Below are positions 1 to 64,000 of a DNA stretch of 64,000 bases, piece after piece. A program made the translations under genes and the position numbers. The notes under the pieces were generated by a model. That model did no database searches, was not told where the DNA came from, and was given only the letters and a program-made list of their open reading frames with translations. The stretch covers positions 2,680,954 to 2,744,953 of the forward strand of contig NZ_CP059900.1 in the NCBI RefSeq assembly GCF_014126825.1, read 5' to 3'. Position 1 is the stretch's first letter. Every line of letters starts with the position of its first letter. The DNA is from Tomitella gaofuii (GTDB lineage Bacteria > Actinomycetota > Actinomycetes > Mycobacteriales > Mycobacteriaceae).

Positions 1-410
1 TCGCAGGCGACGAGCATCGGCGTGTGCCCCTGCTCGCGCAGCCACACCGCCAGCTTTCCGGCCAGCGTGGTCTTGCCCGCGCCCTGCAGGCCCGCGAGCA
101 TGATCACCGTGGGCGGCGTCTTCGCGAGGTTCAGCCGCCGGGTCTCGCCGCCGAGGATGCCGATGAGCTCCTCGTTGACGATCTTGACCACTTGCTGCGC
201 CGGATTGAGCGCACCGGAGACCTCCGCCCCTTTGGCGCGTTCCTTGATGTTCTTGATGAACTCACGGACCACGGGGAGTGCGACGTCGGCCTCGAGCAGG
301 GCCAGGCGGATCTCGCGGCAGGTGGCGTCGATATCGGCGGGCGACAGCTTGCCCTTGCCGCGCAGGTCCTTGAGCGACGAGGTGAGTCTGTCGGAGAGGG
401 ATTCGAACAC
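1..410 (-). CDS. ffh: Signal recognition particle GTPase Ffh (N-terminal part)
   Basis: This is the protein component of the signal recognition particle, which binds signal peptides of nascent membrane proteins and hands them to FtsY. The reading frame starts with GTG at 410 and runs off the left edge, so only about 136 residues are visible. They begin VFESLSDRLTSSLKDLRGKG, the typical N domain, and reach the G1 P-loop GLQGAGKTT. The methionine-rich M domain lies outside the window. It is the last visible gene of the ftsY-amtB-glnK-ffh run. In mycobacteria and corynebacteria glnD usually lies between glnK and ffh; here only about 180 noncoding bases separate them. The start choice is supported by family alignment from memory rather than by a strong ribosome binding site. 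Confidence 0.95.
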   Translation of the reverse strand, partial: MFESLSDRLTSSLKDLRGKGKLSPADIDATCREIRLALLEADVALPVVREFIKNIKERAKGAEVSGALNPAQQVVKIVNEELIGILGGETRRLNLAKTPPTVIMLAGLQGAGKTTLAGKLAVWLREQGHTPMLVAC

Positions 411-446
411 CGGTTGCGCTCCCGTTCGCTTGCTCTGGTGGTGTAT

Positions 447-478
447 CGGGGTGCCGCACGCAGGACTGCGGCACCCCG
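447..478 (-). terminator. Hairpin between glnK and ffh
   Basis: A perfect 12-bp stem (447-458 with 467-478) encloses an 8-base loop. It lies about 110 bases after the glnK stop and just before ffh. There is no U run, so it is either a U-less terminator for amtB-glnK or a structure in the ffh leader. Confidence 0.55.
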
Positions 479-550
479 ACAGCCTAGCGAGTGCGCCGCC
501 ACCGCCGCGCGGGCGCACCGCGCGGGCCCGGAAGTACACCCCCCAGCGGA

Positions 551-593
551 ATCACACGGCCGGGCGGGATCACACGGCCGGGCGGGATCACAC
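551..593. repeat. 18-bp tandem repeat at the glnK stop codon
   Basis: The 18-base unit ATCACACGGCCGGGCGGG occurs at 551-568 and again at 569-586, followed by the first seven bases of a third copy that overlap the glnK stop. Read on the minus strand, each copy carries a TGA in the glnK frame. This looks like recent slippage duplication of the gene end. Confidence 0.85.
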
Positions 594-941
594 CGCGTCC
601 GCGCCCAGCTCCCCGGTGCGCACCCGCACCACCTGCTCGACCCGGGTCACCCACACCTTGCCGTCGCCGACCCGGCCGACGTCGCCGTCACCGGACCGGG
701 CCGCCGCGACGAGCGCGGCGACCACCGCGTCGACGGCGGTATCGGCGACGACCACCTCCACCTTGGCCTTCGTGTGCATGTCCACCGCGAACTCGCTGCC
801 GCGGTAGAGCTCGGTGTGCCCCTTCTGCCGGCCGCGGCCCCGCACTTCGGTCACCGTCATCCCGTGCACCCCCGCGGCACTCAGCGCCGCCTCGACCTCA
901 TCGAGCGCCACGGGGCGGATGATTGCGGTCACGAGCTTCAC
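588..941 (-). CDS. glnK: PII signal transduction protein GlnK with Phe at position 51
   Basis: PII proteins sense 2-oxoglutarate, ATP and ADP and gate the ammonium channel AmtB. The GTG start at 941 is preceded by an AAGGAG site and gives 117 residues beginning VKLVTAIIRP. Family features include GMTVTEVRG, GRQKGHTELYRGSE and the C-terminal RTGELGADA. Two things are odd. Position 51 in the T-loop, the tyrosine uridylylated or adenylylated by GlnD in most homologues, is Phe (codon at 789-791), while Tyr46 is kept. The B-loop region reads SGDGDVGRVGDGKV, about five residues longer than the usual TGKIGDGKV, which accounts for 117 rather than 112 residues. It lies 101 bases downstream of amtB, but glnD is not next to it. 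Covalent modification at the standard site therefore looks lost. Confidence 0.95.
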   Translation of the reverse strand: MKLVTAIIRPVALDEVEAALSAAGVHGMTVTEVRGRGRQKGHTELYRGSEFAVDMHTKAKVEVVVADTAVDAVVAALVAAARSGDGDVGRVGDGKVWVTRVEQVVRVRTGELGADAV

Positions 942-1042
942 GTGGACTCCTTCGTCGTGGCCCCAGGTCAGGGGTTCCGGAGGCGCCGAGGATACCGTCG
1001 CGACGACCGCCGCCCGACGCAGCGGCACCGCCGGCGAGTGCC

Positions 1043-2530
1043 TCACGACGGCCCGCGCCCGCCACCGGTCACCGCATACTCACGATCCTGCCCCGCTGCG
1101 GCCGGATCGGCACCCCGGACGCCGGACTCCGCGGCGGAATGGTCGATTCCGGCGTGCCCGGGGCTTGGCACCTGCCGGCCGGCGGTGCGGCCCCAGTCGT
1201 AGGCGGACTCGGCGTGCTGGCTCAGATCGATCCCGGCGATCTCGTCCTCCGGGTCCACCCGCAGCCCTATGCATGCCCGCACCGCCAGGGCGATCACCGT
1301 CGTCACGACGGCGGCGTAGACCATCACCGCCGCGGCTCCCACGGCCTGCCGCCACAACTGGTCGGCCCCGCCGCCGTAGAACAACCCGTCCACGCCGGTG
1401 GGCGCGGCGGACGTGGCGAACAGCCCCACCAACAGCGTCCCGATGAGCCCGCCGACCAGGTGCACACCGACCACGTCGAGCGAATCGTCGTAGCCGAGGC
1501 GGAACTTGACCCCTACCGCCAGGGCGCAGGCCGCACCCGAGACCACGCCGATCACCAACGCCCCCACCACGTCGACCGACGCGCACGCGGGGGTGATGCC
1601 CACCAGGCCCGCGACGACCCCGGAGGCCGCGCCCAGCGTGGTGTGGTGGCCGTCCCGGATGCGCTCGACCACCAGCCAGGCGAGCATGCCGGCGCACGCC
1701 GCCACGATCGTCATCACCAGCACCGACGCCGCCGCGCCGTCGGCCGCCAGCGCGGACCCGGAGTTGAACCCGATCCACCCGAACCACAGCAGCGCCACGC
1801 CGATCATCACCAGCGTCAGGTTGTGCGGCCGCGACGGGTGGGTACGCCACCCCCGGCGCACGCCCAGCACCGTCGCGAGCACCAGCGCCGCCACGCCGGC
1901 GTTGATGTGCACCGCGGTGCCGCCGGCGAAGTCGATGGCGTGCAGGTCCGAGATGATCCAGCCGCCCTCCCCTGACACGAGCCCGTCCGCGGCGAACACC
2001 CAGTGCGCCACCGGGAAGTACACCAGCACGGCCCAGATCCCCGCGAACACCAACCACGCGGAGAACTTCATCCGGTCCGCGACGGCCCCGGAGATCAGCG
2101 CCACCGTGATAGAGGCGAACATGAGCTGGAAGATCACGAAGGCCGCAGCCGGGATGGTGCCCACCAGCGGGGCGTCGCCCGCGCCCTCGGGGAGGATGCC
2201 GCCGAGCGCGGCGAAGTCGAGCGGGTCGCCGATGACTCCGCCGACCGAATCGCCGAACACCGCCGAGAAGCCGAACAGCACCCAGAGCACCCCGACGACA
2301 CCGAGCGCGCTGAAGCTCATCATGATCATGTTCAGCACGCTGCGCGCCCGCACCATGCCGCCGTAGAAGAACGCGAGCCCCGGCGTCATGAGCATGACCA
2401 GTCCCGCACTGATCAGCACCCACGCCGTGTTCCCCGCGTCCGGCGACCCCGCGCCGACCGCCTGCAGCACGACCCCGTCCGGGGCGACCGCCTCCCACAC
2501 CGATCCCGTCATCACCGACACGCGGACCAC
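1043..2530 (-). CDS. amtB: Ammonium transporter AmtB
   Basis: This is an integral membrane ammonium channel of the Amt/Rh family, about 495 residues with eleven predicted membrane segments. Conserved elements are visible: TPGLAFFYGGMVR in the first helix, GGTAVHINAG with the first pore histidine, WFGWIGFNSGSA, and DVVGVHLVGG with the second pore histidine. The cytoplasmic tail after GLRVDPEDEIAGIDLSQHAES is long and Gly/Pro-rich. A GTG start at 2530 is used here; the ATG at 2512 is an alternative. It sits directly upstream of glnK, the usual channel and regulator pair. The upstream gap contains an OmpR-type direct repeat compatible with GlnR control. Confidence 0.95.
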   Translation of the reverse strand: MVRVSVMTGSVWEAVAPDGVVLQAVGAGSPDAGNTAWVLISAGLVMLMTPGLAFFYGGMVRARSVLNMIMMSFSALGVVGVLWVLFGFSAVFGDSVGGVIGDPLDFAALGGILPEGAGDAPLVGTIPAAAFVIFQLMFASITVALISGAVADRMKFSAWLVFAGIWAVLVYFPVAHWVFAADGLVSGEGGWIISDLHAIDFAGGTAVHINAGVAALVLATVLGVRRGWRTHPSRPHNLTLVMIGVALLWFGWIGFNSGSALAADGAAASVLVMTIVAACAGMLAWLVVERIRDGHHTTLGAASGVVAGLVGITPACASVDVVGALVIGVVSGAACALAVGVKFRLGYDDSLDVVGVHLVGGLIGTLLVGLFATSAAPTGVDGLFYGGGADQLWRQAVGAAAVMVYAAVVTTVIALAVRACIGLRVDPEDEIAGIDLSQHAESAYDWGRTAGRQVPSPGHAGIDHSAAESGVRGADPAAAGQDREYAVTGGGRGPS

Positions 2531-2642
2531 CGTCCCTCCCGGCCGGGACCGCGCCCGGCCGTGTCATGCGGAGGGGCCTGCCGCGGAATGCGCCACCGGC
2601 TACCGCAGGACGACCCCGACCCTCTTCTCCGTCGGGAACCAT

Positions 2643-2672
2643 CCTGCGCAACCCGTGTTACGGGTTCGCAGG
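2643..2672. promoter_or_regulatory. Palindrome between ftsY and amtB
   Basis: An almost perfect inverted repeat (left arm CCTGCGCAACCCGT, right arm ACGGGTTCGCAGG, one bulged base) lies in the 207-base gap upstream of amtB and 65 bases past the ftsY stop. It could terminate ftsY or serve as an operator for amtB-glnK. The sequence alone does not decide. Confidence 0.5.
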
Positions 2673-2710
2673 CACGATGTTGCGGCTGTGCAAACTCTGC
2701 GGCCCGCCGT

Positions 2711-2726
2711 GTTACGCCGATGTGAC
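2711..2726 (-). promoter_or_regulatory. Candidate GlnR-type site upstream of amtB
   Basis: On the minus strand the sequence is GTCAC-N6-GTAAC. This fits the GTnAC-N6-GnAAC half-site pair described for GlnR, the OmpR-family nitrogen regulator of actinobacteria. It lies about 180 bases upstream of amtB, where such control is expected. One site of this length can arise by chance. Confidence 0.4.
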
Positions 2727-2737
2727 GCGCGGTCGGG

Positions 2738-4300
2738 TCACCCCAGCAGCGCGTCCACGAACGCGCCCGGGTCGAAGGGCGCGAGGTCGTCGGGCCCCTC
2801 CCCCAGGCCGACGAGCTTGACCGGCACGCCCAGCTCGTGCTGCACCTGGAACACGATGCCGCCCTTCGCCGTGCCGTCGAGCTTGGTCAGCACGACGCCG
2901 GTGATGTCGACGACCTCCGCGAACACCCGGGCCTGCGTGAGCCCGTTCTGCCCCACCGTGGCGTCGAGCACCAGCAGCACCTCGTCCACCGGCGCCTTCT
3001 TCTCGACGACACGCTTGACCTTGCCGAGCTCGTCCATCAGGCCGGTCTTCGTGTGCAGCCGGCCCGCGGTGTCCACCAGCACCGCGTCGACGCCCTGCTC
3101 GATGCCGCGCGCCACCGCGTCGAAGGCCACCGCGGCCGGGTCGCCGCCCTCCTTGCCGCGGACCACCTCGGCACCGACCCTGTCGGCCCAGGTCTCGAGC
3201 TGGTCGGCGGCAGCGGCGCGGAACGTGTCCGCCGCGCCGAGCAGGATGCGCCGGCCGTCCGCGACGAGTACCCGCGCGAGCTTGCCGGTCGTCGTGGTCT
3301 TGCCGGTGCCGTTGACGCCGACGACCAGCAGCACCGCGGGGCTTCCGCTGTGCGGCAGCGCGCGCACCGACCGCGCGTTGGCGGTCTGGAGCTCGTCCAC
3401 CAGGACCTCACGCAACAGCGCGCGCGCCTGGTCCTCCGTCCGTACCGACCGGGTCGCCATCTGGTCGCGCAGCCGCGTGACGATCTTGTCCGTGGTGGCG
3501 GCGCCGAGGTCGGCGATGATGAGCGTGTCCTCGACCTCTTCCCAGGCGTCCTCGTCCAGGTCGCCGCCGCCGAGCAACCCGAGCAGCGACTTGCCCACCG
3601 CCGATTGCGAGCGGGACAGGCGGCCGCGCAGGCGCTCGAGCCTGCCATCGGTGGGCGCGATCTCCTCCGCGGGCGCCGCAGGGGCTGCGGGCGCTGCCGG
3701 GGCCTCGGGCGCGGCAAGGGGCTCGGGTTCTGCGGGGGCGGCCGGAGTCTCCGGTTCCGCAGTGGGGACGGGCGTCCCCACGGGCGCTTCCGGCTCCGCC
3801 GGCGCTTCCGCCGGCTCAGCGGGGGCCTCGGGCTCTGCGGGGGCGGTCGTCGCACCGTCCACCGGCGGTGCGGTCTCCACCGGCGGTGCGGTCTCCGCCG
3901 ACGGTGCTGTCTCCTCCGCGGGGGCCGCGGGTCCTTCAGGGACAGCAGGCTCTACAGGAGCGGCAGGCGTAGCGGAAGCAGTCGACGCGGCCGGGGCGGC
4001 AGACTCCGGCGGAACGACCGGCGCCGGCGACTCCGGCCGCGCGGCGGGTTCCGGTTCCCGCGGACGCTCGGGCGCCGCGACGCCACCGGAACCCCCTGAG
4101 CCCTCGCTGAAGTCGAACCCGGACGAGGTCGTATACCCCCCGGGCTTCGCCTTGCGCTCCTCGATCCCGGCTTCCGGCGGCGGGGTGAAGCTGATCTGCC
4201 GGCGCCGGTAAAGCACCGCCCCGGCGACGATGGCGATGACGACCAGCGCCGCCACGACTGCGATGACGATCCAGAGTGCTGAGTTCACGCGCCCCATCAT
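2738..4300 (-). CDS. ftsY: Signal recognition particle receptor FtsY
   Basis: FtsY is the membrane receptor for Ffh and a SIMIBI-class GTPase. The 520-residue protein starts with an N-terminal membrane segment (about residues 8-31) followed by RRRQ. A roughly 190-residue Pro/Ala/Glu-rich disordered linker follows, and then the NG domain. GTPase motifs include VVGVNGTGKTTT (P-loop), LLGAADTFRAAA, VLVDTAGR and LTKLDGTAKGG. The acidic linker is long and contains near-repeats such as ETAPPVETAPPVDG. It lies at the head of the amtB-glnK-ffh run, and smc is the next conserved minus-strand gene upstream, as in mycobacteria. Confidence 0.96.
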   Translation of the reverse strand: MMGRVNSALWIVIAVVAALVVIAIVAGAVLYRRRQISFTPPPEAGIEERKAKPGGYTTSSGFDFSEGSGGSGGVAAPERPREPEPAARPESPAPVVPPESAAPAASTASATPAAPVEPAVPEGPAAPAEETAPSAETAPPVETAPPVDGATTAPAEPEAPAEPAEAPAEPEAPVGTPVPTAEPETPAAPAEPEPLAAPEAPAAPAAPAAPAEEIAPTDGRLERLRGRLSRSQSAVGKSLLGLLGGGDLDEDAWEEVEDTLIIADLGAATTDKIVTRLRDQMATRSVRTEDQARALLREVLVDELQTANARSVRALPHSGSPAVLLVVGVNGTGKTTTTGKLARVLVADGRRILLGAADTFRAAAADQLETWADRVGAEVVRGKEGGDPAAVAFDAVARGIEQGVDAVLVDTAGRLHTKTGLMDELGKVKRVVEKKAPVDEVLLVLDATVGQNGLTQARVFAEVVDITGVVLTKLDGTAKGGIVFQVQHELGVPVKLVGLGEGPDDLAPFDPGAFVDALLG

Positions 4301-4375
4301 CGCAGCAGCCCCGGACCGGCGTCACATCCGCTCCGGCGCCCCGGCGCTCGCGCACGCACCCGACGCACCGACCTC

Positions 4376-4411
4376 TTGCATGCGACATTCGGTCACACTA
4401 AACTGTGTGAC
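4376..4411 (+). promoter_or_regulatory. Promoter and overlapping operator of the diiron oxygenase gene
   Basis: A -35 box TTGCAT (4376-4381) is separated by exactly 17 bases from a -10 box TAAACT (4399-4404). The -10 box is the spacer of a palindrome with arms GTCACAC (4392-4398) and GTGTGAC (4405-4411). A repressor bound there, for example of the TetR family, would block the promoter. No regulator gene lies next to it. Confidence 0.7.
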
Positions 4412-4448
4412 ACAGGTAACGTTCCATCGATCGTTTCGGGAGGCCGGC

Positions 4449-5468
4449 ATGACTCTCCAGGATTCCGACACCGCGGTGGACCGCCGCGCCGCCCACGCCC
4501 CCGGCCTGTCGCCGCAGTACCGGCGGATGCTGCGCACCCTTTCGGAGGGGTCGGTGGACAAGCATTTCCACCCGTACCTCGACATCGACTGGGACAACCC
4601 CGCCCTGGCGCTCGACCCGCAGGATCCGCGCTGGGTCCTCTCGCCTGCGATCGACCCGCTGGGCGCCACACAGTGGTACCAGGACCAGCCGCTGGACAGC
4701 CGGATCGCCATGGGCCGCTGGCGCCAGGCCAATGCGATCAAGGTCGGCGCATCGTTCGAGACCATCCTCATCCGCGGCCTCATGCATTACGTGACGGCAC
4801 TGCCGAACAACTCGCCGGAGTTCCGCTACTGCCTCCACGAGATGACCGAGGAGTGCAACCACATCCAGATGTTCCAGGAACTCGTCAACCGCATCGGGGT
4901 CGACGTGCCCGGAATGCGGCCGGCGTTCCGGCGCGCGTCCCCGTTCATCGGCCTGGCCGGCGGATACGCCTACGTGGTCCTGTTCATCGGCATCCTCGGC
5001 GGCGAGGAGCCCATCGACCACTACCAGAAGTCCCTGCTGCGCCACGACGTCGAACTGCCGCCGCTGGTCCAGCGGGTCATGCAGATCCACATCGCCGAGG
5101 AGGCGCGGCACATCTCCTTCGCCGGCGATTTCCTGCGGACGCACATGCCCCGCATGGGCCGGGCGTCACGGGCCACGTGCTCGGTGCTCTTCCCCGTGGC
5201 GATGCGGTGGCTGGCCGGCGAGATCATGACCCCGCCCAAGGAGTTCGCCCGCAGGTTCGACATCCCCGACGCGGTCATCCGCGAGGCGTTCTGGGACAGT
5301 CCGCGTTCGCGTCAGATCATGTCCGGCTACTTCGACGACATGCGCACGCTGGCCGACGAGCTGGGCCTGATGAACCCGGTCTCCCGGCGGCTGTGGCGCG
5401 GGCTGGGGATCGACGGCCGCCGCGCCCGGTACCGCGGCGAGCCCGACCGGCGCGACTTCGCCGCCTGA
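4449..5468 (+). CDS. AurF-like diiron oxygenase
   Basis: A 339-residue protein of the p-aminobenzoate N-oxygenase (AurF) family, which uses a non-heme diiron centre in a helical bundle to oxidise aromatic amines and other substrates. All expected iron ligands are present: Glu104 (SFETIL), Glu135 and His138 (EECNH), Glu187 (GEEPIDH), His214, and Glu218 and His221 (EEARH). The ATG at 4449 follows a GGGAGG site. The gene is on the plus strand inside a minus-strand block (ftsY-smc) that is contiguous in related genomes, so it is an insertion. It has its own promoter and palindromic operator. The substrate cannot be told. Many actinobacterial members of this family have no assigned function. Confidence 0.85.
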   Translation: MTLQDSDTAVDRRAAHAPGLSPQYRRMLRTLSEGSVDKHFHPYLDIDWDNPALALDPQDPRWVLSPAIDPLGATQWYQDQPLDSRIAMGRWRQANAIKVGASFETILIRGLMHYVTALPNNSPEFRYCLHEMTEECNHIQMFQELVNRIGVDVPGMRPAFRRASPFIGLAGGYAYVVLFIGILGGEEPIDHYQKSLLRHDVELPPLVQRVMQIHIAEEARHISFAGDFLRTHMPRMGRASRATCSVLFPVAMRWLAGEIMTPPKEFARRFDIPDAVIREAFWDSPRSRQIMSGYFDDMRTLADELGLMNPVSRRLWRGLGIDGRRARYRGEPDRRDFAA

Positions 5469-5498
5469 CCGCACGCCACCGGCGACGGTCCGGGCTGC

Positions 5499-8400
5499 TC
5501 ACTCGGTCACGGGCACGTCACCCAGGTCCACCCCGCGCATGCGCTGGGAGATGACCTGGGTGATGCCGTCGCCGCGCATGCTCACCCCGTACAGGGCGTC
5601 CGCGATCTCCATCGTGGACTTCTGGTGCGTGATGACGATGAGCTGCGAACGCTCGCGCAGCTGCGTGAACAGGCTGATCAGGCGGTTCAGGTTGACCTCG
5701 TCGAGGGCGGCCTCCACCTCGTCCATCACGTAGAACGGCGACGGACGTGCACGGAAGATCGCGACGAGCATGGCCACCGCGGTGAGCGACTTCTCCCCGC
5801 CGGAGAGCAGCGACAGCCGTTTGACCTTCTTGCCCGGCGGGCGCGCTTCCACCTCCACGCCGGTGGTGAGCATGTCCTCCGGGTCGGTGAGCACCAGGCG
5901 CCCCTCGCCCCCGGGGAACAACGTGGCGAACACGTCGACGAACTCGCGCTCCACGTCCGCGTAGGCGTCGGTGAACACCTGCAGGATGCGCGCGTCCACT
6001 TCGTCGACCACGTCGAGCAGATCCTGGCGCGCCTTCTTCACGTCCTCGAGCTGCGTGGCGAGGAAGTTGTAGCGCTCCTCCATGGCCGCGAACTCTTCGA
6101 GCGCGAGCGGGTTCACCTTGCCGAGAGTGCGCAGGTCCTTCTCCGCCTGCTTGGCCCGGCGCATCTGGGTGGCACGGTCGAACGGCATCGGCGCCGGCGC
6201 CACCACCTGTTCGCCCCGCTCCCGCGCCTGCTCGTACTCGGAGATCTCGAGCTCGGACGGCGGCAGCGGAACGTGCGGGCCGTACTCGGACACCAAGTCG
6301 TCCGGTGCCATGCCGTTCTGTTCGAGGATCTGCTCCTCAAGCTGTTCGATGCGCAGTGCGATCTTCGCCCGCGCCATCTCGTCGCGGTGCGCCGCGTCGG
6401 TGAGCGTGTGCAGCGTCTGCGTCAGCTCCGTCACGCGCCCCCGTGTCTCACGCACGCGCTCGGACCGCTCGACGCGCTGCGACTCCAGGCCGTCGCGCTC
6501 CTGCGCGGCCCACGACACCTCCGCCGCGAGCCGCTCCGCGACCACCGCCCCCGTCTCGGAGACCGCTGTGGCGACGCCGGCAGCCCGCCGGCGCCGCAGC
6601 CGGGCCCGTTCGGCCCGTTCCCGCGCCTGACGTTCGGCCGCCGCCGCGCGACGCAACCCGTCGGCCCGCCCGCGCAACGCCGCCGCACGCTCTTCCGCGG
6701 TCCGCAGCCCCAACCGGGCCTCCACCTCCACCGCGCGCGCCTCCGATACCGCGGCCACCGCATCGTCCCGCGCCTCGGCCAGCGCGCCGTCGCCCGCCTC
6801 CTGCTCATCGTCACCGGGAACGGACTGTTCGGCAAGGCGCAGCCGTTCCTCCAGCCCGGTCAGCGCGGCGACCGTCTCCTCGCGGCCCGCCTCGGCCTCC
6901 TGCCGCTGCGTGCTCAGGCGTCCGTGCTCGGCCTCCGCGGCGCGGGCCGCCTGCCCGAGCCGGCCGAGCTGTTCATACACCGCCGACATGGACGCGTCCG
7001 ACTCCGTCAGGGCCGCGAGCGTCACCTCGGCGTTCTCGCGCCGCACATCCGCCTCGGCCACCGCCCCGGCCAGCGCTGCGGCGAGCTCCTCGGCGCGCGC
7101 GGACGCGGCCACCGCGGCCTCGCCCGCCTCGTCCACCGCAGCCTGCACCTCGAGCATGCTCGTGGCCGACTCCGAGCCGCCCACCGACCAGCCGTGGCCC
7201 ACCAGGTCGCCGTCGCGCGTGGCGACGCGCACCGCCGGCGACGCCTCGACCGTGCAGAAGGCCGCCGCCAGATCGTCGGCGACCGCCACCCGCGACAGCA
7301 GCGACCGCACCGCCGCGCCCAGGTCGCCGTCGACGTCCACCAGGGTCTCCGCCCACACCGCGCCCCCTGCGAGCGCGCCGTCGTCGGGCCCCGGGCCAGG
7401 CCCGGCCTGCGCCGGACCGGCGGCCGGGGTGATGAACGCGGCCCTGCCCGCCTCGCCTTCCTTGAGCGCCGCGATGGCGCCTGCCGCCGCGTCCGCGTCG
7501 CGCATCGCCACCGCTTCCGCCGCGGGTCCGAGCGCCGCAGCGACGGCCCGCTCGTACCCGGCCCGCACGCGCATGCGCTCTGCGAGCCTGCCCACCACGC
7601 CGTCGGCGGACCCCTGCGCGGCATCGGCCGCGTCGGTGGTGGCGGCCGCGTCGCCCGCGGCGTCACCGAGACCCGCCCGCTCGAGCACCCATGCGGCGCC
7701 GTCCTTGCGCGCCAGGCTCATTTCCAGGGCCTCGATGCGGGCGCGCAGCGAGACCACCTTCTGCTCCGCCTCCCGCTCGCCGGCGCGCAGCTCGGCCACC
7801 CGCGCCTCGGCCGCCTCATACTCCGCGGCGGCGTGCTCGTGCCGCTCGTCCAGGGCGGCCTCGTCGCCCTCCAGCTCGTCGGCCTGCGCCTGCGCCTGCG
7901 CGAACTCGTCGTGCGCCGCGGCGGCGCGCTCCTGCGCCTGCACCATCGCCTCGGTGAGGCGCGTCACCTCCGCGTCCACCGATTCCGTGCGGCTGCGCAG
8001 CGTGTTCACCTCGCCCACCAGGCGCGCGAGCCCCTCCCGCCGGTCGGCCACCGCCCGCACCGCCGCCACGTGGGCGCGCTCTGCCTCCGCGGCGACCTGT
8101 TCGCGCTCGTCCAGCGCCTCCCGCGCCGCGGCGAGCACGTCTGCCGCCGATTCCACCGACTGCTCCAGCTCGGCCTCCTCCTCGGCCGCTCGCTCCGCCT
8201 GCCGGTCGAGCTCGTCGGGGTCGCGTCCCGGTGCGTCCTGCTGTTCCGTAGCGAGAGTGGCCGCGCGATCGTGTGCGATCCGGACGGTGGCGTCGACCCG
8301 CTCCGCCAGCGCCGACAGGCGGAACCAGGCTTGCTGTGCCGCCTTCGCCTCCGGCTCCAGACGGGCGAGCGCCTCCTCGTCCTCCGCGAGCCGCCCGGCG

Positions 8401-9194
8401 GCGTCGTCCAACTCGGCCTGCGCGGCCTCGAGCTGTGCGCGCAGCTCGGCCTCCTGCGCGGCCCCCTGCTCCATCTCGGCGCGCCGCGCCACCAGGTCGT
8501 CCGCCGCCAGCCGCAGACGCGCATCGCGCAGGTCGGCCTGGACGGTCTGCGCCCGGCGCGCCACCTCCGCCTGGCGGCCGAGCGGCTTGAGCTGGCGGCG
8601 CAGCTCCGTCGTGAGATCCGTCAGCCGGCTGAGGTTCGCCTGCATCGAATCGAGCTTGCGCACCGCCTTCTCCCGGCGGCGGCGGTGCTTGAGCACCCCG
8701 GCGGCCTCTTCGATGAAGGCCCGGCGTTCCTCCGGACGCGATTCGAGGATCCCGGTGATGCGGCCTTGACCGACGATCACGTGCATCTCGCGGCCGATGC
8801 CGGTGTCGCTGAGCAGCTCCTGCACGTCCATCAACCGGCACGACGAGCCGTTGATCTCGTATTCTCCGCCGCCCTCGCGGTACACTCGACGCGTGATCGA
8901 CACCTCGGAGTACTCGATGGGCAGGGCGCCGTCCGCGTTGTCGATGGTCAAGGTGACCTCGGCGCGGCCCAGCGGGGAACGCCCGGACGTGCCGGCGAAG
9001 ATCACGTCGTCCATCTTGCCGCCGCGCAGCGCCTTGGCCCCCTGCTCGCCCATGACCCAGGTCAGCGCATCGACCACATTGGACTTGCCCGAGCCGTTGG
9101 GACCCACCACGCAGGTGATCCCCGGCTCGAACCGCAGCGTGGTCGACGAGGCGAAAGACTTGAAGCCCTTGAGCGTGAGGCTCTTCAGATGCAT
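5499..9194 (-). CDS. smc: Chromosome segregation ATPase SMC
   Basis: SMC forms the condensin ring that organises and segregates the chromosome. The 1231-residue protein starts at ATG 9194 ([15 protein letters not shown]), which fits the family better than upstream starts. The P-loop GPNGSGKSN is at residues 31-39. Two long Ala/Glu/Arg-rich coiled coils flank a hinge near residues 500-650. The C-terminal head carries the signature [14 protein letters not shown] and Walker B with [11 protein letters not shown]. The gene is complete. acyP lies 84 bases upstream and the convergent diiron oxygenase gene ends 30 bases past its stop. Confidence 0.97.
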
Positions 9195-9278
9195 CCGCCA
9201 CCGCTCCCGACGACGACGCACCCGCTCCCGACGATCATGGTCCTGAACCTTACCGGCAGGTACCCGGTGCGGCGGCGC

Positions 9279-9572
9279 TCATCGTTCGACGAACCCGTCG
9301 AGCCCGCCGCGCGGCGCGCCCCACGAGGCGACGACGTTGTCGACCCGGCCGGGCGTGCGGCCCGATTCGAGCAGCTCCAGCAGCCTCCCGCACGCGGCCG
9401 ACGGCCCCTCGGCGACGACGAGCACGCGCCGGTCCACCGTGTTCGTGGCGCTGCCGACCAGCCCGAGCTCGAGCGCCCGCGACCGCGTCCACCAGCGGAA
9501 GCCGACCCCCTGGACGTCACCGTGCACCCACGCGGTCAGCCGCGCGGGGTCCGGTATCGGATCGGAGGTCAC
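9279..9572 (-). CDS. acyP: Acylphosphatase
   Basis: A 97-residue enzyme that hydrolyses acyl phosphates. The signature VHGDVQGVGFRWW supplies the phosphate-binding Arg, and the catalytic Asn is in GSATNTVDRRV. The GTG start at 9572 overlaps the stop of the osmC-like gene in the sequence GTGA, which suggests translational coupling. The osmC-acyP-smc order matches the M. tuberculosis locus Rv2923c-Rv2922A-Rv2922c. Confidence 0.93.
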   Translation of the reverse strand: MTSDPIPDPARLTAWVHGDVQGVGFRWWTRSRALELGLVGSATNTVDRRVLVVAEGPSAACGRLLELLESGRTPGRVDNVVASWGAPRGGLDGFVER

Positions 9573-10012
9573 GAATCCACCTGGATCTCGAGGTCCACCT
9601 CGGCGCCCCGCTTGACGGTGCGCCCCACGGTGCACACGCGGTCCACCGCGCGCTCGACCACCACCAGCAGCCGCTCCTGCGCGTCGGGCGTGAGCTCACT
9701 GAGGTCCAGCTCGAGAACCTCGCTGAGCACCGGGTACCACTCGTTGTCCCGGTCCGCATCGCCGGACACGCGGACCGTGGCGTCGTAGTCGTCCCCCAGC
9801 CGGCGCGAGAGCGGCTTGTCCGAGCTCATCGCCGTGCATCCGGCCAGGGCGATCTTGAGCAGCTCGCCCGGGGTGAACACGCCGGGCACGTCCTCGGAAC
9901 CGATGAGCACCTCGGCCCCCCGTGAACTGCGGCCGGTGTATCGCCTGGTGCCCGTGCGCTCCACCCGGAGTTCGGTGTGCGCGGGGGCGTCCTGTTCAGT
10001 CATGTCCGACAT
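9569..10012 (-). CDS. OsmC family peroxide-reducing protein
   Basis: OsmC/Ohr proteins reduce organic hydroperoxides with two cysteines. Both are present: one in the helix motif LAGCTAMSSD and one in DRVCTVGRTV. The ATG at 10012 (MSDMTEQD) gives 147 residues; the ATG at 10003 is an alternative. The stop overlaps the acyP start. It is the last conserved backbone gene before the accessory island on its upstream side. Confidence 0.92.
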   Translation of the reverse strand: MSDMTEQDAPAHTELRVERTGTRRYTGRSSRGAEVLIGSEDVPGVFTPGELLKIALAGCTAMSSDKPLSRRLGDDYDATVRVSGDADRDNEWYPVLSEVLELDLSELTPDAQERLLVVVERAVDRVCTVGRTVKRGAEVDLEIQVDS

Positions 10013-10129
10013 TGTTCCACTCCGGCGCCGTTCCACCTGTGCATGCCGACGCCGCGGCGCCGGGATCGGCATCGTCCATCGGCGCCGGTCACCCCGTCGC
10101 AGGTCAGTCCGGACGCGACGCGCGGGACA

Positions 10130-11130
10130 CAGAGCCCAGGCGTGGCGCGATCCCGTCGGCCATCATCGTGATCTCCCGCTCACGGATACCGTTTGCGCGG
10201 GCCGACTCCTTCCACCCCGTCAGCGCACGCGCAATGAAGCCCATCCGTTCCCGAGCCTGACCGGGCGTCAGACCACATTACTCAGCGAACGCGAGCAGTG
10301 CGTCAATCTCATCCGGCAGACCGTCCGCGCCCATGATCGACGTCGACCGGTTCTGCCACGGGTCCGGGTTGGGATTCACATCGAATGCAGGACTCAGTGT
10401 CCAATGGCCTCGCGCGGCGAGGAAGCCGTGATTGCGCAGATGGTCGTCAGTGTTCCCCAGCGCCACGGAAGCGACGACGCGGTCGAAGAGCTCGCGGTGG
10501 TCCGCCTTCACGGAAAGTGAGAGGTCGCGGACGGCCTGGGCGATCTCGGCGTAGTCGCGACGGTCACCGTCCGACGCACTCACCGCGGTCATCGCGCTGA
10601 TGTAGCCGACGCGATGTCCTTCGTCGGTACGGTCGAATCGCCGCAGCACGAGCACGCTGCGCTCTCCCCCTCGCGCGAGCCGTCGCGTCGGTGTCCGGAC
10701 GCCTGCGGATTCCAGCAGATCCAACGCGGTCGCCTTCCAGGCCATGACATCCCACTGGTCGCTGCAATGCGGGAACTTCGCGATCGCCAGCGCGCCGTCG
10801 TCCAGGCGCACGGACGCTTTGGGGCGCGCTCCGCCCAAGCCGGTCGTGCCCGTGTCGAGCAGCTCCTTCACGGCGGCCGTCGGATCCTCGTCCGTGGCGA
10901 GCTCGTCGGAGGCGCGCAGCAACTCCGGGAGCGACACCAGCGGTGGAACATGCGACGGTGGGCCGACGAACGCCACGCTGCCGGCGACCCGATACCGCAG
11001 ATCTCCTTGACGTGTGTCGTCACTGACTCCCCGGAGGAAGTCGAGGTCGTCCGCGGTGCCTCGTGAAATGCGCCTGGCCCACCACGACCGGTCCTCCCGC
11101 CCTGCCGGCGTAGACCTCGACGGTGGTCAT
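10130..11130 (-). pseudogene. Decayed HipA-family kinase toxin gene
   Basis: HipA toxins are Ser/Thr kinases neutralised by HipB. The gene starts at ATG 11130, overlapping the hipB stop as ATGA, and reads MTTVEVYAGRAGGPVVVGQ. After about 26 residues the frame jumps: family homology resumes in another frame as ADDLDFLRGVSDDTRQG near 11070. The roughly 80 residues normally between these segments are absent. The kinase core follows, with GGARPKASV, the catalytic region NTDDHLRNHGF and the metal-binding SPAFDVNP. It is interrupted by an in-frame TAA at 10278-10280. Beyond this stop the same frame still reads LTPGQARERMG and TGWKESARANGIRE, the usual HipA tail, to about 10130. With a deletion, a frameshift and a nonsense codon, it is very unlikely to make active toxin. 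Confidence 0.85.
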
Positions 11131-11366
11131 CGTGCGCGCTTCTTCGCGAGATTGCCCGCTCGTAGCCGGCCGATGTCGCTGCCAAGCGGGTCTACCGCCT
11201 CGACGACCTGCCCGAGTACGCCGAGGGCGCGGAGCACCTGAGCGACGTTGCCGAAGCCCACACCTGCGTTGCCGGATTCGATCTTGCGCAGGGTGTCGCG
11301 GGTGATACCGGCGCGCTCCGCCACCTGCTGGGCGGTGAGCCCCAGCACCATGCGCCAACCACGCAC
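11127..11366 (-). CDS. HipB-like XRE-family antitoxin, possibly truncated at the start
   Basis: A small helix-turn-helix protein (79 residues from GTG 11366). The motif LTAQQVAERAGITRDTLRKIESG is a clear XRE-type DNA-binding domain. It lies directly upstream of the decayed hipA with an ATGA overlap, the usual antitoxin position. Upstream of the GTG the same frame still reads YRIDRELTELGEH, which looks like the normal HipB N-terminus. No ATG, GTG or TTG precedes it before a TAG, so the original start may have been lost. The remaining protein could still bind DNA. Confidence 0.7.
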   Translation of the reverse strand: MRGWRMVLGLTAQQVAERAGITRDTLRKIESGNAGVGFGNVAQVLRALGVLGQVVEAVDPLGSDIGRLRAGNLAKKRAR

Positions 11367-11370
11367 ATGC

Positions 11371-11768
11371 TCGCCGAGCTCCGTGAGCTCACGGTCGATC
11401 CGGTATCCAGCCTTGCCACACTCCTGATGCTATGACGAGGATGACAGGCGCAACTGATAGTTATGGCGAGAGCAATATTCGTACCGCCGGTCAGAGCCTC
11501 ACGCACACGGTGCCGAGAACATCCGACTGTCTCCGCAAACCCATCGCACATGACCGGCTCGACAGACCTGAGGAGCCAAGCCGCAACGTGGAGTTGGTGC
11601 GCGGCGTCGGTGGCGATGACGGGCTGGTGATGGGCGAGCCGACTTCGCCGCAGAGGGAGCCTGCCCCTGCAGCTCTGGATCACCGACAAGTCGACATGAT
11701 GGGGGCACGATTGCCGATGAGGCGGACATTCGTGCACGCCGGTGGCGCACTGACGGACTGTTGTGCGC
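11371..11768. other. Intergenic stretch in the island, no gene recognised
   Basis: No reading frame here resembles a known family or shows convincing codon use on either strand. Base composition looks less GC-rich than the backbone, in line with acquired or decaying DNA. Confidence 0.5.
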
Positions 11769-12038
11769 TCACAGTGCGACAGCGTCTTCGAGGGCAGAGG
11801 CGAAAACAGTTGATGACGGCCCGAAAACAGGCCGCGTGAGCAGGTTGCCGTTCTTCGGCGTCATCCCGACGAGGGTGTCGACGTTGGAGCCGCAGTGCGC
11901 GGCGCCAATAGCGACGGAACCGAAACGCCTCGGGTCGGTCGCACCGAACTCGAGCGGGCTTGTGCCATGCGACGTCGCCCCTCCTCCTCGCTCAGCTCTC
12001 GAATCCCGGTCCTGACACGATTCCGAACTGCGCAACAT
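11769..12038 (-). CDS. Hypothetical small protein in the island
   Basis: An open frame of 89 residues from ATG 12038 to TGA. The C-terminal two thirds (for example GATDPRRFGSVAIGAAHCG and NGNLLTRPVFGPSS) have a balanced composition and codon use that look protein-coding. No family was recognised. It is divergent from the CoiA-like gene, whose start is 28 bases away. It could be a remnant of a longer gene. Confidence 0.35.
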   Translation of the reverse strand: MLRSSESCQDRDSRAERGGGATSHGTSPLEFGATDPRRFGSVAIGAAHCGSNVDTLVGMTPKNGNLLTRPVFGPSSTVFASALEDAVAL

Positions 12039-12065
12039 GTCGGTGTGTATCGGTATCAATGGGAC

Positions 12066-13376
12066 ATGGCTCAATCCTCGTCTGGCCGAAGGCCTCCCGC
12101 CGTCACCGACCTTTCCGTAGCTGACGCAGCCAAGCGCAGACAGCATGCGTCGCATCGGACGCAGCGCGTGCGGATCCGGGGGCTTGTGCTGGATCCACCC
12201 GGCTCAGCCGGGCCGGTCGAAGTCTGCGTCCATCACCAGTCCGACTGGGAGCTGATTTACAGAAACCCCGCGATCCGCGTGAAATGCCTCGTCACGTCCT
12301 GCGACACTCTGCTCACGGCGAAACGGATGAGCCGCAGCGGGCTGAGGTTCCTCGCGGTCCGTACCGGAGGCTGCTCCCACAACCTGGTGGAGATGCGCGT
12401 GGGGCGGGGAGACGTCGAACAGAATCCGTCCGATCTCGTCGGCGGCGGCGGGCCGGAGGGCGATGAGCACCGCTGGATGAAGGGCCGACTGTTCTCGATC
12501 GCGCGGAGCCTGGGTGCCGAGGCAGTAGTGGAGCACTCGCTGACGCGCGCGGACGTATTCCTTCCAGACCACGACCTCGTCCTCGAGTACCAGCGATGGT
12601 GCACGGATTTCCGCGCGCGAACGGCGCAGCGCTCGTCGACAGGGGCAGCGCGCACTGTCTGGATGTTCCCCTGGCAGCCACCCGATGCGCGTCGGACCCG
12701 CACACTCCAATCGTTCAACAACGAAGTCTTCGAGCATGGCGGCATCTACGTGGCCGTGCGGAACAAAGACAACCCCAGTGAGTTGCAGAAGCCGTGGGAA
12801 GACGCCTCGCAGGATCGCACGGCGCGTCTCTACGCGAGCGGGTCGATCGCGGTGTTCGACGCCGACCGCGCAGCATTGGTCCGTAAACAACTCTCATTGG
12901 CAACGGTCCTCGCAGAGATCATGAGCGGCGAGCGAGTCCTGACCCACGCCGTAGTGCTGACGAAGAGCAGCGGACGTAGGACACGAAAGCGCGTCTGGGT
13001 GCTGCGCGACGACCTCGCCCACGCTGAAGCAGCGCGGGAGAAACGACGACGCGCCCTGTGCGAAGCCCAGGTCACGAAACAACAAGCGGAGCCGCCGATC
13101 GAGCAGGCGGTCCAGACAGACGGTGTTTCAGCCGCAGAGCAGCGACACCCACCGCCTCGCGTCGACGTGCAGGTATCAGCTACATCGGTCGGGCTCCCCG
13201 CCAGCCCGCCAGCGGCCGAGACGCCGAACGATGGCTGCAGCGCGTCCGAAGGAGCTGCCGGTGAGGCCCTTACCGTGAACAGCACGAACCTGGCCGCCCG
13301 GCCGCCGACGAACCAGCGGCCCACGACACGTGGAACATGGTGGAAATCGATCGCCGACTGGCTTCGCCGACCATGA
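12066..13376 (+). CDS. CoiA-like nuclease domain protein
   Basis: A 436-residue protein resembling the competence protein CoiA family. Residues 70-105 form a Cys/His-rich segment (Cys74, Cys79, Cys103, His105), as in the zinc-ribbon-like part of CoiA. Residues 135-176 fit a PD-(D/E)xK nuclease core: EHRWMKGRLF, then RADVF with Asp163, then LEYQ with Glu174 and Gln176. A region ending GIYVAVRNK follows. The last 100 residues are low-complexity and end in a Trp-rich tail. The ATG at 12066 is the likely start, with a weak ribosome binding site. Such proteins act in DNA uptake in Firmicutes; the role in actinobacteria is unknown, and defence or DNA processing are alternatives. Confidence 0.65.
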   Translation: MAQSSSGRRPPAVTDLSVADAAKRRQHASHRTQRVRIRGLVLDPPGSAGPVEVCVHHQSDWELIYRNPAIRVKCLVTSCDTLLTAKRMSRSGLRFLAVRTGGCSHNLVEMRVGRGDVEQNPSDLVGGGGPEGDEHRWMKGRLFSIARSLGAEAVVEHSLTRADVFLPDHDLVLEYQRWCTDFRARTAQRSSTGAARTVWMFPWQPPDARRTRTLQSFNNEVFEHGGIYVAVRNKDNPSELQKPWEDASQDRTARLYASGSIAVFDADRAALVRKQLSLATVLAEIMSGERVLTHAVVLTKSSGRRTRKRVWVLRDDLAHAEAAREKRRRALCEAQVTKQQAEPPIEQAVQTDGVSAAEQRHPPPRVDVQVSATSVGLPASPPAAETPNDGCSASEGAAGEALTVNSTNLAARPPTNQRPTTRGTWWKSIADWLRRP

Positions 13377-13826
13377 CGGACCGGCCGGACACCATCCACG
13401 ACAGGAACTGGGACGAGGAGAGGCACGTGTCGCGCGACCTCGTTCGCCTCCGACCGCGGCGGATCAATGTCGTGGCGTTGCCGGAGGACACTGGCCCCAG
13501 AGCAGCGGCGTCAACTGTGTCTCAAGCACCCCCGCCGGCCCGAAGGCGCCATTCGCCGACCGCGACGGCGATCACGTCACGCCATTCCGCGACGGCGCAT
13601 TCGGGCGCTCCGGGTCGCCCCGCCACGGCCGCTGTGCTGTCACGACGAACACGTGATAAGTGTCGCCGACCGGCTGCGACCGCGGGGGCCGAGCTCGTGC
13701 TCATGCCGGTCGAGGGTTCCGCGCACGAGCACACCGACCGACGAACACGTCGACGTGCAGCCGATCGGAGGTACCACCGACCGGCACGGCAGAATCGCGG
13801 GATGTGTCGCGATACGCCGGACAGCA
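13377..13826. other. Stretch between the CoiA-like gene and fpg
   Basis: About 450 bases without a recognised gene. An ATG at 13373 overlaps the CoiA-like stop as ATGA and opens a frame beginning MTDRPDTIHDRNWDEERH. Its continuation becomes Arg/Pro/Thr-rich noise and runs into the antisense of fpg. It may be a decayed downstream gene. No RNA gene or clear repeat is seen. Confidence 0.45.
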
Positions 13827-14840
13827 CTACTGGCGCCTCCCCTGTTCAGCCCGTGGTCCGCGCTGACACCTCGGGCAGAAGTAGCTCGAGCGGTTCATGA
13901 ACTGCGCCCGTGCGATCGGCGTGCCGCACCGCTCGCACGGCTCCCCCGTACGCCCGTAGGCGTTGAGGCTCCGGGAGAAGTATCCGGACTGCCCGTTGAC
14001 GTTGACGTAAAGCGCGTCGAAGCTGGTGCCGCCCTGCGCGAGCGCGTCGGCCATGACCGCGCGCGCGGCTTCGACGACGCGGGTGAGCGCCGGGCGGGTG
14101 AGTGTGTTCGCCGGCCGGCCGCCGTGCACGCGCGCCCGCCACAAGGCCTCGTCCGCGTAGATGTTCCCGATGCCGGAGACCACCGTCTGGTCCAGCAGCA
14201 GGCGCTTGACCTCGGAGCGCTTCGACTTGAGCACGCGCACCACAGCGGCGACGTCGAACCGCGGGTCCATCGGATCGCGCGCGATGTGGGCGACCGGTGC
14301 GGGCACCGCCGTGCCGTCCACATCGACGAACGGCGCAGGCAGCCACCAGCCGAACGTCCTCTGGTCGACGAACTCCACGCGCACCACGTCCCCCGGCTCC
14401 GGGCCGCCGCCCAGGTCGAGAGCGGCCCGCAGGTGCCGGTGCGCAGTGACACGCTCCGCCGGGGGCGCGGCCGGGGCCGCACCCACCGGAACAGGAACCT
14501 CCGACACTGGAGCATCCGCCACGGGGCCGCCTGCCGCGCTACGGACGAGCATCTGCCCGCTCATGCCCAGGTGCACGACCAGCGCGGACCGCCCGTCGTC
14601 TTCTTCGGAGCGACCCGGTACAGAAAGCGGCACGCCGTCCAGCTCCAGCCACAGATACTTGCCGCGGCGGCCCACGCCGGTGACGACGGCCCCGCCGAGC
14701 CAGGACGCCATCGCCTGTGCACCCGGCTCGAACCGCCGCGCCGTCCGCTCGCTGTGGACGGCCGCGGAGACCACGCGCCGCCCGAGCACATGCGGCGCCA
14801 GCCCGGCGCGGACCACTTCCACCTCGGGAAGCTCAGGCAT
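13827..14840 (-). CDS. mutM: Formamidopyrimidine-DNA glycosylase (MutM/Fpg)
   Basis: This bifunctional glycosylase/AP lyase removes 8-oxoguanine and formamidopyrimidines. It starts [11 protein letters not shown] with catalytic Pro2 and Glu3. The helix-two-turn-helix reads [18 protein letters not shown], and a C-terminal zinc finger has four Cys (CERCGTP, then FCPRCQ). At 337 residues it is about 50 longer than usual because of Ala/Pro/Val-rich insertions around residues 75-85 and 103-130. It follows rnc by ten bases, the mycobacterial arrangement. Confidence 0.96.
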
Positions 14841-14849
14841 GGCCCTCTG

Positions 14850-15602
14850 TCAGCCTTCGCCCACGCCGGCCTCGTCCGGTGCGGGGAACTCCTCGGTGAT
14901 CCGGTTCCACGCCTCCGCGGCGGCCTTCTGCTCGGCGACCTTCTTGGTGCTCCCCACCCCCACGCCGAACGCGCGCTCGGCGACGACGACGGTGGCGGTG
15001 AACTCGCGCTGATGGTCCGGGCCCGTGCCCTCGATCTCGTACCGCGGCACGCCGAGGTCCTTGACTGCGGTGAGCTCCTGCAGACTCGTCTTCCAGTCCA
15101 GCCCGGCCCCCAGGCGGGGCGCCCGCTCGATGAGCCCGGCGAAGAGCCGCAGGACCATCTCACGCGCGGTCTCCAGGCCGTGCTGCAGGTAGACGGCGCC
15201 GATCAGCGACTCCATGCCGTCCGCGAGGATGCTGGATTTGTCGCGTCCGCCGGTGAGCTCCTCGCCCTTGCCCAGCCGCACATACCGGCCGAGCCCGCCC
15301 GGCCCCAGTCCGCGCGCGACCTCGGCGAGAGCGTTCATGTTGACGATGCTCGCGCGCAGCTTGGCCAGCTCGCCTTCGGGCCGCTCGGGAAAACTCCGGT
15401 ACAGGTGTTCGGTGACGACGACGCCCAGCACCGAGTCGCCCAGGAACTCGAGGCGCTCGTTGGTGGGCAGGCCGCCGTGCTCGTGCGCGAACGACCGGTG
15501 GGTCAGCGCAAGGGTGAGCAACTCACCGTCGACATCGATGCCGACCGCGGTCACCAGTGGACCGTGGTCGGCATCGTGGGTCGACGCACCCCGCCGCGTC
15601 AT
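14850..15602 (-). CDS. rnc: Ribonuclease III
   Basis: Double-strand RNA endonuclease for rRNA and mRNA processing, 250 residues. The signature [13 protein letters not shown] is at residues 48-60, the second acidic site is in [15 protein letters not shown], and a dsRNA-binding domain occupies about residues 175-245. The ATG at 15602 overlaps the rpmF stop as ATGA, so the two are coupled. It lies in the run sepIVA, DUF177, rpmF, rnc, fpg. Confidence 0.96.
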
Positions 15603-15781
15603 ACGGCCGAGGTGACCTGGCGCCCCTTGTACGTCCCGCAGGACGGGCAAGCCGTGTGCGGGGGGATCTTGGCGTCGCATCCACGGCCGGCGCAGGTGAC
15701 CAGCGTGGGCGCGGAGGTCTTCCACTGGCTGCGGCGCGACCGGGTGTTGGAACGCGACATCCTGCGCTTGGGAACGGCCAC
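15599..15781 (-). CDS. rpmF: 50S ribosomal protein bL32
   Basis: A 60-residue ribosomal protein beginning [17 protein letters not shown], with a GTG start at 15781. Four cysteines (TCAGRGCD and ACPSCG) mark the zinc-binding form. It lies 3 bases after the DUF177 gene and overlaps rnc, a common bacterial arrangement. Confidence 0.96.
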
Positions 15782-15784
15782 GGC

Positions 15785-16474
15785 TTAACTCTCCTCGGTT
15801 CGGTGGTCTGTGTCTTCCGGGGCGCCGCGGCGGGGCGAACTCCGCCCGCGCTCCACGTCCCGGTCCTCGGGCTGCACCGCCGCATCATCGAACTTCGCGG
15901 CGAGGGCGGCCCAGCGAGGATCCATTGTGTCATGCCCGTGCTCGGGACCTGCAATCGCCAGGTCGATTCCGCACACGGAGCACAGTCCGGGGCAGTCGTC
16001 CCGGCACAGCGGCTGCAGCGGAAGCTCCACACCGACCCCGTCGACGACGGTCTGCGCGATGTCGATCAGGCCGTCGACGACGCGGGGAACCTCGTCCTCG
16101 TCGGTGGTCTCCTCGGTGACGCTGTCCGGGAATGCGAACAGCTCGGTGAGGTCGAGCTCCACCGGCTCTTCGACCGGTTTGAGGCACCGGGCGCACTCGC
16201 CGACGGCCGTTCCGGACACCGTGCCGGACACGAGGACGCCCTCCATCACCGATTCGAGGCGCACGTCGATGTCCAGCGGGGCGCCCTCCTCGATGGCGAT
16301 GAGGTCCAGTCCCAGTCGCTGCGGCGCGCGTGCGGTCCGGTGCGCGGCCTCCATCTGCCCCGGACGTCGGCCCAGCGGCCGCACGTCGAAGACGAAGGGG
16401 CTGTCCGCGTCCGGGCGCGCGGCACCGTGCCCCTCGGTCGAGCGGGGGTCTTCAGGAACGTCGTTGCGGGGCAC
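15785..16474 (-). CDS. DUF177 (YceD-like) protein
   Basis: A 229-residue member of the DUF177 family, usually encoded just upstream of rpmF and linked in other bacteria to 23S rRNA processing or ribosome assembly. The core includes [20 protein letters not shown] and the Cys-rich C-terminal segment [17 protein letters not shown]. The ends are charged and probably disordered. It corresponds to Rv2926c by position. Confidence 0.9.
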
Positions 16475-16659
16475 GAGCCTCTCCGTGGAATCAGGGGTGG
16501 AAGATTCTGGGTTTGGGGATATCAGGGGCGGGATCGATGCTCCGAGCGCTGGTGCTTCAGCGTGCCGGGCGTGGCCCGCGGGGAAGCGGCGCCGGACGTC
16601 GAACGCGGCCGGACCAGGCTACTCGATCCGCCCGGCCCGCGCCCGCGGGCACTGTGGCG

Positions 16660-17415
16660 CTAGCGGGTGTTGCCGTATCGCTGCCCCGCGCCGAAATCGG
16701 GCTGGCCGGTGCTGCGCAGCTGCTGACGGCCCCGCCCCACCGAGCGCAGCGTCCCGGAGAGCAGATCCTCGAACTCCGCCAGCTTGGTGTCGACGTACAC
16801 GTCGCATTCGCCGCGCAGCCGCTCGGCCTCCTCGTGCGCCTCGTCGACGAGCCGGGCGGACTCGGCGTGCGCGGACTGGACGACCTCGCTCTGCGAGACC
16901 AACCGCTGCTGTTCGGCCGCGCCCTCCGCGATAGCGCGCTCGTACGAGGCGTTGCCGGCCTCCATGATCCTGTCGGCCTCGGTGCGGGCCCGTCCCGTCG
17001 TGGCCTCGTACTCGCGGCGCCCGGACTCCACGGCCCGATCGGCGTCCGCCTCCGCGGCGGCCACCAGCTCCGCCGCGTGCGCCCGCGCGTCCTCGACCAT
17101 GCGGTCGGCCTGGTCCTTGGCATCGGCGACCATCCTGTCGGCCTGCTCACGCGCGTCGGCCAGCGTCGCGTCGGCGTGCTCGTTGGCCCGCCCGACCAGG
17201 TGGTCGGCGTTCTCCCGGGCCTCGCCGAGCATCCCGTCGCGCCGGTCGAGCACGTCCTGCGCGTCGTCGAGCTCGGGCGGCAACGCCTCCTTGATGTCGT
17301 CGAGCAGGTCCAGAACGTCACCGCGAGGCACGACGCACCCCGCGGTCATCGGCACCCCGCGCGACTCCTCCACGATCACGACCAGCTCGTCGAGCGCCTC
17401 GAATACCCGGTACAC
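16660..17415 (-). CDS. sepIVA: Septum-associated coiled-coil protein SepIVA (DivIVA-like)
   Basis: A 251-residue coiled-coil protein. The GTG start at 17415 gives VYRVFEALDELVVIVEESRG, matching SepIVA of mycobacteria (Rv2927c), a factor in septation and polar growth. Residues 60-220 are a regular heptad region rich in Ala, Glu, Asp and Arg. The tail ends GAGQRYGNTR. It lies upstream of DUF177-rpmF-rnc with a gap of about 185 bases, and coaD is next upstream. Confidence 0.88.
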   Translation of the reverse strand: MYRVFEALDELVVIVEESRGVPMTAGCVVPRGDVLDLLDDIKEALPPELDDAQDVLDRRDGMLGEARENADHLVGRANEHADATLADAREQADRMVADAKDQADRMVEDARAHAAELVAAAEADADRAVESGRREYEATTGRARTEADRIMEAGNASYERAIAEGAAEQQRLVSQSEVVQSAHAESARLVDEAHEEAERLRGECDVYVDTKLAEFEDLLSGTLRSVGRGRQQLRSTGQPDFGAGQRYGNTR

Positions 17416-17614
17416 CCTTACCCCTTCTCGTCGGATCCCGTCCGCCTTGCCGCGCCGGTGTTCCCCGGTCCAGTCTGCCCGCATCACCGCCCCGGCGTGC
17501 GACGACGGCGCCGGTGTGTCGCGGCGCGCCGGCCGCCGGGGCCGCCTACCGGTGACGCGGCACGTCTGGCCCTCATGGTGCGAGATGCCTCACAGACCGC
17601 GGCCGGCGGCACCG

Positions 17615-18103
17615 TCAGCGCGCCGCGCGCTCCGCCAGCCGCCGGAGCAGCGTCGCGTGCACGTGGTCCGGCAGCATCCCCTCCACGTCGCCGCCGAAGG
17701 TCGCGACCTCCTTGACCAGCGAACTCGACAGGTAACCATACTGCGGGTCGGCGGGCACGAAGAACGTGTCCACTCCGGTCAGCGCCCGGTTCATCTGGGC
17801 CATCTGCAGCTCGTAGTCGAAATCGTTCGCGCCGCGCAGCCCCTTGACGATAGCGGTGACGGCGTTGTTCTGCGCGTATTCGACGAGCAACCCGTGCCAG
17901 GAGTCCACCCGCACGTTGGGCAGGTCTCGCACGGCGTCCTCGAGAAGTTCGATGCGCTCGTCGACGCTGAACATGCCCTGCTTGGACTTGTTGATCATCA
18001 CTGTGATGATCACCTCGCCGAACTGCGCGGCGACGCGCCGGAAGACGTCCAGATGACCGTTTGTCACCGGGTCGAAGGACCCGGGGCACACCGCGATGCT
18101 CAT
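17615..18103 (-). CDS. coaD: Phosphopantetheine adenylyltransferase
   Basis: This enzyme makes dephospho-CoA from phosphopantetheine and ATP, the fourth step of CoA synthesis. The 162-residue protein begins MSIAVCPGSFDPVTNGHLDV with the nucleotidyltransferase TNGH motif, and YGYLSSSLVKEVA lies near the C-terminus. Its ATG overlaps the rsmD stop as ATGA, the order seen in mycobacteria. Confidence 0.97.
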   Translation of the reverse strand: MSIAVCPGSFDPVTNGHLDVFRRVAAQFGEVIITVMINKSKQGMFSVDERIELLEDAVRDLPNVRVDSWHGLLVEYAQNNAVTAIVKGLRGANDFDYELQMAQMNRALTGVDTFFVPADPQYGYLSSSLVKEVATFGGDVEGMLPDHVHATLLRRLAERAAR

Positions 18104-18660
18104 GAGCCCAGACCGTAACAGGTGGCGATCTCGATCCGGGTCTCTCCGTAGCGTTTGACGGCGACATCGCCGTACCCCTCGGGCCACGGCGTCGCCGCAC
18201 CGCGGGACGCGCGTTCCACGACCACGAGCGCCTCGGCCGCCAGCCATCCGGCCGCGAGCGCCTCGAGGGCCGCGGCGACCTGCGCGTCCGGCACCGAGTA
18301 GGGCGGGTCGGCGAACACCAGGTCGAAGCGCCGCGGCGCCGGCTTCGCCAGCGCCGCCGCGACGGTGGACCGGCGCACATGCACGCCCCGGAGCCCGGTG
18401 GCGGTGATGTTGGCCGTGATCACGCGCGCCGCCCGTGCGTCGGACTCCACCAACAGCGCGCCCGACGCCCCGCGTGAGAGCGCCTCGAGGGCCAACGCGC
18501 CCGAGCCCGCGTAAAGGTCGAGCACCTGCAAGCCGGTGAAGTCCACCCGTGCGTCGAGAGCGCTGAACAGCGCCTCACGGACGCGATCGGAGGTGGGGCG
18601 GGTGCCGGCCCCCGGCACCGCGAGCCTGCGGCCCCGTGCGCTGCCGGTGATGATCCGCAT
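18100..18660 (-). CDS. rsmD: 16S rRNA (guanine966-N2)-methyltransferase RsmD
   Basis: A 186-residue SAM-dependent methyltransferase. The SAM site is VLDLYAGSGALALEALSRGA and the catalytic motif is DPPY. The start MRIITGSARGRRLAVP is typical. It overlaps pyc by one base (TGATG) and coaD by four bases, forming a tightly coupled pyc-rsmD-coaD unit. Confidence 0.95.
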   Translation of the reverse strand: MRIITGSARGRRLAVPGAGTRPTSDRVREALFSALDARVDFTGLQVLDLYAGSGALALEALSRGASGALLVESDARAARVITANITATGLRGVHVRRSTVAAALAKPAPRRFDLVFADPPYSVPDAQVAAALEALAAGWLAAEALVVVERASRGAATPWPEGYGDVAVKRYGETRIEIATCYGLGS

Positions 18661-21600
18661 CAGGATTCGATCTCGACGAGCAGGTCGCCGCCCTCCACCT
18701 GGGCGACCTGCGTGATCGCGGTACGTGCGACGGTGCCGGCCACCGGTGTGGTGATCGCGGCCTCCATCTTCATCGCCTCGATGCTCCCGACGACATCGCC
18801 CGCCGACAGACGGGCCCCGGCCTGGACGGCCAGGGTGACCACCCCGGCGAACGGCGCCGGTACGTGGCCGTGGTTGCGCGGGTCGGCCTTCTCGGCGCGC
18901 GGGCGGGTGTCCTCGACCCCGCGGTCGCGCACCTCGACGGGGCGCAGCTGCCCGTTGAGCGTGCACATCACCGAACGCATGCCGCGCTCGTCGGGCTCGG
19001 AGATCGACTCGAGCCCCACGATCAGCGTCTTGCCCGGCTCGAGCTCGATCCGGTGCTCGACGCCCGGGATGAGCCCGTAGAAGAACTCCGCCGACGGCAG
19101 CACAGAGGTGTCCCCGTAGGCGGCGCGATGCTCGGCCAGTCCCCGGGCGGGCCCCGGGAACAGCAGCTCGTCGAGCATCGCTCTGCGCTCGGCCGGCTGC
19201 CCTTCCAGGGCTTTCCGCTGGTCGTCGGTGATCGCGGCCGCCTGCTCGGGCGCCGCGCGCCGACCGCCGAGCACGGCCGTGCGCAGGGGTGCGGGCCAGC
19301 CGCCGGCGGGCTCGCCGAGGTCGCCGCGGAAGAACCCGGTCACCGAGTCCGGGATGTCGAACGAGCGCGGGTCGGCGGCGAAGTCGGCGGCCGTGGCACC
19401 GGCGCCGACCAGCGCCAGTGCGAGGTCGCCGACGACCTTGGACGACGGGGTGACCTTGATCAGCCGGCCCAGCATCCGATCGACCTCGGCGTAGGCGGTC
19501 TCGATGTCCTCGAACCGGTCGCCGAGCCCCAGCGCCACCGCCTGGGTACGCAGATTCGACAGTTGCCCGCCCGGAATCTCGTGGGTGTACACCCGGCCCG
19601 TCGGGGCGGGCAGCCCGGCCTCGAACGGCTTATACACCCCGCGCAGCGCCTCCCAGTACGGCTCCAGCGCGCACACCGCCGCCAGATCGATACCGGTGTC
19701 CCGGTCGGTGTGCGCGGTCGCGGCGACGATCGCCGACAACGACGGCTGACTCGTCGTCCCGGCCAGCGGCGCCGCCGCCCCGTCCACGGCGGAAGCGCCG
19801 GCCGCCGCCGCGGCCAGATAGGTGGCCAGCTGGCCGCCCGCGGTGTCATGAGAATGCACATGCACCGGCACCTCGAACTCCTGTACGAGCGCTCCCACGA
19901 GGCGCGTGGCCGCCGCGGGGCGCAGCAGCCCGGCCATGTCCTTCACCGCGAGGATGTGCGCCCCGGCGGCGACGAGCCGCTCGGCGATGCGCAGGTAATA
20001 GTCCAGGGTGTACAGGTCCTCGGCCGGGTCGGCCAGGTCCCCCGTATAGGCGAGCGCGGCCTCGGCGACCGCGGTGCCGGTGGCGCGCACCGCGTCGATC
20101 GCCGGGCGCATCTGATCGACGTTGTTGAGGGCGTCGAAGATGCGGAAGATGTCGATGCCGGTGGCCGCGGCCTCGGCGACGAACGCGTCCGAGACGTCCG
20201 TGGGGTACGGGGTGTAGCCGACGGTATTGCGGCCGCGCAGCAGCATCTGCAGGCAGATGTTCGGCGCCGCCTGCCGCAGCCGGGCGAGCCTGTCCCAGGG
20301 GTCCTCGCGCAAGAACCGCAGCGCCACATCATAGGTGGCCCCGCCCCACGCCTCGATCGACAACAACTCCGGGGTCGTCCGCGCCACATGGCGGGCCGCC
20401 GTGACCAGGTCATCGGTGCGCACCCGGGTGGCCAGCAGCGACTGGTGCGCATCCCGGAACGTCGTGTCCGTCACCCCGAGTGCCGACTGGTCGCGCAGCG
20501 CCGCGGCGAAGCCCTCCGGCCCCAACGCGGCCAGGCGCTGCCGCGACCCGCCGGGCGGGTCCACCGGCACGTCGCAGACCATCTGCTCGGCCGCGGGCAG
20601 CTTGTCTGCCGGACGCACGCCGGCGGGCCGCTCACCATGGGGCTTGTTGACGGTGACATCGGCGAGGTACTCGAGGATCTTGGTGCCCCGGTCCGCCGAC
20701 CGGCGGGCGGTGAGCAGCCCCGGATGGGCGACGATGAATCCGGTGTGCACCGCGCCGGCGGCGAAATCGGCGTCGGCGAGCATCGCCTGCAGAAACGGGA
20801 TGTTCGTGGCAACCCCGCGGATGCGGAATTCCGCCAGCGCCCGCCGCGCCCGCGACAGAGCGCTCGCCCGGTCGGCGCCCCGGCAGGTGAGTTTGACCAG
20901 CATCGAATCGAAATGCGCGCCCACCTCCGCCCCGACCGAGGTGCCACCGTCCAGGCGGATGCCCGCCCCTCCCGGGGTGCGGTACGCGGTGATCCGGCCG
21001 GTGTCCGGGCGGAAATCGTTGGCCGGGTCCTCGGTGGTGATCCGGCACTGCACCGCGGCGCCGCGGATCCGCACCGCGTCCTGGGTCAGGCCCAGATCGG
21101 CCAGCGACGCCCCGGCGGCGATCCGCATCTGCGCGCCCACCAGGTCCACGTCGGTGATCTCCTCGGTGACGGTGTGCTCGACCTGGATCCGCGGATTCAT
21201 CTCGATGAACACATACCGGCCCGCCGCGTCGAGGAGGAACTCCACCGTCCCGGCACACCGGTAGCCGATGTGCCCGGCGAACGCGACCGCGTCCGCGCAC
21301 ATCCGCTTCCGCACCGCCGCATCGAGATCCGGGGCGGGCGCTTGCTCGATGACCTTCTGATGGCGGCGCTGCACCGAGCAGTCCCGCTCGTACAGATGCA
21401 CCACCGCGCCGGTGGAATCACCGAGGACCTGCACCTCGATATGCCGCGGATCGATCACCGCCTGCTCGAGATACACCGCCCCGTCCCCGAACGCCGTGGC
21501 CGCCTCACGCGACGCCGCCGCGGCCGCCGCCGGCAACCCCGCCGGATCATCGACCCGTCGCATGCCCCGCCCGCCGCCACCGGCGACGGCCTTGACGAAC

Positions 21601-22064
21601 ACCGGAAACTCCAGCGAACCGGCCTGTGCGGCGAGCGCATCGATATCGGTGGTCGGCGCGGTCGACGCGAGCACCGGCAATCCCGCGGCGCGGGCCGCGT
21701 CGATCGCCCGCGTCTTGTTGCCCGCCAGCCGCAGGATGTCCGCGTCCGGGCCGATGAAGACGATCCCCGCCGCCGCACACGCATCCGCGAGGCCGGGATT
21801 CTCCGACAAGAACCCGTAGCCCGGATACACCGCGTCCGCCCCGCACTCGCGGGCCACCCGCAGAATCTCGTCGACGTCCAGATACGCGCGCACGGGATGG
21901 CCCGGCACCCCGATCTGGTAGGCCTCGTCGGCCTTGAGCCGGTGCAGCGAGTTGCGATCCTCGAACGGATACACCGCGACCGTCTGCACACCGATCTCGT
22001 ACGCCGCGCGGAACGCGCGGATCGCGATCTCACCGCGATTGGCCACCAGAACCTTTGTGAGCAT
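18660..22064 (-). CDS. pyc: Pyruvate carboxylase
   Basis: Carboxylates pyruvate to oxaloacetate, replenishing the TCA cycle. The 1134-residue protein contains all domains on one chain. A biotin carboxylase domain (about 1-455) has MLTKVLVANRGEIAIR, the ATP-grasp loop AVAGGGGRGMRRV and MNPRIQVEHTVTEE. A carboxyltransferase domain follows, with WGGATYDVALRFLREDPW. The C-terminal biotin carrier has EAMKMEA and its biotinyl lysine near residue 1099. The ATG at 22064 is chosen because it matches the conserved N-terminus. recG lies 60 bases upstream. Confidence 0.97.
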   Translation of the reverse strand: MLTKVLVANRGEIAIRAFRAAYEIGVQTVAVYPFEDRNSLHRLKADEAYQIGVPGHPVRAYLDVDEILRVARECGADAVYPGYGFLSENPGLADACAAAGIVFIGPDADILRLAGNKTRAIDAARAAGLPVLASTAPTTDIDALAAQAGSLEFPVFVKAVAGGGGRGMRRVDDPAGLPAAAAAASREAATAFGDGAVYLEQAVIDPRHIEVQVLGDSTGAVVHLYERDCSVQRRHQKVIEQAPAPDLDAAVRKRMCADAVAFAGHIGYRCAGTVEFLLDAAGRYVFIEMNPRIQVEHTVTEEITDVDLVGAQMRIAAGASLADLGLTQDAVRIRGAAVQCRITTEDPANDFRPDTGRITAYRTPGGAGIRLDGGTSVGAEVGAHFDSMLVKLTCRGADRASALSRARRALAEFRIRGVATNIPFLQAMLADADFAAGAVHTGFIVAHPGLLTARRSADRGTKILEYLADVTVNKPHGERPAGVRPADKLPAAEQMVCDVPVDPPGGSRQRLAALGPEGFAAALRDQSALGVTDTTFRDAHQSLLATRVRTDDLVTAARHVARTTPELLSIEAWGGATYDVALRFLREDPWDRLARLRQAAPNICLQMLLRGRNTVGYTPYPTDVSDAFVAEAAATGIDIFRIFDALNNVDQMRPAIDAVRATGTAVAEAALAYTGDLADPAEDLYTLDYYLRIAERLVAAGAHILAVKDMAGLLRPAAATRLVGALVQEFEVPVHVHSHDTAGGQLATYLAAAAAGASAVDGAAAPLAGTTSQPSLSAIVAATAHTDRDTGIDLAAVCALEPYWEALRGVYKPFEAGLPAPTGRVYTHEIPGGQLSNLRTQAVALGLGDRFEDIETAYAEVDRMLGRLIKVTPSSKVVGDLALALVGAGATAADFAADPRSFDIPDSVTGFFRGDLGEPAGGWPAPLRTAVLGGRRAAPEQAAAITDDQRKALEGQPAERRAMLDELLFPGPARGLAEHRAAYGDTSVLPSAEFFYGLIPGVEHRIELEPGKTLIVGLESISEPDERGMRSVMCTLNGQLRPVEVRDRGVEDTRPRAEKADPRNHGHVPAPFAGVVTLAVQAGARLSAGDVVGSIEAMKMEAAITTPVAGTVARTAITQVAQVEGGDLLVEIES

Positions 22065-22124
22065 GCCTGCAAACCTACCTTCCGTGCACCAGGCTCCCAC
22101 CCCGCGCGCAGGAACCACAGCAGC

Positions 22125-24443
22125 TCAGGCGCGGAAGAGGAACTCGCCGCGCTCGGTCCCCTCCACCGTCGAAACCATCTCCGCCAGTCCGGGATGCCGG
22201 GTGAGTCCCGGATCACGCTGCACCATGTCCGCGGCGAACTCGCGGGCGTCGACGATCACATCCTCGTCCTCGAGCACCGACAGCAGCCGCAGCCCGCTGG
22301 TGCGGCCGGACTGCGCGGTGCCGACCACGTCGCCTTCGTGGCGCAGTTGCAGGTCCAGCCGGGCCAGCTCGAAGCCGTCGGTGGTGGCCGCGACGGCTTC
22401 CAGGCGCGCGCTCGACGGCGCTCCGGCCGGGCGCCCGCTGATGAGGATGCACAGGCCCGGGGCCTGCCCCCTGCCGACACGTCCACGCAGCTGGTGCAGC
22501 TGGCTGACCCCGAAGCGTTCGGCGTCGAGGATCACCATGACGGTGGCGTTCGGCACGTCCACGCCGACCTCGACGACGGTGGTGCTGACCAGGACGTCGA
22601 TGTCCCCTTCGGAGAATCGGCGCATCACGGCGTCCTTCTCCGCGGACGGCATCCGGCCGTGCAGAAGTCCCACGCTCACCCGGGCCAGGGCACCCTGCAC
22701 CAGCTTGTCGTACACGTCCACCACTGCGTTGGCATCGGGCTGCGGAGACTTCTCCGCGCCGGCGCCCGAGCCGCCCGGGGCCGCGGGCTCCGGGGGCGGT
22801 GCGGCTACGGCTGACGGTTCGGAGGGCGGGTCGCCGATCCGCGCACACACGATGTACGCCTGCCGGCCGTCCGCGACCTCCTCGACGATCCGCTCCCACG
22901 CGCGCTTGACCCACCGCGGGTTGTCGGGCATCGACACCACCGAGGTGCGGATCGGGGAGCGCCCGCGCGGCAACTCACGCAGCGTGGAGGTGTCCAGGTC
23001 GCCGAACTCGGTGAGCGCGACCGTCCGCGGGATCGGCGTCGCCGTCATCACGAGCAGGTGCGGAGCGAACCCGGCACGCGCCTTGCCGTGGAGGCGGTCG
23101 CGCTGGTGCACGCCGAACCGGTGCTGCTCGTCGACCACCACAAGGCCCAGGTCGAAGAACGTCACCGCGTCCTCGAGCAGCGCGTGGGTGCCGACCACGA
23201 TGCCGGCCTCGCCCGAGGCGATATCCAGCAGCGCGCGCCGCCTCTCGGCCGTGGTCATCGACCCGGTGAGCAGAGTGACACGCGTGCCGTCCTCCGCCCC
23301 GTCGAGCTCGCCCGCGCGGGCGAGCGGACCGAGCAGCTGCCGGATGGACCGGGAGTGCTGCACCGCCAGCACCTCGGTGGGCGCCAGCATGGCGCACTGG
23401 TGGCCGGCATCGACCGCCTGCAGCATCGCCAGCACCGCGATCACGGTCTTGCCCGATCCCACCTCGCCCTGCAGCAGACGGCGCATGGGGACGGCGCCCT
23501 CGAGGTCGCGGCGCACCTCGGCGAGCACCTGCTGCTGCCCATCGGTCAGCTCGAACGGGAGTCGCGCGGTGAACGCGTCCACCGCCGCCCCGGGCCGCCG
23601 GGCGCTCGCCGGCGCCGTGCCGCGCTGCTCGTCGGCACGGCGCCGGGCCAGCATGAGCTGCATCGATGCGGCCTCGTCGAAGCGCAGCCGGCCGCGCGCG
23701 GCCTCCGCCTCGTCCTCCGACGACGGCCGGTGGATGCCGCGCAGCGCGGCATCGAGCGACATGTGCCCGTACCGGGCGACGATGTCCGGCGGCACCGGGT
23801 CCGACACCGGCTCGAGCTGATCGAGCACCTGGCGCACGCACCGCATGATCGTCCACGTCTGCGCTTTGGCGGACGCGGGATAGATGGGAAGCAGGGCGCG
23901 GTCGAGGTCCGCGGCGGACAGGCCGTCGCCCGAATCCTGCAGGGCCTCCGCCATCCGGGCGAGCGAACCGCCGCCCTGCACCCGCTGCCCCGGGGCCAGC
24001 AGCGCCCCGCCGCCGGCGCGCGCCTGCGCGGAATCCGGCAGCAGCAGATAGTCGGGGTGCGTCAGCGTCAGCCGGCCGTTGAAGGTGCCCAACTGCCCGG
24101 AGAACAGGCCGCGCCGCCCCACCGCGATGTGATGGCGCACCTTGTGCGGGCTGAAGAACGTCACGCCGAGGCGGTTCCGGCCGTCGTCGAGCACCGCCCG
24201 GAGCAGCTTGCGGCGCGGATCGCGGCGGATGGGTCTGATATCCGCCTCCACCACCCGCGCCGCGATGGTGACGTGTGCGCCGGAGGCGAGGTCCTCCGGC
24301 GCCATCAGGGAGCCGGCCCGCAGGTACCTGCGCGGATAGTGCCGCAGAAGATCCCCGGCGGTGCGCAGCTCGAACTGGTCCGCCAGCACCGCCGCCGTCG
24401 CGTCACCGAGCAGCAGGTCCAGCCTGTCCGTGAGCGTCGCCAC
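22125..24443 (-). CDS. recG: ATP-dependent DNA helicase RecG
   Basis: RecG remodels stalled replication forks and Holliday junctions. The 772-residue protein has an N-terminal wedge/OB region (PRRYLRAG, GTFNGRLTLTHPDYL), Walker A GEVGSGKT, a DEQH box (VVVDEQHRFGVHQR), the TATPIPRT motif, and C-terminal helicase motifs with VSTTVVEVGVDVPNA and QLRGRVGRG. It sits between the DAK2-protein gene and pyc, as in M. tuberculosis. Confidence 0.96.
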   Translation of the reverse strand: MATLTDRLDLLLGDATAAVLADQFELRTAGDLLRHYPRRYLRAGSLMAPEDLASGAHVTIAARVVEADIRPIRRDPRRKLLRAVLDDGRNRLGVTFFSPHKVRHHIAVGRRGLFSGQLGTFNGRLTLTHPDYLLLPDSAQARAGGGALLAPGQRVQGGGSLARMAEALQDSGDGLSAADLDRALLPIYPASAKAQTWTIMRCVRQVLDQLEPVSDPVPPDIVARYGHMSLDAALRGIHRPSSEDEAEAARGRLRFDEAASMQLMLARRRADEQRGTAPASARRPGAAVDAFTARLPFELTDGQQQVLAEVRRDLEGAVPMRRLLQGEVGSGKTVIAVLAMLQAVDAGHQCAMLAPTEVLAVQHSRSIRQLLGPLARAGELDGAEDGTRVTLLTGSMTTAERRRALLDIASGEAGIVVGTHALLEDAVTFFDLGLVVVDEQHRFGVHQRDRLHGKARAGFAPHLLVMTATPIPRTVALTEFGDLDTSTLRELPRGRSPIRTSVVSMPDNPRWVKRAWERIVEEVADGRQAYIVCARIGDPPSEPSAVAAPPPEPAAPGGSGAGAEKSPQPDANAVVDVYDKLVQGALARVSVGLLHGRMPSAEKDAVMRRFSEGDIDVLVSTTVVEVGVDVPNATVMVILDAERFGVSQLHQLRGRVGRGQAPGLCILISGRPAGAPSSARLEAVAATTDGFELARLDLQLRHEGDVVGTAQSGRTSGLRLLSVLEDEDVIVDAREFAADMVQRDPGLTRHPGLAEMVSTVEGTERGEFLFRA

Positions 24444-24485
24444 CGCCGCCCCCTCCGTTCTCCCGCATCAGGATCCGCGGGGCCG

Positions 24486-26156
24486 TCACTCGACCCCGAT
24501 CTGCAGCACGTCGCCCGACTGCAGACCCGGGAACACCGACAGCTCCACCGCCGGATGCCGCTGCTCCACGTGCGCGCGAGCAGCCGACACCAGCTCATCA
24601 TCCGCCGCGGCACCGACAAGAAGCGTCACGAGTTCCCCGCCCGTGCCGAGCATCAAGTCCAGCAGGGTCGCCACCGCCGTCGACGCGCGGGGCTCGACCA
24701 CCATCACCTCGCCGCCGATCACGCCCAGCGCATCGCCCGGTTCGCATGTGCCGGACCACGTCAGCGCGCGGGTGTCGGCGATGCGCAGGTGCGCGCAGCG
24801 CGTCGCGGCGGCCGCCTCCGCCATCGCGTAGGTGTCGTCGCTCGACGGGCGGTGCGGATCGTGCACCGCGATCGAGGCCAGCCCCTGCACCGCGGACGAG
24901 CACGGCAACGGCAGCACCTGCTGCCCCTGGCGCCGGGCGGCGGCGCTGACCACCACGAGGTCCTCGGAGCGCACGAGCCCGTTCGGCAGCACGAGGACCT
25001 CGCCGGCGTCGGTGTCGCCGACGGCGGCGAGCAGAGCGGAGCCCGAGGCGGAGCCGTCGACGGGCAGCACCCGCGCGCCCGCCGCCTCGAACAGCGGCAC
25101 CGCGCCCGCGCCGTCGACCACCGCCAGCACCGCGCGCCCGGGGCGCAGACCCGTGTGCCGTCGCTGCTGCACGCCCAGATGGGTGATGCGGACCTTCCGG
25201 ATCCGGCCGGCCTCGAGCCCGCAGTCCACGGCCCGGCCCGCGTCCTGCAGGTGCACGTGCACGGACCGGCCGCCGGTGCCGTCGCCGACGATCACCACCG
25301 AGTTCCCCGCCGCCTCCAGACTGCGGCGCAGCGTGGACACGGCGGCGTCGTCGGCGTCGTCGAGCAGGTACATCACCTCGTACTCGTCGGCCCCCGCCGC
25401 GCAGCCCTGCGCAGCGGGGGCCGCCGCCGCGTCGGACAGGTCCAGCCTGGTGATCGCGGCGCCGGAGCGCCCCAGTGCCGCGTCGACCGACCGGACGAAC
25501 GTCGGCCGCTGCACCCGACGCCCCGACAGCGTCTCGGCCAGGCAGTCGAGAACCACCAGCAGGCCCAGGCCGCCCGCATCCACCACGCCGGCCGCCTCGA
25601 GGACGTCGAGTTGGCGTGTCGTCCTGCCGAGAGCCTCGTACGCCGCCTCGGCCGCGGCGTGCGCCGCAGCCGTGAGCGTCCCCTCCCCCGCGCACCCCTG
25701 CGCGGCCGCGTCGATCACGGTGAGCACAGTGCCCTCCATCGGCATGCTCACCGCGTTGCGGGCGAGCAGCGCCCCGTGCGCCAGCCCGGCGCTGAGCCCC
25801 CGGCCGTCGAGGGCGCCGGTCCGGCCGTCGTCGGCCGCCTCCTGCGCGAGACCCACGAGCACCTGCGACAGGATCACGCCGGAGTTCCCGCGTGCCCCGT
25901 CCACCGCTCCCGCGGCGAGATCCTGCAGGGCGGCCGCGGCCGTCGGCGCCCCGACGTCCCCCCCGGAGGCCCCGGAGCCCCCGGCGACCCGGCCGGCCGC
26001 GGCGGCGAAGGTGTGCATGATGTTGGTCCCCGTGTCCGAATCCGGCACCGGGAACACGTTGAGGGCGTCGATCTCGCCGCGCCTGCAGGTGAGCGCGTCC
26101 ACGCTCGCGTCCGCCCAGCGCCGGACCGTCGCCGCATCGAATACGGGATCACGCAC
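24486..26156 (-). CDS. FakA-like DAK2 domain protein
   Basis: A 556-residue protein with a DAK2 kinase-like domain, a central domain and a C-terminal FakA_C region. The start is GTG 26156 ([14 protein letters not shown]). The phosphate/metal motif [13 protein letters not shown] is at residues 33-45, and GNSGVILSQ is typical of FakA, which phosphorylates fatty acids held by FakB proteins. YEVMYLLDD marks the next domain. In M. tuberculosis the counterpart next to recG is split into Rv2974c and Rv2975c. No FakB/DegV gene is visible here. It is divergent from rpmB. Confidence 0.88.
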
Positions 26157-26234
26157 AGCCGGATTCCCCCTTCGCTGGTCCTGGCCGCGGGCCGCCGCCA
26201 CCCGCACCGCAAGGCTAGCCGCGGCGGGCGCGGT

Positions 26235-26264
26235 TTGGCGCGGACGGCCGCGGGGCGCTATTCT
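26235..26264 (+). promoter_or_regulatory. Candidate rpmB promoter
   Basis: TTGGCG (26235-26240) and TATTCT (26259-26264) are separated by 18 bases. This would give a leader of about 175 bases before rpmB. A second TATCCT lies at 26332-26337 without a clear -35 box. Which one is used is not decided by the sequence. Confidence 0.4.
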
Positions 26265-26445
26265 TGCACGGTTGCCTCGACCCGAGCACGGCTGCGCGCC
26301 ACCCGCGTGCAGCCGTATCGCACGGGGCCGCTATCCTCTTTGCCGGGAAGGCTCGACTGCTCCGCCGGTAGGAAGAGATCGACTTACCTGCTTGCAGGAA
26401 AGACCTGACAACAACCATCCAGACTATTCGAGGAGTTCGACGACT

Positions 26446-26637
26446 ATGGCTGCCGTCTGCGACGTCTGTGCCAAGGGACCCGGCTTCGGAATGTCCGTCT
26501 CGCACTCGCACCGGCGGACCAAGCGCCGTTGGAACCCCAACATCCAGACCGTGCACGCACGCCTGGGCAACGGCACCCGTAAGCGCATGAACGTGTGCAC
26601 CTCGTGCATCAAGGCCGGCAAGGTCGCGCGCGCCTGA
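26446..26637 (+). CDS. rpmB: 50S ribosomal protein bL28
   Basis: A 63-residue ribosomal protein starting [15 protein letters not shown], with [13 protein letters not shown] in the middle and the second zinc-binding pair CTSC near the C-terminus. It has four Cys, so it is the zinc-containing form. A GAGGAG site precedes the ATG and a strong intrinsic terminator follows the stop, so it is a single-gene unit. Confidence 0.97.
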
Positions 26638-26670
26638 CCCGCACGTAGGCACCGACTCCCTGTGCCCCGG

Positions 26671-26702
26671 ACCCCCGCCACCGCACGGTGACGGGGGTTT
26701 TT
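26671..26702 (+). terminator. Intrinsic terminator of rpmB
   Basis: The arm ACCCCCG (26671-26677) pairs with CGGGGGT (26692-26698). An inner CACCG/CGGTG stem sits above one mismatch, and a run of five T follows. It lies 34 bases after the rpmB stop. Confidence 0.88.
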
Positions 26703-26717
26703 CCGTGCACGGGCGCG

Positions 26718-27413
26718 CTACTGCAGCGCCCAGTCAACGGGGGCGGCCCCCTGCGCGATCAGCAGCTCGTCGGCCCGGCTGAACGGCCGGGAGCCGAAGA
26801 ACCCCCGCGACGCGGACAACGGCGACGGGTGGGCCGACTCCACCACGGGAACGTCGCCCAGCCACGGCGTGAGGCTCTGCGCGTCGCGCCCCCAGAGGAT
26901 CGCCACGAGTGGCCCGCCACGTGCGACCAGCGCCCGGATGGCCTGTTCGGTCACCTCCTCCCAACCCTTGCGGCGGTGCGACCCCGCCTCGCCCGGCCGC
27001 ACGGTGAGCACCCTGTTGAGCAGCAGCACTCCGTTGCGGCTCCACGGCGACAGATCGCCGCTGTCCGGCACCGGCAGGCCGAGGTCCTCGGAGTATTCGC
27101 GATAGATGTTCGTCAGGCTGCGCGGGATCGGCCGCACCGACGGGTCCACGGAGAAGCTCAGTCCCACCGCGTGCCCCGGCGTGGGGTACGGGTCCTGCCC
27201 CACGATGAGGACGCGGACCCGGTCCATCGGCTCCGCGAACGCGCGCAGCACCGCGTCGCCCGCGGGCAGGTAGCCGCGCCCATCGGCCAGTTCCGCGCGC
27301 AGGAACTCGCCTATCGCTGTGATCCGCGGGGCCACCGGCTGCAACGCCGGCACCCAGGTGGGGTGGACGAGACCGTCGAGCGGTTGCGGTGCCGCACTGC
27401 GCACGCCCGTCAC
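26718..27413 (-). CDS. ung: Uracil-DNA glycosylase
   Basis: Family 1 UDG, which removes uracil from DNA. The 231-residue protein has the catalytic water-activating motif [17 protein letters not shown] and the DNA-intercalation loop [21 protein letters not shown] 27413 overlaps the stop of the carbonic-anhydrase-like gene as GTGA. A strongly Pro-rich N-terminus ([15 protein letters not shown]) is typical. Confidence 0.96.
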
Positions 27414-27931
27414 CCGATCCTCCGCAGCGCGGTCCGGTAGTGCTCCGCGTTCGCCGCATACATGTCGACGTTCACCTGCAGGTGCCCCTCCGGCACCGTG
27501 AATCCCTCGCGGACGCGCGCGGGCACCCCCAGCGCCATCGAACGGCCCGGCACCACGGCGCCGAACGGCACCACCGCGCCGGCCCCCACGACGGATCCCG
27601 CGCCCACGTGCGCCCCGTTGAGCACCACCGAGCCGGACGCGATGAGCGTGTCGTCCTCGATCACGGCCCCCTCGACGTGGGCGTTGTGCCCCAGCACGCA
27701 GCGCGCCCCGATGAGCGTCGGGTCGACGGGCGTGCAGTGCACCACCGTCCCGTCCTGGATGTTCGTCGCCTCGCCCACCTCGATGCGGCCGTAGTCGCCG
27801 CGCAGCACCGCGTGCGGCCACACGGAGGCGCCGGCGGCCAGGGTGACCGCGCCGATGACCACCGCGTCCGGATGCACGTATGCGGACTGGTGGATGTCGG
27901 GGACTCTGTCGTCCAGTGCGTAGATCGCCAT
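27410..27931 (-). CDS. Gamma-carbonic-anhydrase-like hexapeptide-repeat protein
   Basis: A 173-residue left-handed beta-helix protein. The zinc ligands expected for gamma-class enzymes are present: His in VVHCTPVD and two His in LGHNAHVEG. Repeats such as [18 protein letters not shown] are visible. PaaY-like thioesterases share this fold, so the activity is uncertain. The start is ATG 27931, the stop overlaps ung, and thiL ends 17 bases upstream. Confidence 0.88.
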
Positions 27932-27948
27932 TGCAGCAATGTATCGCC

Positions 27949-29010
27949 TCACCGGCCGAAGGCGACCCACCCCGGTGCGCCGCCGTAGGCGGAGTCCCCG
28001 AAAAGCACCGCCGGCCCGACGGGCGTCCGGCCGCCGCCCTCGGGCGCGTCACCGGGGGCGTGCACCGTGCCCACCGTCCGCCACCCCTCCGGCAGCGGCC
28101 CGGCCGCAGGGAACGTCGCCGCGAGCGCATGGTCCTCGCCGCCGCCGAGCACCCAGTCCCGCGGGTCCGCCCCGAGCGCGTCCGCGGCGGACTGCAGGTC
28201 ATCGAACCGTGCCCCGCCGCCGGCATCCCCCCGCAGACCGGCGGGATCGACGCGGAGCACCACGTCGGAGTCCTCCGCGATGTGCCCCAGGTCCGCGGCC
28301 AGGCCGTCGGAGACGTCGATCATCGCCGTGGCGCCCGCGGCCGCCGCCTGCGGTCCCGCCGCGTACGGGGGCCGCGGGCGCCGGTGCGCATCGGTCAGCC
28401 GCGCCGCCACCGCATCGTCGAGCGCCACGGCGCACCCCGGCGCACCCCACCCGGCCTGCAGCAGCGCCAAGCCGGCCGCGGAGGCGCCGGTGCCCCCGCA
28501 CACCGCGAGCACGTCGCCCGGGCGTGCGCCGCCGCGCCGCACCGCACGCCGTCCGCCCAGGGTGCCGAGTGCGGTCACGCTCAGCACGAGCTGCCGGGCC
28601 TGCACCAGATCGCCGCCGACGATCGCCGCACCTGCGCGCGCCGCCTCCGCGCGGGCCCCCGCCGAGAGCTCCTCGAGCACCCGGACGGGCGTCGACGGCG
28701 GGCAGCCGAGCGCCACCAGGAAGCCGGTGCAGACGCCGCCCATCGCCGCGATGTCCGCGGCGTTCTGGGCGATCGCCTTGCCGCCCACGTCCGCGGGCGC
28801 CGACCAGTCCAGCCGGAAGTGCCTGCCCTCCACGAGCATGTCCGTGCACGCCACCACCCGCGAGTCCGTGGCGGCGAGCACCGCGGCGTCGTCGCCGGTG
28901 TCGACGAGCACGGTCCGATCCCCTGCGGGCGGGCGCTCGCCGACCAGCCGCCTGATGACGCCGAACTCCCCCACCTCGGCCACCGTCGCTTCGTCCACTG
29001 CTGTGCGCAT
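27949..29010 (-). CDS. thiL: Thiamine-monophosphate kinase
   Basis: Phosphorylates thiamine monophosphate to thiamine pyrophosphate, the cofactor also needed by IlvB in this window. The 353-residue protein begins [19 protein letters not shown]. It has the ATP and metal motifs [26 protein letters not shown] and [10 protein letters not shown]. An ATG at 29049 is an alternative start, but 29010 matches the family and has GGAAGGGG next to it. Confidence 0.94.
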
Positions 29011-29208
29011 CCCCTTCCATGACGGGCGGCGCCGGCGGGCATGGTGCACGCCGGGGTGACCCCGCCTACACGGGTACCGTGGTCGCCGGTCGCGATACTA
29101 GCCGGGGACCATGCGGTGCCCGCGCGGCCACCGATCGCCCGCCCCGCGCCGCACCGCCGGCCCGGGGCCCCGAGGATCCCCCGCACCCACGAGGAAACCC
29201 ACGCACCC

Positions 29209-29892
29209 ATGACGAAACCCGACGGCAGCCCTTCCCCCGACGACTCCCCGGACCCCGCCGGGACCCCGGCCGGGCAACCGGCGCTCGGGGAGCACCGCTT
29301 CCACCCGGCGGTGATCGCCACCGCCATCGCGTTGCCCATCGCGCTGATCGTCGGCATCGTCGTCGCCGGGGTGCTGGTGGCGGGCTCCGACGACGCTTCC
29401 GACGACACCGGGCCCGTCGCCGTCAGCGGCGCCGTGCCCGCCCCGGAGTCCGGATCCGACGCGTGCGCAACGCTTCTGGCGGCGCTGCCGGACACGCTCG
29501 GCGACTACACCCGCGCCGAGCTCGCCGAGCCGGCCCCGGAGGGCGCGGCCGCGTGGCGGCCGGACTCCGGATCCGACGATTCCGCGGACCCCGCCGCCGC
29601 CGAGCCGATCGTGCTGCGCTGCGGGCTGGACCGGCCCGCCGAGTTCCGCCAGGGCGTCGGCATCCAGCAGGTGGACGCGGTGCAATGGTTCGAGGTCTCC
29701 GGCGCGGAGATGGGACTCGCGTCGTCGACGTGGTTCGCCGTCGACCGCCCCGTGTACGTGGCGCTGACGCTCCCGAACGGCTCCGGCCCCGCCCCCATCC
29801 AGGAGATGTCGTCGCTCATCGCGCAGGCACTGCCGGCGCAGCCCATCGACCCGGCCCCCGCCGCGTCCGCGCCGCCCGCCGACGGAAACTGA
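29209..29892 (+). CDS. DUF3515 family membrane-anchored protein
   Basis: A 227-residue protein with a disordered N-terminus, one membrane segment (about residues 34-58) and an extracytoplasmic domain. The domain contains two Cys (DACATLLAALP and LRCGLDRP) that could form a disulfide. DUF3515 proteins are encoded between thiL and ddl in Mycobacteriales (the Rv2980 position). The function is unknown. The start is ATG 29209, with a weak GAGGAAA site upstream. Confidence 0.85.
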   Translation: MTKPDGSPSPDDSPDPAGTPAGQPALGEHRFHPAVIATAIALPIALIVGIVVAGVLVAGSDDASDDTGPVAVSGAVPAPESGSDACATLLAALPDTLGDYTRAELAEPAPEGAAAWRPDSGSDDSADPAAAEPIVLRCGLDRPAEFRQGVGIQQVDAVQWFEVSGAEMGLASSTWFAVDRPVYVALTLPNGSGPAPIQEMSSLIAQALPAQPIDPAPAASAPPADGN

Positions 29893-29900
29893 GCACCCCG

Positions 29901-29920
29901 CCCGGCCGGCGCGGGCCGGG
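29901..29920. terminator. Short hairpin between the convergent DUF3515 gene and ddl
   Basis: A 7-bp GC stem (29901-29907 with 29914-29920) and a 6-base loop lie in the 57-base convergent gap. There is no U run. Confidence 0.4.
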
Positions 29921-29949
29921 ACGGACGGGGGTTGAGCGCGGGCAGATGG

Positions 29950-31092
29950 TCAGCGCAGGCCGGTGCCGCGCGCGGCGGCGGTGTCGATCATTGCGGTGAG
30001 CAGGTCGGCGTAGCCGGTGCCGGCCGCCGCCCACATCTTCGGATACATCGAGATGGCCGTGAAGCCGGGCATCGTGTTGATCTCGTTGATGACGGGCCCG
30101 TCCGCAGTGACGAAGAAGTCCACGCGGGCCAGCCCCTGGCAGTCGAGCGCCCGGAAGGCGCGCACCGCCAGGGCCCGGACCTCGTCCGCCACCGCGTCGT
30201 CGAACATGGCGGGGATGTCGAACTCGCAGACGTCGTCGAGGTACTTCGTGTCGAAGTCGTAGAACGCCCCGTCGTCGGCTCCCGCCGCATCGGCCTCGGC
30301 CTCCGGCATGCGGATCTCGGCCAGCACGCTCGCCGACACCGTCCCGTCCGCGCGCTCGAGCACACCGCATTCGACCTCGCGGCCGACGATCGCGGCCTCC
30401 ACGATGACCTTCGGGTCGTGGCGCCGGGCCTCGGCGAGCGCCGCCGGGAAATCCTGCCATGACCCCACCCGCGTGATGCCGATCGACGATCCGCCGCGGG
30501 CCGGTTTGACGAACACCGGCAGGCCGAGGCGCTCGCGCTGCGGCGCGGTCAGGGCGTCCTCGCCGCGGCGCAGCACCACCTGGGTGCCCACGGGCAGGCC
30601 GTCCGCGGCGAGCAGCTTCTTCGTGAACTCCTTGTCCATGCCTGCCGCGCTGGCCAGCACCCCCGGGCCCACATATGGCACGCCGGCGAGCTCGAGCAGG
30701 CCCTGGATGGTGCCGTCCTCGCCGAACGGGCCGTGCAGGACGGGGAACACCACGTCGACCTCGTGCAGGATGTCGCCGGCCTCCCCGTCCGCCAGCGACA
30801 GCAACGCGCCTGCGCGGGTGGGGTCGGCGCTCAGGGCCACCGGGGTCCGGGTGGCGTCGACGGCGGGCAGGCTCCGCCCCCGGGGGGTCAGCTCCGGCAC
30901 CGCGCCCTGCGTGCAGTCCGGACCCAGCACCCACCGTCCGTCCTCGGCGATCCCCACCGCGATCGGCTCGAACCTGTCGCGGTCGAGGTGCGCGAGGACG
31001 CTGCCCGCCGACACGCACGACACCGAGTGCTCGCTGCTGCGCCCGCCGTAGACGACCGCGACCCTTGTACGACGATTGTTCACGTCCAGCAC
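29950..31092 (-). CDS. ddl: D-alanine--D-alanine ligase
   Basis: Makes the D-Ala-D-Ala dipeptide for peptidoglycan. The 380-residue ATP-grasp enzyme has [14 protein letters not shown] near the start, [34 protein letters not shown] and the metal site [18 protein letters not shown]. The start is ATG 31092; the GTG nine bases downstream is an alternative. gpsA lies 31 bases upstream, as in mycobacteria. Confidence 0.97.
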
Positions 31093-31123
31093 CGTACCTG
31101 CCGCCCCGCGCGGTCCGTGCCGC

Positions 31124-32122
31124 CTATTCCGGCTTGATCCGCCGTCCGAGAAGCTGCACCAGCGCCTGCGACACCGGAACCTGCTCGTGGCACACCGAGT
31201 GCACGGCCTCGGTCAGGGGCATCTCCACCCCGTAGCTGCGGGCGAGCTCGAGGATCGACGAGCACGACTTGACGCCCTCGGCCACCTGCCCGTGCGTGGC
31301 CTGCTGCGCCTGTTCGAGGGTCTCCCCCCGGCCCAGCCGCTCGCCGAAGGAACGGTTGCGGGACAACGGCGACACGCAGGTGGCCACCAGGTCTCCGACG
31401 CCGGCGAGCCCGGCGAGCGTCTTGGGACGCGCGCCCAGCGCCACCCCCAGCCGCGTCATCTCCGCCAGGCCGCGGGTGATGATTGCCGCGGACGTGTTCT
31501 CGCCCAATCCGATTCCGGCTGCCATCCCGCTGCACAGCGCGATCACGTTCTTGCACGCGCCGCCCACCTCGCACCCGATCACGTCGGTGTTGGTGTACGG
31601 CCGGAAGTACCCGGTGGCGCACGCCCGCTGCACGGCGACCGCGCGCACCGAGTCGGGGCACGCGATCACCGTCGCGGTGGGCTGCTCCGCCGCGATCTCC
31701 TTGGCCAGGTTCGGCCCCGACAGCACGGCGACCCTGTCGGCCTCCGCGCCCGTGACCTCCGCGATCACCTGGCTCATCCGCATGAGCGTGCCGACCTCGA
31801 CCCCCTTGGCCAGGCTGAGCAGCGTGGCCGAGGCAGGAAGATCCCCCGACCATGCGGCGAGGTTGCCGCGCAACGACTGCGACGGCACCGCGAGCACCAC
31901 CACATCCGCGCCGTCGAGGGCCTCCGCGTGGTCGTGGGTGGCGCGCAGCCCCTCGGGCAATCGCACCCCCGGAAGATAGTCCGGGTTGACCCGTCGCTGC
32001 GCGACGGCGTCCGCGACGTCCGCACGCCTGGCCCACAGCGTGACCTCGGTGCCCGCGTCCCGCAGCACCTTCGCGTAGGCGGTGCCGAACGAGCCCGCCC
32101 CCATCACCGCTGCCTTGACCAC
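31124..32122 (-). CDS. gpsA: Glycerol-3-phosphate dehydrogenase (NAD(P)+)
   Basis: Reduces dihydroxyacetone phosphate to glycerol-3-phosphate for phospholipids. The 332-residue protein starts [20 protein letters not shown] (GTG 32122, AGGAAGG upstream) with the Rossmann GAGSFG motif. It has the catalytic region [17 protein letters not shown] and [19 protein letters not shown]. It forms a gpsA-ddl pair and is divergent from fbiD. Confidence 0.96.
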
Positions 32123-32276
32123 CCGTCCCCGTCCTTCCTGGCGCGCCGTGCACGGCAGCACCGCGTGCGGGCCGCCGGCGGACGCCTTCGCCTCCCGACG
32201 TCCCTGACCGTACCGGCCCGGCGGCGCGTCCGTTCGGCGCAGATCCCGCAGTGCGGCCACGGCCCCGCATGCTGGC

Positions 32277-33050
32277 ATGATCGGAACCATGCCGACGCAC
32301 GCGATCGCCGCCCCGCGCGTGCACGTCGTCGTTCCGGTGAAGAGCCTCGCCGACGCCAAGTCCCGCTTGTCCGCAGAGGTGCATGAAGCGCTGCGCCGCG
32401 AGCTGGTGCTCGCAATGCTCCAGGACACGCTGCGGGCGTTGCTGGAGTCCCCCGCCGTCTCCGCCGTCACGGTCGTCACGCCCGACGCCGCGGCCGCCGC
32501 CGTCGCCGCCCGGTGCGGAGCGTGCAGCATCGACGAGCGGCGGGCGCTCGCCCGGGCCGGCGGCTCCGGCGCCGGACCGCCCGCCGGCCTCAACGCCGCA
32601 CTCACCGGCGCGGCGTACCGGGTGCGTGACACCGTCGCACCGGACCACCTCGCTTTCGTGCAGGCCGACCTGCCGTCGCTGCGCTCCGGCGAGTTCACCG
32701 CGGCCGCCGCGTCGGCCATCGCATCGGCCAGCGCACCGGCGGGACCGCCGGGCGTCCCGCCTCGCACCGGAATCGGGCCCGGCCGGGCGTACATCGCCGA
32801 CCGGTCCGGGGCCGGCACCACCGCAATGTTCGTGTGCGGTGCGGCGACGCGCCTCCGACTCGGCTTCGGCGACGATTCCGCACTGCGGCACGCGGAGCAG
32901 GGCGCCGTCGCCCTCCCGGGTGCGTGGCCGGGGCTCCGCGCCGACGTCGACACCGTCGCAGACCTGCGCCATGTCGGCCGGCTCGGCACCGGGGCGTCGA
33001 CCGAGGCGCTCCTGCGACGCGTCGGCGTCCCGGGCGCGAAGTCGCGATGA
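32277..33050 (+). CDS. fbiD: Phosphoenolpyruvate/2-phospho-L-lactate guanylyltransferase (FbiD/CofC)
   Basis: Activates phosphoenolpyruvate (mycobacteria) or phospholactate (archaea) with GTP in coenzyme F420 synthesis. The 257-residue protein has [20 protein letters not shown] at the N-terminus, [11 protein letters not shown] for metal binding, and a C-terminal [10 protein letters not shown] and ADVDTVADL region. It occupies the Rv2983 position beside gpsA. ATG 32289 is an alternative start with a better ribosome binding site. Its stop overlaps an ATG in the ppk frame. It implies F420 use in this organism. Confidence 0.9.
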
Positions 33051-33112
33051 ACAGTGCGAAAAATCGGGCCGGGCATCATGCACGACGCGCCGCGATGCGG
33101 AAGGATCGACAC

Positions 33113-35368
33113 GTGCACGACGAAACAGACGGGGCCCGGTCCGCCGGCGCCGGAACCACAGCCCTCGACCCTGCCGCCGCCGCGACGGGCACCGGCGCGC
33201 CCGCGGGCGATCCCGCCCCGGGCGCCCCGCCACCTGCGGCCACCCCGGCGGCGCCCCCCGCCGCGACCATGCGCACCCCCCGCCCGGACACCGACCTGCC
33301 GCACGACCGGTACCTCAACCGCGAGCTGAGCTGGCTGGACTTCAACTCACGGGTGCTCGCCCTCGCCGAGGACTCCTCGCTTCCGGTGCTCGAACGCGTG
33401 AAGTTCCTGGCGATCCACGCGTCGAACCTCGACGAGTTCTACATGGTCCGCGTCGCCGGACTCGGCCGCCGCGACGAGGCGGGTCTGCCCGTCCGCTCGG
33501 CCGACGGGCTGACTCCGCGGGAGCAGCTGCAGCTCATCGGTCGCCGCACGCAGGTCACCGCCACCACGCACGCGCGGGTGTTCCTCGACCACGTGCTGCC
33601 CGAGCTGGCAGACGCGGGCATCCACCTGACCCGCTGGGAGGAGCTCGACGACGACGTCCGCAAGGGCCTGTCCGAGTACTTCCACGAGCGCGTCTTCCCC
33701 GTGCTCACCCCGCTCGCGGTGGACCCCGCCCACCCGTTTCCCTACATCAGCGGGCTGAGCCTCAATCTGGCCGTGACGGTCCGCGACGGCACCACGGGCA
33801 GCGAGCATTTCGCCCGCGTGAAGGTCCCGAAGAACGTCGACCGTTTCGTGCCCGTCGGCACCGTTTCCGACGGCGGGTCCGGCCGCGGCGATGCGGTGAC
33901 CTTCCTGCCCATCGAGGATCTCATCGCCGCCCACCTCGACGTGCTCTTCCACGGCATGCAAGTGGTGGAGCACCACGTGTTCCGTGTGACGCGCAACGCG
34001 GATTTCGAGGTGTCGGAGGACCGGGACGAGGATCTGCTGCAGGCCCTCGAACGCGAGCTGGCCCGTCGCCGGTTCGGTTCGCCCGTGCGCCTCGAGGTGA
34101 CCGACGACATGAGCGAGCACATGCTCGAGCTGCTGCTGCGCGAGCTCGACGTCAGCCCCGCGGACGTCATCCGCATCCCGGGCATGCTCGACCTGACGGG
34201 ACTGTGGCAGCTGCACGGTCTGGACCGACCCGCGCTCAAGGACGCCCCCTTCGTTCCCGCCACCCCGCCCGCCTTCGGGGAGCGCGAGACCGCCCGGAAC
34301 GTCTTCTCGGCCCTGCGCCGCGGCGACGTGCTCGTGCACCACCCGTACGACTCGTTCTCCACCTCGGTGCAGCGGTTCATCGAACAGGCCGCGGCCGACC
34401 CTCAGGTGCTGGCGATCAAGCAGACGCTGTACCGCACGTCCGGCGATTCGCCCATCGTCGACGCGCTCGTCGACGCCGCGGAGGCCGGCAAGCAGGTGGT
34501 GGCCCTGGTGGAGATCAAGGCCCGCTTCGACGAACAGGCCAACATCCGCTGGGCCCGCAAGCTCGAGGAGGCCGGCGTGCACGTGGTGTACGGGATGGTC
34601 GGCCTCAAAACGCACTGCAAGACCTGCCTGGTGGTGCGGCGCGAAGGCTCGGCCATCCGCCGCTACTGCCACATGGGCACCGGTAACTACAACCCCAAGA
34701 CGGCGCGGCTCTACGAGGATGTGGGACTGTTCACCGCCGATCCGGAGATCGGCGCCGACCTCACCGACCTGTTCAACTCGCTCACCGGGTATTCGCGGGT
34801 CAACCGCTACCGGAACCTGCTGGTCTCGCCACACGGGATCCGGCGCGGCATCGTCGAACGCATTGCAGCGGAGATCGACGCCCACCGTGCGGGGCGGGCC
34901 GCCGGCATCAGGCTCAAAGCCAACGCGCTCGTGGACGAGCAGATCATCGACGCGCTCTACCGCGCGTCGCAGGCGGGCGTGCCGGTGGACATCGTCGTCC
35001 GCGGCATCTGCTGCCTCAAGCCGGGCGTCCCCGGCCTGAGCGACAACATCCACGTCCGCTCGATCCTGGGCCGGTTCCTCGAGCATTCGCGCATCCTGCA
35101 CTTCGTCGGCGCCCAGGAGTACTGGATCGGCAGTGCCGACATGATGCACCGCAATCTGGACCGCCGGGTGGAGGTCATGGCCCGCATCACCTCCGAGGAG
35201 CTCACACCGGTCCTCGGCAGCATGTTCGACCTGGCCCTCAGTGCGGACACCCGCTGCTGGGTGCTGGGCGCCGACGGCACGTGGAGCGCCTCGCCGTCCG
35301 GCGACACCGACGTGCGCGACTACCAGGAGACTCTCCTGCAGGCCAGCCGCAGCGGGCCGATCGACTGA
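33113..35368 (+). CDS. ppk1: Polyphosphate kinase 1
   Basis: Reversibly makes inorganic polyphosphate from ATP. The GTG at 33113 follows GGAAGGA and gives 751 residues. An Ala/Pro-rich N-terminus of about 60 residues precedes [20 protein letters not shown]. The phosphohistidine region is [21 protein letters not shown], and [15 protein letters not shown] and [15 protein letters not shown] complete the core. An ATG at 33047 overlapping the fbiD stop is an alternative start. mutT1 follows, as in M. tuberculosis (Rv2984-Rv2985). Confidence 0.95.
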
Positions 35369-35436
35369 TCCCGCGCCGCAGGCCGGGCGGAGGGCCGGAT
35401 GCCGCCGGGCACCGGACCATCGCGCACAATCGGACC

Positions 35437-36363
35437 GTGAGCATCCAGAGCGGCCCGGCACCGCGATCGAGCACCGTCCACGCGGCCGGCACGGTGTTGT
35501 GGCGGTACCGCGGGGACGGACCGAAGCGGGAGTTCGCGGTGGTGCACCGGCCCGAGTACGACGACTGGTCCCTGCCCAAGGGCAAGCTCGACCCCGGCGA
35601 GCCGGCGGCCGCCGCGGCCGCGCGGGAGACCGTCGAGGAAACCGGATACACCGCCGGCCTCGGACGTTTCCTGCAATCGGTGTCCTACCCGCTCAACGCA
35701 CGCCGGACCAAGGTCGTCGACTATTGGGAGGCGCGGGCGGCCGGCGGCGGGTTCCGCCCCAACTCGGAGGTCGACGAGCTGCGCTGGGTGCGGTTCCGGG
35801 ACGCCGTCGAACTGGTGACCCACGACCTCGACCGCGCCGTCCTCGCCCGGTTCCGTGCACGGCGCCCGGGCGACGCCATGATTCTTCTCCTCCGCCACGC
35901 CCGCGCCGGGCGCCGCGGAGCGTTCGACGGACCCGACACCGCCCGGCCGCTCGACGACAAGGGAGCAGAGCAGGCTCGCCTGCTCGCCGCCCAGACGGCC
36001 GCGTTCCGTCCCACGACCGTGCATTCCGCCGACCACGTACGGTGCGTGGACACCGTCGCGCCGCTTGCCGGACACCTGCACACCGACGTCGTCACCGAGC
36101 CGACATTGTCGGAAGAGGCCTACGCGCTCGATCCCCAGGCGGGACGACGGCGCCTGCGCGAGATCGCCGGAGCGGGCGGGGTCGCGGCCGTGTGCAGCCA
36201 GTCGGGGGTGATCCCCGACCTGCTGCGATGGTGGTCCGCCCGCGACGGGCTGGCGCTGCCGTCCACCGAAACCCACAAGGCCGACACCTGGGTGCTGACG
36301 CTGCGCGCCGGGCGGCTCATCGCCGCCGACCGGCTGCCGGCGCCCGCTCCCGGCCCGCGCTGA
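35437..36363 (+). CDS. mutT1: MutT1-like Nudix hydrolase/histidine phosphatase fusion
   Basis: A 308-residue two-domain protein. The N-terminal Nudix domain has a complete box: GKLDPGEPAA, then RETVEETGY. The C-terminal histidine phosphatase domain begins ILLLRHARAGRRG and contains VHSADHVRCVDTVAPL. This fusion is typical of mycobacterial MutT1, which cleans 8-oxo-dGTP and 8-oxo-GTP and hydrolyses diadenosine polyphosphates. The start is GTG 35437. It ends six bases from the convergent hupB stop. Confidence 0.93.
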   Translation: MSIQSGPAPRSSTVHAAGTVLWRYRGDGPKREFAVVHRPEYDDWSLPKGKLDPGEPAAAAAARETVEETGYTAGLGRFLQSVSYPLNARRTKVVDYWEARAAGGGFRPNSEVDELRWVRFRDAVELVTHDLDRAVLARFRARRPGDAMILLLRHARAGRRGAFDGPDTARPLDDKGAEQARLLAAQTAAFRPTTVHSADHVRCVDTVAPLAGHLHTDVVTEPTLSEEAYALDPQAGRRRLREIAGAGGVAAVCSQSGVIPDLLRWWSARDGLALPSTETHKADTWVLTLRAGRLIAADRLPAPAPGPR

Positions 36364-36369
36364 CGGCGG

Positions 36370-37311
36370 CTACTTTCCGGCGGACTTCTTCGCGGGCGAC
36401 TTGCGCGGCGTCGACTTCTTCGCGGCCGCAGTGGTCTTCTTGGCGGCCGTGGACTTCTTCGCCGCCGTGGTCTTCGTCGCCGTGGTCTTCGTCGCGGTCG
36501 ACTTCTTCGCCGGAGTCGCCTTGGCGGCCGTGGATTTCTTGGCGGCCGTGGATTTCTTGGCGGCCGTGGTTTTCTTGGCCGCCGTGGTTTTCTTGGCGGC
36601 CGTGGTTTTCTTGGCGGCCGTGGACTTCGTCGCGGTCGACTTCTTCGCCGGAGTCGCCTTGGCCGCCGTCTTCTTGGCGGCGGCGGACTTCGTGGCCGCC
36701 GTCTTCTTCGCCGCCGTGGACTTCTTGGCCGCCGTGGACTTCTTGGCCGCCGTGGACTTCGTCGCGGTCGACTTCTTCGCCGGAGTCGCCTTGGCCGCCG
36801 TCTTCTTGGCGGCGGCGGACTTCGTGGCCGCCGTCTTCTTGGCCGCCGTGGTCTTCTTGGCGGCCGTGGACTTCGCCGCGGTCGACTTCTTCGCCGGAGT
36901 CGCCTTGGCCGCCGTCTTCTTGGCGGCGGCGGACTTCGTGGCCGCCGTCTTCTTCGCCGCCGTCGCCGACGTCGCAGGCAGCGTGGGCGCACCCGAGCCG
37001 CGTTTGACCGCGACCCCGGAGGAGCTCAGCTTCTGTTTGCCGGCAACGAGTTCCTTGAACTGCGCCCCGGGACGGAAGGAGGGAACCCGCGTGGCGCGGA
37101 CCCGCACAGTCTCGCCCGTGCGTGGGTTCCGTGCGACACGCGGTGCTCGCGCACGCTTCTCGAAGACGCCGAAACCGGTGATGGTCACGTTCTCGCCGGC
37201 GTGGACCGCGCGGACCACCGCGTCGACGAATCCTTCGACCACCGCCGTCGTCGTGCGACGGTCCGTGCCCAGCTTGTCGACCAGACCATCGATGAGTTCT
37301 GCCTTGTTCAT
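36370..37311 (-). CDS. hupB: Histone-like DNA-binding protein HupB with long Lys/Ala tail
   Basis: A nucleoid-associated HU protein fused to an H1-like tail. Residues 1-90 are a standard HU domain ([34 protein letters not shown], the DNA-binding arm [22 protein letters not shown]). The remaining 220 or so residues are almost only Lys, Ala, Thr, Ser and Pro in AAKK/PAKK repeats, giving 313 residues in all compared with about 214 in M. tuberculosis HupB. The tail is coded by near-identical long repeats, so its length probably varies between strains. The ATG at 37311 is the HU start. Confidence 0.95.
36620..36954. repeat. Three 89-bp direct repeats inside hupB
   Basis: Copies at 36620-36708, 36752-36840 and 36866-36954 are identical or nearly so; a G/C change around position 11 of the third copy is the clearest difference. 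A partial fourth copy lies near 36489-36523. They encode the [20 protein letters not shown] segments of the HupB tail. Spacings of 132 and 114 bases are multiples of three, so recombination between copies keeps the frame. Confidence 0.9.
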
Positions 37312-37491
37312 CAGAAAGACCTCCCCTGACCGTGGTCCCGTCTCGGACCGTTTGCACGCCACGATAAACCGGGTCCGCCGCGCCCGTGGGCTTCCGCAGC
37401 AAACTTGGTCCGGAATTCTAACGCGCAAATACGTTCTGGGCAGGTTCTCGGCGGTCTTTTCCTCCCGACCGGCCGCGGCCCGCGGCCGGTC

Positions 37492-38097
37492 TCAGCCGGC
37501 GGCGGGCTCCGTCAGCGTGCGCGGCTTCCACTGCGGGCGCTGACGTTCGAATGCGTCGATCGACTCCGCGACGCGCAGTGTCAGGCCGATGTCGTCCAGC
37601 CCCTCGAGCAGCCGCCACCTGGTGTAATCATCCAGTTCGAAGGGAACGACGAGGGTGCCCGCGCTCACGGTCTTGGCCCGCAGGTCCACCGTCAACTCCG
37701 TGCCGGGGTGCTCTTCGATGGCCTTCCACAGCAGTTCGACGTCATGCTGTTCCACCTCCGCCGCGACGAGCCCCTGCTTGCCGGCGTTTCCGCGGAAGAT
37801 ATCGGCGAAACGTGACGAGACGACGACGCGGAAACCGTAATCGGACAGCGCCCACACCGCGTGCTCACGCGAGGATCCGGTTCCGAAGTCCGGGCCCGCC
37901 ACCAGTACCGAACCGCGATCGTACGGCGGCGTGTTGAGAATGAATTGCGGATCGCTGCGCCACGCCGCGAACAGCGCGTCTTCGAAGCCGGTGCGCGTGA
38001 CCCGTTTGAGGTACACCGCCGGAATGATCTGGTCGGTGTCCACATTGGAACGTCGCAGTGGCACACCGATACCGGTGTGGGTGGTGAAGGGCTCCAT
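37492..38097 (-). CDS. leuD: 3-isopropylmalate dehydratase small subunit
   Basis: Partner of LeuC in isomerising isopropylmalate in leucine synthesis. The 201-residue protein has [32 protein letters not shown] and [12 protein letters not shown], all standard for the swivelling small subunit. It lies 65 bases downstream of leuC, and the hupB start is 180 bases further down. Confidence 0.97.
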
Positions 38098-38162
38098 CGT
38101 CTCGATTCCCGTCTGTGCTGTGCGTGCGGATCAGGGTGTGCGCGCCGGGCGCGCGGGCGCGG

Positions 38163-39605
38163 CTAGCCGAGGTCGGCGGGCGCGGAGAGCGTGCCGCGCA
38201 CGGCGGTCGCCGCCGCCACGGCCGGTGACACCAGATGCGTGCGCCCTCCCTTTCCCTGCCTGCCTTCGAAATTGCGGTTGGAGGTGGAGGCGCACCGCTG
38301 GCCGGGCGAGAGCTGATCCGGATTCATTCCCAGGCACATCGAACATCCGGCTTGACGCCACTCCGCGCCCGCCGCGGTGAAGACCTCGCCGAGGCCCTCC
38401 TCCTCCGCCTGCGCGCGCACGCGCATCGACCCCGGCACCACCAGCATCCGGACGCCCTCGGCGACTGTGCGTCCGCGCAGCACGTCGGCGACCACGCGCA
38501 GGTCCTCGATGCGGCCGTTCGTGCACGACCCGACGAAAACGGTATCGACGGCGATGTCGCGCAGCGGCATTCCCGGACGCAAGTCCATGTACTCCAGGGC
38601 CGACGCCACGCTGGCCGCCTCGTCGGCGTCGACGATGGCCTCGGGATCAGGCACGGAGCCGCCCAGCGGCGCCCCCTGGCCCGGGTTGGTCCCCCACGTG
38701 ACGAAGGGCGTCAGCGTTGCGGCGTCGATGCGGACCTCCTTGTCGAAGACGGCGTCGTCGTCGGTGCGCAGGCCCCGCCAGTGCGCCACGGCGGCGTCCC
38801 AGTCCGCCCCCTGCGGTGCGTGCGCGCGGCCCTCGATGAACGCGAAGGTGGTCTCGTCGGGCGCCACCATGCCCGCCCGGGCGCCGGCTTCGATGGACAT
38901 GTTGCAGATCGTCATCCGTGCCTCCATCGACAGTGCCCGGATGGCCTCGCCCCGATACTCGATGACGTGCCCCTGGCCCCCGCCGGTGCCGATCTGCGCG
39001 ATCACGGCCAGGATCAGATCCTTCGCCGTCACTCCGTCGGGCAGGATTCCGTCGACCGTGACCGCCATGGTCTTGAACGGGCGCAGCGACAGCGTCTGCG
39101 TCGCCATCACGTGTTCGACCTCGGAGGTGCCGATCCCCATGGCCAGTGCGCCGAACGCACCGTGCGTGGAGGTGTGGCTGTCGCCGCAGACTACGGTCAT
39201 CCCCGGTTGCGTCAGGCCCAGCTGGGGTCCCACCACGTGCACGATGCCCTGCTCGATGTTCCCCATCGGATGCAGACGCACGCCGAACTCCTCGCAGTTG
39301 CGGCGCAGGGTCTCCACCTGCGTGCGCGAGGTGGGATCGGCGATCGGCTTGTCGATGTCCACCGTCGGCACGTTGTGGTCCTCGGTGGCGATCGTGAGGT
39401 CGGGCCGGCGCAGTTTCCGCCCCGCCAGGCGCAGGCCCTCGAACGCCTGCGGACTCGTGACCTCGTGCACCAGGTGCAGGTCGATGTAGATCAGGTCCGG
39501 CTTGCGCTGCGCGCCCTCGCCCTCCCCCTTGACGACGACGTGCTCGTCCCAGACCTTCTCCGCGAGAGTGCGAGGCGCCGACGCCCGAGTTGCTCCATCA
39601 CTCAT
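38163..39605 (-). CDS. leuC: 3-isopropylmalate dehydratase large subunit
   Basis: A [4Fe-4S] aconitase-family enzyme of leucine synthesis, 480 residues. Cluster cysteines lie in [13 protein letters not shown] and in [10 protein letters not shown]. Substrate motifs [10 protein letters not shown] and [14 protein letters not shown] are present. ATG 39605 is chosen over an upstream TTG at 39614. The 5' region holds divergent promoters shared with the IclR regulator. Confidence 0.97.
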
Positions 39606-39637
39606 GCCACTCAAATCCCTTCAACGCGCCGTCCCGC

Positions 39638-39655
39638 GGTCCGGTCGTCCGGACC
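39638..39655 (-). promoter_or_regulatory. Hairpin in the leuC leader
   Basis: GGTCCGG (39638-39644) and CCGGACC (39649-39655) form a 7-bp stem with a 4-base loop in the predicted leuCD mRNA leader. There is no U run. Its role is unknown. Confidence 0.4.
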
Positions 39656-39666
39656 CCGACCGTGGT

Positions 39667-39704
39667 GTCTCAACATACGAGACGATAATATCGTTCTGTG
39701 AGAC
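39667..39704. promoter_or_regulatory. Divergent leuC/iclR promoter and operator region
   Basis: Three nested symmetric elements fill this short AT-rich stretch. GTCTC (39667-39671) pairs with GAGAC (39679-39683), ACGATAATATCGT (39682-39694) is a perfect palindrome, and GTCTCA pairs with TGAGAC (39699-39704). On the minus strand TATTAT (39690-39685) is a good leuC -10 box. On the plus strand TAATAT (39686-39691) lies 7 bases before the regulator GTG at 39698, which implies a leaderless mRNA. Confidence 0.7.
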
Positions 39705-40399
39705 ATCATAGCGGCATCGGCGTCCTCGACAAGGCCATGGGGGTCCTCCTCGCGGCGGCCGAACGCCCCTGCAACCTCTCGGATCTCTGCGAACGCACCG
39801 CACTGCCCCGCGCCACCGCCCACCGACTCGCCGTGGGGCTGGAGACGCACGGCATGTTGCTGCGCAACGGGGACGGACTGTGGCAGATCGGCCCCCGGGT
39901 GGGCGAGCTCGCGTCCGCGGTACAGGACCCGCTGGTGGACGCCGCCGCACACGTCCTGCCCCGGCTCCGCGACATCACGGGCGAATCGGTGCAGCTCTAC
40001 CGCCGTGACGGCACCGAACGCGTCTGCATCGCGAGCGCTGAGCCGCCTTCCGGGTTGCGCGACACCGTCCCGACCGGCACCCGCCTGCCCATGACGGCCG
40101 GCTCCGGCGCGAAGGTGCTCGCGGCATGGTGCGCCGACCACGTGCGCAAGGATCTGCTCACGGGGGCGCGGTTCACCGAGCGGACCCTCGCCGAGGTCCG
40201 CCGCCGCGGATGGGCACAGTCGAGCGCCGAGCGGGAGCAAGGGGTGGCGAGCGTCGCCGCGCCCATCCGGGATCCCCGCGGCACCGTCGTGGCCGCGATC
40301 TCCGTGTCCGGCCCCACCGACAGGATCGGCCGCCGCCCCGGCACGCGCTGGGCGGACGACCTCCTCGCCGCCGCCGACGCACTGCAGCGCAGGCTCTGA
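39698..40399 (+). CDS. IclR-family regulator beside leuCD (LtbR-like)
   Basis: A 233-residue repressor-type protein. The N-terminal winged helix reads NLSDLCERTALPRATAHRLA, and the C-terminal IclR effector domain includes VPTGTRLPMTAGSGAKVLAAW and VASVAAPIRDP. It is divergent from leuC, the position of LtbR in corynebacteria (leucine and tryptophan genes) and of Rv2989 in M. tuberculosis. The GTG start at 39698 coincides with the predicted transcription start. It probably controls leuCD and itself. Confidence 0.9.
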   Translation: MRHHSGIGVLDKAMGVLLAAAERPCNLSDLCERTALPRATAHRLAVGLETHGMLLRNGDGLWQIGPRVGELASAVQDPLVDAAAHVLPRLRDITGESVQLYRRDGTERVCIASAEPPSGLRDTVPTGTRLPMTAGSGAKVLAAWCADHVRKDLLTGARFTERTLAEVRRRGWAQSSAEREQGVASVAAPIRDPRGTVVAAISVSGPTDRIGRRPGTRWADDLLAAADALQRRL

Positions 40400-40413
40400 G
40401 CCGCCCGACGCCG

Positions 40414-40443
40414 GTAACGAAGCAGTAACCGCGCCGATATACT
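40414..40443 (+). promoter_or_regulatory. Promoter with GTAAC direct repeat upstream of the small gene
   Basis: GTAAC (40414-40418) and GTAAC (40425-40429) are spaced by six bases, followed by a strong -10 box TATACT (40438-40443). There is no -35 consensus; the repeat sits in its place, the layout expected for an activator of the OmpR family. MtrA and GlnR both recognise GTAAC-like repeats. Confidence 0.55.
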
Positions 40444-40519
40444 CTTCGGGCGGCGCGGCTGCGGTGACGTCGCTCCAGTATCCGTACGCACCGAAGTGCA
40501 GTCAGGAAAGGACCCGCCC

Positions 40520-40639
40520 ATGCCTATCGATGAGATCGTCGGCTCCAGTCTCGGCATCCCCTCCTTCTTCATCGTCAAGCTCGCTCAGCTCTCCGTGGTC
40601 ATCCAGGGGCGGGCCGGGCTGGATTCGCTGCTGAGCTGA
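40520..40639 (+). CDS. Candidate 39-residue protein
   Basis: A short frame from ATG 40520 to TGA 40639, starting MPIDEIVGSSLGIPSF and ending GLDSLLS. The middle (FFIVKLAQLSVVIQ) is hydrophobic and could form an amphipathic or membrane-binding helix. It has the parts of a real gene: a TATACT promoter 77 bases upstream, a GGAAAGGA site before the ATG, and a hairpin just after the stop. No family was recognised. It could instead be a small RNA. Confidence 0.6.
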   Translation: MPIDEIVGSSLGIPSFFIVKLAQLSVVIQGRAGLDSLLS

Positions 40640-40655
40640 TCGGCGCGCAGATCAC

Positions 40656-40685
40656 CGCCCCCACCGGCCACGGCCGTTGGGGGCG
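40656..40685 (+). terminator. Terminator-like hairpin after the small gene
   Basis: An 8-bp stem (40656-40663 with 40678-40685) with a GC-rich inner part, 16 bases after the stop at 40639. The following bases TTCGTGATTTC are only weakly T-rich. Confidence 0.65.
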
Positions 40686-40769
40686 TTCGTGATTTCGGGG
40701 GATCTCACCGATTGCGCATCCCCCGCAGCAGAAAGCGGGCCCACCCCGGAAACGAGGTGGGCCCGCTTG

Positions 40770-40845
40770 TGGTAGCCCCGACGGGATTCGAACCCGCGTT
40801 ACCGCCTTGAGAGGGCGGCGTCCTAGGCCGCTAGACGACGGGGCC
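40770..40845 (-). tRNA. tRNA-Glu (anticodon CTC)
   Basis: A complete cloverleaf on the minus strand. The acceptor GGCCCCG pairs with CGGGGCT, the anticodon loop reads CCTCTCAAG with CTC in the centre, and the T arm contains GGTTCGAATCC. The CCA end is encoded (40770-40772). It lies near gltX, which charges it. Confidence 0.95.
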
Positions 40846-41048
40846 AGGAACTTGCCGTATCTTCATTTGTCACCAGCATTCCCGGCCGCGGCACCATCCG
40901 CACACAGAGCGAACCATCGCACTGCACTCGGTGGGCCCCAGCCAGTTTAACCGGCTCGAATCCGCTCTCCAAATCGCCTCCGCGCCGAAACCCTGCACGT
41001 GGCATCTCCGGGCCGTGACGCCCAGAGACGGTGGGAGCGAACTCGTCG

Positions 41049-41120
41049 CTGGGGTACCAGGACTCGAACCTAGAATGGCTGAACCAGAATCAGCTGTGTT
41101 GCCAATTACACCATACCCCA
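41049..41120 (-). tRNA. tRNA-Gln (anticodon CTG)
   Basis: A complete cloverleaf. The acceptor TGGGGTA pairs with TACCCCA, giving the U1-A72 pair usual for tRNA-Gln. The anticodon loop reads GATTCTGGTTC with CTG, and the T arm is AGGTTCGAGTCCT. CCA is not encoded. Mycobacteriales charge this tRNA indirectly through GluRS and GatCAB; gltX and gatB are both in this window. Confidence 0.95.
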
Positions 41121-41269
41121 TCACTTCGACCGGGCACGCGAACGATCCGGCCTTCGCCGGTCTCTCGCTCTCCCGCTCGAACGATGAGAACACTACCAGG
41201 GCCTCCCCCCGTTTACACAAATCGACAGGTGGTGGCGCCCGTCACCCGGCGGCGCACGGGGTCGGGCCG

Positions 41270-41308
41270 CGCCGTCGGGGCCCCGGCGGCGCCGGGGCCC
41301 CGACGGCG
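41270..41308 (-). terminator. Perfect 18-bp hairpin after gltX
   Basis: Arms 41270-41287 and 41291-41308 are exactly complementary with a 3-base loop, eight bases beyond the gltX stop. There is no U run, typical of GC-rich actinobacterial gene ends. Confidence 0.75.
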
Positions 41309-41315
41309 CGGAGGG

Positions 41316-42806
41316 TCATTCTTCCGCCGCGGCTGCCGCGAGTTCCCGAGCCGCCGCGAGCCGGCGCAGGCTCCGCTCACGGCCGAGCAGCTCCATCGAT
41401 TCGAACAGCGGCGGGCTGATGTGCGACCCGCTCACGGCCACGCGGACCGGCCCGAAGGCCTTGCGCGGCTTGATGCCCAGACCGTCGACGAGCGCCCCCT
41501 TGAGGGCCTGTTCGATGGCCTCGGTGTTCCACTCCCCCAGCCCCTCGAGCGCGGCGGTGGCGGCCTCGATCACCGGCACCGCCTCCGCCTTGAGATTCTT
41601 CGCGGCGGACTTTTCGTCCACGACGAACTCGGCGTCCGGGGCGAACAGGAAACGCAGCAGCCCCCACGCGTCGGACAGGACCACGATCCGCGTCTGCACC
41701 AGATCGGCCGCCGCCCGCCACACGGCCTCGTCGACGTCCCCGGGGAGCTGCCCCGCTGCCGTGAGGAATGCGCGCAGGCGCTCCGCGAAGTCGGCCGGCT
41801 CGAGCAGCCGGATGTGCTCGGCGTTGATCGCGTCGGCCTTCTTCTGGTCGAACCGGGCCGGATTGGAGTTGACCGCACCGATGTCGAAGGCCGCGACCAT
41901 CTCGTCCATGGAGAACACGTCGTGGTCGTCGGAGATCCCCCAGCCCAGCAGTGCCAGATAGTTCAGCAGCCCCTCGGGGAGGAAGCCGCGGTCGCGGTGG
42001 TGGAACAAGCTGGACTCCGGGTCGCGCTTGGACAGCTTCTTGTTGCCCGCGCCCATCACGAACGGCAGGTGCCCGAACCGCGGGGTGAACTCCGCCACGC
42101 CGATCCGCTGCAGGGCCGCATACAGCGCGAGCTGCCGCGGCGTGCTGGAGAGCAGGTCCTCGCCGCGCAGCACGTGGGTGATGCCCATCATCGCGTCGTC
42201 GACGGGGTTGACCAGCGTGTACAGCGGCACGCCGTTGCCGCGGGTCAGGGCGAAGTCCGGCACGCTCCCGGCCCGGAACGACACTTCCCCGCGCACGAGG
42301 TCGGTCCACGTCAGATCCTCGTCGGGCATCCGCAGGCGGACCACCGGCCTGCGCCCCTGCTCCACGAACGCCGCCCGCTGCTCCGCGGTGAGGTCGCGGT
42401 CGAAGTTGTCGTAGCCCAGCTTCGGGTCGCGGCCGGCGGCGCGGTGCCGCTCCTCGACCTCCTCGGGGGTGGAAAACGACTCGTAGGCGTCGCCCGACTC
42501 GACGAGCCGCCGCACCACGTCCAGGTGGAGGTCGCGCCGCTGCGACTGCCGATACGGCGCGTGCGGGCCGCCGACGTCCGGCCCCTCGTCCCAGTCGATC
42601 CCCAGCCACTGCAACGCGTCGATGATCGCGTGGTACGACTCCTCGCTGTCGCGCGCGGCGTCGGTGTCTTCGATCCGGAAGACCAGCTTGCCCCCCGTGT
42701 GACGGGCGTAGGCCCAGTTGAACAGCGCGGTGCGCACGAGCCCGACGTGCGGCGTACCGGTGGGCGAAGGGCAGAATCTGACGCGGACTTCAGACGGAGT
42801 GCTCAT
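41316..42806 (-). CDS. gltX: Glutamyl-tRNA synthetase
   Basis: Class I synthetase, 496 residues. The HIGH-type motif is in [20 protein letters not shown] and the KMSKS-type motif in [22 protein letters not shown] is characteristic of GluRS. In organisms without GlnRS it also charges tRNA-Gln with glutamate. The two cognate tRNA genes lie just downstream. Confidence 0.97.
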
Positions 42807-42879
42807 GCCCGGAAGCCTAGTCGGCGCATGTCAGGTCCCCCGCAGCCGCGCCCTGCGTCCGCCGGGCCCCGCTCTACCG

Positions 42880-44517
42880 TCATCCCTGCACCCGCGAAGT
42901 GCGGCCTTCCCACTCCTTGTCGCGCAGTGCGTTCTTGCGGATCTTGCCGGTCGAGGTCGTGGGCAGTTCCACCACAAACTCCACCGCCCCCGGCGCCTTG
43001 TACCGCGCGATGCGGGCCCGGACGTGGTCGATCAGATCGACTGCCGCCACGTCGGCCCCGTCCGCGAGCACGACGAAGGCCTTCGGCCGTTCCCCCCATT
43101 TCTCGTCGGGCACCCCGACGACGGCCACATCGCGCACCGCCGGGTGCGTCAGCAGCGCCTGCTCCACCTCGATGGTCGAGATGTTCTCGCCGCCGGAGAC
43201 GACGACGTCCTTGGCGCGGTCGAGGATCTGCACGTACCCGTCGGGGTGCATGACCGCCAGGTCCCCCGAGTGGAACCATCCGCCGCGGAACGCCTCGGCC
43301 GTCGCCTCGTCGCCGCGGAAGTAGCCCTTCATCACGCCATTGCCCCGCATGACGATCTCGCCCATCGTGGCGCCGTCGCGTGGCACGTCCACCAGTTCGT
43401 CCCCCGGACGCTGTTCGACGACCCGCATCCGGTCCCCGCTCACCATGCCGATGCCCTGGCGCGCCATGAGCGCGGCACGCTCGTCCGCGGGCAGCCCCGC
43501 CCACGCCGGCTGCGGCTCGCACGACGAGTAGGGCCCGTACGTCTCGGTGAGCCCGTAAACGTGGACGACGGTGATGCCGAGGGCCTCGAACTTCGCGATG
43601 ATCGTCGGCGACGGCGGCGCCCCCGCCGTCACCATCGACAACGCGCCGCCCATCGGGCGCGCGTCGGAGGACGCCGCCATCGTGTTGAGAACGGTGGGCG
43701 CACCGGCCATGCGCGTGATGCGTTCCTCGCCGATGAGCCGCCAGACGTCTTCGCCGCGCACGGCACGCAGGCACACGTGCGTTCCGGAGACCGCCGTGAG
43801 CGCCCACGTGGTGCACCAGCCGTTGCAGTGGAACATCGGCAGCGTCCACAGGTACCGGGTGAGCGGCGCGAGGTCCTGCGTGACCACCTCGCCCAGCGCG
43901 TTCAGATACGCGCCCCGGTGCGTGTACATCACGCCCTTGGGCCGGCCGGTGGTGCCCGAGGTGTAGTTGACCGCGATGGTCGCGGTCTCGTCGTCCACCT
44001 CCCACGCGTACGGCGCCGCCGGGGCCAGTGCGATCCAGTCGGCGTACGCCTCGACCCGGTCCGCACCCGGGCCACCGCCGGTCCGGAGTGCGCCGGGGCC
44101 GCCGCCGGCGTCCGGGTGCACCACGACGGCACCCACTCCGTCCGGGACCCCCGCCGCCACCACGGGTGCGAGCAGTTCGGCGTCGCCGAACAGGAAGCGA
44201 GCCCCGGAATGCTCGAGGATGTACCGGACCTCGGGCACGGCCAGCCGGGTGTTCATCATCACCAGTACGCCGCCGGCCAGCGGCACCGCGTAATGCGCGA
44301 TCAGTGCTTCGGCACTGTTGGGCGCGAGCACCGCCACGGTCTCCCCGGCGGCGAGGCCCCGGGCGCGCAGGCCCGCCGCCAGGCGTTGCACGGTGTCCGC
44401 CATCTCACGATGGCTGAACCGCCGCGGTCCGTCGACGATCGCCTCGGCATCCGGGTGCGCCTCGAGCGAGCGCTCCAGGAATCGCAGCGGGGTGAGCGGT
44501 GTGTCCAGGCCGGCCAT
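42880..44517 (-). CDS. Acyl-CoA synthetase (FadD-like, AMP-binding)
   Basis: A 545-residue adenylate-forming enzyme that activates a carboxylic acid to its CoA thioester. The AMP-binding signature is VNYTSGTTGRPKGVMYTHRG, the second core motif HVYGLTETYGP, and the catalytic C-terminal lysine is in TSTGKIRKNALRDK. It resembles medium-chain acyl-CoA synthetases; the exact substrate is unknown. It lies between gltX and a FAH-family gene, with a gap of about 120 bases to the latter. Confidence 0.88.
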   Translation of the reverse strand: MAGLDTPLTPLRFLERSLEAHPDAEAIVDGPRRFSHREMADTVQRLAAGLRARGLAAGETVAVLAPNSAEALIAHYAVPLAGGVLVMMNTRLAVPEVRYILEHSGARFLFGDAELLAPVVAAGVPDGVGAVVVHPDAGGGPGALRTGGGPGADRVEAYADWIALAPAAPYAWEVDDETATIAVNYTSGTTGRPKGVMYTHRGAYLNALGEVVTQDLAPLTRYLWTLPMFHCNGWCTTWALTAVSGTHVCLRAVRGEDVWRLIGEERITRMAGAPTVLNTMAASSDARPMGGALSMVTAGAPPSPTIIAKFEALGITVVHVYGLTETYGPYSSCEPQPAWAGLPADERAALMARQGIGMVSGDRMRVVEQRPGDELVDVPRDGATMGEIVMRGNGVMKGYFRGDEATAEAFRGGWFHSGDLAVMHPDGYVQILDRAKDVVVSGGENISTIEVEQALLTHPAVRDVAVVGVPDEKWGERPKAFVVLADGADVAAVDLIDHVRARIARYKAPGAVEFVVELPTTSTGKIRKNALRDKEWEGRTSRVQG

Positions 44518-44637
44518 GACGACTCCTCGATCTCAGCGGGTGTTCGCTACCTGCACTGTGATCCTCGGCACGCGCATTGTCACCCCCCGGTCGGGGTCAT
44601 TCCGAGCGGTCCGCTCCCGCCCGCGGCGCCACGCCGC

Positions 44638-45438
44638 TCAGGCCCGGTCGGCGACGGGGTTGCGCAGCAGGCCGATGCCGTCGACCGCCACGCCCACCGT
44701 CTGCCCGGCCGACATCGGCCCCACCCCGGCGGGCGTGCCCGTGAGGATGACGTCGCCGGGCAGCAAGGTCATCACGTCCGAGATCCAGGCGATGAGGGTC
44801 GGGATGTCATGCAGCAGCAGCGACGTGTTCGAGTCCTGCACCACCTCCCCGTCGAGCGTCGTGCGCAGGCGCACCGCGGAGGCGTCGAGGTCGGTTTCGA
44901 TCCAGGGGCCCATGGGGCAGAACGAGTCGTGCCCCTTGGCGCGGGTCCACTGGCCGTCGTGGCGCTGCTGGTCGCGGGCGGTGACGTCGTTGGCGCAGGT
45001 GTACCCCAGCACCACCTCCAGCGCACGCTCGGCCGGCACCGACTTGGCCACCTGGCCGATGACGACGGCGAGTTCGCCCTCGTAGTGGACCTCCTGGGAG
45101 GTCGGCGGCCGGTTGATCGGCACGTCCGGCCCGATGATCGAGGTGGACGGCTTGATGAAGATCACCGGGTCCGCCGGTGGCTCGCTGCCCATCTCGGCAG
45201 CGTGGTCTGCGTAGTTCTTGCCGACGCAGATGACCTTGCTGGCGAGGATCGGCGCCAGCAGCCGGACCTCCGCCAGCGACCAGCTGCGGCCGGTGAACGT
45301 GGGGGTGCCGAACGGGTGGTCCTTGATCTCGTGCGCGCGCATCTCGGCGGGCACGCGGCCGCTGGTCATGTCCACGTCGCCGTCGTCGATCTTGACGAAG
45401 GCGACACCGTCCGTGCTGATCACTCGTCCCAGTCGCAT
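44638..45438 (-). CDS. Fumarylacetoacetate hydrolase family protein
   Basis: A 266-residue metal-dependent FAH-fold enzyme. Conserved elements are VICVGKNYADHAAEMG, the metal ligands in VHYEGELAVVIG, NDVTARDQQ, the KGHDSFCPMGPW region and GDVILTGTPAGVG. Family members hydrolyse or decarboxylate 2-oxo acids and acylpyruvates. It occupies the position of Rv2993c (annotated as HpcE-like), but the pathway cannot be told here. Confidence 0.88.
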   Translation of the reverse strand: MRLGRVISTDGVAFVKIDDGDVDMTSGRVPAEMRAHEIKDHPFGTPTFTGRSWSLAEVRLLAPILASKVICVGKNYADHAAEMGSEPPADPVIFIKPSTSIIGPDVPINRPPTSQEVHYEGELAVVIGQVAKSVPAERALEVVLGYTCANDVTARDQQRHDGQWTRAKGHDSFCPMGPWIETDLDASAVRLRTTLDGEVVQDSNTSLLLHDIPTLIAWISDVMTLLPGDVILTGTPAGVGPMSAGQTVGVAVDGIGLLRNPVADRA

Positions 45439-45475
45439 GCGCTCATCCTAACGGCGTCCCACCGGACGGCGTACG

Positions 45476-45522
45476 ACGGCGACGGCCCGCCCCCGATCGT
45501 GCCGGGGGCGGGCCGTCGCCGT
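45476..45522 (-). terminator. Perfect 19-bp hairpin after leuB
   Basis: Arms 45476-45494 and 45504-45522 are exactly complementary with a 9-base loop, 23 bases beyond the leuB stop and just upstream of the FAH-family gene. There is no U run. Confidence 0.78.
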
Positions 45523-45545
45523 GCCGCAGAAGCGGTCGCCGCGCC

Positions 45546-46553
45546 TCAGATGCGCGCGATGATGCGTTCGCCCGTCTCCGCGGTGCCCGCGGACCCCGTG
45601 CGCTCGCGCAGGTCCGCGGCGACGGCCTGCTCGATGCGTGCGGACTCCTCGGTGCGTCCGAGGTGTTCGAGCAGCAGTGAGGCCGACAGGATCGCGGCGG
45701 TGGGGTCGGCCTTGTCCTGACCGGCGATGTCCGGAGCACTGCCGTGCACCGGCTCGAACATGCTCGGATTGGTGCCTGTGGCGTCGATGTTGCCGCTGGC
45801 CGCCAGCCCGATGCCGCCACTGACCGCGGCCGCGAGGTCGGTGATGATGTCCCCGAACAGGTTGTCGGTGACGATCACGTCGAACCGTCCCGGGTCGGTC
45901 ACCATGTGGATGGTGGCGGCGTCGACGTGCATGTACGCCCGCTCCACATCCGGGTACTCGGCGCCGACCTCCTCGACCGTGCGGGTCCACAACGTGCCCG
46001 CGTAGGCCAGCACGTTGTTCTTGTGCACCAACGTGAGGCGTCCCCGGCGCGCGGACGCCTTCTCGAACGCGTAGCGCACCACGCGCTCCACACCGAACCG
46101 GGTGTTGGTGCTGACCTCGGTGGCGACCTCGTGCGGCGTATCCACCCGGATGGCGCCGCCCGTGCCGGTGTAGGGCCCCTCGGTGCCCTCGCGGACGACG
46201 AGGAAGTCGATCGTCGGCGTCCCGGACAGCGGGCTCGTCACGCCCGCGTACAGCTTGGACGGGCGCAGGTTCACGTGGTGGTCCAGCGCGAACCGCGTAT
46301 TGAGCAGCAGGCCGCGCTCGAGCACGCCGCTGGGCACGGACGGGTCGCCGATCGCGCCGAGCAGGATCGCGTCGTGCCCGCGGATCTCGTCGAGCACGCC
46401 GTCCGGCATGAGCTCCCCGGTGCGGTGATACCGCTGGGCGCCCAGGTCGTACTCGGTGGTCTCCACGCCCGGAACCACGGTACGCAGCGCCCCCAGGGCC
46501 TGGCCGACCACCTCGGGGCCGATCCCGTCGCCTGCGATGACGGCGAGTTTCAT
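45546..46553 (-). CDS. leuB: 3-isopropylmalate dehydrogenase
   Basis: Oxidative decarboxylation step of leucine synthesis, 335 residues. [20 protein letters not shown] is at the start, [14 protein letters not shown] and [15 protein letters not shown] form the substrate and cofactor sites, and [14 protein letters not shown] is the NAD-binding signature. The ATG at 46553 is chosen over an upstream start on family length. serA lies 117 bases upstream. Confidence 0.96.
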
Positions 46554-46670
46554 CGTTTCCTCACTTCGCATGGTCCGCGGAGCACCGGGCGGCGCGCCGC
46601 GTATTCGTCAGTAGGACACGCCGCCGGTCCGCGGCGGCAGCGGTGGGCGCGGGCCGGCCCCGCCGCGTCG

Positions 46671-48266
46671 TCAGGACAGCTCGACCTGCTCGACGCGGGA
46701 GGCGGACACGGCGTCCTTGAGGCCGGTGAGCACGTCGTCGGACGCCGTCTCGGAGAGCCGCAGGATGATCGTGGCACCGGTGCCCTCCGCGTCGTGCGAG
46801 AGGGCCGCGGCCTGGATGTCGATGCCCGCGTCGCCCAGCACCGTGCCGATCTTGCCCAGCGCGCCCGGGGCGTCCGCGTAGCTGATGAGCACGTTGTTGC
46901 CCTCGGCGCGGATGTCGAAGCTGCGGCCGTTGATCCTGACCAGCTTCTCCACCTGCTGCAGCCCAGTGAGCGCGCCCGCCACCGACACCACGCCGCCGTC
47001 CGCCGTGACGGCCTTGACCTCCACCACGCTGCGGTGCGTGCTGCTCTCGGTGTGCGTGTCCACGCTGACGGTGACGCCGCGCTGCTCGGCCATCTGCGGC
47101 GCGTTGACGAAGGTGACCGCGTCGTCGGTGATCGCCGAGAACATGCCGCGCAGCGCGGCGAGCCCGAGGATCTCGACGGTGGCGGAGGACAGCTCGCCGC
47201 GCACGTCCACCTGCACCGTGCTGGGCGCGCCCTCCGAGAGGATCCCGGCGACCAGGCCGAGCTTGCGCACCAGCTCGAGCCAGGGCGAGACCTCCTCGCC
47301 CACAGGGCCTCCGGAGACGTTGACGGCGTCGGGGACGAACTCGCCGGCCAGCGCCAGCAGCACGGACTTGGCGACGTCCGTGCCCGCGCGGTCCTGCGCC
47401 TCCGCGGTGGACGCGCCCAGGTGCGGGGTCACCACCACCTGGTCCAGGGCGAACAGCGGGGAATCCGTGCACGGCTCGGTGGCGTAGACGTCGAATCCGG
47501 CGCCGCGCACCCGCCCGGAGACGATGGCGTCGTGCAGGGCGTCCTCGTCGATGAGGCCGCCGCGCGCGGCGTTGACGATGATGGCGCCCTCCTTGATGCC
47601 CGCCAGCTGCTCCGCGCCGATGAGGCCCTTGGTCTCCGGCGTCTTCGGCAGGTGCACGGTGATCATGTCCGCGCGCGCGAGGAGCTCGTCCAGGCTGAGC
47701 AGTTCGATCCCGAGCTGCGCGGCGCGCGCGGCCGGCAGGTAGGGGTCGTAGGCGACGATCTTGGTTTCGAACGCCGCCAGCCGCTGCGCCACCAGCTGGC
47801 CGATGCGCCCGAGGCCGACGATGCCGACGGTCTTGTCGAGCAGCTCGACGCCGTTGAAGCTGCTGCGCTTCCACTCACCGTCGCGCAGCGTCTTGTCCGC
47901 CGCAGGAATCTGCCGCGCCGTGGACATGAGCAGCGCGATCGCGTGCTCCGCCGCGGAATGGATGTTGGAGGTGGGCGCGTTGACCACCATCACGCCGCGC
48001 TCGGTGGCGGCGGGGATGTCGACGTTGTCCAGGCCCACCCCGGCGCGTCCCACGATCTTCAGGTTGGGGGCCGCGGCGAGCACCTCGGCATCCACCGTCG
48101 TCGCGGAGCGCACCAGCAGCGCGTCCGCATCCGGGACCGCGGCGAGCAGCTCGGGCCGATGGGGACCATCGACCCAGCGGACCTCGACATCTCCCCCGAG
48201 CGCCTCGACGGTCGACTGGGCCAGCTTGTCTGCGATCAGGACTACGGGACGGCCTGACTGGGTCAC
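46671..48266 (-). CDS. serA: D-3-phosphoglycerate dehydrogenase
   Basis: First step of serine synthesis. The 531-residue long form has an N-terminal catalytic domain (VGRAGVGLDNVD, TVGIVGLGRIGQLVAQRL, AARGGLIDE, TPHLGASTAEAQ), an intervening domain (ASB) and a C-terminal ACT domain (NNVLISYADAPGALGKIG), as in mycobacteria. The GTG at 48266 follows GGGGAGA. It is divergent from the protease gene. Confidence 0.96.
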   Translation of the reverse strand: MTQSGRPVVLIADKLAQSTVEALGGDVEVRWVDGPHRPELLAAVPDADALLVRSATTVDAEVLAAAPNLKIVGRAGVGLDNVDIPAATERGVMVVNAPTSNIHSAAEHAIALLMSTARQIPAADKTLRDGEWKRSSFNGVELLDKTVGIVGLGRIGQLVAQRLAAFETKIVAYDPYLPAARAAQLGIELLSLDELLARADMITVHLPKTPETKGLIGAEQLAGIKEGAIIVNAARGGLIDEDALHDAIVSGRVRGAGFDVYATEPCTDSPLFALDQVVVTPHLGASTAEAQDRAGTDVAKSVLLALAGEFVPDAVNVSGGPVGEEVSPWLELVRKLGLVAGILSEGAPSTVQVDVRGELSSATVEILGLAALRGMFSAITDDAVTFVNAPQMAEQRGVTVSVDTHTESSTHRSVVEVKAVTADGGVVSVAGALTGLQQVEKLVRINGRSFDIRAEGNNVLISYADAPGALGKIGTVLGDAGIDIQAAALSHDAEGTGATIILRLSETASDDVLTGLKDAVSASRVEQVELS

Positions 48267-48455
48267 GGGTGTGTCTCCCCTGCGGTAGTGGAATATCTGG
48301 ACCGCCCCAGCTTACGGCCCCGTGGCCGCAGTCCCGACGTCGCATCCGGCGCCGCCCGCCGCCGCGCGCCTCTTGTAGCGGTGACACGGATTGTGCTCCC
48401 ATACGATGGCACCATCCGCGACGAATGCGGACCGGTCGAGACGAGGGGATCACCC

Positions 48456-49190
48456 GTGCACGTTCTTTCCCGCACACACAACCCGCGCTTCCGCGCGCGC
48501 ACGGCGCGTCCGCACCGGATGCGCAGGGCGTGGACGGCCGCGGCCGCGGCGGTCGTCACGGCGGCATCGGCGGTCTCGCTGGCCGCGCCCGCCACGGCCG
48601 CACCGGCCCAGGCGGTATTGGGCGGCGGCTCCGGGATCCTCCTGGTGGACGGGGCGGGCGACATCGCGGCATGCACGCTCACGACGATCGGGCAGGACGG
48701 CGGCGGCCGGCTCGTGGGCCTCACCGCCGGGCACTGCGGCGACCCGGGCGACGCGGTGGTGCCGGAGTTCGGCTGGGACGGCACACCGGTCGGCACGATC
48801 GTCGACGAGTACCCGGCGCTCGACGTCGCCGTCGTGCAGTTCGACCCCGCGTTGGTCGTCCCCGTCAACGAGGTGGGCGGCATCACGATCACGCGCACCG
48901 GCAGCCCCGTCAACTTTCCCGGCGTCGCCTGCAAGGACGGGCGCACCACCGGCGTCACGTGCGGCGTCACCTGGCTCACCGACACCGTGCGGCACGAGAC
49001 CTGGACCCAGATCTGCGTCATGGAGGGCGATTCCGGCGCGCCCGTGGTGGTCGGCACGACCCTCGTCGGCATGGTCAACGCCTTCATCCAGGTGCCCTGC
49101 CTGAGCCCCACCGTGGGCACCACCATGGTCGCGGCGCTGGACGCGATCAACGCCGCCGGCGGTGTCGGCGCCGGGTTCCGGCCCATCTGA
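48456..49190 (+). CDS. Secreted trypsin-like serine protease
   Basis: A 244-residue S1-type protease. An N-terminal arginine cluster (RPHRMRRA) and a hydrophobic run ending ATAAPA form a Sec signal peptide with cleavage near residue 50. The catalytic triad is visible: His93 (LTAGHCG), Asp123 (ALDVAVV) and Ser193 (GDSGAP). Cysteine pairs 73/94, 159/169 and 187/215 probably form disulfides. The GTG start follows GAGGGG. It sits alone between divergent serA and convergent ilvC. The substrate is unknown. Confidence 0.85.
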   Translation: MHVLSRTHNPRFRARTARPHRMRRAWTAAAAAVVTAASAVSLAAPATAAPAQAVLGGGSGILLVDGAGDIAACTLTTIGQDGGGRLVGLTAGHCGDPGDAVVPEFGWDGTPVGTIVDEYPALDVAVVQFDPALVVPVNEVGGITITRTGSPVNFPGVACKDGRTTGVTCGVTWLTDTVRHETWTQICVMEGDSGAPVVVGTTLVGMVNAFIQVPCLSPTVGTTMVAALDAINAAGGVGAGFRPI

Positions 49191-49240
49191 CCGGCACGCA
49201 CGGTCACGCACGGTCACGGACCGGGAACCTCCGCAAACGA

Positions 49241-49280
49241 CGACGCCGCCCGCCCCCACTGCCGGGGGCGGGCGGCGTCG
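49241..49280. terminator. Perfect 17-bp hairpin between the protease gene and ilvC
   Basis: Arms 49241-49257 and 49264-49280 are exactly complementary with a 6-base loop, in the convergent gap, so it can serve both strands. There is no U run. Confidence 0.8.
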
Positions 49281-49319
49281 ACTGCGCGCGGTGCGCCTGC
49301 GTCCGCGCGCGGAGGGGCG

Positions 49320-50345
<1,026 letters not shown>

Positions 50346-50435
50346 TCATAGAGTGTTCGGCGGTGCTGCCAGTGCCGAGGACGAGCATTGTGCGTGCGGT
50401 GCGTGACCGGAGTCTCCGGCCGTGTACCGGTGAAT

Positions 50436-50939
50436 CTATCGGGTCGCCGTGATCGACTTGGGGCCGCGGCCCACCGCGACCACCCCGGACTGGACGATCT
50501 CGCGGATGCCGTAGTCGTCGAGCATCCGCATCAAGGCCTCGAGTTTGTCGCGCGTGCCGGTGGCCTCGATGGTGAGCGCCTCCGGCGACGCGTCGATGAC
50601 CTTGGCGCGGAACAGGCCCACCGCCTCGATCACCTGTGAGCGCACGGTGGCGTCGGCGCGGACCTTGATCATCACGAGCTCGCGGGCCACCGAGTTGGCC
50701 GGGTCCTGCTCGACGATCTTGATGACGTTGACGAGCTTGTTGAGCTGCTTGGTCACCTGCTCGAGCGGGAAGTCCTCGACCGTCACGACGATCGTCATCC
50801 GTGAGATGCCCGGCACCTCGGTGCTGCCGACCGCGAGCGAGGCGATGTTGTAGCCGCGCCGCGAGAACAGCGACGACACGCGCGCGAGCACGCCCGGCTT
50901 GTCCTCGACCAGGACGCTCAGCGTGTGGGTGGTGCTCAC
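50436..50939 (-). CDS. ilvN: Acetolactate synthase small (regulatory) subunit
   Basis: A 167-residue ACT-domain protein that gives IlvB full activity and feedback inhibition by branched-chain amino acids. It starts [20 protein letters not shown], with [18 protein letters not shown] 50939 overlaps the ilvB stop as GTGA, so the subunits are translationally coupled. Confidence 0.97.
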
Positions 50940-52927
50940 TTGTCGGTTCCCTCCGTCTCGGTCTGCGCCGTCTCGCCGCCGGCGGCGGTGAGCCGGTGCC
51001 GATCCTGCGCCTCGGCGGCCGCCTCGATGGCGGCCGGCTCCGCGGTCTCGTCGTCGTCGAACAGCGGCCGGATGTCGCGGGCCGCCATGATCTGGTCGTT
51101 CCCGGTGCCGGAGGCGACCATCGGCCACACCTGGGCGTCGGCGCCCACGATGAAGTCGATGACCACCGGGCGGTCGTCGATGGCGCGGGCCTGCGCGATC
51201 ACCGCCTCGACGTCCTCCTCGCGTTCGCACCGCAGTCCCACGCAGCCCAGCGCCTCGGCGAGGGCGACGAAATCGGGGATGCGCCGCGAGTGCGTGGCCA
51301 GGTCGGTGTTGGAGTACCGCTCCTCGTAGAAGAGCGTCTGCCACTGGCGGACCATGCCCAGGTTGCCGTTGTTGATCAGCGCGACCTTGATCGGCACCCC
51401 CTCGATGGCGGCGGTGGCCAGCTCCTGGTTGGTCATCTGGAAGCAGCCGTCGCCGTCGATGGCCCACACCTCGGTGTCCGGCATGCCCATCTTGGCGCCG
51501 AGCGCCGCCGGGATGGCGTAGCCCATGGTCCCCAGACCGCCCGAGTTGAGCCACGTGCGCGGCTTCTCGTAGTGCACGAACTGCGCGGCCCACATCTGGT
51601 GCTGCCCCACGCCGGCCACGTAGACGGCGTCCGGACCGGCGGCCTTGCCGACCGCCTCGATGACGTACTCGGGGGACAGCGCGCCGTCGGCCGGCCGGTC
51701 GTAGCTCAACGGGTACGTCGCCCGCAGGCCGTCGAGGTAGGCCCACCACTCGGACAGGTCCGGCGCGGGCGCGGACGTGCGCTCCTCGCGGATGGCGCGC
51801 AGCAGCTCGACGATCACCTCGCGGCAGTCGCCGACGATGGGGACGTCCGCGTGCCGGTTCTTGCCGATCTCGGCCGGATCGATGTCCGCGTGGACCACCT
51901 TGGCATGCGGCGCGAACGAATCGAGCTTGCCGGTGACGCGGTCGTCGAACCGGGCGCCGAGGGTGACGAGCAGGTCTGCGCGCTGCAGCGCCGCCACCGC
52001 GGACACGGCCCCGTGCATGCCGGGCATGCCGCAGTGCTGGGGGTGGCTGTCCGGGAAGGCGCCGCGCGCCATGAGCGTGGTGACCACGGGGATGCCGGTG
52101 AGCTCGGCCAGCTCCAGCAGTTCCGCCGAGGCCTCCGCCTTGATGATGCCGCCGCCCACGTAGAGCACGGGCGCCTTGGCGGCGGCGATGAGCCGCGCCG
52201 CCTCCCGCACCTGCTTGACGTGGGGTTTGGTGACCGGGCGGTACCCGGGCAGGTTCATCTCCGGTGGCCAGATGAAGGTGGTCTGCGCCTGCAGCACGTC
52301 CTTGGGAATGTCCACGAGCACCGCACCCGGCCGGCCCGACGACGCGATGTGGAACGCCTCGGCGATCACCCGGGGGATGTCCGCCGCGTCGCCGATGAGG
52401 AAGTTGTGCTTGGTCACGGGCATGGTGATTCCCGCGATGTCGGCCTCCTGGAACCCGTCGCTGCCGATGAGGGTCCGCGCCACCTGGCCGGTGATCGCCA
52501 CCACCGGCACCGAGTCCATCTGCGCGTCCGCCAACGGGGTCACCAGGTTGGTCGCGCCCGGCCCGGACGTCGCCATGCACACTCCGACGCGACCCGTGGC
52601 CTGGGCGAACCCCGTGGCCGCGTGGCCGGCGCCCTGCTCATGCCGGACGAGGACGTGGCGCACGCGCTGCGAGTCGAACAGCGGATCGTAGACCGGCAGG
52701 ATCGCACCGCCCGGAATGCCGAAGACCGTGTCGACGCCGAGCTCCTCGAGCGACCGGACGACCGACTGCGCGCCGGTCACGATCTCCGGGGGCACGGTGC
52801 GGCGGCCGGAGACCGCCGCGGCGGTCTCCTGGGCGGCGACGAGCGTGCCGTCGGACGTCGAATCATCGGCACTGGTGGACGTGGCCTTCCGCGGCTGCGG
52901 CTGCGGCCGCGCGGTGGGTGCGCTCAC
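50936..52927 (-). CDS. ilvB: Acetolactate synthase large subunit
   Basis: ThDP-dependent first step of branched-chain amino acid synthesis. The 663-residue protein has [13 protein letters not shown], the catalytic glutamate in [12 protein letters not shown], and the ThDP motif beginning [11 protein letters not shown] and ending [11 protein letters not shown]. An N-terminal extension of about 45 residues and an acidic C-terminal tail are disordered. The GTG start follows GAGGAAG. Expression is controlled by the attenuator upstream. Confidence 0.97.
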
Positions 52928-53004
52928 TGCATGCTTCCTCTGGTCGGGCCCGCCGCGCAGTGTTTCCGTGCGCGGGGACGGGGGTGGTCGGTGCTGGGGA
53001 CAAC

Positions 53005-53041
53005 AAAAAACCCCCGCCAGCAGAAGCTGCTGTACGAGGGT
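53005..53041 (-). terminator. Attenuator terminator in the ilvBNC leader
   Basis: On the minus strand ACCCTCG pairs with CGGGGGT and CAGCAG pairs with CTGCTG around a 3-base loop, followed by six T (53010-53005). This is a classical intrinsic terminator lying about 40 bases after the leader-peptide stop and about 77 bases before ilvB. Confidence 0.92.
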
Positions 53042-53080
53042 GGCGCGTCGAAGCGGGAACGGCTCAGGTGACTGGTCGGT

Positions 53081-53134
53081 TCACGCTTGGCCGCGCCAGC
53101 CGATTACGAGCAATTCCGAGTGCTTCATGCCCAT
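53081..53134 (-). CDS. Branched-chain leader peptide of ilvBNC
   Basis: A short frame encodes MGMKHSELLVIGWRGQA with consecutive Leu, Leu, Val and Ile codons. This is the hallmark of ribosome-mediated attenuation by the products of the operon. The second ATG (53128) lies 7 bases after the predicted -10 box, so the transcript is probably leaderless and starts MKHSELLVIG. Shortage of charged Leu, Val or Ile tRNA would stall the ribosome here and favour read-through of the terminator at 53005-53041. Confidence 0.88.
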   Translation of the reverse strand: MGMKHSELLVIGWRGQA

Positions 53135-53135
53135 G

Positions 53136-53165
53136 ACAGTATGCGCGCAGCGGGCGCATAGTCAA
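53136..53165 (-). promoter_or_regulatory. ilvBNC promoter
   Basis: On the minus strand TTGACT (53165-53160) is followed by TACTGT (53141-53136) after 18 bases, or by CATACT (53143-53138) after 16. The predicted start is at or next to the ATG at 53128. Confidence 0.82.
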
Positions 53166-53278
53166 CTCCAGCGGCATCGAAGGACGACCGGGCGTGCCGG
53201 ACGCCATCTGCTACCGAACCCGCACGAGGGGTGTCCCATGGTGAGGGAGCCCGAGGCCGGGATGCGAGGATCGGGATC

Positions 53279-53806
53279 GTGTCGCCCTCGCATGACGTTC
53301 CCCCCGATGATACCCCGGCGGAAGAACAGCCCCCCGCCGCTCCCGCGCCCGCGGTGTTCCGCATCCCCGGCAGCGGCTACTTCGTCGTCGCCTGCCTGGC
53401 CGCCCTCATCCTCATCCCCGTCCTGAACTGGCCGGCCTACACGGGCTGGCTGCTGCTCATTCCGGTATTCCTCGCGTGGTGGGTGGCGCGCATGCGCACC
53501 ACCGTCTCGCCCGCCGGGGCGGAGGTCCGCACCACCACCGGCCACCGATCCGTGCCGTGGGACCAGGTGCGCGGCGTCGTGTTCCCGCACCCGCGGGTGT
53601 TCGGCATCAGCTGGGCGCGCGCGTATCTGCGCGACGGGACGGTGGTGCGGCTGTCCGCCGTCACCTGGAACGACATCCCACGGGTCTCGCAGGCCAGCGG
53701 AGGGCGCCTCCCCGACCCCACCGTGCTGCGCTCGCAGGCGCCGGCCGACGACCCCGGCGACGACGCCCCGGCCCGCGCCGACCGGGTCGAAGAGGACCCC
53801 GAGTAA
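53279..53806 (+). CDS. PH-domain membrane protein (CFP6-like)
   Basis: A 175-residue protein with a Pro/Ala-rich N-terminus, two membrane segments (within [18 protein letters not shown] and [15 protein letters not shown]) and a bacterial PH-like domain ([26 protein letters not shown]). Beside ilvB it matches the M. tuberculosis gene for low-molecular-weight antigen 6 (Rv3004). The function is unknown. The start is GTG 53279, after GAGGA. Confidence 0.82.
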
Positions 53807-53900
53807 CCTCCGCAGCGGGCCATCACACCCCGCGAGACGCCCCGGGTCCCGGGACGCCCCGGGTTCCAGAACGACGAGCCACGAGACGACGAGGTCGAGC

Positions 53901-55742
53901 ATGCCACCACTCCGCTCCAGAACCACCACCGCCGGCCGCGGGGCCGCGGGCGCCCGCGCCCTGTGGCGCGCCACCGGAATGACCGATTCGGACTTCGGCA
54001 AGCCCATCGTCGCGATCGCCAACTCCTACACCCAGTTCGTCCCCGGCCACGTGCACCTCAAGGACGTCGGCGAGATCGTCGCCGAGGCGGTGCGCGCCGC
54101 CGGCGGCGTGGCCAAGGAGTTCAACACGATCGCCGTGGACGACGGCATCGCCATGGGCCACGGCGGCATGCTCTACTCGCTGCCCAGCCGCGAGATCATC
54201 GCCGACTCGGTCGAGTACATGGTCAATGCGCACACCGCCGACGCCCTCGTGTGCATCTCCAACTGCGACAAGATCACCCCCGGCATGCTCAACGCCGCGA
54301 TGCGCCTGAACATCCCCACCGTCTTCGTCTCCGGCGGCCCCATGGAAGCCGGCAAGGCGGTGGTGGTCGACGGCGTGGCGCAGGCGCCCACGGACCTGAT
54401 CACCGCGATCTCCGCGAGCGCCAGCGACGCCGTCGACGACGCCGGCCTGGCCGAAGTCGAGGCGTCCGCGTGCCCCACCTGCGGGTCGTGCTCGGGGATG
54501 TTCACCGCCAACTCCATGAACTGCCTCACCGAGGCGCTCGGCCTCGCCCTGCCCGGCAACGGCTCCACGCTCGCGACGCACGCCGCGCGCCGAGCGCTGT
54601 TCACGGACGCCGGCCGCACCGTCGTCGACATCGCCCGGCGCTACTACGGCGACGACGACGAGTCCGTCCTGCCCCGCTCCGTCGCCTCGCGCGAGGCCTT
54701 CGCCAACGCCATGTCGCTGGACGTGGCCATGGGCGGGTCCACGAACACCGTGCTGCACATCCTCGCCGCCGCGCAGGAGGGCGAGATCGACTTCGACCTC
54801 GACGACATCGACGCCATCAGCCGCCGCGTGCCGTGCCTGTCCAAGGTGGCCCCGAACTCCGACTACCACATGGAGGACGTGCACCGGGCCGGCGGAATCC
54901 CCGCGCTGCTGGGCGAACTGCACCGGGCGGGCCTGCTCAGCAAGGACGTGAGCACGGTCCACACCCCCACCGTCGACCAGTGGCTGGGCGCCTGGGACAT
55001 CCGCTCCGGCACCGCCACCGACGAGGCGCTCGAGATCTTCCACGCCGCGCCCGGCGGGGTGCGCACCACCACGCCGTTCTCCACCGACAACCGGTGGTCG
55101 TCACTCGACACCGACGCCGCGGGCGGCTGCATCCGCGACCTCGCGCACGCGTACACCGCCGAGGGCGGGCTGTGCGTGCTGCGCGGCAACATCGCCGAGA
55201 ACGGCGCGGTGCTCAAGACCGCCGGCATCGACGAGGACCTGTTCAGCTTCACCGGGCCCGCGCACGTCGTCGAGTCGCAGGAGGAGGCGGTCTCCGAGAT
55301 CCTCAGCAAGAAGGTCATGCCCGGCGAGGTCGTCGTGGTGCGCTACGAGGGTCCGGCGGGCGGCCCCGGCATGCAGGAGATGCTCCACCCCACGTCGTTC
55401 CTCAAGGGGCTCGGTCTGGGCAAGGTGTGCGCGCTCATCACCGACGGCCGCTTCTCCGGCGGCACCTCGGGCCTCTCCATCGGGCACGTCTCCCCCGAGG
55501 CGGCTGCGGGCGGTGCCATCGGCCTGATCGAGAACGGCGATCAGATCCGCATCGACGTCGCCTCCCGCACGCTCGAGGTGCTCGTCGCCGACGAGGAGCT
55601 GGCCCGCCGCCGCGCAGCCATGGAGGCCTCCGAACAGCCGTGGACGCCCGTCGGCCGCGAGCGGACGGTCACCAAGGCGCTGCGCGCCTACGCCACGATG
55701 GCCTCGTCGGCCGACAAGGGCGCGGTGCGCATCGTCGACTGA
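53901..55742 (+). CDS. ilvD: Dihydroxy-acid dehydratase
   Basis: An iron-sulfur enzyme that dehydrates dihydroxy acids in valine and isoleucine synthesis. The 613-residue protein has cluster Cys residues in [10 protein letters not shown] and [31 protein letters not shown] and [20 protein letters not shown] are typical. The start [20 protein letters not shown] is standard. It is not in the ilvBNC transcript but lies next to it. Confidence 0.97.
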
Positions 55743-55762
55743 GGCGCCGACCCCGGGACGCC

Positions 55763-55810
55763 GAAACGGCGCGCAGCCCCTCCCCGCCGGGAGGGGCTGC
55801 GCGCCGTTTC
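55763..55810. terminator. Perfect 22-bp hairpin between ilvD and the DoxX gene
   Basis: Arms 55763-55784 and 55789-55810 are exactly complementary with a 4-base loop in the convergent gap. The arms begin with GAAAC and end with GTTTC, so each strand has a short T run at its 3' side. Probably a bidirectional terminator. Confidence 0.88.
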
Positions 55811-55822
55811 AGGCCACGGGCG

Positions 55823-56797
55823 TCAGCCGAAGGGGTTGGCCCCGTTGAAGACCACCCAGATCACCACGCCGGCCGCGACGCCGAGCAGAAGGAAAGCGAA
55901 CGAGCCGAGGAACGGACGCCGGGTCCACCCCCGATTGACGTCCAGCGACAGCAGGCCCGCGCCGGTCAGGGTGACCCCCACGGCCACGGCGAGCAGCATC
56001 GTCTCGAACTCCACGCCAGAGCCGGCCGCCCCCGACTGATTGGTGAAGAACTGCAGGCCCGGCGTCGACGCCTGCATGAAGCACCACGCGTTGATGAGGA
56101 TCGCCACCGCGCCCGCGGCCGCCAACGGCGTGAGGAACCCCACCACGAGCAGTGCACCCACCACCACCTCGCCGACAGGACCCGCGATCGAGAGCGCGTG
56201 CGCGTAGTTGAAGCCGCTGGACTCCAGCACGGTGCGGAACCCGTCCAGGTCGGGTCCGCCCCACTTGCCGGTGAGCTTCTGCAGCCCATGGGCGAACAGG
56301 ATGCCACCGAGCACCACCCGGATCACCAGCAGGCCGATGTCGAGAGTGCCGCGCTTGGCCTTCACCGGGGAGTCCGTCAGCGCCTGGTCCATCGCGGCGG
56401 CGATGTCGGCGGGTTCACGCCGGGCGGGGTCCGGGGCGCCCGCGCTCAGTTCCTCGTACGAGGGGATGCGCGTGGTCTGCTGCTCGTCGCCGCCGGGGCC
56501 GAACACGTCGTCCTCGCGGCTGATCACCTGCCTGCGCGGGATCACCCGGGTCTCCGGGTCCGGCTCGTCCGCGCCGATACCGCCCCACCCGGGGCCGCCC
56601 GTGGCCGGCGGGAACTCGCCGGTGGGCTCGTCGAACGGGCTGGTGCCCACGCCCATGGCCGAGGTGTCCGCGCCGCCTTCCCGCGTCGCGGCCCCCGTCC
56701 GGGCGCCGCCCTGCTGCGGCGGCTGTGGCGCGGAGCCGCCGGTGGCCGGGATATCGCCTGCGTCGTTGCCGTCTGACGGCCGGGATGCGTCGTTCAC
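55823..56797 (-). CDS. DoxX family membrane protein
   Basis: A 324-residue protein (the Rv3005c position). The first 150 residues are disordered and rich in Gly, Pro, Asp and Glu. The DoxX domain follows with four membrane segments (VIRVVLGGILFAHGLQKLTG, VVGALLVVGFLTPLAAAGA, ILINAWCFMQ, LLLGVAAGVVIWVVFN). In M. tuberculosis a DoxX protein acts with SseA and SodA in oxidative stress resistance, but neither partner is seen here. The function is inferred only from the family. Confidence 0.85.
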   Translation of the reverse strand: MNDASRPSDGNDAGDIPATGGSAPQPPQQGGARTGAATREGGADTSAMGVGTSPFDEPTGEFPPATGGPGWGGIGADEPDPETRVIPRRQVISREDDVFGPGGDEQQTTRIPSYEELSAGAPDPARREPADIAAAMDQALTDSPVKAKRGTLDIGLLVIRVVLGGILFAHGLQKLTGKWGGPDLDGFRTVLESSGFNYAHALSIAGPVGEVVVGALLVVGFLTPLAAAGAVAILINAWCFMQASTPGLQFFTNQSGAAGSGVEFETMLLAVAVGVTLTGAGLLSLDVNRGWTRRPFLGSFAFLLLGVAAGVVIWVVFNGANPFG

Positions 56798-56910
56798 AGC
56801 CCCACACTAGAACGCGCGCGCGTCCCCGTCGGGGACCTCGTGAGGGCGTGGCGGGCGGCGGACGGCCCGGCGCGGGCCCGATCGCCCGGGATTCCGTAAG
56901 GTTGGCGGGC

Positions 56911-58077
56911 GTGGAGTGGAACTCGTCGACGCGCCTGCGGTCCCTGAGGCCGGTGGCCACGGGGGCCGCCGCCGTCGTCGCGACAGTGGGGCTGCTCACC
57001 GGTTGCGCGCGCTTCGGCGGCGCGGAGACCGCACCGTTCCACGCCGTCCCGGAGACCGTGTCCGGCGCGGGGATCCAACCGGAACAGCCGCCCCCCGGGC
57101 AGGCCCCGCAGCCGCCCCCGCCGCCGGGGCAGAGCACTCCCCCGCCGCCGCCCGCCGGCCCCTGCGACGACCCCGACCCGTCCGTCATCGCCACCTGCCT
57201 CGACACCACCGGGGCCATGGTGATGCTGCCGGACGGCAGCACAGCGCTCGTCGCCGAGCGGACCACGGGGCGCATCATGACGGTCCCGCGCGACGGCGAC
57301 CCCGCCGAGTACGCGCGCATCCCCGTCGACCCGGTCGGCGACGGCGGGCTCACCGGCCTGGCCCTGTCGCCCACCTTCGCCGAGGACCACCTCGTCTACG
57401 CCTACATCACCACGCCGCAGGACAACCGCGTGGTCCGCTTCACCCAGGGCGACGCCCCCAAGCCCATCCTCACCGGAATCCCCAAGGGGCCCACCGGCAA
57501 CGCGGGTGACCTGGTCTTCACCGAGCCCCGCCGACTGACCATCCTCACCGGCGACGCGGGCGGCGGCGCCGATCCCGCGTCGCTGTCCGGCAAGCTGCTC
57601 CAAGTGCAGGACCCGGCCCCCGGAGCGCGGAACCCCACCGTGATCGCCGGCGGATTCGGCACCGCGGGCGGGCTGTGCCGCGACGCGCAGACCGGCGCGC
57701 TGTGGATCACCGACCGCGCGCCGACGATGGACCGGCTGCAGCGGATCACCGCCGACGGCTCGACGCCCACACTCGTGTGGTCGTGGCCGGACAAGCCGGG
57801 CGTCGGCGGCTGCGCAGCCGCGGACGGCACCGTGGTCACCGCCCTCGACGGCGCGAAGTCCGTCGCCGCGGTGACCGTGAGCAAGGAGAGCGGCGCCGTC
57901 ACGGGCGACCCGCTGGTGCTCGCCGAGGACAAGTACGGCCATTTCGGCGCCGCGCTCATCGCCGGCGACGGCACCATCTGGGGCTCGACGGTCAACAAGT
58001 CCTCGGGCGGCGCGGTGGCCACCGACGACCGGGTGGTGGTCATCCCGTTCGCCGGCGGCGGGGGCAGCCGGGTCTGA
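56911..58077 (+). CDS. lppZ: Lipoprotein LppZ (sugar dehydrogenase-like beta-propeller)
   Basis: A 388-residue secreted lipoprotein. The lipobox is LLTGC with Cys32 as the lipidated residue. A Pro/Gln-rich linker (about residues 50-85) leads to a six-bladed propeller of the PQQ-dependent sugar dehydrogenase type (GGLTGLALSPTFAEDHLVYAY, GNAGDLVF, ITDRAPTMDRLQRI). Gene order (DoxX, lppZ, gatB, pfkA) matches Rv3005c-Rv3010c. The start is GTG 56911. The biochemical role is not known. Confidence 0.88.
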   Translation: MEWNSSTRLRSLRPVATGAAAVVATVGLLTGCARFGGAETAPFHAVPETVSGAGIQPEQPPPGQAPQPPPPPGQSTPPPPPAGPCDDPDPSVIATCLDTTGAMVMLPDGSTALVAERTTGRIMTVPRDGDPAEYARIPVDPVGDGGLTGLALSPTFAEDHLVYAYITTPQDNRVVRFTQGDAPKPILTGIPKGPTGNAGDLVFTEPRRLTILTGDAGGGADPASLSGKLLQVQDPAPGARNPTVIAGGFGTAGGLCRDAQTGALWITDRAPTMDRLQRITADGSTPTLVWSWPDKPGVGGCAAADGTVVTALDGAKSVAAVTVSKESGAVTGDPLVLAEDKYGHFGAALIAGDGTIWGSTVNKSSGGAVATDDRVVVIPFAGGGGSRV

Positions 58078-58123
58078 CCCGGGGCCGGCGGGCCCGGCCC
58101 GTCGACTCCGATCAGCCGTCCGC

Positions 58124-59632
58124 CTATGCGCAGGCCGCGAGGACGAGTTCCTGCACCCGGGCCGGGTCGGCCTGGCCGCGGGTGGCCTTCATGACGTCGC
58201 CGACGATCTTGCCCGCTGCCTTGACCTTTCCGCCCTTGATCTTCTCGACGATGTCCGGGTTTGCGGCGAGCGCCTCATCGACCGCCTTCTGCAGGGCGTC
58301 GTCGTCGCGCACCACCTCGAGGCCGCGGTCGGCCATCACCTGCGCGGGGCCGCCCTCGCCCGCCAGCACGCCGTCGACCACCTGGCGGGCCAGCTTGTTC
58401 GTGAGCTTGCCGTCGGCGACCAGGCCGATCACCTCGGCCACCTGCGCCGGGGCGATCGGCAGCTCGGCGAGCTCCACGCTCCGGGCGTTGGCCTGCTGGC
58501 TCAGGTACGACACCCACCAGGAGCGGGCCGCGTCCGCAGGGGCGCCCGCATCCGCGGTGGCCGCGATGAGGTCGAGCGCGCCGGCGTTGACGAGGTCGCG
58601 CATCTCCTCCGCGGAGAGCCCCCACTGCTCCTGGATACGGGCCCGGCGCAGCCACGGCATCTCCGGCAGCGTGGCACGAAGCTCCTCGACCCACGCGGCG
58701 TCCGGGGCCACCGGCTGCAGATCCGGCTCCGGGAAGTAGCGGTAGTCCTCCGCCGTCTCCTTGCGGCGGCCCTGACGGGTGCTGCCGTCTGCCTCCTGGA
58801 AGTGGCGGGTCTCCTGCGTCACCTCGCCGCCGCCGGCGAGCACAGCGCCCTGGCGGCGCATCTCGTACCGCACCGCCACCTCGACCGACTTCAGCGAATT
58901 GACGTTCTTCGTCTCGGTACGCGTGCCGAACTCGGCCGCGCCCTTGTCCATCAGCGACACGTTGGCGTCGCAGCGCAACGAACCCTGGTCCATGCGCACG
59001 TCCGAGACTTCGAGCGCCTTGAGCAGGTCGCGCAGTGCCGTCACGTAGGCCCGGGCCACCTCGGGCGCCCGCTCGCCGGCACCGACGATGGGCTTGGTGA
59101 CGATCTCCACCAGCGGCACACCGGCACGGTTGTAGTCGATGAGCGAATGGCTGGCCCCGTGGATGCGCCCGGTCTCGCCGCCGACGTGCGTGAGCTTGCC
59201 GGTGTCCTCCTCCATGTGGGCGCGCTCGATCTCCACGCGGAACGTCTCGCCGTCGTCGAGCACGACGTCCAGGTACCCCTCGGTGGCGATGGGCTCGTCG
59301 TACTGCGAGATCTGGTAGTTCTTCGGCTGGTCGGGGTAGAAGTAGTTCTTGCGCGCGAACCGGCCCCACGGCGTGATCGCGCAGTTCAGGGCCAGCCCGA
59401 TGCGCACGGCCATCTCGACGGCCTTGTTGTTGACCACCGGCAGCGCCCCCGGCAACGCCAGACACACCGGACACACCTGGGTGTTCGGCGCGGCGCCGAA
59501 CGCGGTGGGGCAACCGCAGAACATCTTGGTGGCGGTGCCCAGCTCCACGTGGACCTCCATGCCCAGGACCGGGTCGAAGCGTCCGATCACGTCGTCGTAG
59601 GACATGAGCTTGGCGGCGGTGGCTGCAGTCAT
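58124..59632 (-). CDS. gatB: Aspartyl/glutamyl-tRNA amidotransferase subunit B
   Basis: Subunit B of GatCAB, which converts Glu-tRNA(Gln) to Gln-tRNA(Gln). The 502-residue protein has [20 protein letters not shown] and [34 protein letters not shown], and a C-terminal YqeY-like tail. gatA and gatC are not in the window; in M. tuberculosis they lie just upstream of pfkA. The TCS and glycine-rich gene occupy that place here. Confidence 0.97.
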
Positions 59633-59670
59633 GGCCCGAGTCTATTCACCTGGCGGCGCCCTCCGGCTAC

Positions 59671-59699
59671 CGGGCGCGCCCACCCCCACGGCGCGCCCG
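59671..59699 (-). terminator. Hairpin after pfkA
   Basis: Arms CGGGCGCGCC (59671-59680) and GGCGCGCCCG (59690-59699) are exactly complementary with a 9-base loop, five bases past the pfkA stop. There is no U run. Confidence 0.7.
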
Positions 59700-59704
59700 C
59701 GCGC

Positions 59705-60739
59705 TCAGCCGAAGAAGACCCGCGCCTCCCGGTACAGCTCCAGCGGCACCGTCTTGAGCTCGCGTACCGCCTCCGCCAACGGGGTGAGCTCCATCCGCGT
59801 GCCCCTTACTGCCGCCATCGTCCCGAAGCGGCCTTCGTGCACCGCGCGCGCCGCGTGCGCGCCGAGGCGGCCGGCCAGCACCCGGTCGTACGAACTGGGC
59901 GTGCCGCCACGCTGGATGTAGCCGAGCACCGTGGTACGCACCTCCACGCCGGCCGCCCGCTCGATCAGCGGTGCCATCTGCGCTGCCACGCCGGTGAAGA
60001 TCTCGTGGCCGTACTCGTCGACGCCTCCGTCGCGCAGCACCATCCCGCTGCCCTCACGCGGAACCGATCCCTCGGCGACGACGCCGATCACGTGCCGGTC
60101 GCCGCGTTCGAAGCGGGCCCGGATCAGCCCGCAGATCTCATCGATGTCGAACGGGTCCTCGGGGATGGTGATGATATGCGCTCCGGTGGCGATGCCCGAG
60201 CGCAGAGCGATCCACCCGGTGTGCCGGCCCATCACCTCGACGAGCATGACCCGCCGGTGCGATTCGGCGGTGGTGTGCAGGCGATCCATCGCCTCGGTGG
60301 CGATGGACACCGCGGTGTCGAACCCGAAGGTGTAGTCGGTGCCGCCGATGTCGTTGTCGATGGTCTTGGGCACGCCCACCACCGGGACGCCCTCGTCCGA
60401 GAGCCACAGGGCCGCCTTGAGCGTGCCCTCGCCGCCGATGGGGATCAGCGCGTCGATGCGGTTGCGCTCAAGGGTGGCGCGGATGTCGCCGAGCCCCGCC
60501 CGCAACCGTTCCGGATGCACCCGGGCCGTGCCCAGGATGGTGCCCCCACGCGGCAGGATGCGGTCGAGACGCTGGCCGCCGGACATCTCCCGGTGACTGT
60601 CGGTGAGCAGGCCGCGCCAGCCGTCGTGGAAGCCGACCACCGTCGACCCGTACTGGTCGAGCGCCGCCCGGGTGATGCCGCGGATCGCCGCGTTGAGGCC
60701 CGGACAGTCGCCGCCGCCGGTGAGGATTCCGATGCGCAT
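59705..60739 (-). CDS. pfkA: 6-phosphofructokinase
   Basis: Key glycolytic kinase, 344 residues. [21 protein letters not shown] is at the start, GGEGTLKAA is the donor site and [20 protein letters not shown] the catalytic region. The Gly (GGEGT) and Lys (PKTIDND) combination is common in actinobacterial enzymes that use ATP, whereas Asp at the first site would indicate pyrophosphate. ATG 60739 is chosen because the upstream extension is not family-like. Confidence 0.95.
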
Positions 60740-60828
60740 GGCAGATGACCACCTCCCGCTTCCAGCCTGCCAGGCCGGCGGCCGCTGCGGGGCGCTCGTG
60801 CGCGCGGCTTCGCAGCGCTGCCGCTTCA

Positions 60829-60881
60829 ATCCAGCGATCCGGGTACGTTTCCGCGCGGCGGGCGTGCCTGGATCGCTGGAT
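60829..60881. repeat. 12-bp inverted repeat between the glycine-rich gene and pfkA
   Basis: ATCCAGCGATCC (60829-60840) and GGATCGCTGGAT (60870-60881) are perfect inverted copies 29 bases apart, 22 bases beyond the glycine-rich gene stop and about 90 bases upstream of pfkA. It may terminate the former or bind a regulator of the latter. Confidence 0.6.
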
Positions 60882-60902
60882 CGGGCGCGGGTGCTCCTCC
60901 TG

Positions 60903-61787
60903 TCAGTTGAGCGAACCGAACAGGTTCCCCAAGCTCCCCGCCAACTGGCACACCGAACCGGTGCAGATCGTGTAAGAGATGGTCACCGACGGGGCCTCGT
61001 CCTCGCCGGCGAGAGTCATCGTGCCGCCCTCGGGGACCAGCGACGATCCGCCGCCACCGCCACCGGCGTGCCAGCCGTCGCTCACGGCACCGCCGCCGCC
61101 ACCGCCGTACCAGCCGCCTCCGCCGCCCCCGGCCATGTTGAGGGCGCTGACCCATACGCCTGCACCGCCGTTGCCGAACTCCCCGTCGTGGCCACGATGC
61201 TCGCCCAAACCACCGCCTGTGCCAGGGGCGTCGACGCTGGCAGCGGTGCCCGCGCCATCACCCGAACCATCCTCGCCGGCGTTCCCGCCATCACGGTCGG
61301 TTCCGGCTCCGCCACCGCCCGCCGCGACGATGAGCCTGGAATCCAGGGCGTCGGATATCCGAACATCGGAAGCACCGCCCCCACGACCGTTGCCGTAGCC
61401 ACCGCCGTTGAATCCGCCGTCGCTACCGTTGCCTCCGACAAGTACCCGGATATCCGCGCCTGACTGCACATCGACCGTCCCGTCGACCTTCGCGCCGAGG
61501 CCCCCTGGATTATTCGTGCTCTGCCCCTGTCCCCCGATCGCCGTCACGTCGAGCTCACTCACCCCGTCCGGCACGTGGAAGGTCTGCGCGGCTCCGGTGT
61601 AGTCGAACTCGCACACCACCCGCGTGGAGGCGAGCGGCGGCGTGTACGCGGTGCAGTTGCTCGGCAAGGGAGCCGCCCCGGCAGCCCCCGGCAATGCCAC
61701 CGCCGCGGCCCCCGCGAGCGCCATCGTCGCGAACCCCACTCCCGTCTTCGCGGCCGTCCTGCCGACCGATCGCCGTCGATGCATCAC
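60903..61787 (-). CDS. Secreted glycine-rich protein
   Basis: A 294-residue exported protein. The signal peptide ([13 protein letters not shown], then a hydrophobic run ending GAAGAAPLP) is followed by a small beta domain ([20 protein letters not shown]). A long Gly-rich region (about residues 90-265) has clusters such as [16 protein letters not shown] and the motif [15 protein letters not shown] seen in other bacterial Gly-rich surface proteins. Two Cys near the C-terminus (CTGSVC) may form a disulfide. It is probably a cell-surface or matrix protein. It lies downstream of a two-component system and may be its target. Confidence 0.8.
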
Positions 61788-61849
61788 GTTCTCCTCACGC
61801 TTGGATTCCGATGGACCCCTTCACCATGTGCCGCGCGAGGCCGCGATAC

Positions 61850-61867
61850 ATCCGCCATATGGCGGAT
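61850..61867. promoter_or_regulatory. 18-bp perfect palindrome upstream of the glycine-rich gene
   Basis: ATCCGCCATATGGCGGAT is perfectly self-complementary, 63 bases upstream of the glycine-rich gene start. A TTGAAA box lies next to it on the minus strand. It looks like an operator for a dimeric regulator, possibly the adjacent NarL-type regulator. Confidence 0.65.
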
Positions 61868-61925
61868 CTTTTCAACCTGTTTTCATCACGATCGAATAAC
61901 GGAGCATCGGGAGCCGCTCACCTGC

Positions 61926-61981
61926 CGACCAAGCGGATAGTGCACGCCAGCACCCCGGATCGTGCAGAAAACGCTTGGTCG
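61926..61981. repeat. 10-bp inverted repeat after the response regulator gene
   Basis: CGACCAAGCG (61926-61935) and CGCTTGGTCG (61972-61981) are perfect inverted copies separated by 36 bases, 20 bases beyond the response regulator stop. It could be a terminator with a branched loop or a pair of binding sites. Confidence 0.5.
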
Positions 61982-62000
61982 ACGGGAAGACCGGACGCAC

Positions 62001-62663
62001 TCACCCCGGGGTGACGACGCCGCTCTCGTAGGCCACCACCACGGCCTGGGCCCGGTCGCGCAGCCCCAGCTTGGCCAGCACCTTGCCCACATGCGTCTTC
62101 ACCGTCTGTTCGGACAGGAACAGCGTCTGGGCGATCTCGCCGTTGGAGAGCCCGCGCGCGACGTGCTCGAGCACCTCACGTTCGCGCGGAGTGAGCTCTG
62201 CGAGCCCCGGGGGCAGGGACCGGGGCGCGGAGCGCCGACGTACCGATTCGCTGATCATCCGCCGGGTGATGGACGGGGCCAGCAGCGCGTCCCCGCCCGC
62301 CACCACCCGCACCGCCCGCACCAGCTCGTCGGCGGGCGCATCCTTGAGCAGGAACCCGCTGGCTCCGGCGCGCAGGGCATCGTAGACGTAGTCGTCGATG
62401 TCGAAGGTGGTGAGCATCAACACGCGCACCGGCGGGTCGAGGCGCGCGTCCATGATCGTACGGGCGGCGTCGATGCCGTTCATCTCCGGCATACGCACGT
62501 CCATCAGCACCACATCCGGCCGCAGGCGGCGCACCTCGGCGACGGCCGCGCGCCCGTCCGCCGCGTCGCCGACCACGCTGATGTCGGTCTGGGCCGCCAG
62601 CAGCGCGCCGAAGCCCTGCCGGACCATCGCCTGGTCGTCTGCGATGAACACCGTGATCGTCAC
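62001..62663 (-). CDS. NarL/LuxR-family response regulator
   Basis: A 220-residue regulator. The receiver domain has the acidic pocket at Asp9/Asp10, the phosphoacceptor Asp55 (VVLMDVRMPEMNG) and the conserved Lys in FLLKDAPADEL. The LuxR-type helix-turn-helix (LTPREREVLEHVARGLSNGEIA, TVKTHVGKVLAKLGLRDR) is at the C-terminus. GTG 62663 lies four bases after the kinase stop, so the two are cotranscribed. The likely target is the glycine-rich gene downstream. Confidence 0.93.
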   Translation of the reverse strand: MTITVFIADDQAMVRQGFGALLAAQTDISVVGDAADGRAAVAEVRRLRPDVVLMDVRMPEMNGIDAARTIMDARLDPPVRVLMLTTFDIDDYVYDALRAGASGFLLKDAPADELVRAVRVVAGGDALLAPSITRRMISESVRRRSAPRSLPPGLAELTPREREVLEHVARGLSNGEIAQTLFLSEQTVKTHVGKVLAKLGLRDRAQAVVVAYESGVVTPG

Positions 62664-62667
62664 CGGA

Positions 62668-63996
62668 TCATCCTGCCTGACGCGCAGTCTCGGCGAGGGG
62701 AAGCGCCGCACGGACGACGAAGCCGCCGTCCTCGGCGGGGAGCGCCGACAGTGTGCCGCCCACCGCGGCGGCGCGTTCCCGCATCCCCGGAATGCCGTTG
62801 CCGCCGCCGGATTCCGTCGCCGGCGCGAGTCCCGGTCCGTTCACGATCTCCACCATCACTTCGTCGTCGTTCTCGTCCGCCCGCAACGAAATCCGCACCC
62901 GCGCCCCGGGAGCATGCCGGGTGGCGTTGGACAACGACTCCTGCACGATCCGGTACAGCACGACGCCCGCAGCGGTGCGGATCCGCGCGGTGTCGCCCGA
63001 CTCCTCGTAGTGCGCGTCGATCCCCGCACGCCTGCTGCCCTCGACCAGTTCGCCGATCCTGTCCACGCCCGGCTGCGGCGCCCGTTCCGCCGTGTGCTCG
63101 TCGCTGCGCAGCACGCCGAGCATCGCACGTACCTCGTCGAGGGCCTCGCGCGCCGTGCCGGCGATCGAATCGAACTCGGCGGTCGTCGCCGGCTCGAGCC
63201 CGCCGAGCCGGTACTGCGCCGTCTGCGCCTGCACCACGACGAGCGACATGTGGTGCGCGACGACGTCGTGCAGGTCGCGGGCGATCCGTGCCCGCTCCTC
63301 CAGCACCGCCCTGCGGCTGCGCTCCGCCCGGCTGAGCTCCTCCTGCCGTTCGAGCTGACGCCGGGAGAGCCACAGCCGCCGCAGCAGGACGGTGAACACG
63401 AGGAGCGTGGTGAGCCCCACCACCCAGCCGAACCAGTCGGAGCCCGGCGCGTACACCGCGAAAACGATGACGGTGCCGACCCACACGGCGGCCACCCGCT
63501 CGCGTTGCTCCGTCAGACACACCGCTATGTACAAGGCAAGCAGGACGAGTATGTGCACCACCTGCCACGGCGGCCCGCCGGGCGCCTCGGGCGTGGGATC
63601 GAACGCCACCGGGATGACGATGGCCGCCGCGATCGAGATGCTCCAGCCCAGTACGGGATTGACGCGCACCAACAGGAAGGGGAACGCGGCGAGTGCGGCG
63701 ATCACCGGTTGCAACGGCGGAGGCACCTGGTGGGTGAGATGCAGCGTCGGCCAGGCGACCGAGTAGAGGATCGCCGTGACCACCACGATGAGCGTGACCT
63801 CGCCGCGGCCCGCGAACGCGGCCCGCACGCGGCGCACGCCCCGGCGGGGCTTCGACGCCGCACGCTTTTCCGCGCGGCGCTGCAGGCGGAGTTCCTTGCG
63901 CGACCGGCCGTCGACCGCACGACGCCGCCGCAGGTAGCGGCGCCTACGATCGACGCCGCCCTGCTCACGTCCGCGCGCCCGCCGCCGAAACCTCAC
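62668..63996 (-). CDS. NarL-type sensor histidine kinase
   Basis: A 442-residue membrane kinase. A basic N-terminus of about 60 residues precedes four to six membrane segments (about residues 66-205). The HisKA_3 dimerisation domain follows with the phosphoacceptor His243 (RARIARDLHDVVAHHMS), then an ATPase domain with the N box SLSNATRHAPGA and G box GGGNGIPGMRERAAA. No extracytoplasmic sensor domain is seen. The GTG at 63996 is four bases from the window edge, so the true start may lie beyond it. Confidence 0.9.
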   Translation of the reverse strand: MRFRRRARGREQGGVDRRRRYLRRRRAVDGRSRKELRLQRRAEKRAASKPRRGVRRVRAAFAGRGEVTLIVVVTAILYSVAWPTLHLTHQVPPPLQPVIAALAAFPFLLVRVNPVLGWSISIAAAIVIPVAFDPTPEAPGGPPWQVVHILVLLALYIAVCLTEQRERVAAVWVGTVIVFAVYAPGSDWFGWVVGLTTLLVFTVLLRRLWLSRRQLERQEELSRAERSRRAVLEERARIARDLHDVVAHHMSLVVVQAQTAQYRLGGLEPATTAEFDSIAGTAREALDEVRAMLGVLRSDEHTAERAPQPGVDRIGELVEGSRRAGIDAHYEESGDTARIRTAAGVVLYRIVQESLSNATRHAPGARVRISLRADENDDEVMVEIVNGPGLAPATESGGGNGIPGMRERAAAVGGTLSALPAEDGGFVVRAALPLAETARQAG

Positions 63997-64000
63997 GCGC

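Follow-up and report, generated by a model that had tools for sequence, protein, structure and literature searches.

Loss of glnD and later replacement of Tyr51 in the GlnK of Tomitella gaofuii, with faster T-loop change in glnD-less relatives

The 64,000-nucleotide stretch of the Tomitella gaofuii genome analysed here (the window) encodes an ammonium channel, AmtB, beside a PII protein, GlnK, in which Phe occupies the position of the adenylylated Tyr51. From the letters alone it had been proposed that loss of glnD and the Tyr51Phe replacement, taken together, mean that covalent PII modification has been abandoned and that GlnK acts only by ligand binding (the original prediction). The locus therefore raises the question of whether GlnK has indeed lost its modifier and, if so, in what order the changes came and what the protein is kept for.

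The genes ftsY, amtB, glnK and ffh follow one another in this order on the minus strand (Table 1). As had been claimed, the amtB-glnK pair leads directly into ffh, with a 177 bp spacer versus 2.09-5.2 kb between glnK and ffh in 18 glnD-bearing loci. AmtB, encoded 101 bp from glnK, is the likely target of this GlnK, and the linkage holds in four of the five genomes of the genus. The channel extends about 50 residues past its conserved transporter domain (the Pfam match ends at residue 444 of 495), and the tail of AmtB faces the cytoplasm, from which GlnK docks. Upstream of amtB is a GlnR-like box, the motif of which we take to be GTCAC-N6-GTAAC; the pattern as used has no match in the genus members G001 or G002. 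The GlnR gene is present in the T. gaofuii genome (G000), adjoining mshD (Pfam GlnR_1st, 109 bits). An inverted repeat between glnK and ffh is possibly the operon's terminator, and Rfam at its gathering threshold gave no match in window positions 1-5500. The 18-bp repeat that enters the glnK stop codon was found by eye and was not listed by the automated repeat search.

Table 1. Features of the ftsY-amtB-glnK-ffh locus, in window coordinates
Feature	Position	Strand	Basis or remark
ffh, 5' part within the window, start at 410	1-410	minus	
glnK-ffh spacer, 177 bp, place of glnD in relatives	411-587		
Perfect 13-bp inverted repeat, 8-nt loop, no T-run	446-479		
18-bp unit (atcacacggccgggcggg), two tandem copies and a partial third entering the glnK stop codon	551-593		by eye
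glnK, PII protein, 117 aa, GTG start	588-941	minus	direct reading
B-loop insertion, 5 residues (GDGDV), nucleotide site	678-692	minus	common to 5/5 genus members
GlnK residues 55-58, MHTK; Pro57 replaced, Lys58 retained	768-779	minus	
GlnK codon 51, TTC (Phe), adenylylated Tyr51 replaced	789-791	minus	direct reading and alignment
GlnK codon 36, Arg, immediately before the T-loop; most relatives Phe/Tyr	834-836	minus	
GlnK codon 11, GTG (Val), Phe11 replaced	909-911	minus	direct reading and alignment
AmtB C-terminal extension	1043-1200		
amtB, ammonium channel	1043-2530	minus	PF00909 E 2.8e-122; TIGR00836 452 bits
GlnR-like box GTCAC-N6-GTAAC, upstream of amtB	2711-2726	minus	pattern also in G003, G004
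ftsY, upstream neighbour of amtB	2738-4300	minus	

GlnK scored 99.2 bits against the P-II profile PF00543 (cut-off 25) and is the sole match in the 4.35 Mb genome, which is closed in one contig and 99% complete. Reading the minus strand confirmed both the Phe codon in place of Tyr51 and the other T-loop differences that had been pointed out, Arg36 and the sequence VDMHTK at residues 53-58. The B-loop is longer than usual: five extra residues lengthen the stretch from Ser83 to the GDGK motif in all five genus members, where the usual PII motif, as we take it, is [ST]-x3-G-D-G-K, a common but non-defining feature of the family, and membership was decided by profile and fold. Lying at the nucleotide site, the insertion could have altered ligand binding. 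When 393 genomes of the class were searched with a profile of the genus, a lengthened B-loop was seen in none of the matches listed outside it, lengths being judged by eye. The residues that we take to form the PII effector site (T29, G35, G37, Q39, K58, G87-K90, R101 and R103) are all present in the window GlnK. Part of this list is also given for C. glutamicum GlnK (PMC7919409).

An AlphaFold2 model of the window GlnK adopts the PII fold (mean pLDDT 80.9), and the 50 Foldseek matches listed were all PII/GlnK chains. Among the matches listed, M. tuberculosis PII (PDB 3lf0) ranked first in structure and joint first in sequence. Since confidence is low in the T-loop and B-loop regions (block means 51-70), the model is uninformative on the B-loop insertion. 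The alignment for the fold drew on a GlnK search of named genomes, in which the matches listed were mostly from proteobacteria and included no genus member.

The original prediction called for a search of the whole genome for GlnD and a second PII, and neither was found (TIGR01693, PF00543). TIGR01693 gave three weak matches in T. gaofuii, at 26.9-27.7 bits versus a cut-off of 519. They were rejected as GlnE (PRK14109, 1394 bits), the CCA tRNA nucleotidyltransferase (812 bits) and RelA/SpoT (906 bits). Both marks of a GlnD-modified PII are thus missing, as GlnK has Phe51 and a GlnD above the cut-off was found in none of the five genus genomes, each of which has one PII. As far as sequence can speak to the matter, neither a glnD at another site nor an additional PII stands against the prediction, and the observation of glnD absence together with a Phe51 GlnK is confirmed. 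In all five genus members glnK adjoins ffh, the two matches lying 89-180 bp apart. A tblastn search with two GlnDs at E <= 1 found no glnD remnant in 17 of 17 glnD-less loci tested, and recovered GlnD in both glnD-bearing loci included; at E 1e-8, none was found in all 22 glnD-less loci.

To place the changes in order, we used an Ffh+FtsY tree of 40 genomes, some nodes of which are weak (43-66%). Within the genus, residue 51 is Phe in G000, G003 and G004 and Tyr in G001 and G002, and the tree places the origin of Phe51 within it. As glnD loss is common to all five members, it is therefore the earlier event and Phe51 the later one. The idea that the two changes mark an abandoned PII modification is supported by these data, but their simultaneity is not, since two of the five glnD-less members still carry Tyr51. 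Tyr51Phe is also one mark among several: all five PIIs have Val11 for Phe11, Arg9 for Lys9 and Ser83 for Thr83, and in all of them Pro57 is replaced and the B-loop insertion is present. Phe11Val, Lys9Arg and the insertion had not been mentioned in the original prediction, and both alignment and tree place the loss of Phe11 before that of Tyr51. In G001, the locus reads ftsY-glnK-ffh with no amtB between (L054, 3685-7346) and the PII has Tyr51; no AmtB (PF00909) was found elsewhere in this 81% complete genome, from which GlnD is also absent.

We then widened the comparison to 401 genomes of the family, calling glnD by TIGR01693 at E <= 1e-40. It was found in 358 genomes. G017, G043 and G046 were counted as glnD-bearing on partial matches, those of G017 and G043 lying at contig ends. 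Among the 43 without it, 23 of which were identified from gaps in the numbering (the total fits, and the locus was checked for nine), a PII is present in 21 and missing from 22. G001 lies outside the 401-genome set and inside the locus comparisons. A Phe51 pattern matched 12 of the 401 genomes, five times in PIIs (G000, G003, G004, G123 and G404, all glnD-less) and seven times in other genes, which were rejected as PII because those loci gave no tblastn PII match at 1e-3. The motif was found in the PII of none of the 358 glnD-bearing genomes, and G327, also glnD-less, has Val51. Tyr51 is thus replaced in six of the 21 glnD-less genomes with a PII (five Phe, one Val) and retained in 15. A Tyr51 pattern matched 376 of 401 genomes, an upper bound for PII because some matches in the genus g3, among those listed, are a repeated non-PII element, and 24 of the 25 non-matching genomes are glnD-less. 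The single glnD-bearing exception, G397 (99% complete, about 260 contigs), has no PII by PF00543 and represents either a modifier without a substrate or an assembly gap. The pairing of Phe51 with glnD absence is not due to chance, with all five genus members lacking glnD and only five Phe51 PIIs in 401 genomes, every one glnD-less. The T-loop comparison that had been proposed for the Mycobacteriales, made here within the family, accordingly places Tyr51 replacement only where glnD is gone.

amtB adjoins glnK in 21 of the 22 glnD-less loci, and 64-216 bp separate glnK from ffh in 19; the gap is longer in G327 and G376, where it holds other genes (an HNH-type gene and wall-anchored-type proteins, by eye), and longest in G036 (6.7 kb, with ftsY inside). 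Four of the 18 glnD-bearing loci, G211 (L223), G356 (L227), G400 (L228) and G273 (L233), have no AmtB match in 15 kb. All are g3 loci (4 of 13 glnD-bearing g3 genomes) that have glnK-glnD without an AmtB match in this span, the reverse of the glnD-less loci; such an arrangement would be in line with modification acting on some other target in these genomes, e.g. AmtR.

We compared 58 PIIs from glnD-bearing genomes (43, with their loci retrieved, from a set of 50 that have a PII, and 15 further) with the 22 glnD-less PIIs, using the best match where a genome has two. K9, F11, G41, H42, E50 and Y51 never vary among the 58 glnD-bearing PIIs and are changed in 7, 8, 7, 10, 7 and 6 of the 22 glnD-less ones, respectively, and P57 varies in 2 of 58 versus 17 of 22. 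These residues were picked by screening every column with 95% conservation or more among the glnD-bearing PIIs, so single p values are uncorrected. Fast evolution of g3 is not the cause, since its 13 glnD-bearing PIIs all retain the six invariant residues (and 11 of 13 retain P57). The B-loop residue Lys85 is likewise retained in 13 of 13 glnD-bearing g3 PIIs versus 3 of 14 glnD-less ones (L052, L053, L211-L213, L216, L218-L220 and L236-L240; Glu in seven), and residue 85 is Arg in all five members of the window's genus; Lys85 may belong to the GlnD-dependent set.

The rates cover 39 genomes, without G236, whose branch of 0.78 points to a faulty Ffh match. With no regain assumed, the tree holds seven separate glnD losses, some resting on weak nodes, and the number of Tyr51 replacements inside g3 is ambiguous under parsimony. 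T-loop change per site and branch length, with the loop set at what we take as its usual limits, residues 37-55, fixed after the residue scan had been seen, was 0.30 with glnD and 1.43 without, about fivefold. The rest of PII changed 1.7-fold faster (1.21 versus 2.02), and part of the effect is therefore not T-loop specific. The contrast between T-loop and remainder gave an odds ratio of 2.84 (p = 3.7e-4), in counts that treat substitutions as independent. It was 2.04 (p = 0.043), a weak contrast, with the large g3 clade dropped, 2.20 (p = 0.016) with part of that clade dropped, 3.19 (p = 8e-5) with the window's genus dropped, 2.42 (p = 0.019) with both dropped and 2.76 (p = 6e-4) with G372 and G095 dropped. 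G082 and G329 are glnD-less, yet show one and no T-loop change, respectively, which fits a recent glnD loss and lends no support of its own. Across the 39 genomes no change was found at T29, G35, G37, Q39, K58, G87, D88, G89, K90, R101 or R103, nor at E44, Y46, R47 and G48 of the tip that plugs AmtB, and the 12 ligand-site positions together show one change.

From the gene content, gene order, residues and rates observed, we infer that GlnK gates AmtB through ligands only and carries no other modification. GlnD-dependent modification, and with it the glutamine input, has probably been lost, with GlnK now responding to ATP, ADP and 2-oxoglutarate. Comparison of the loci shows that the genus ancestor lost glnD from an amtB-glnK-glnD operon, leaving no detectable remnant. 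Judging by the role of GlnD in relatives, this would have removed GlnK adenylylation and the glutamine-sensing arm of PII control. GlnK may have been kept for a modification-free job: in its ADP-bound state, at low 2-oxoglutarate, it would plug AmtB, and on binding Mg-ATP and 2-oxoglutarate it would leave the channel. Residues maintained chiefly for GlnD would then have drifted; by parsimony, Phe11, Lys9 and Pro57 were already replaced in the ancestor of the genus, and Tyr51 changed to Phe afterwards in one sub-clade. The genes for GlnR and GlnE remain, presumably for transcription and, separately, for control of glutamine synthetase.

Published work bears on several of these steps. The unmodifiable Tyr51Ala variant of E. 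coli GlnK continues to associate with AmtB and dissociate from it according to nitrogen status, in a cycle driven by ATP, ADP and 2-oxoglutarate (PMC4274968), and the retained residues and amtB linkage seen here would fit this ligand-driven mode. A mycobacterial PII has been reported to interact with Amt (PMC11001197). In M. tuberculosis, neither the adenylylation of glutamine synthetase nor the transcriptional response to nitrogen is controlled by PII adenylylation (PMC3612183), so GlnR control could persist undisturbed once PII adenylylation is lost. In C. glutamicum, Tyr51Phe resembles a glnK deletion for AmtR control (PMC7919409). Against the reading proposed here stand the glnK without amtB in G001, a genome that is 81% complete, and the 15 of 21 glnD-less PIIs that are still Tyr51.

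GlnK might instead be a relic with little function after glnD loss, its T-loop decaying until the gene is deleted. The 22 of 43 glnD-less family genomes that have no PII would agree with this, as would dN/dS across the Tyr51/Phe51 split of the genus, which is 0.32-0.57 for glnK and 0.17-0.20 for ffh. Inside the Phe51 sub-clade, however, glnK dN/dS is 0.04-0.12, indicating purifying selection, and together with the unchanged ligand-site and AmtB-plug residues and the retention of amtB beside glnK this makes a relic unlikely. Selection for Tyr51Phe, e.g. for a T-loop newly tuned to AmtB or shielded from stray modification, is quite unlikely. Phe, as the most conservative substitution, accounts for five of the six replacements, and in adenylylated C. 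glutamicum GlnK the aromatic residue 51 stacks on Phe11 of the neighbouring chain (PMC7919409); against this, Phe11 was lost before Tyr51 in the genus, one replacement is Val, and other glnD-less lineages have substitutions at the nearby H42 and E50 as well. Covalent control could also have been replaced rather than abandoned, with another enzyme modifying another residue. Tyr46 and several Ser/Thr remain, GlnE is a nucleotidyltransferase relative, and the Phe51 sub-clade has Ser49, which is phosphorylated in some cyanobacterial PIIs (PMC4285133). As the locus holds no candidate enzyme and the actinobacterial literature, in the passages cited, describes adenylylation only, we regard this as very unlikely. 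That a glnD is present and was missed through an assembly gap or divergence is exceedingly improbable, as we found no point in its favour and the closed single-contig genome, the short GlnD-free spacers throughout the genus and the tblastn searches all speak against it.

Ligand-only gating of AmtB after GlnD loss thus remains our preferred reading. The residues that drift once glnD is gone yield predictions, open to experiment, that separate the PII positions needed by GlnD from those needed by AmtB and ligands, and this natural scan of the residues serving GlnD is the useful novelty. In its full form it would assign K9, F11, G41, H42, E50, Y51, P57 and K85 to GlnD, and Q39, E44-Y46-R47-G48 and K58 to ligands and AmtB, with the B-loop of the genus having retuned nucleotide sensing to replace the glutamine input, a combination that we consider doubtful. 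Nitrogen-control gene content varies among corynebacteria. Whereas a review describes glnD as ubiquitous in actinobacteria (PMC4285133), 43 of 401 family genomes are glnD-less through seven losses on the tree, and the role of PII adenylylation in mycobacteria was described as open in 2013 (PMC3612183). Titles and the opening lines of abstracts among the papers listed, mostly outside the subscription literature, contained no description of repeated glnD loss with T-loop decay.

Relative to the actinobacterial GlnK-AmtB-GlnD systems of C. glutamicum, M. smegmatis and S. coelicolor, the locus keeps the same operon order except for glnD, a single PII and the ligand-site residues of GlnK, and it resembles mycobacteria and S. 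coelicolor in the presence of GlnR. It differs from these systems in the missing GlnD, Phe51, Val11 and the five extra B-loop residues. M. tuberculosis PII (3lf0), in contrast to the Phe51 protein with its insertion, has Tyr51 and no B-loop insertion, and M. tuberculosis has a GlnD (PMC3612183), whereas T. gaofuii does not. In unmodified GlnK-AmtB pairs, in organisms without PII modification or with E. coli Tyr51Ala, AmtB has been proposed to be gated by ATP, ADP and 2-oxoglutarate alone (PMC4274968), as we suggest here; unlike those pairs, the one in Tomitella would represent a secondary loss within a PII-modifying lineage, in which the order of the changes is visible.
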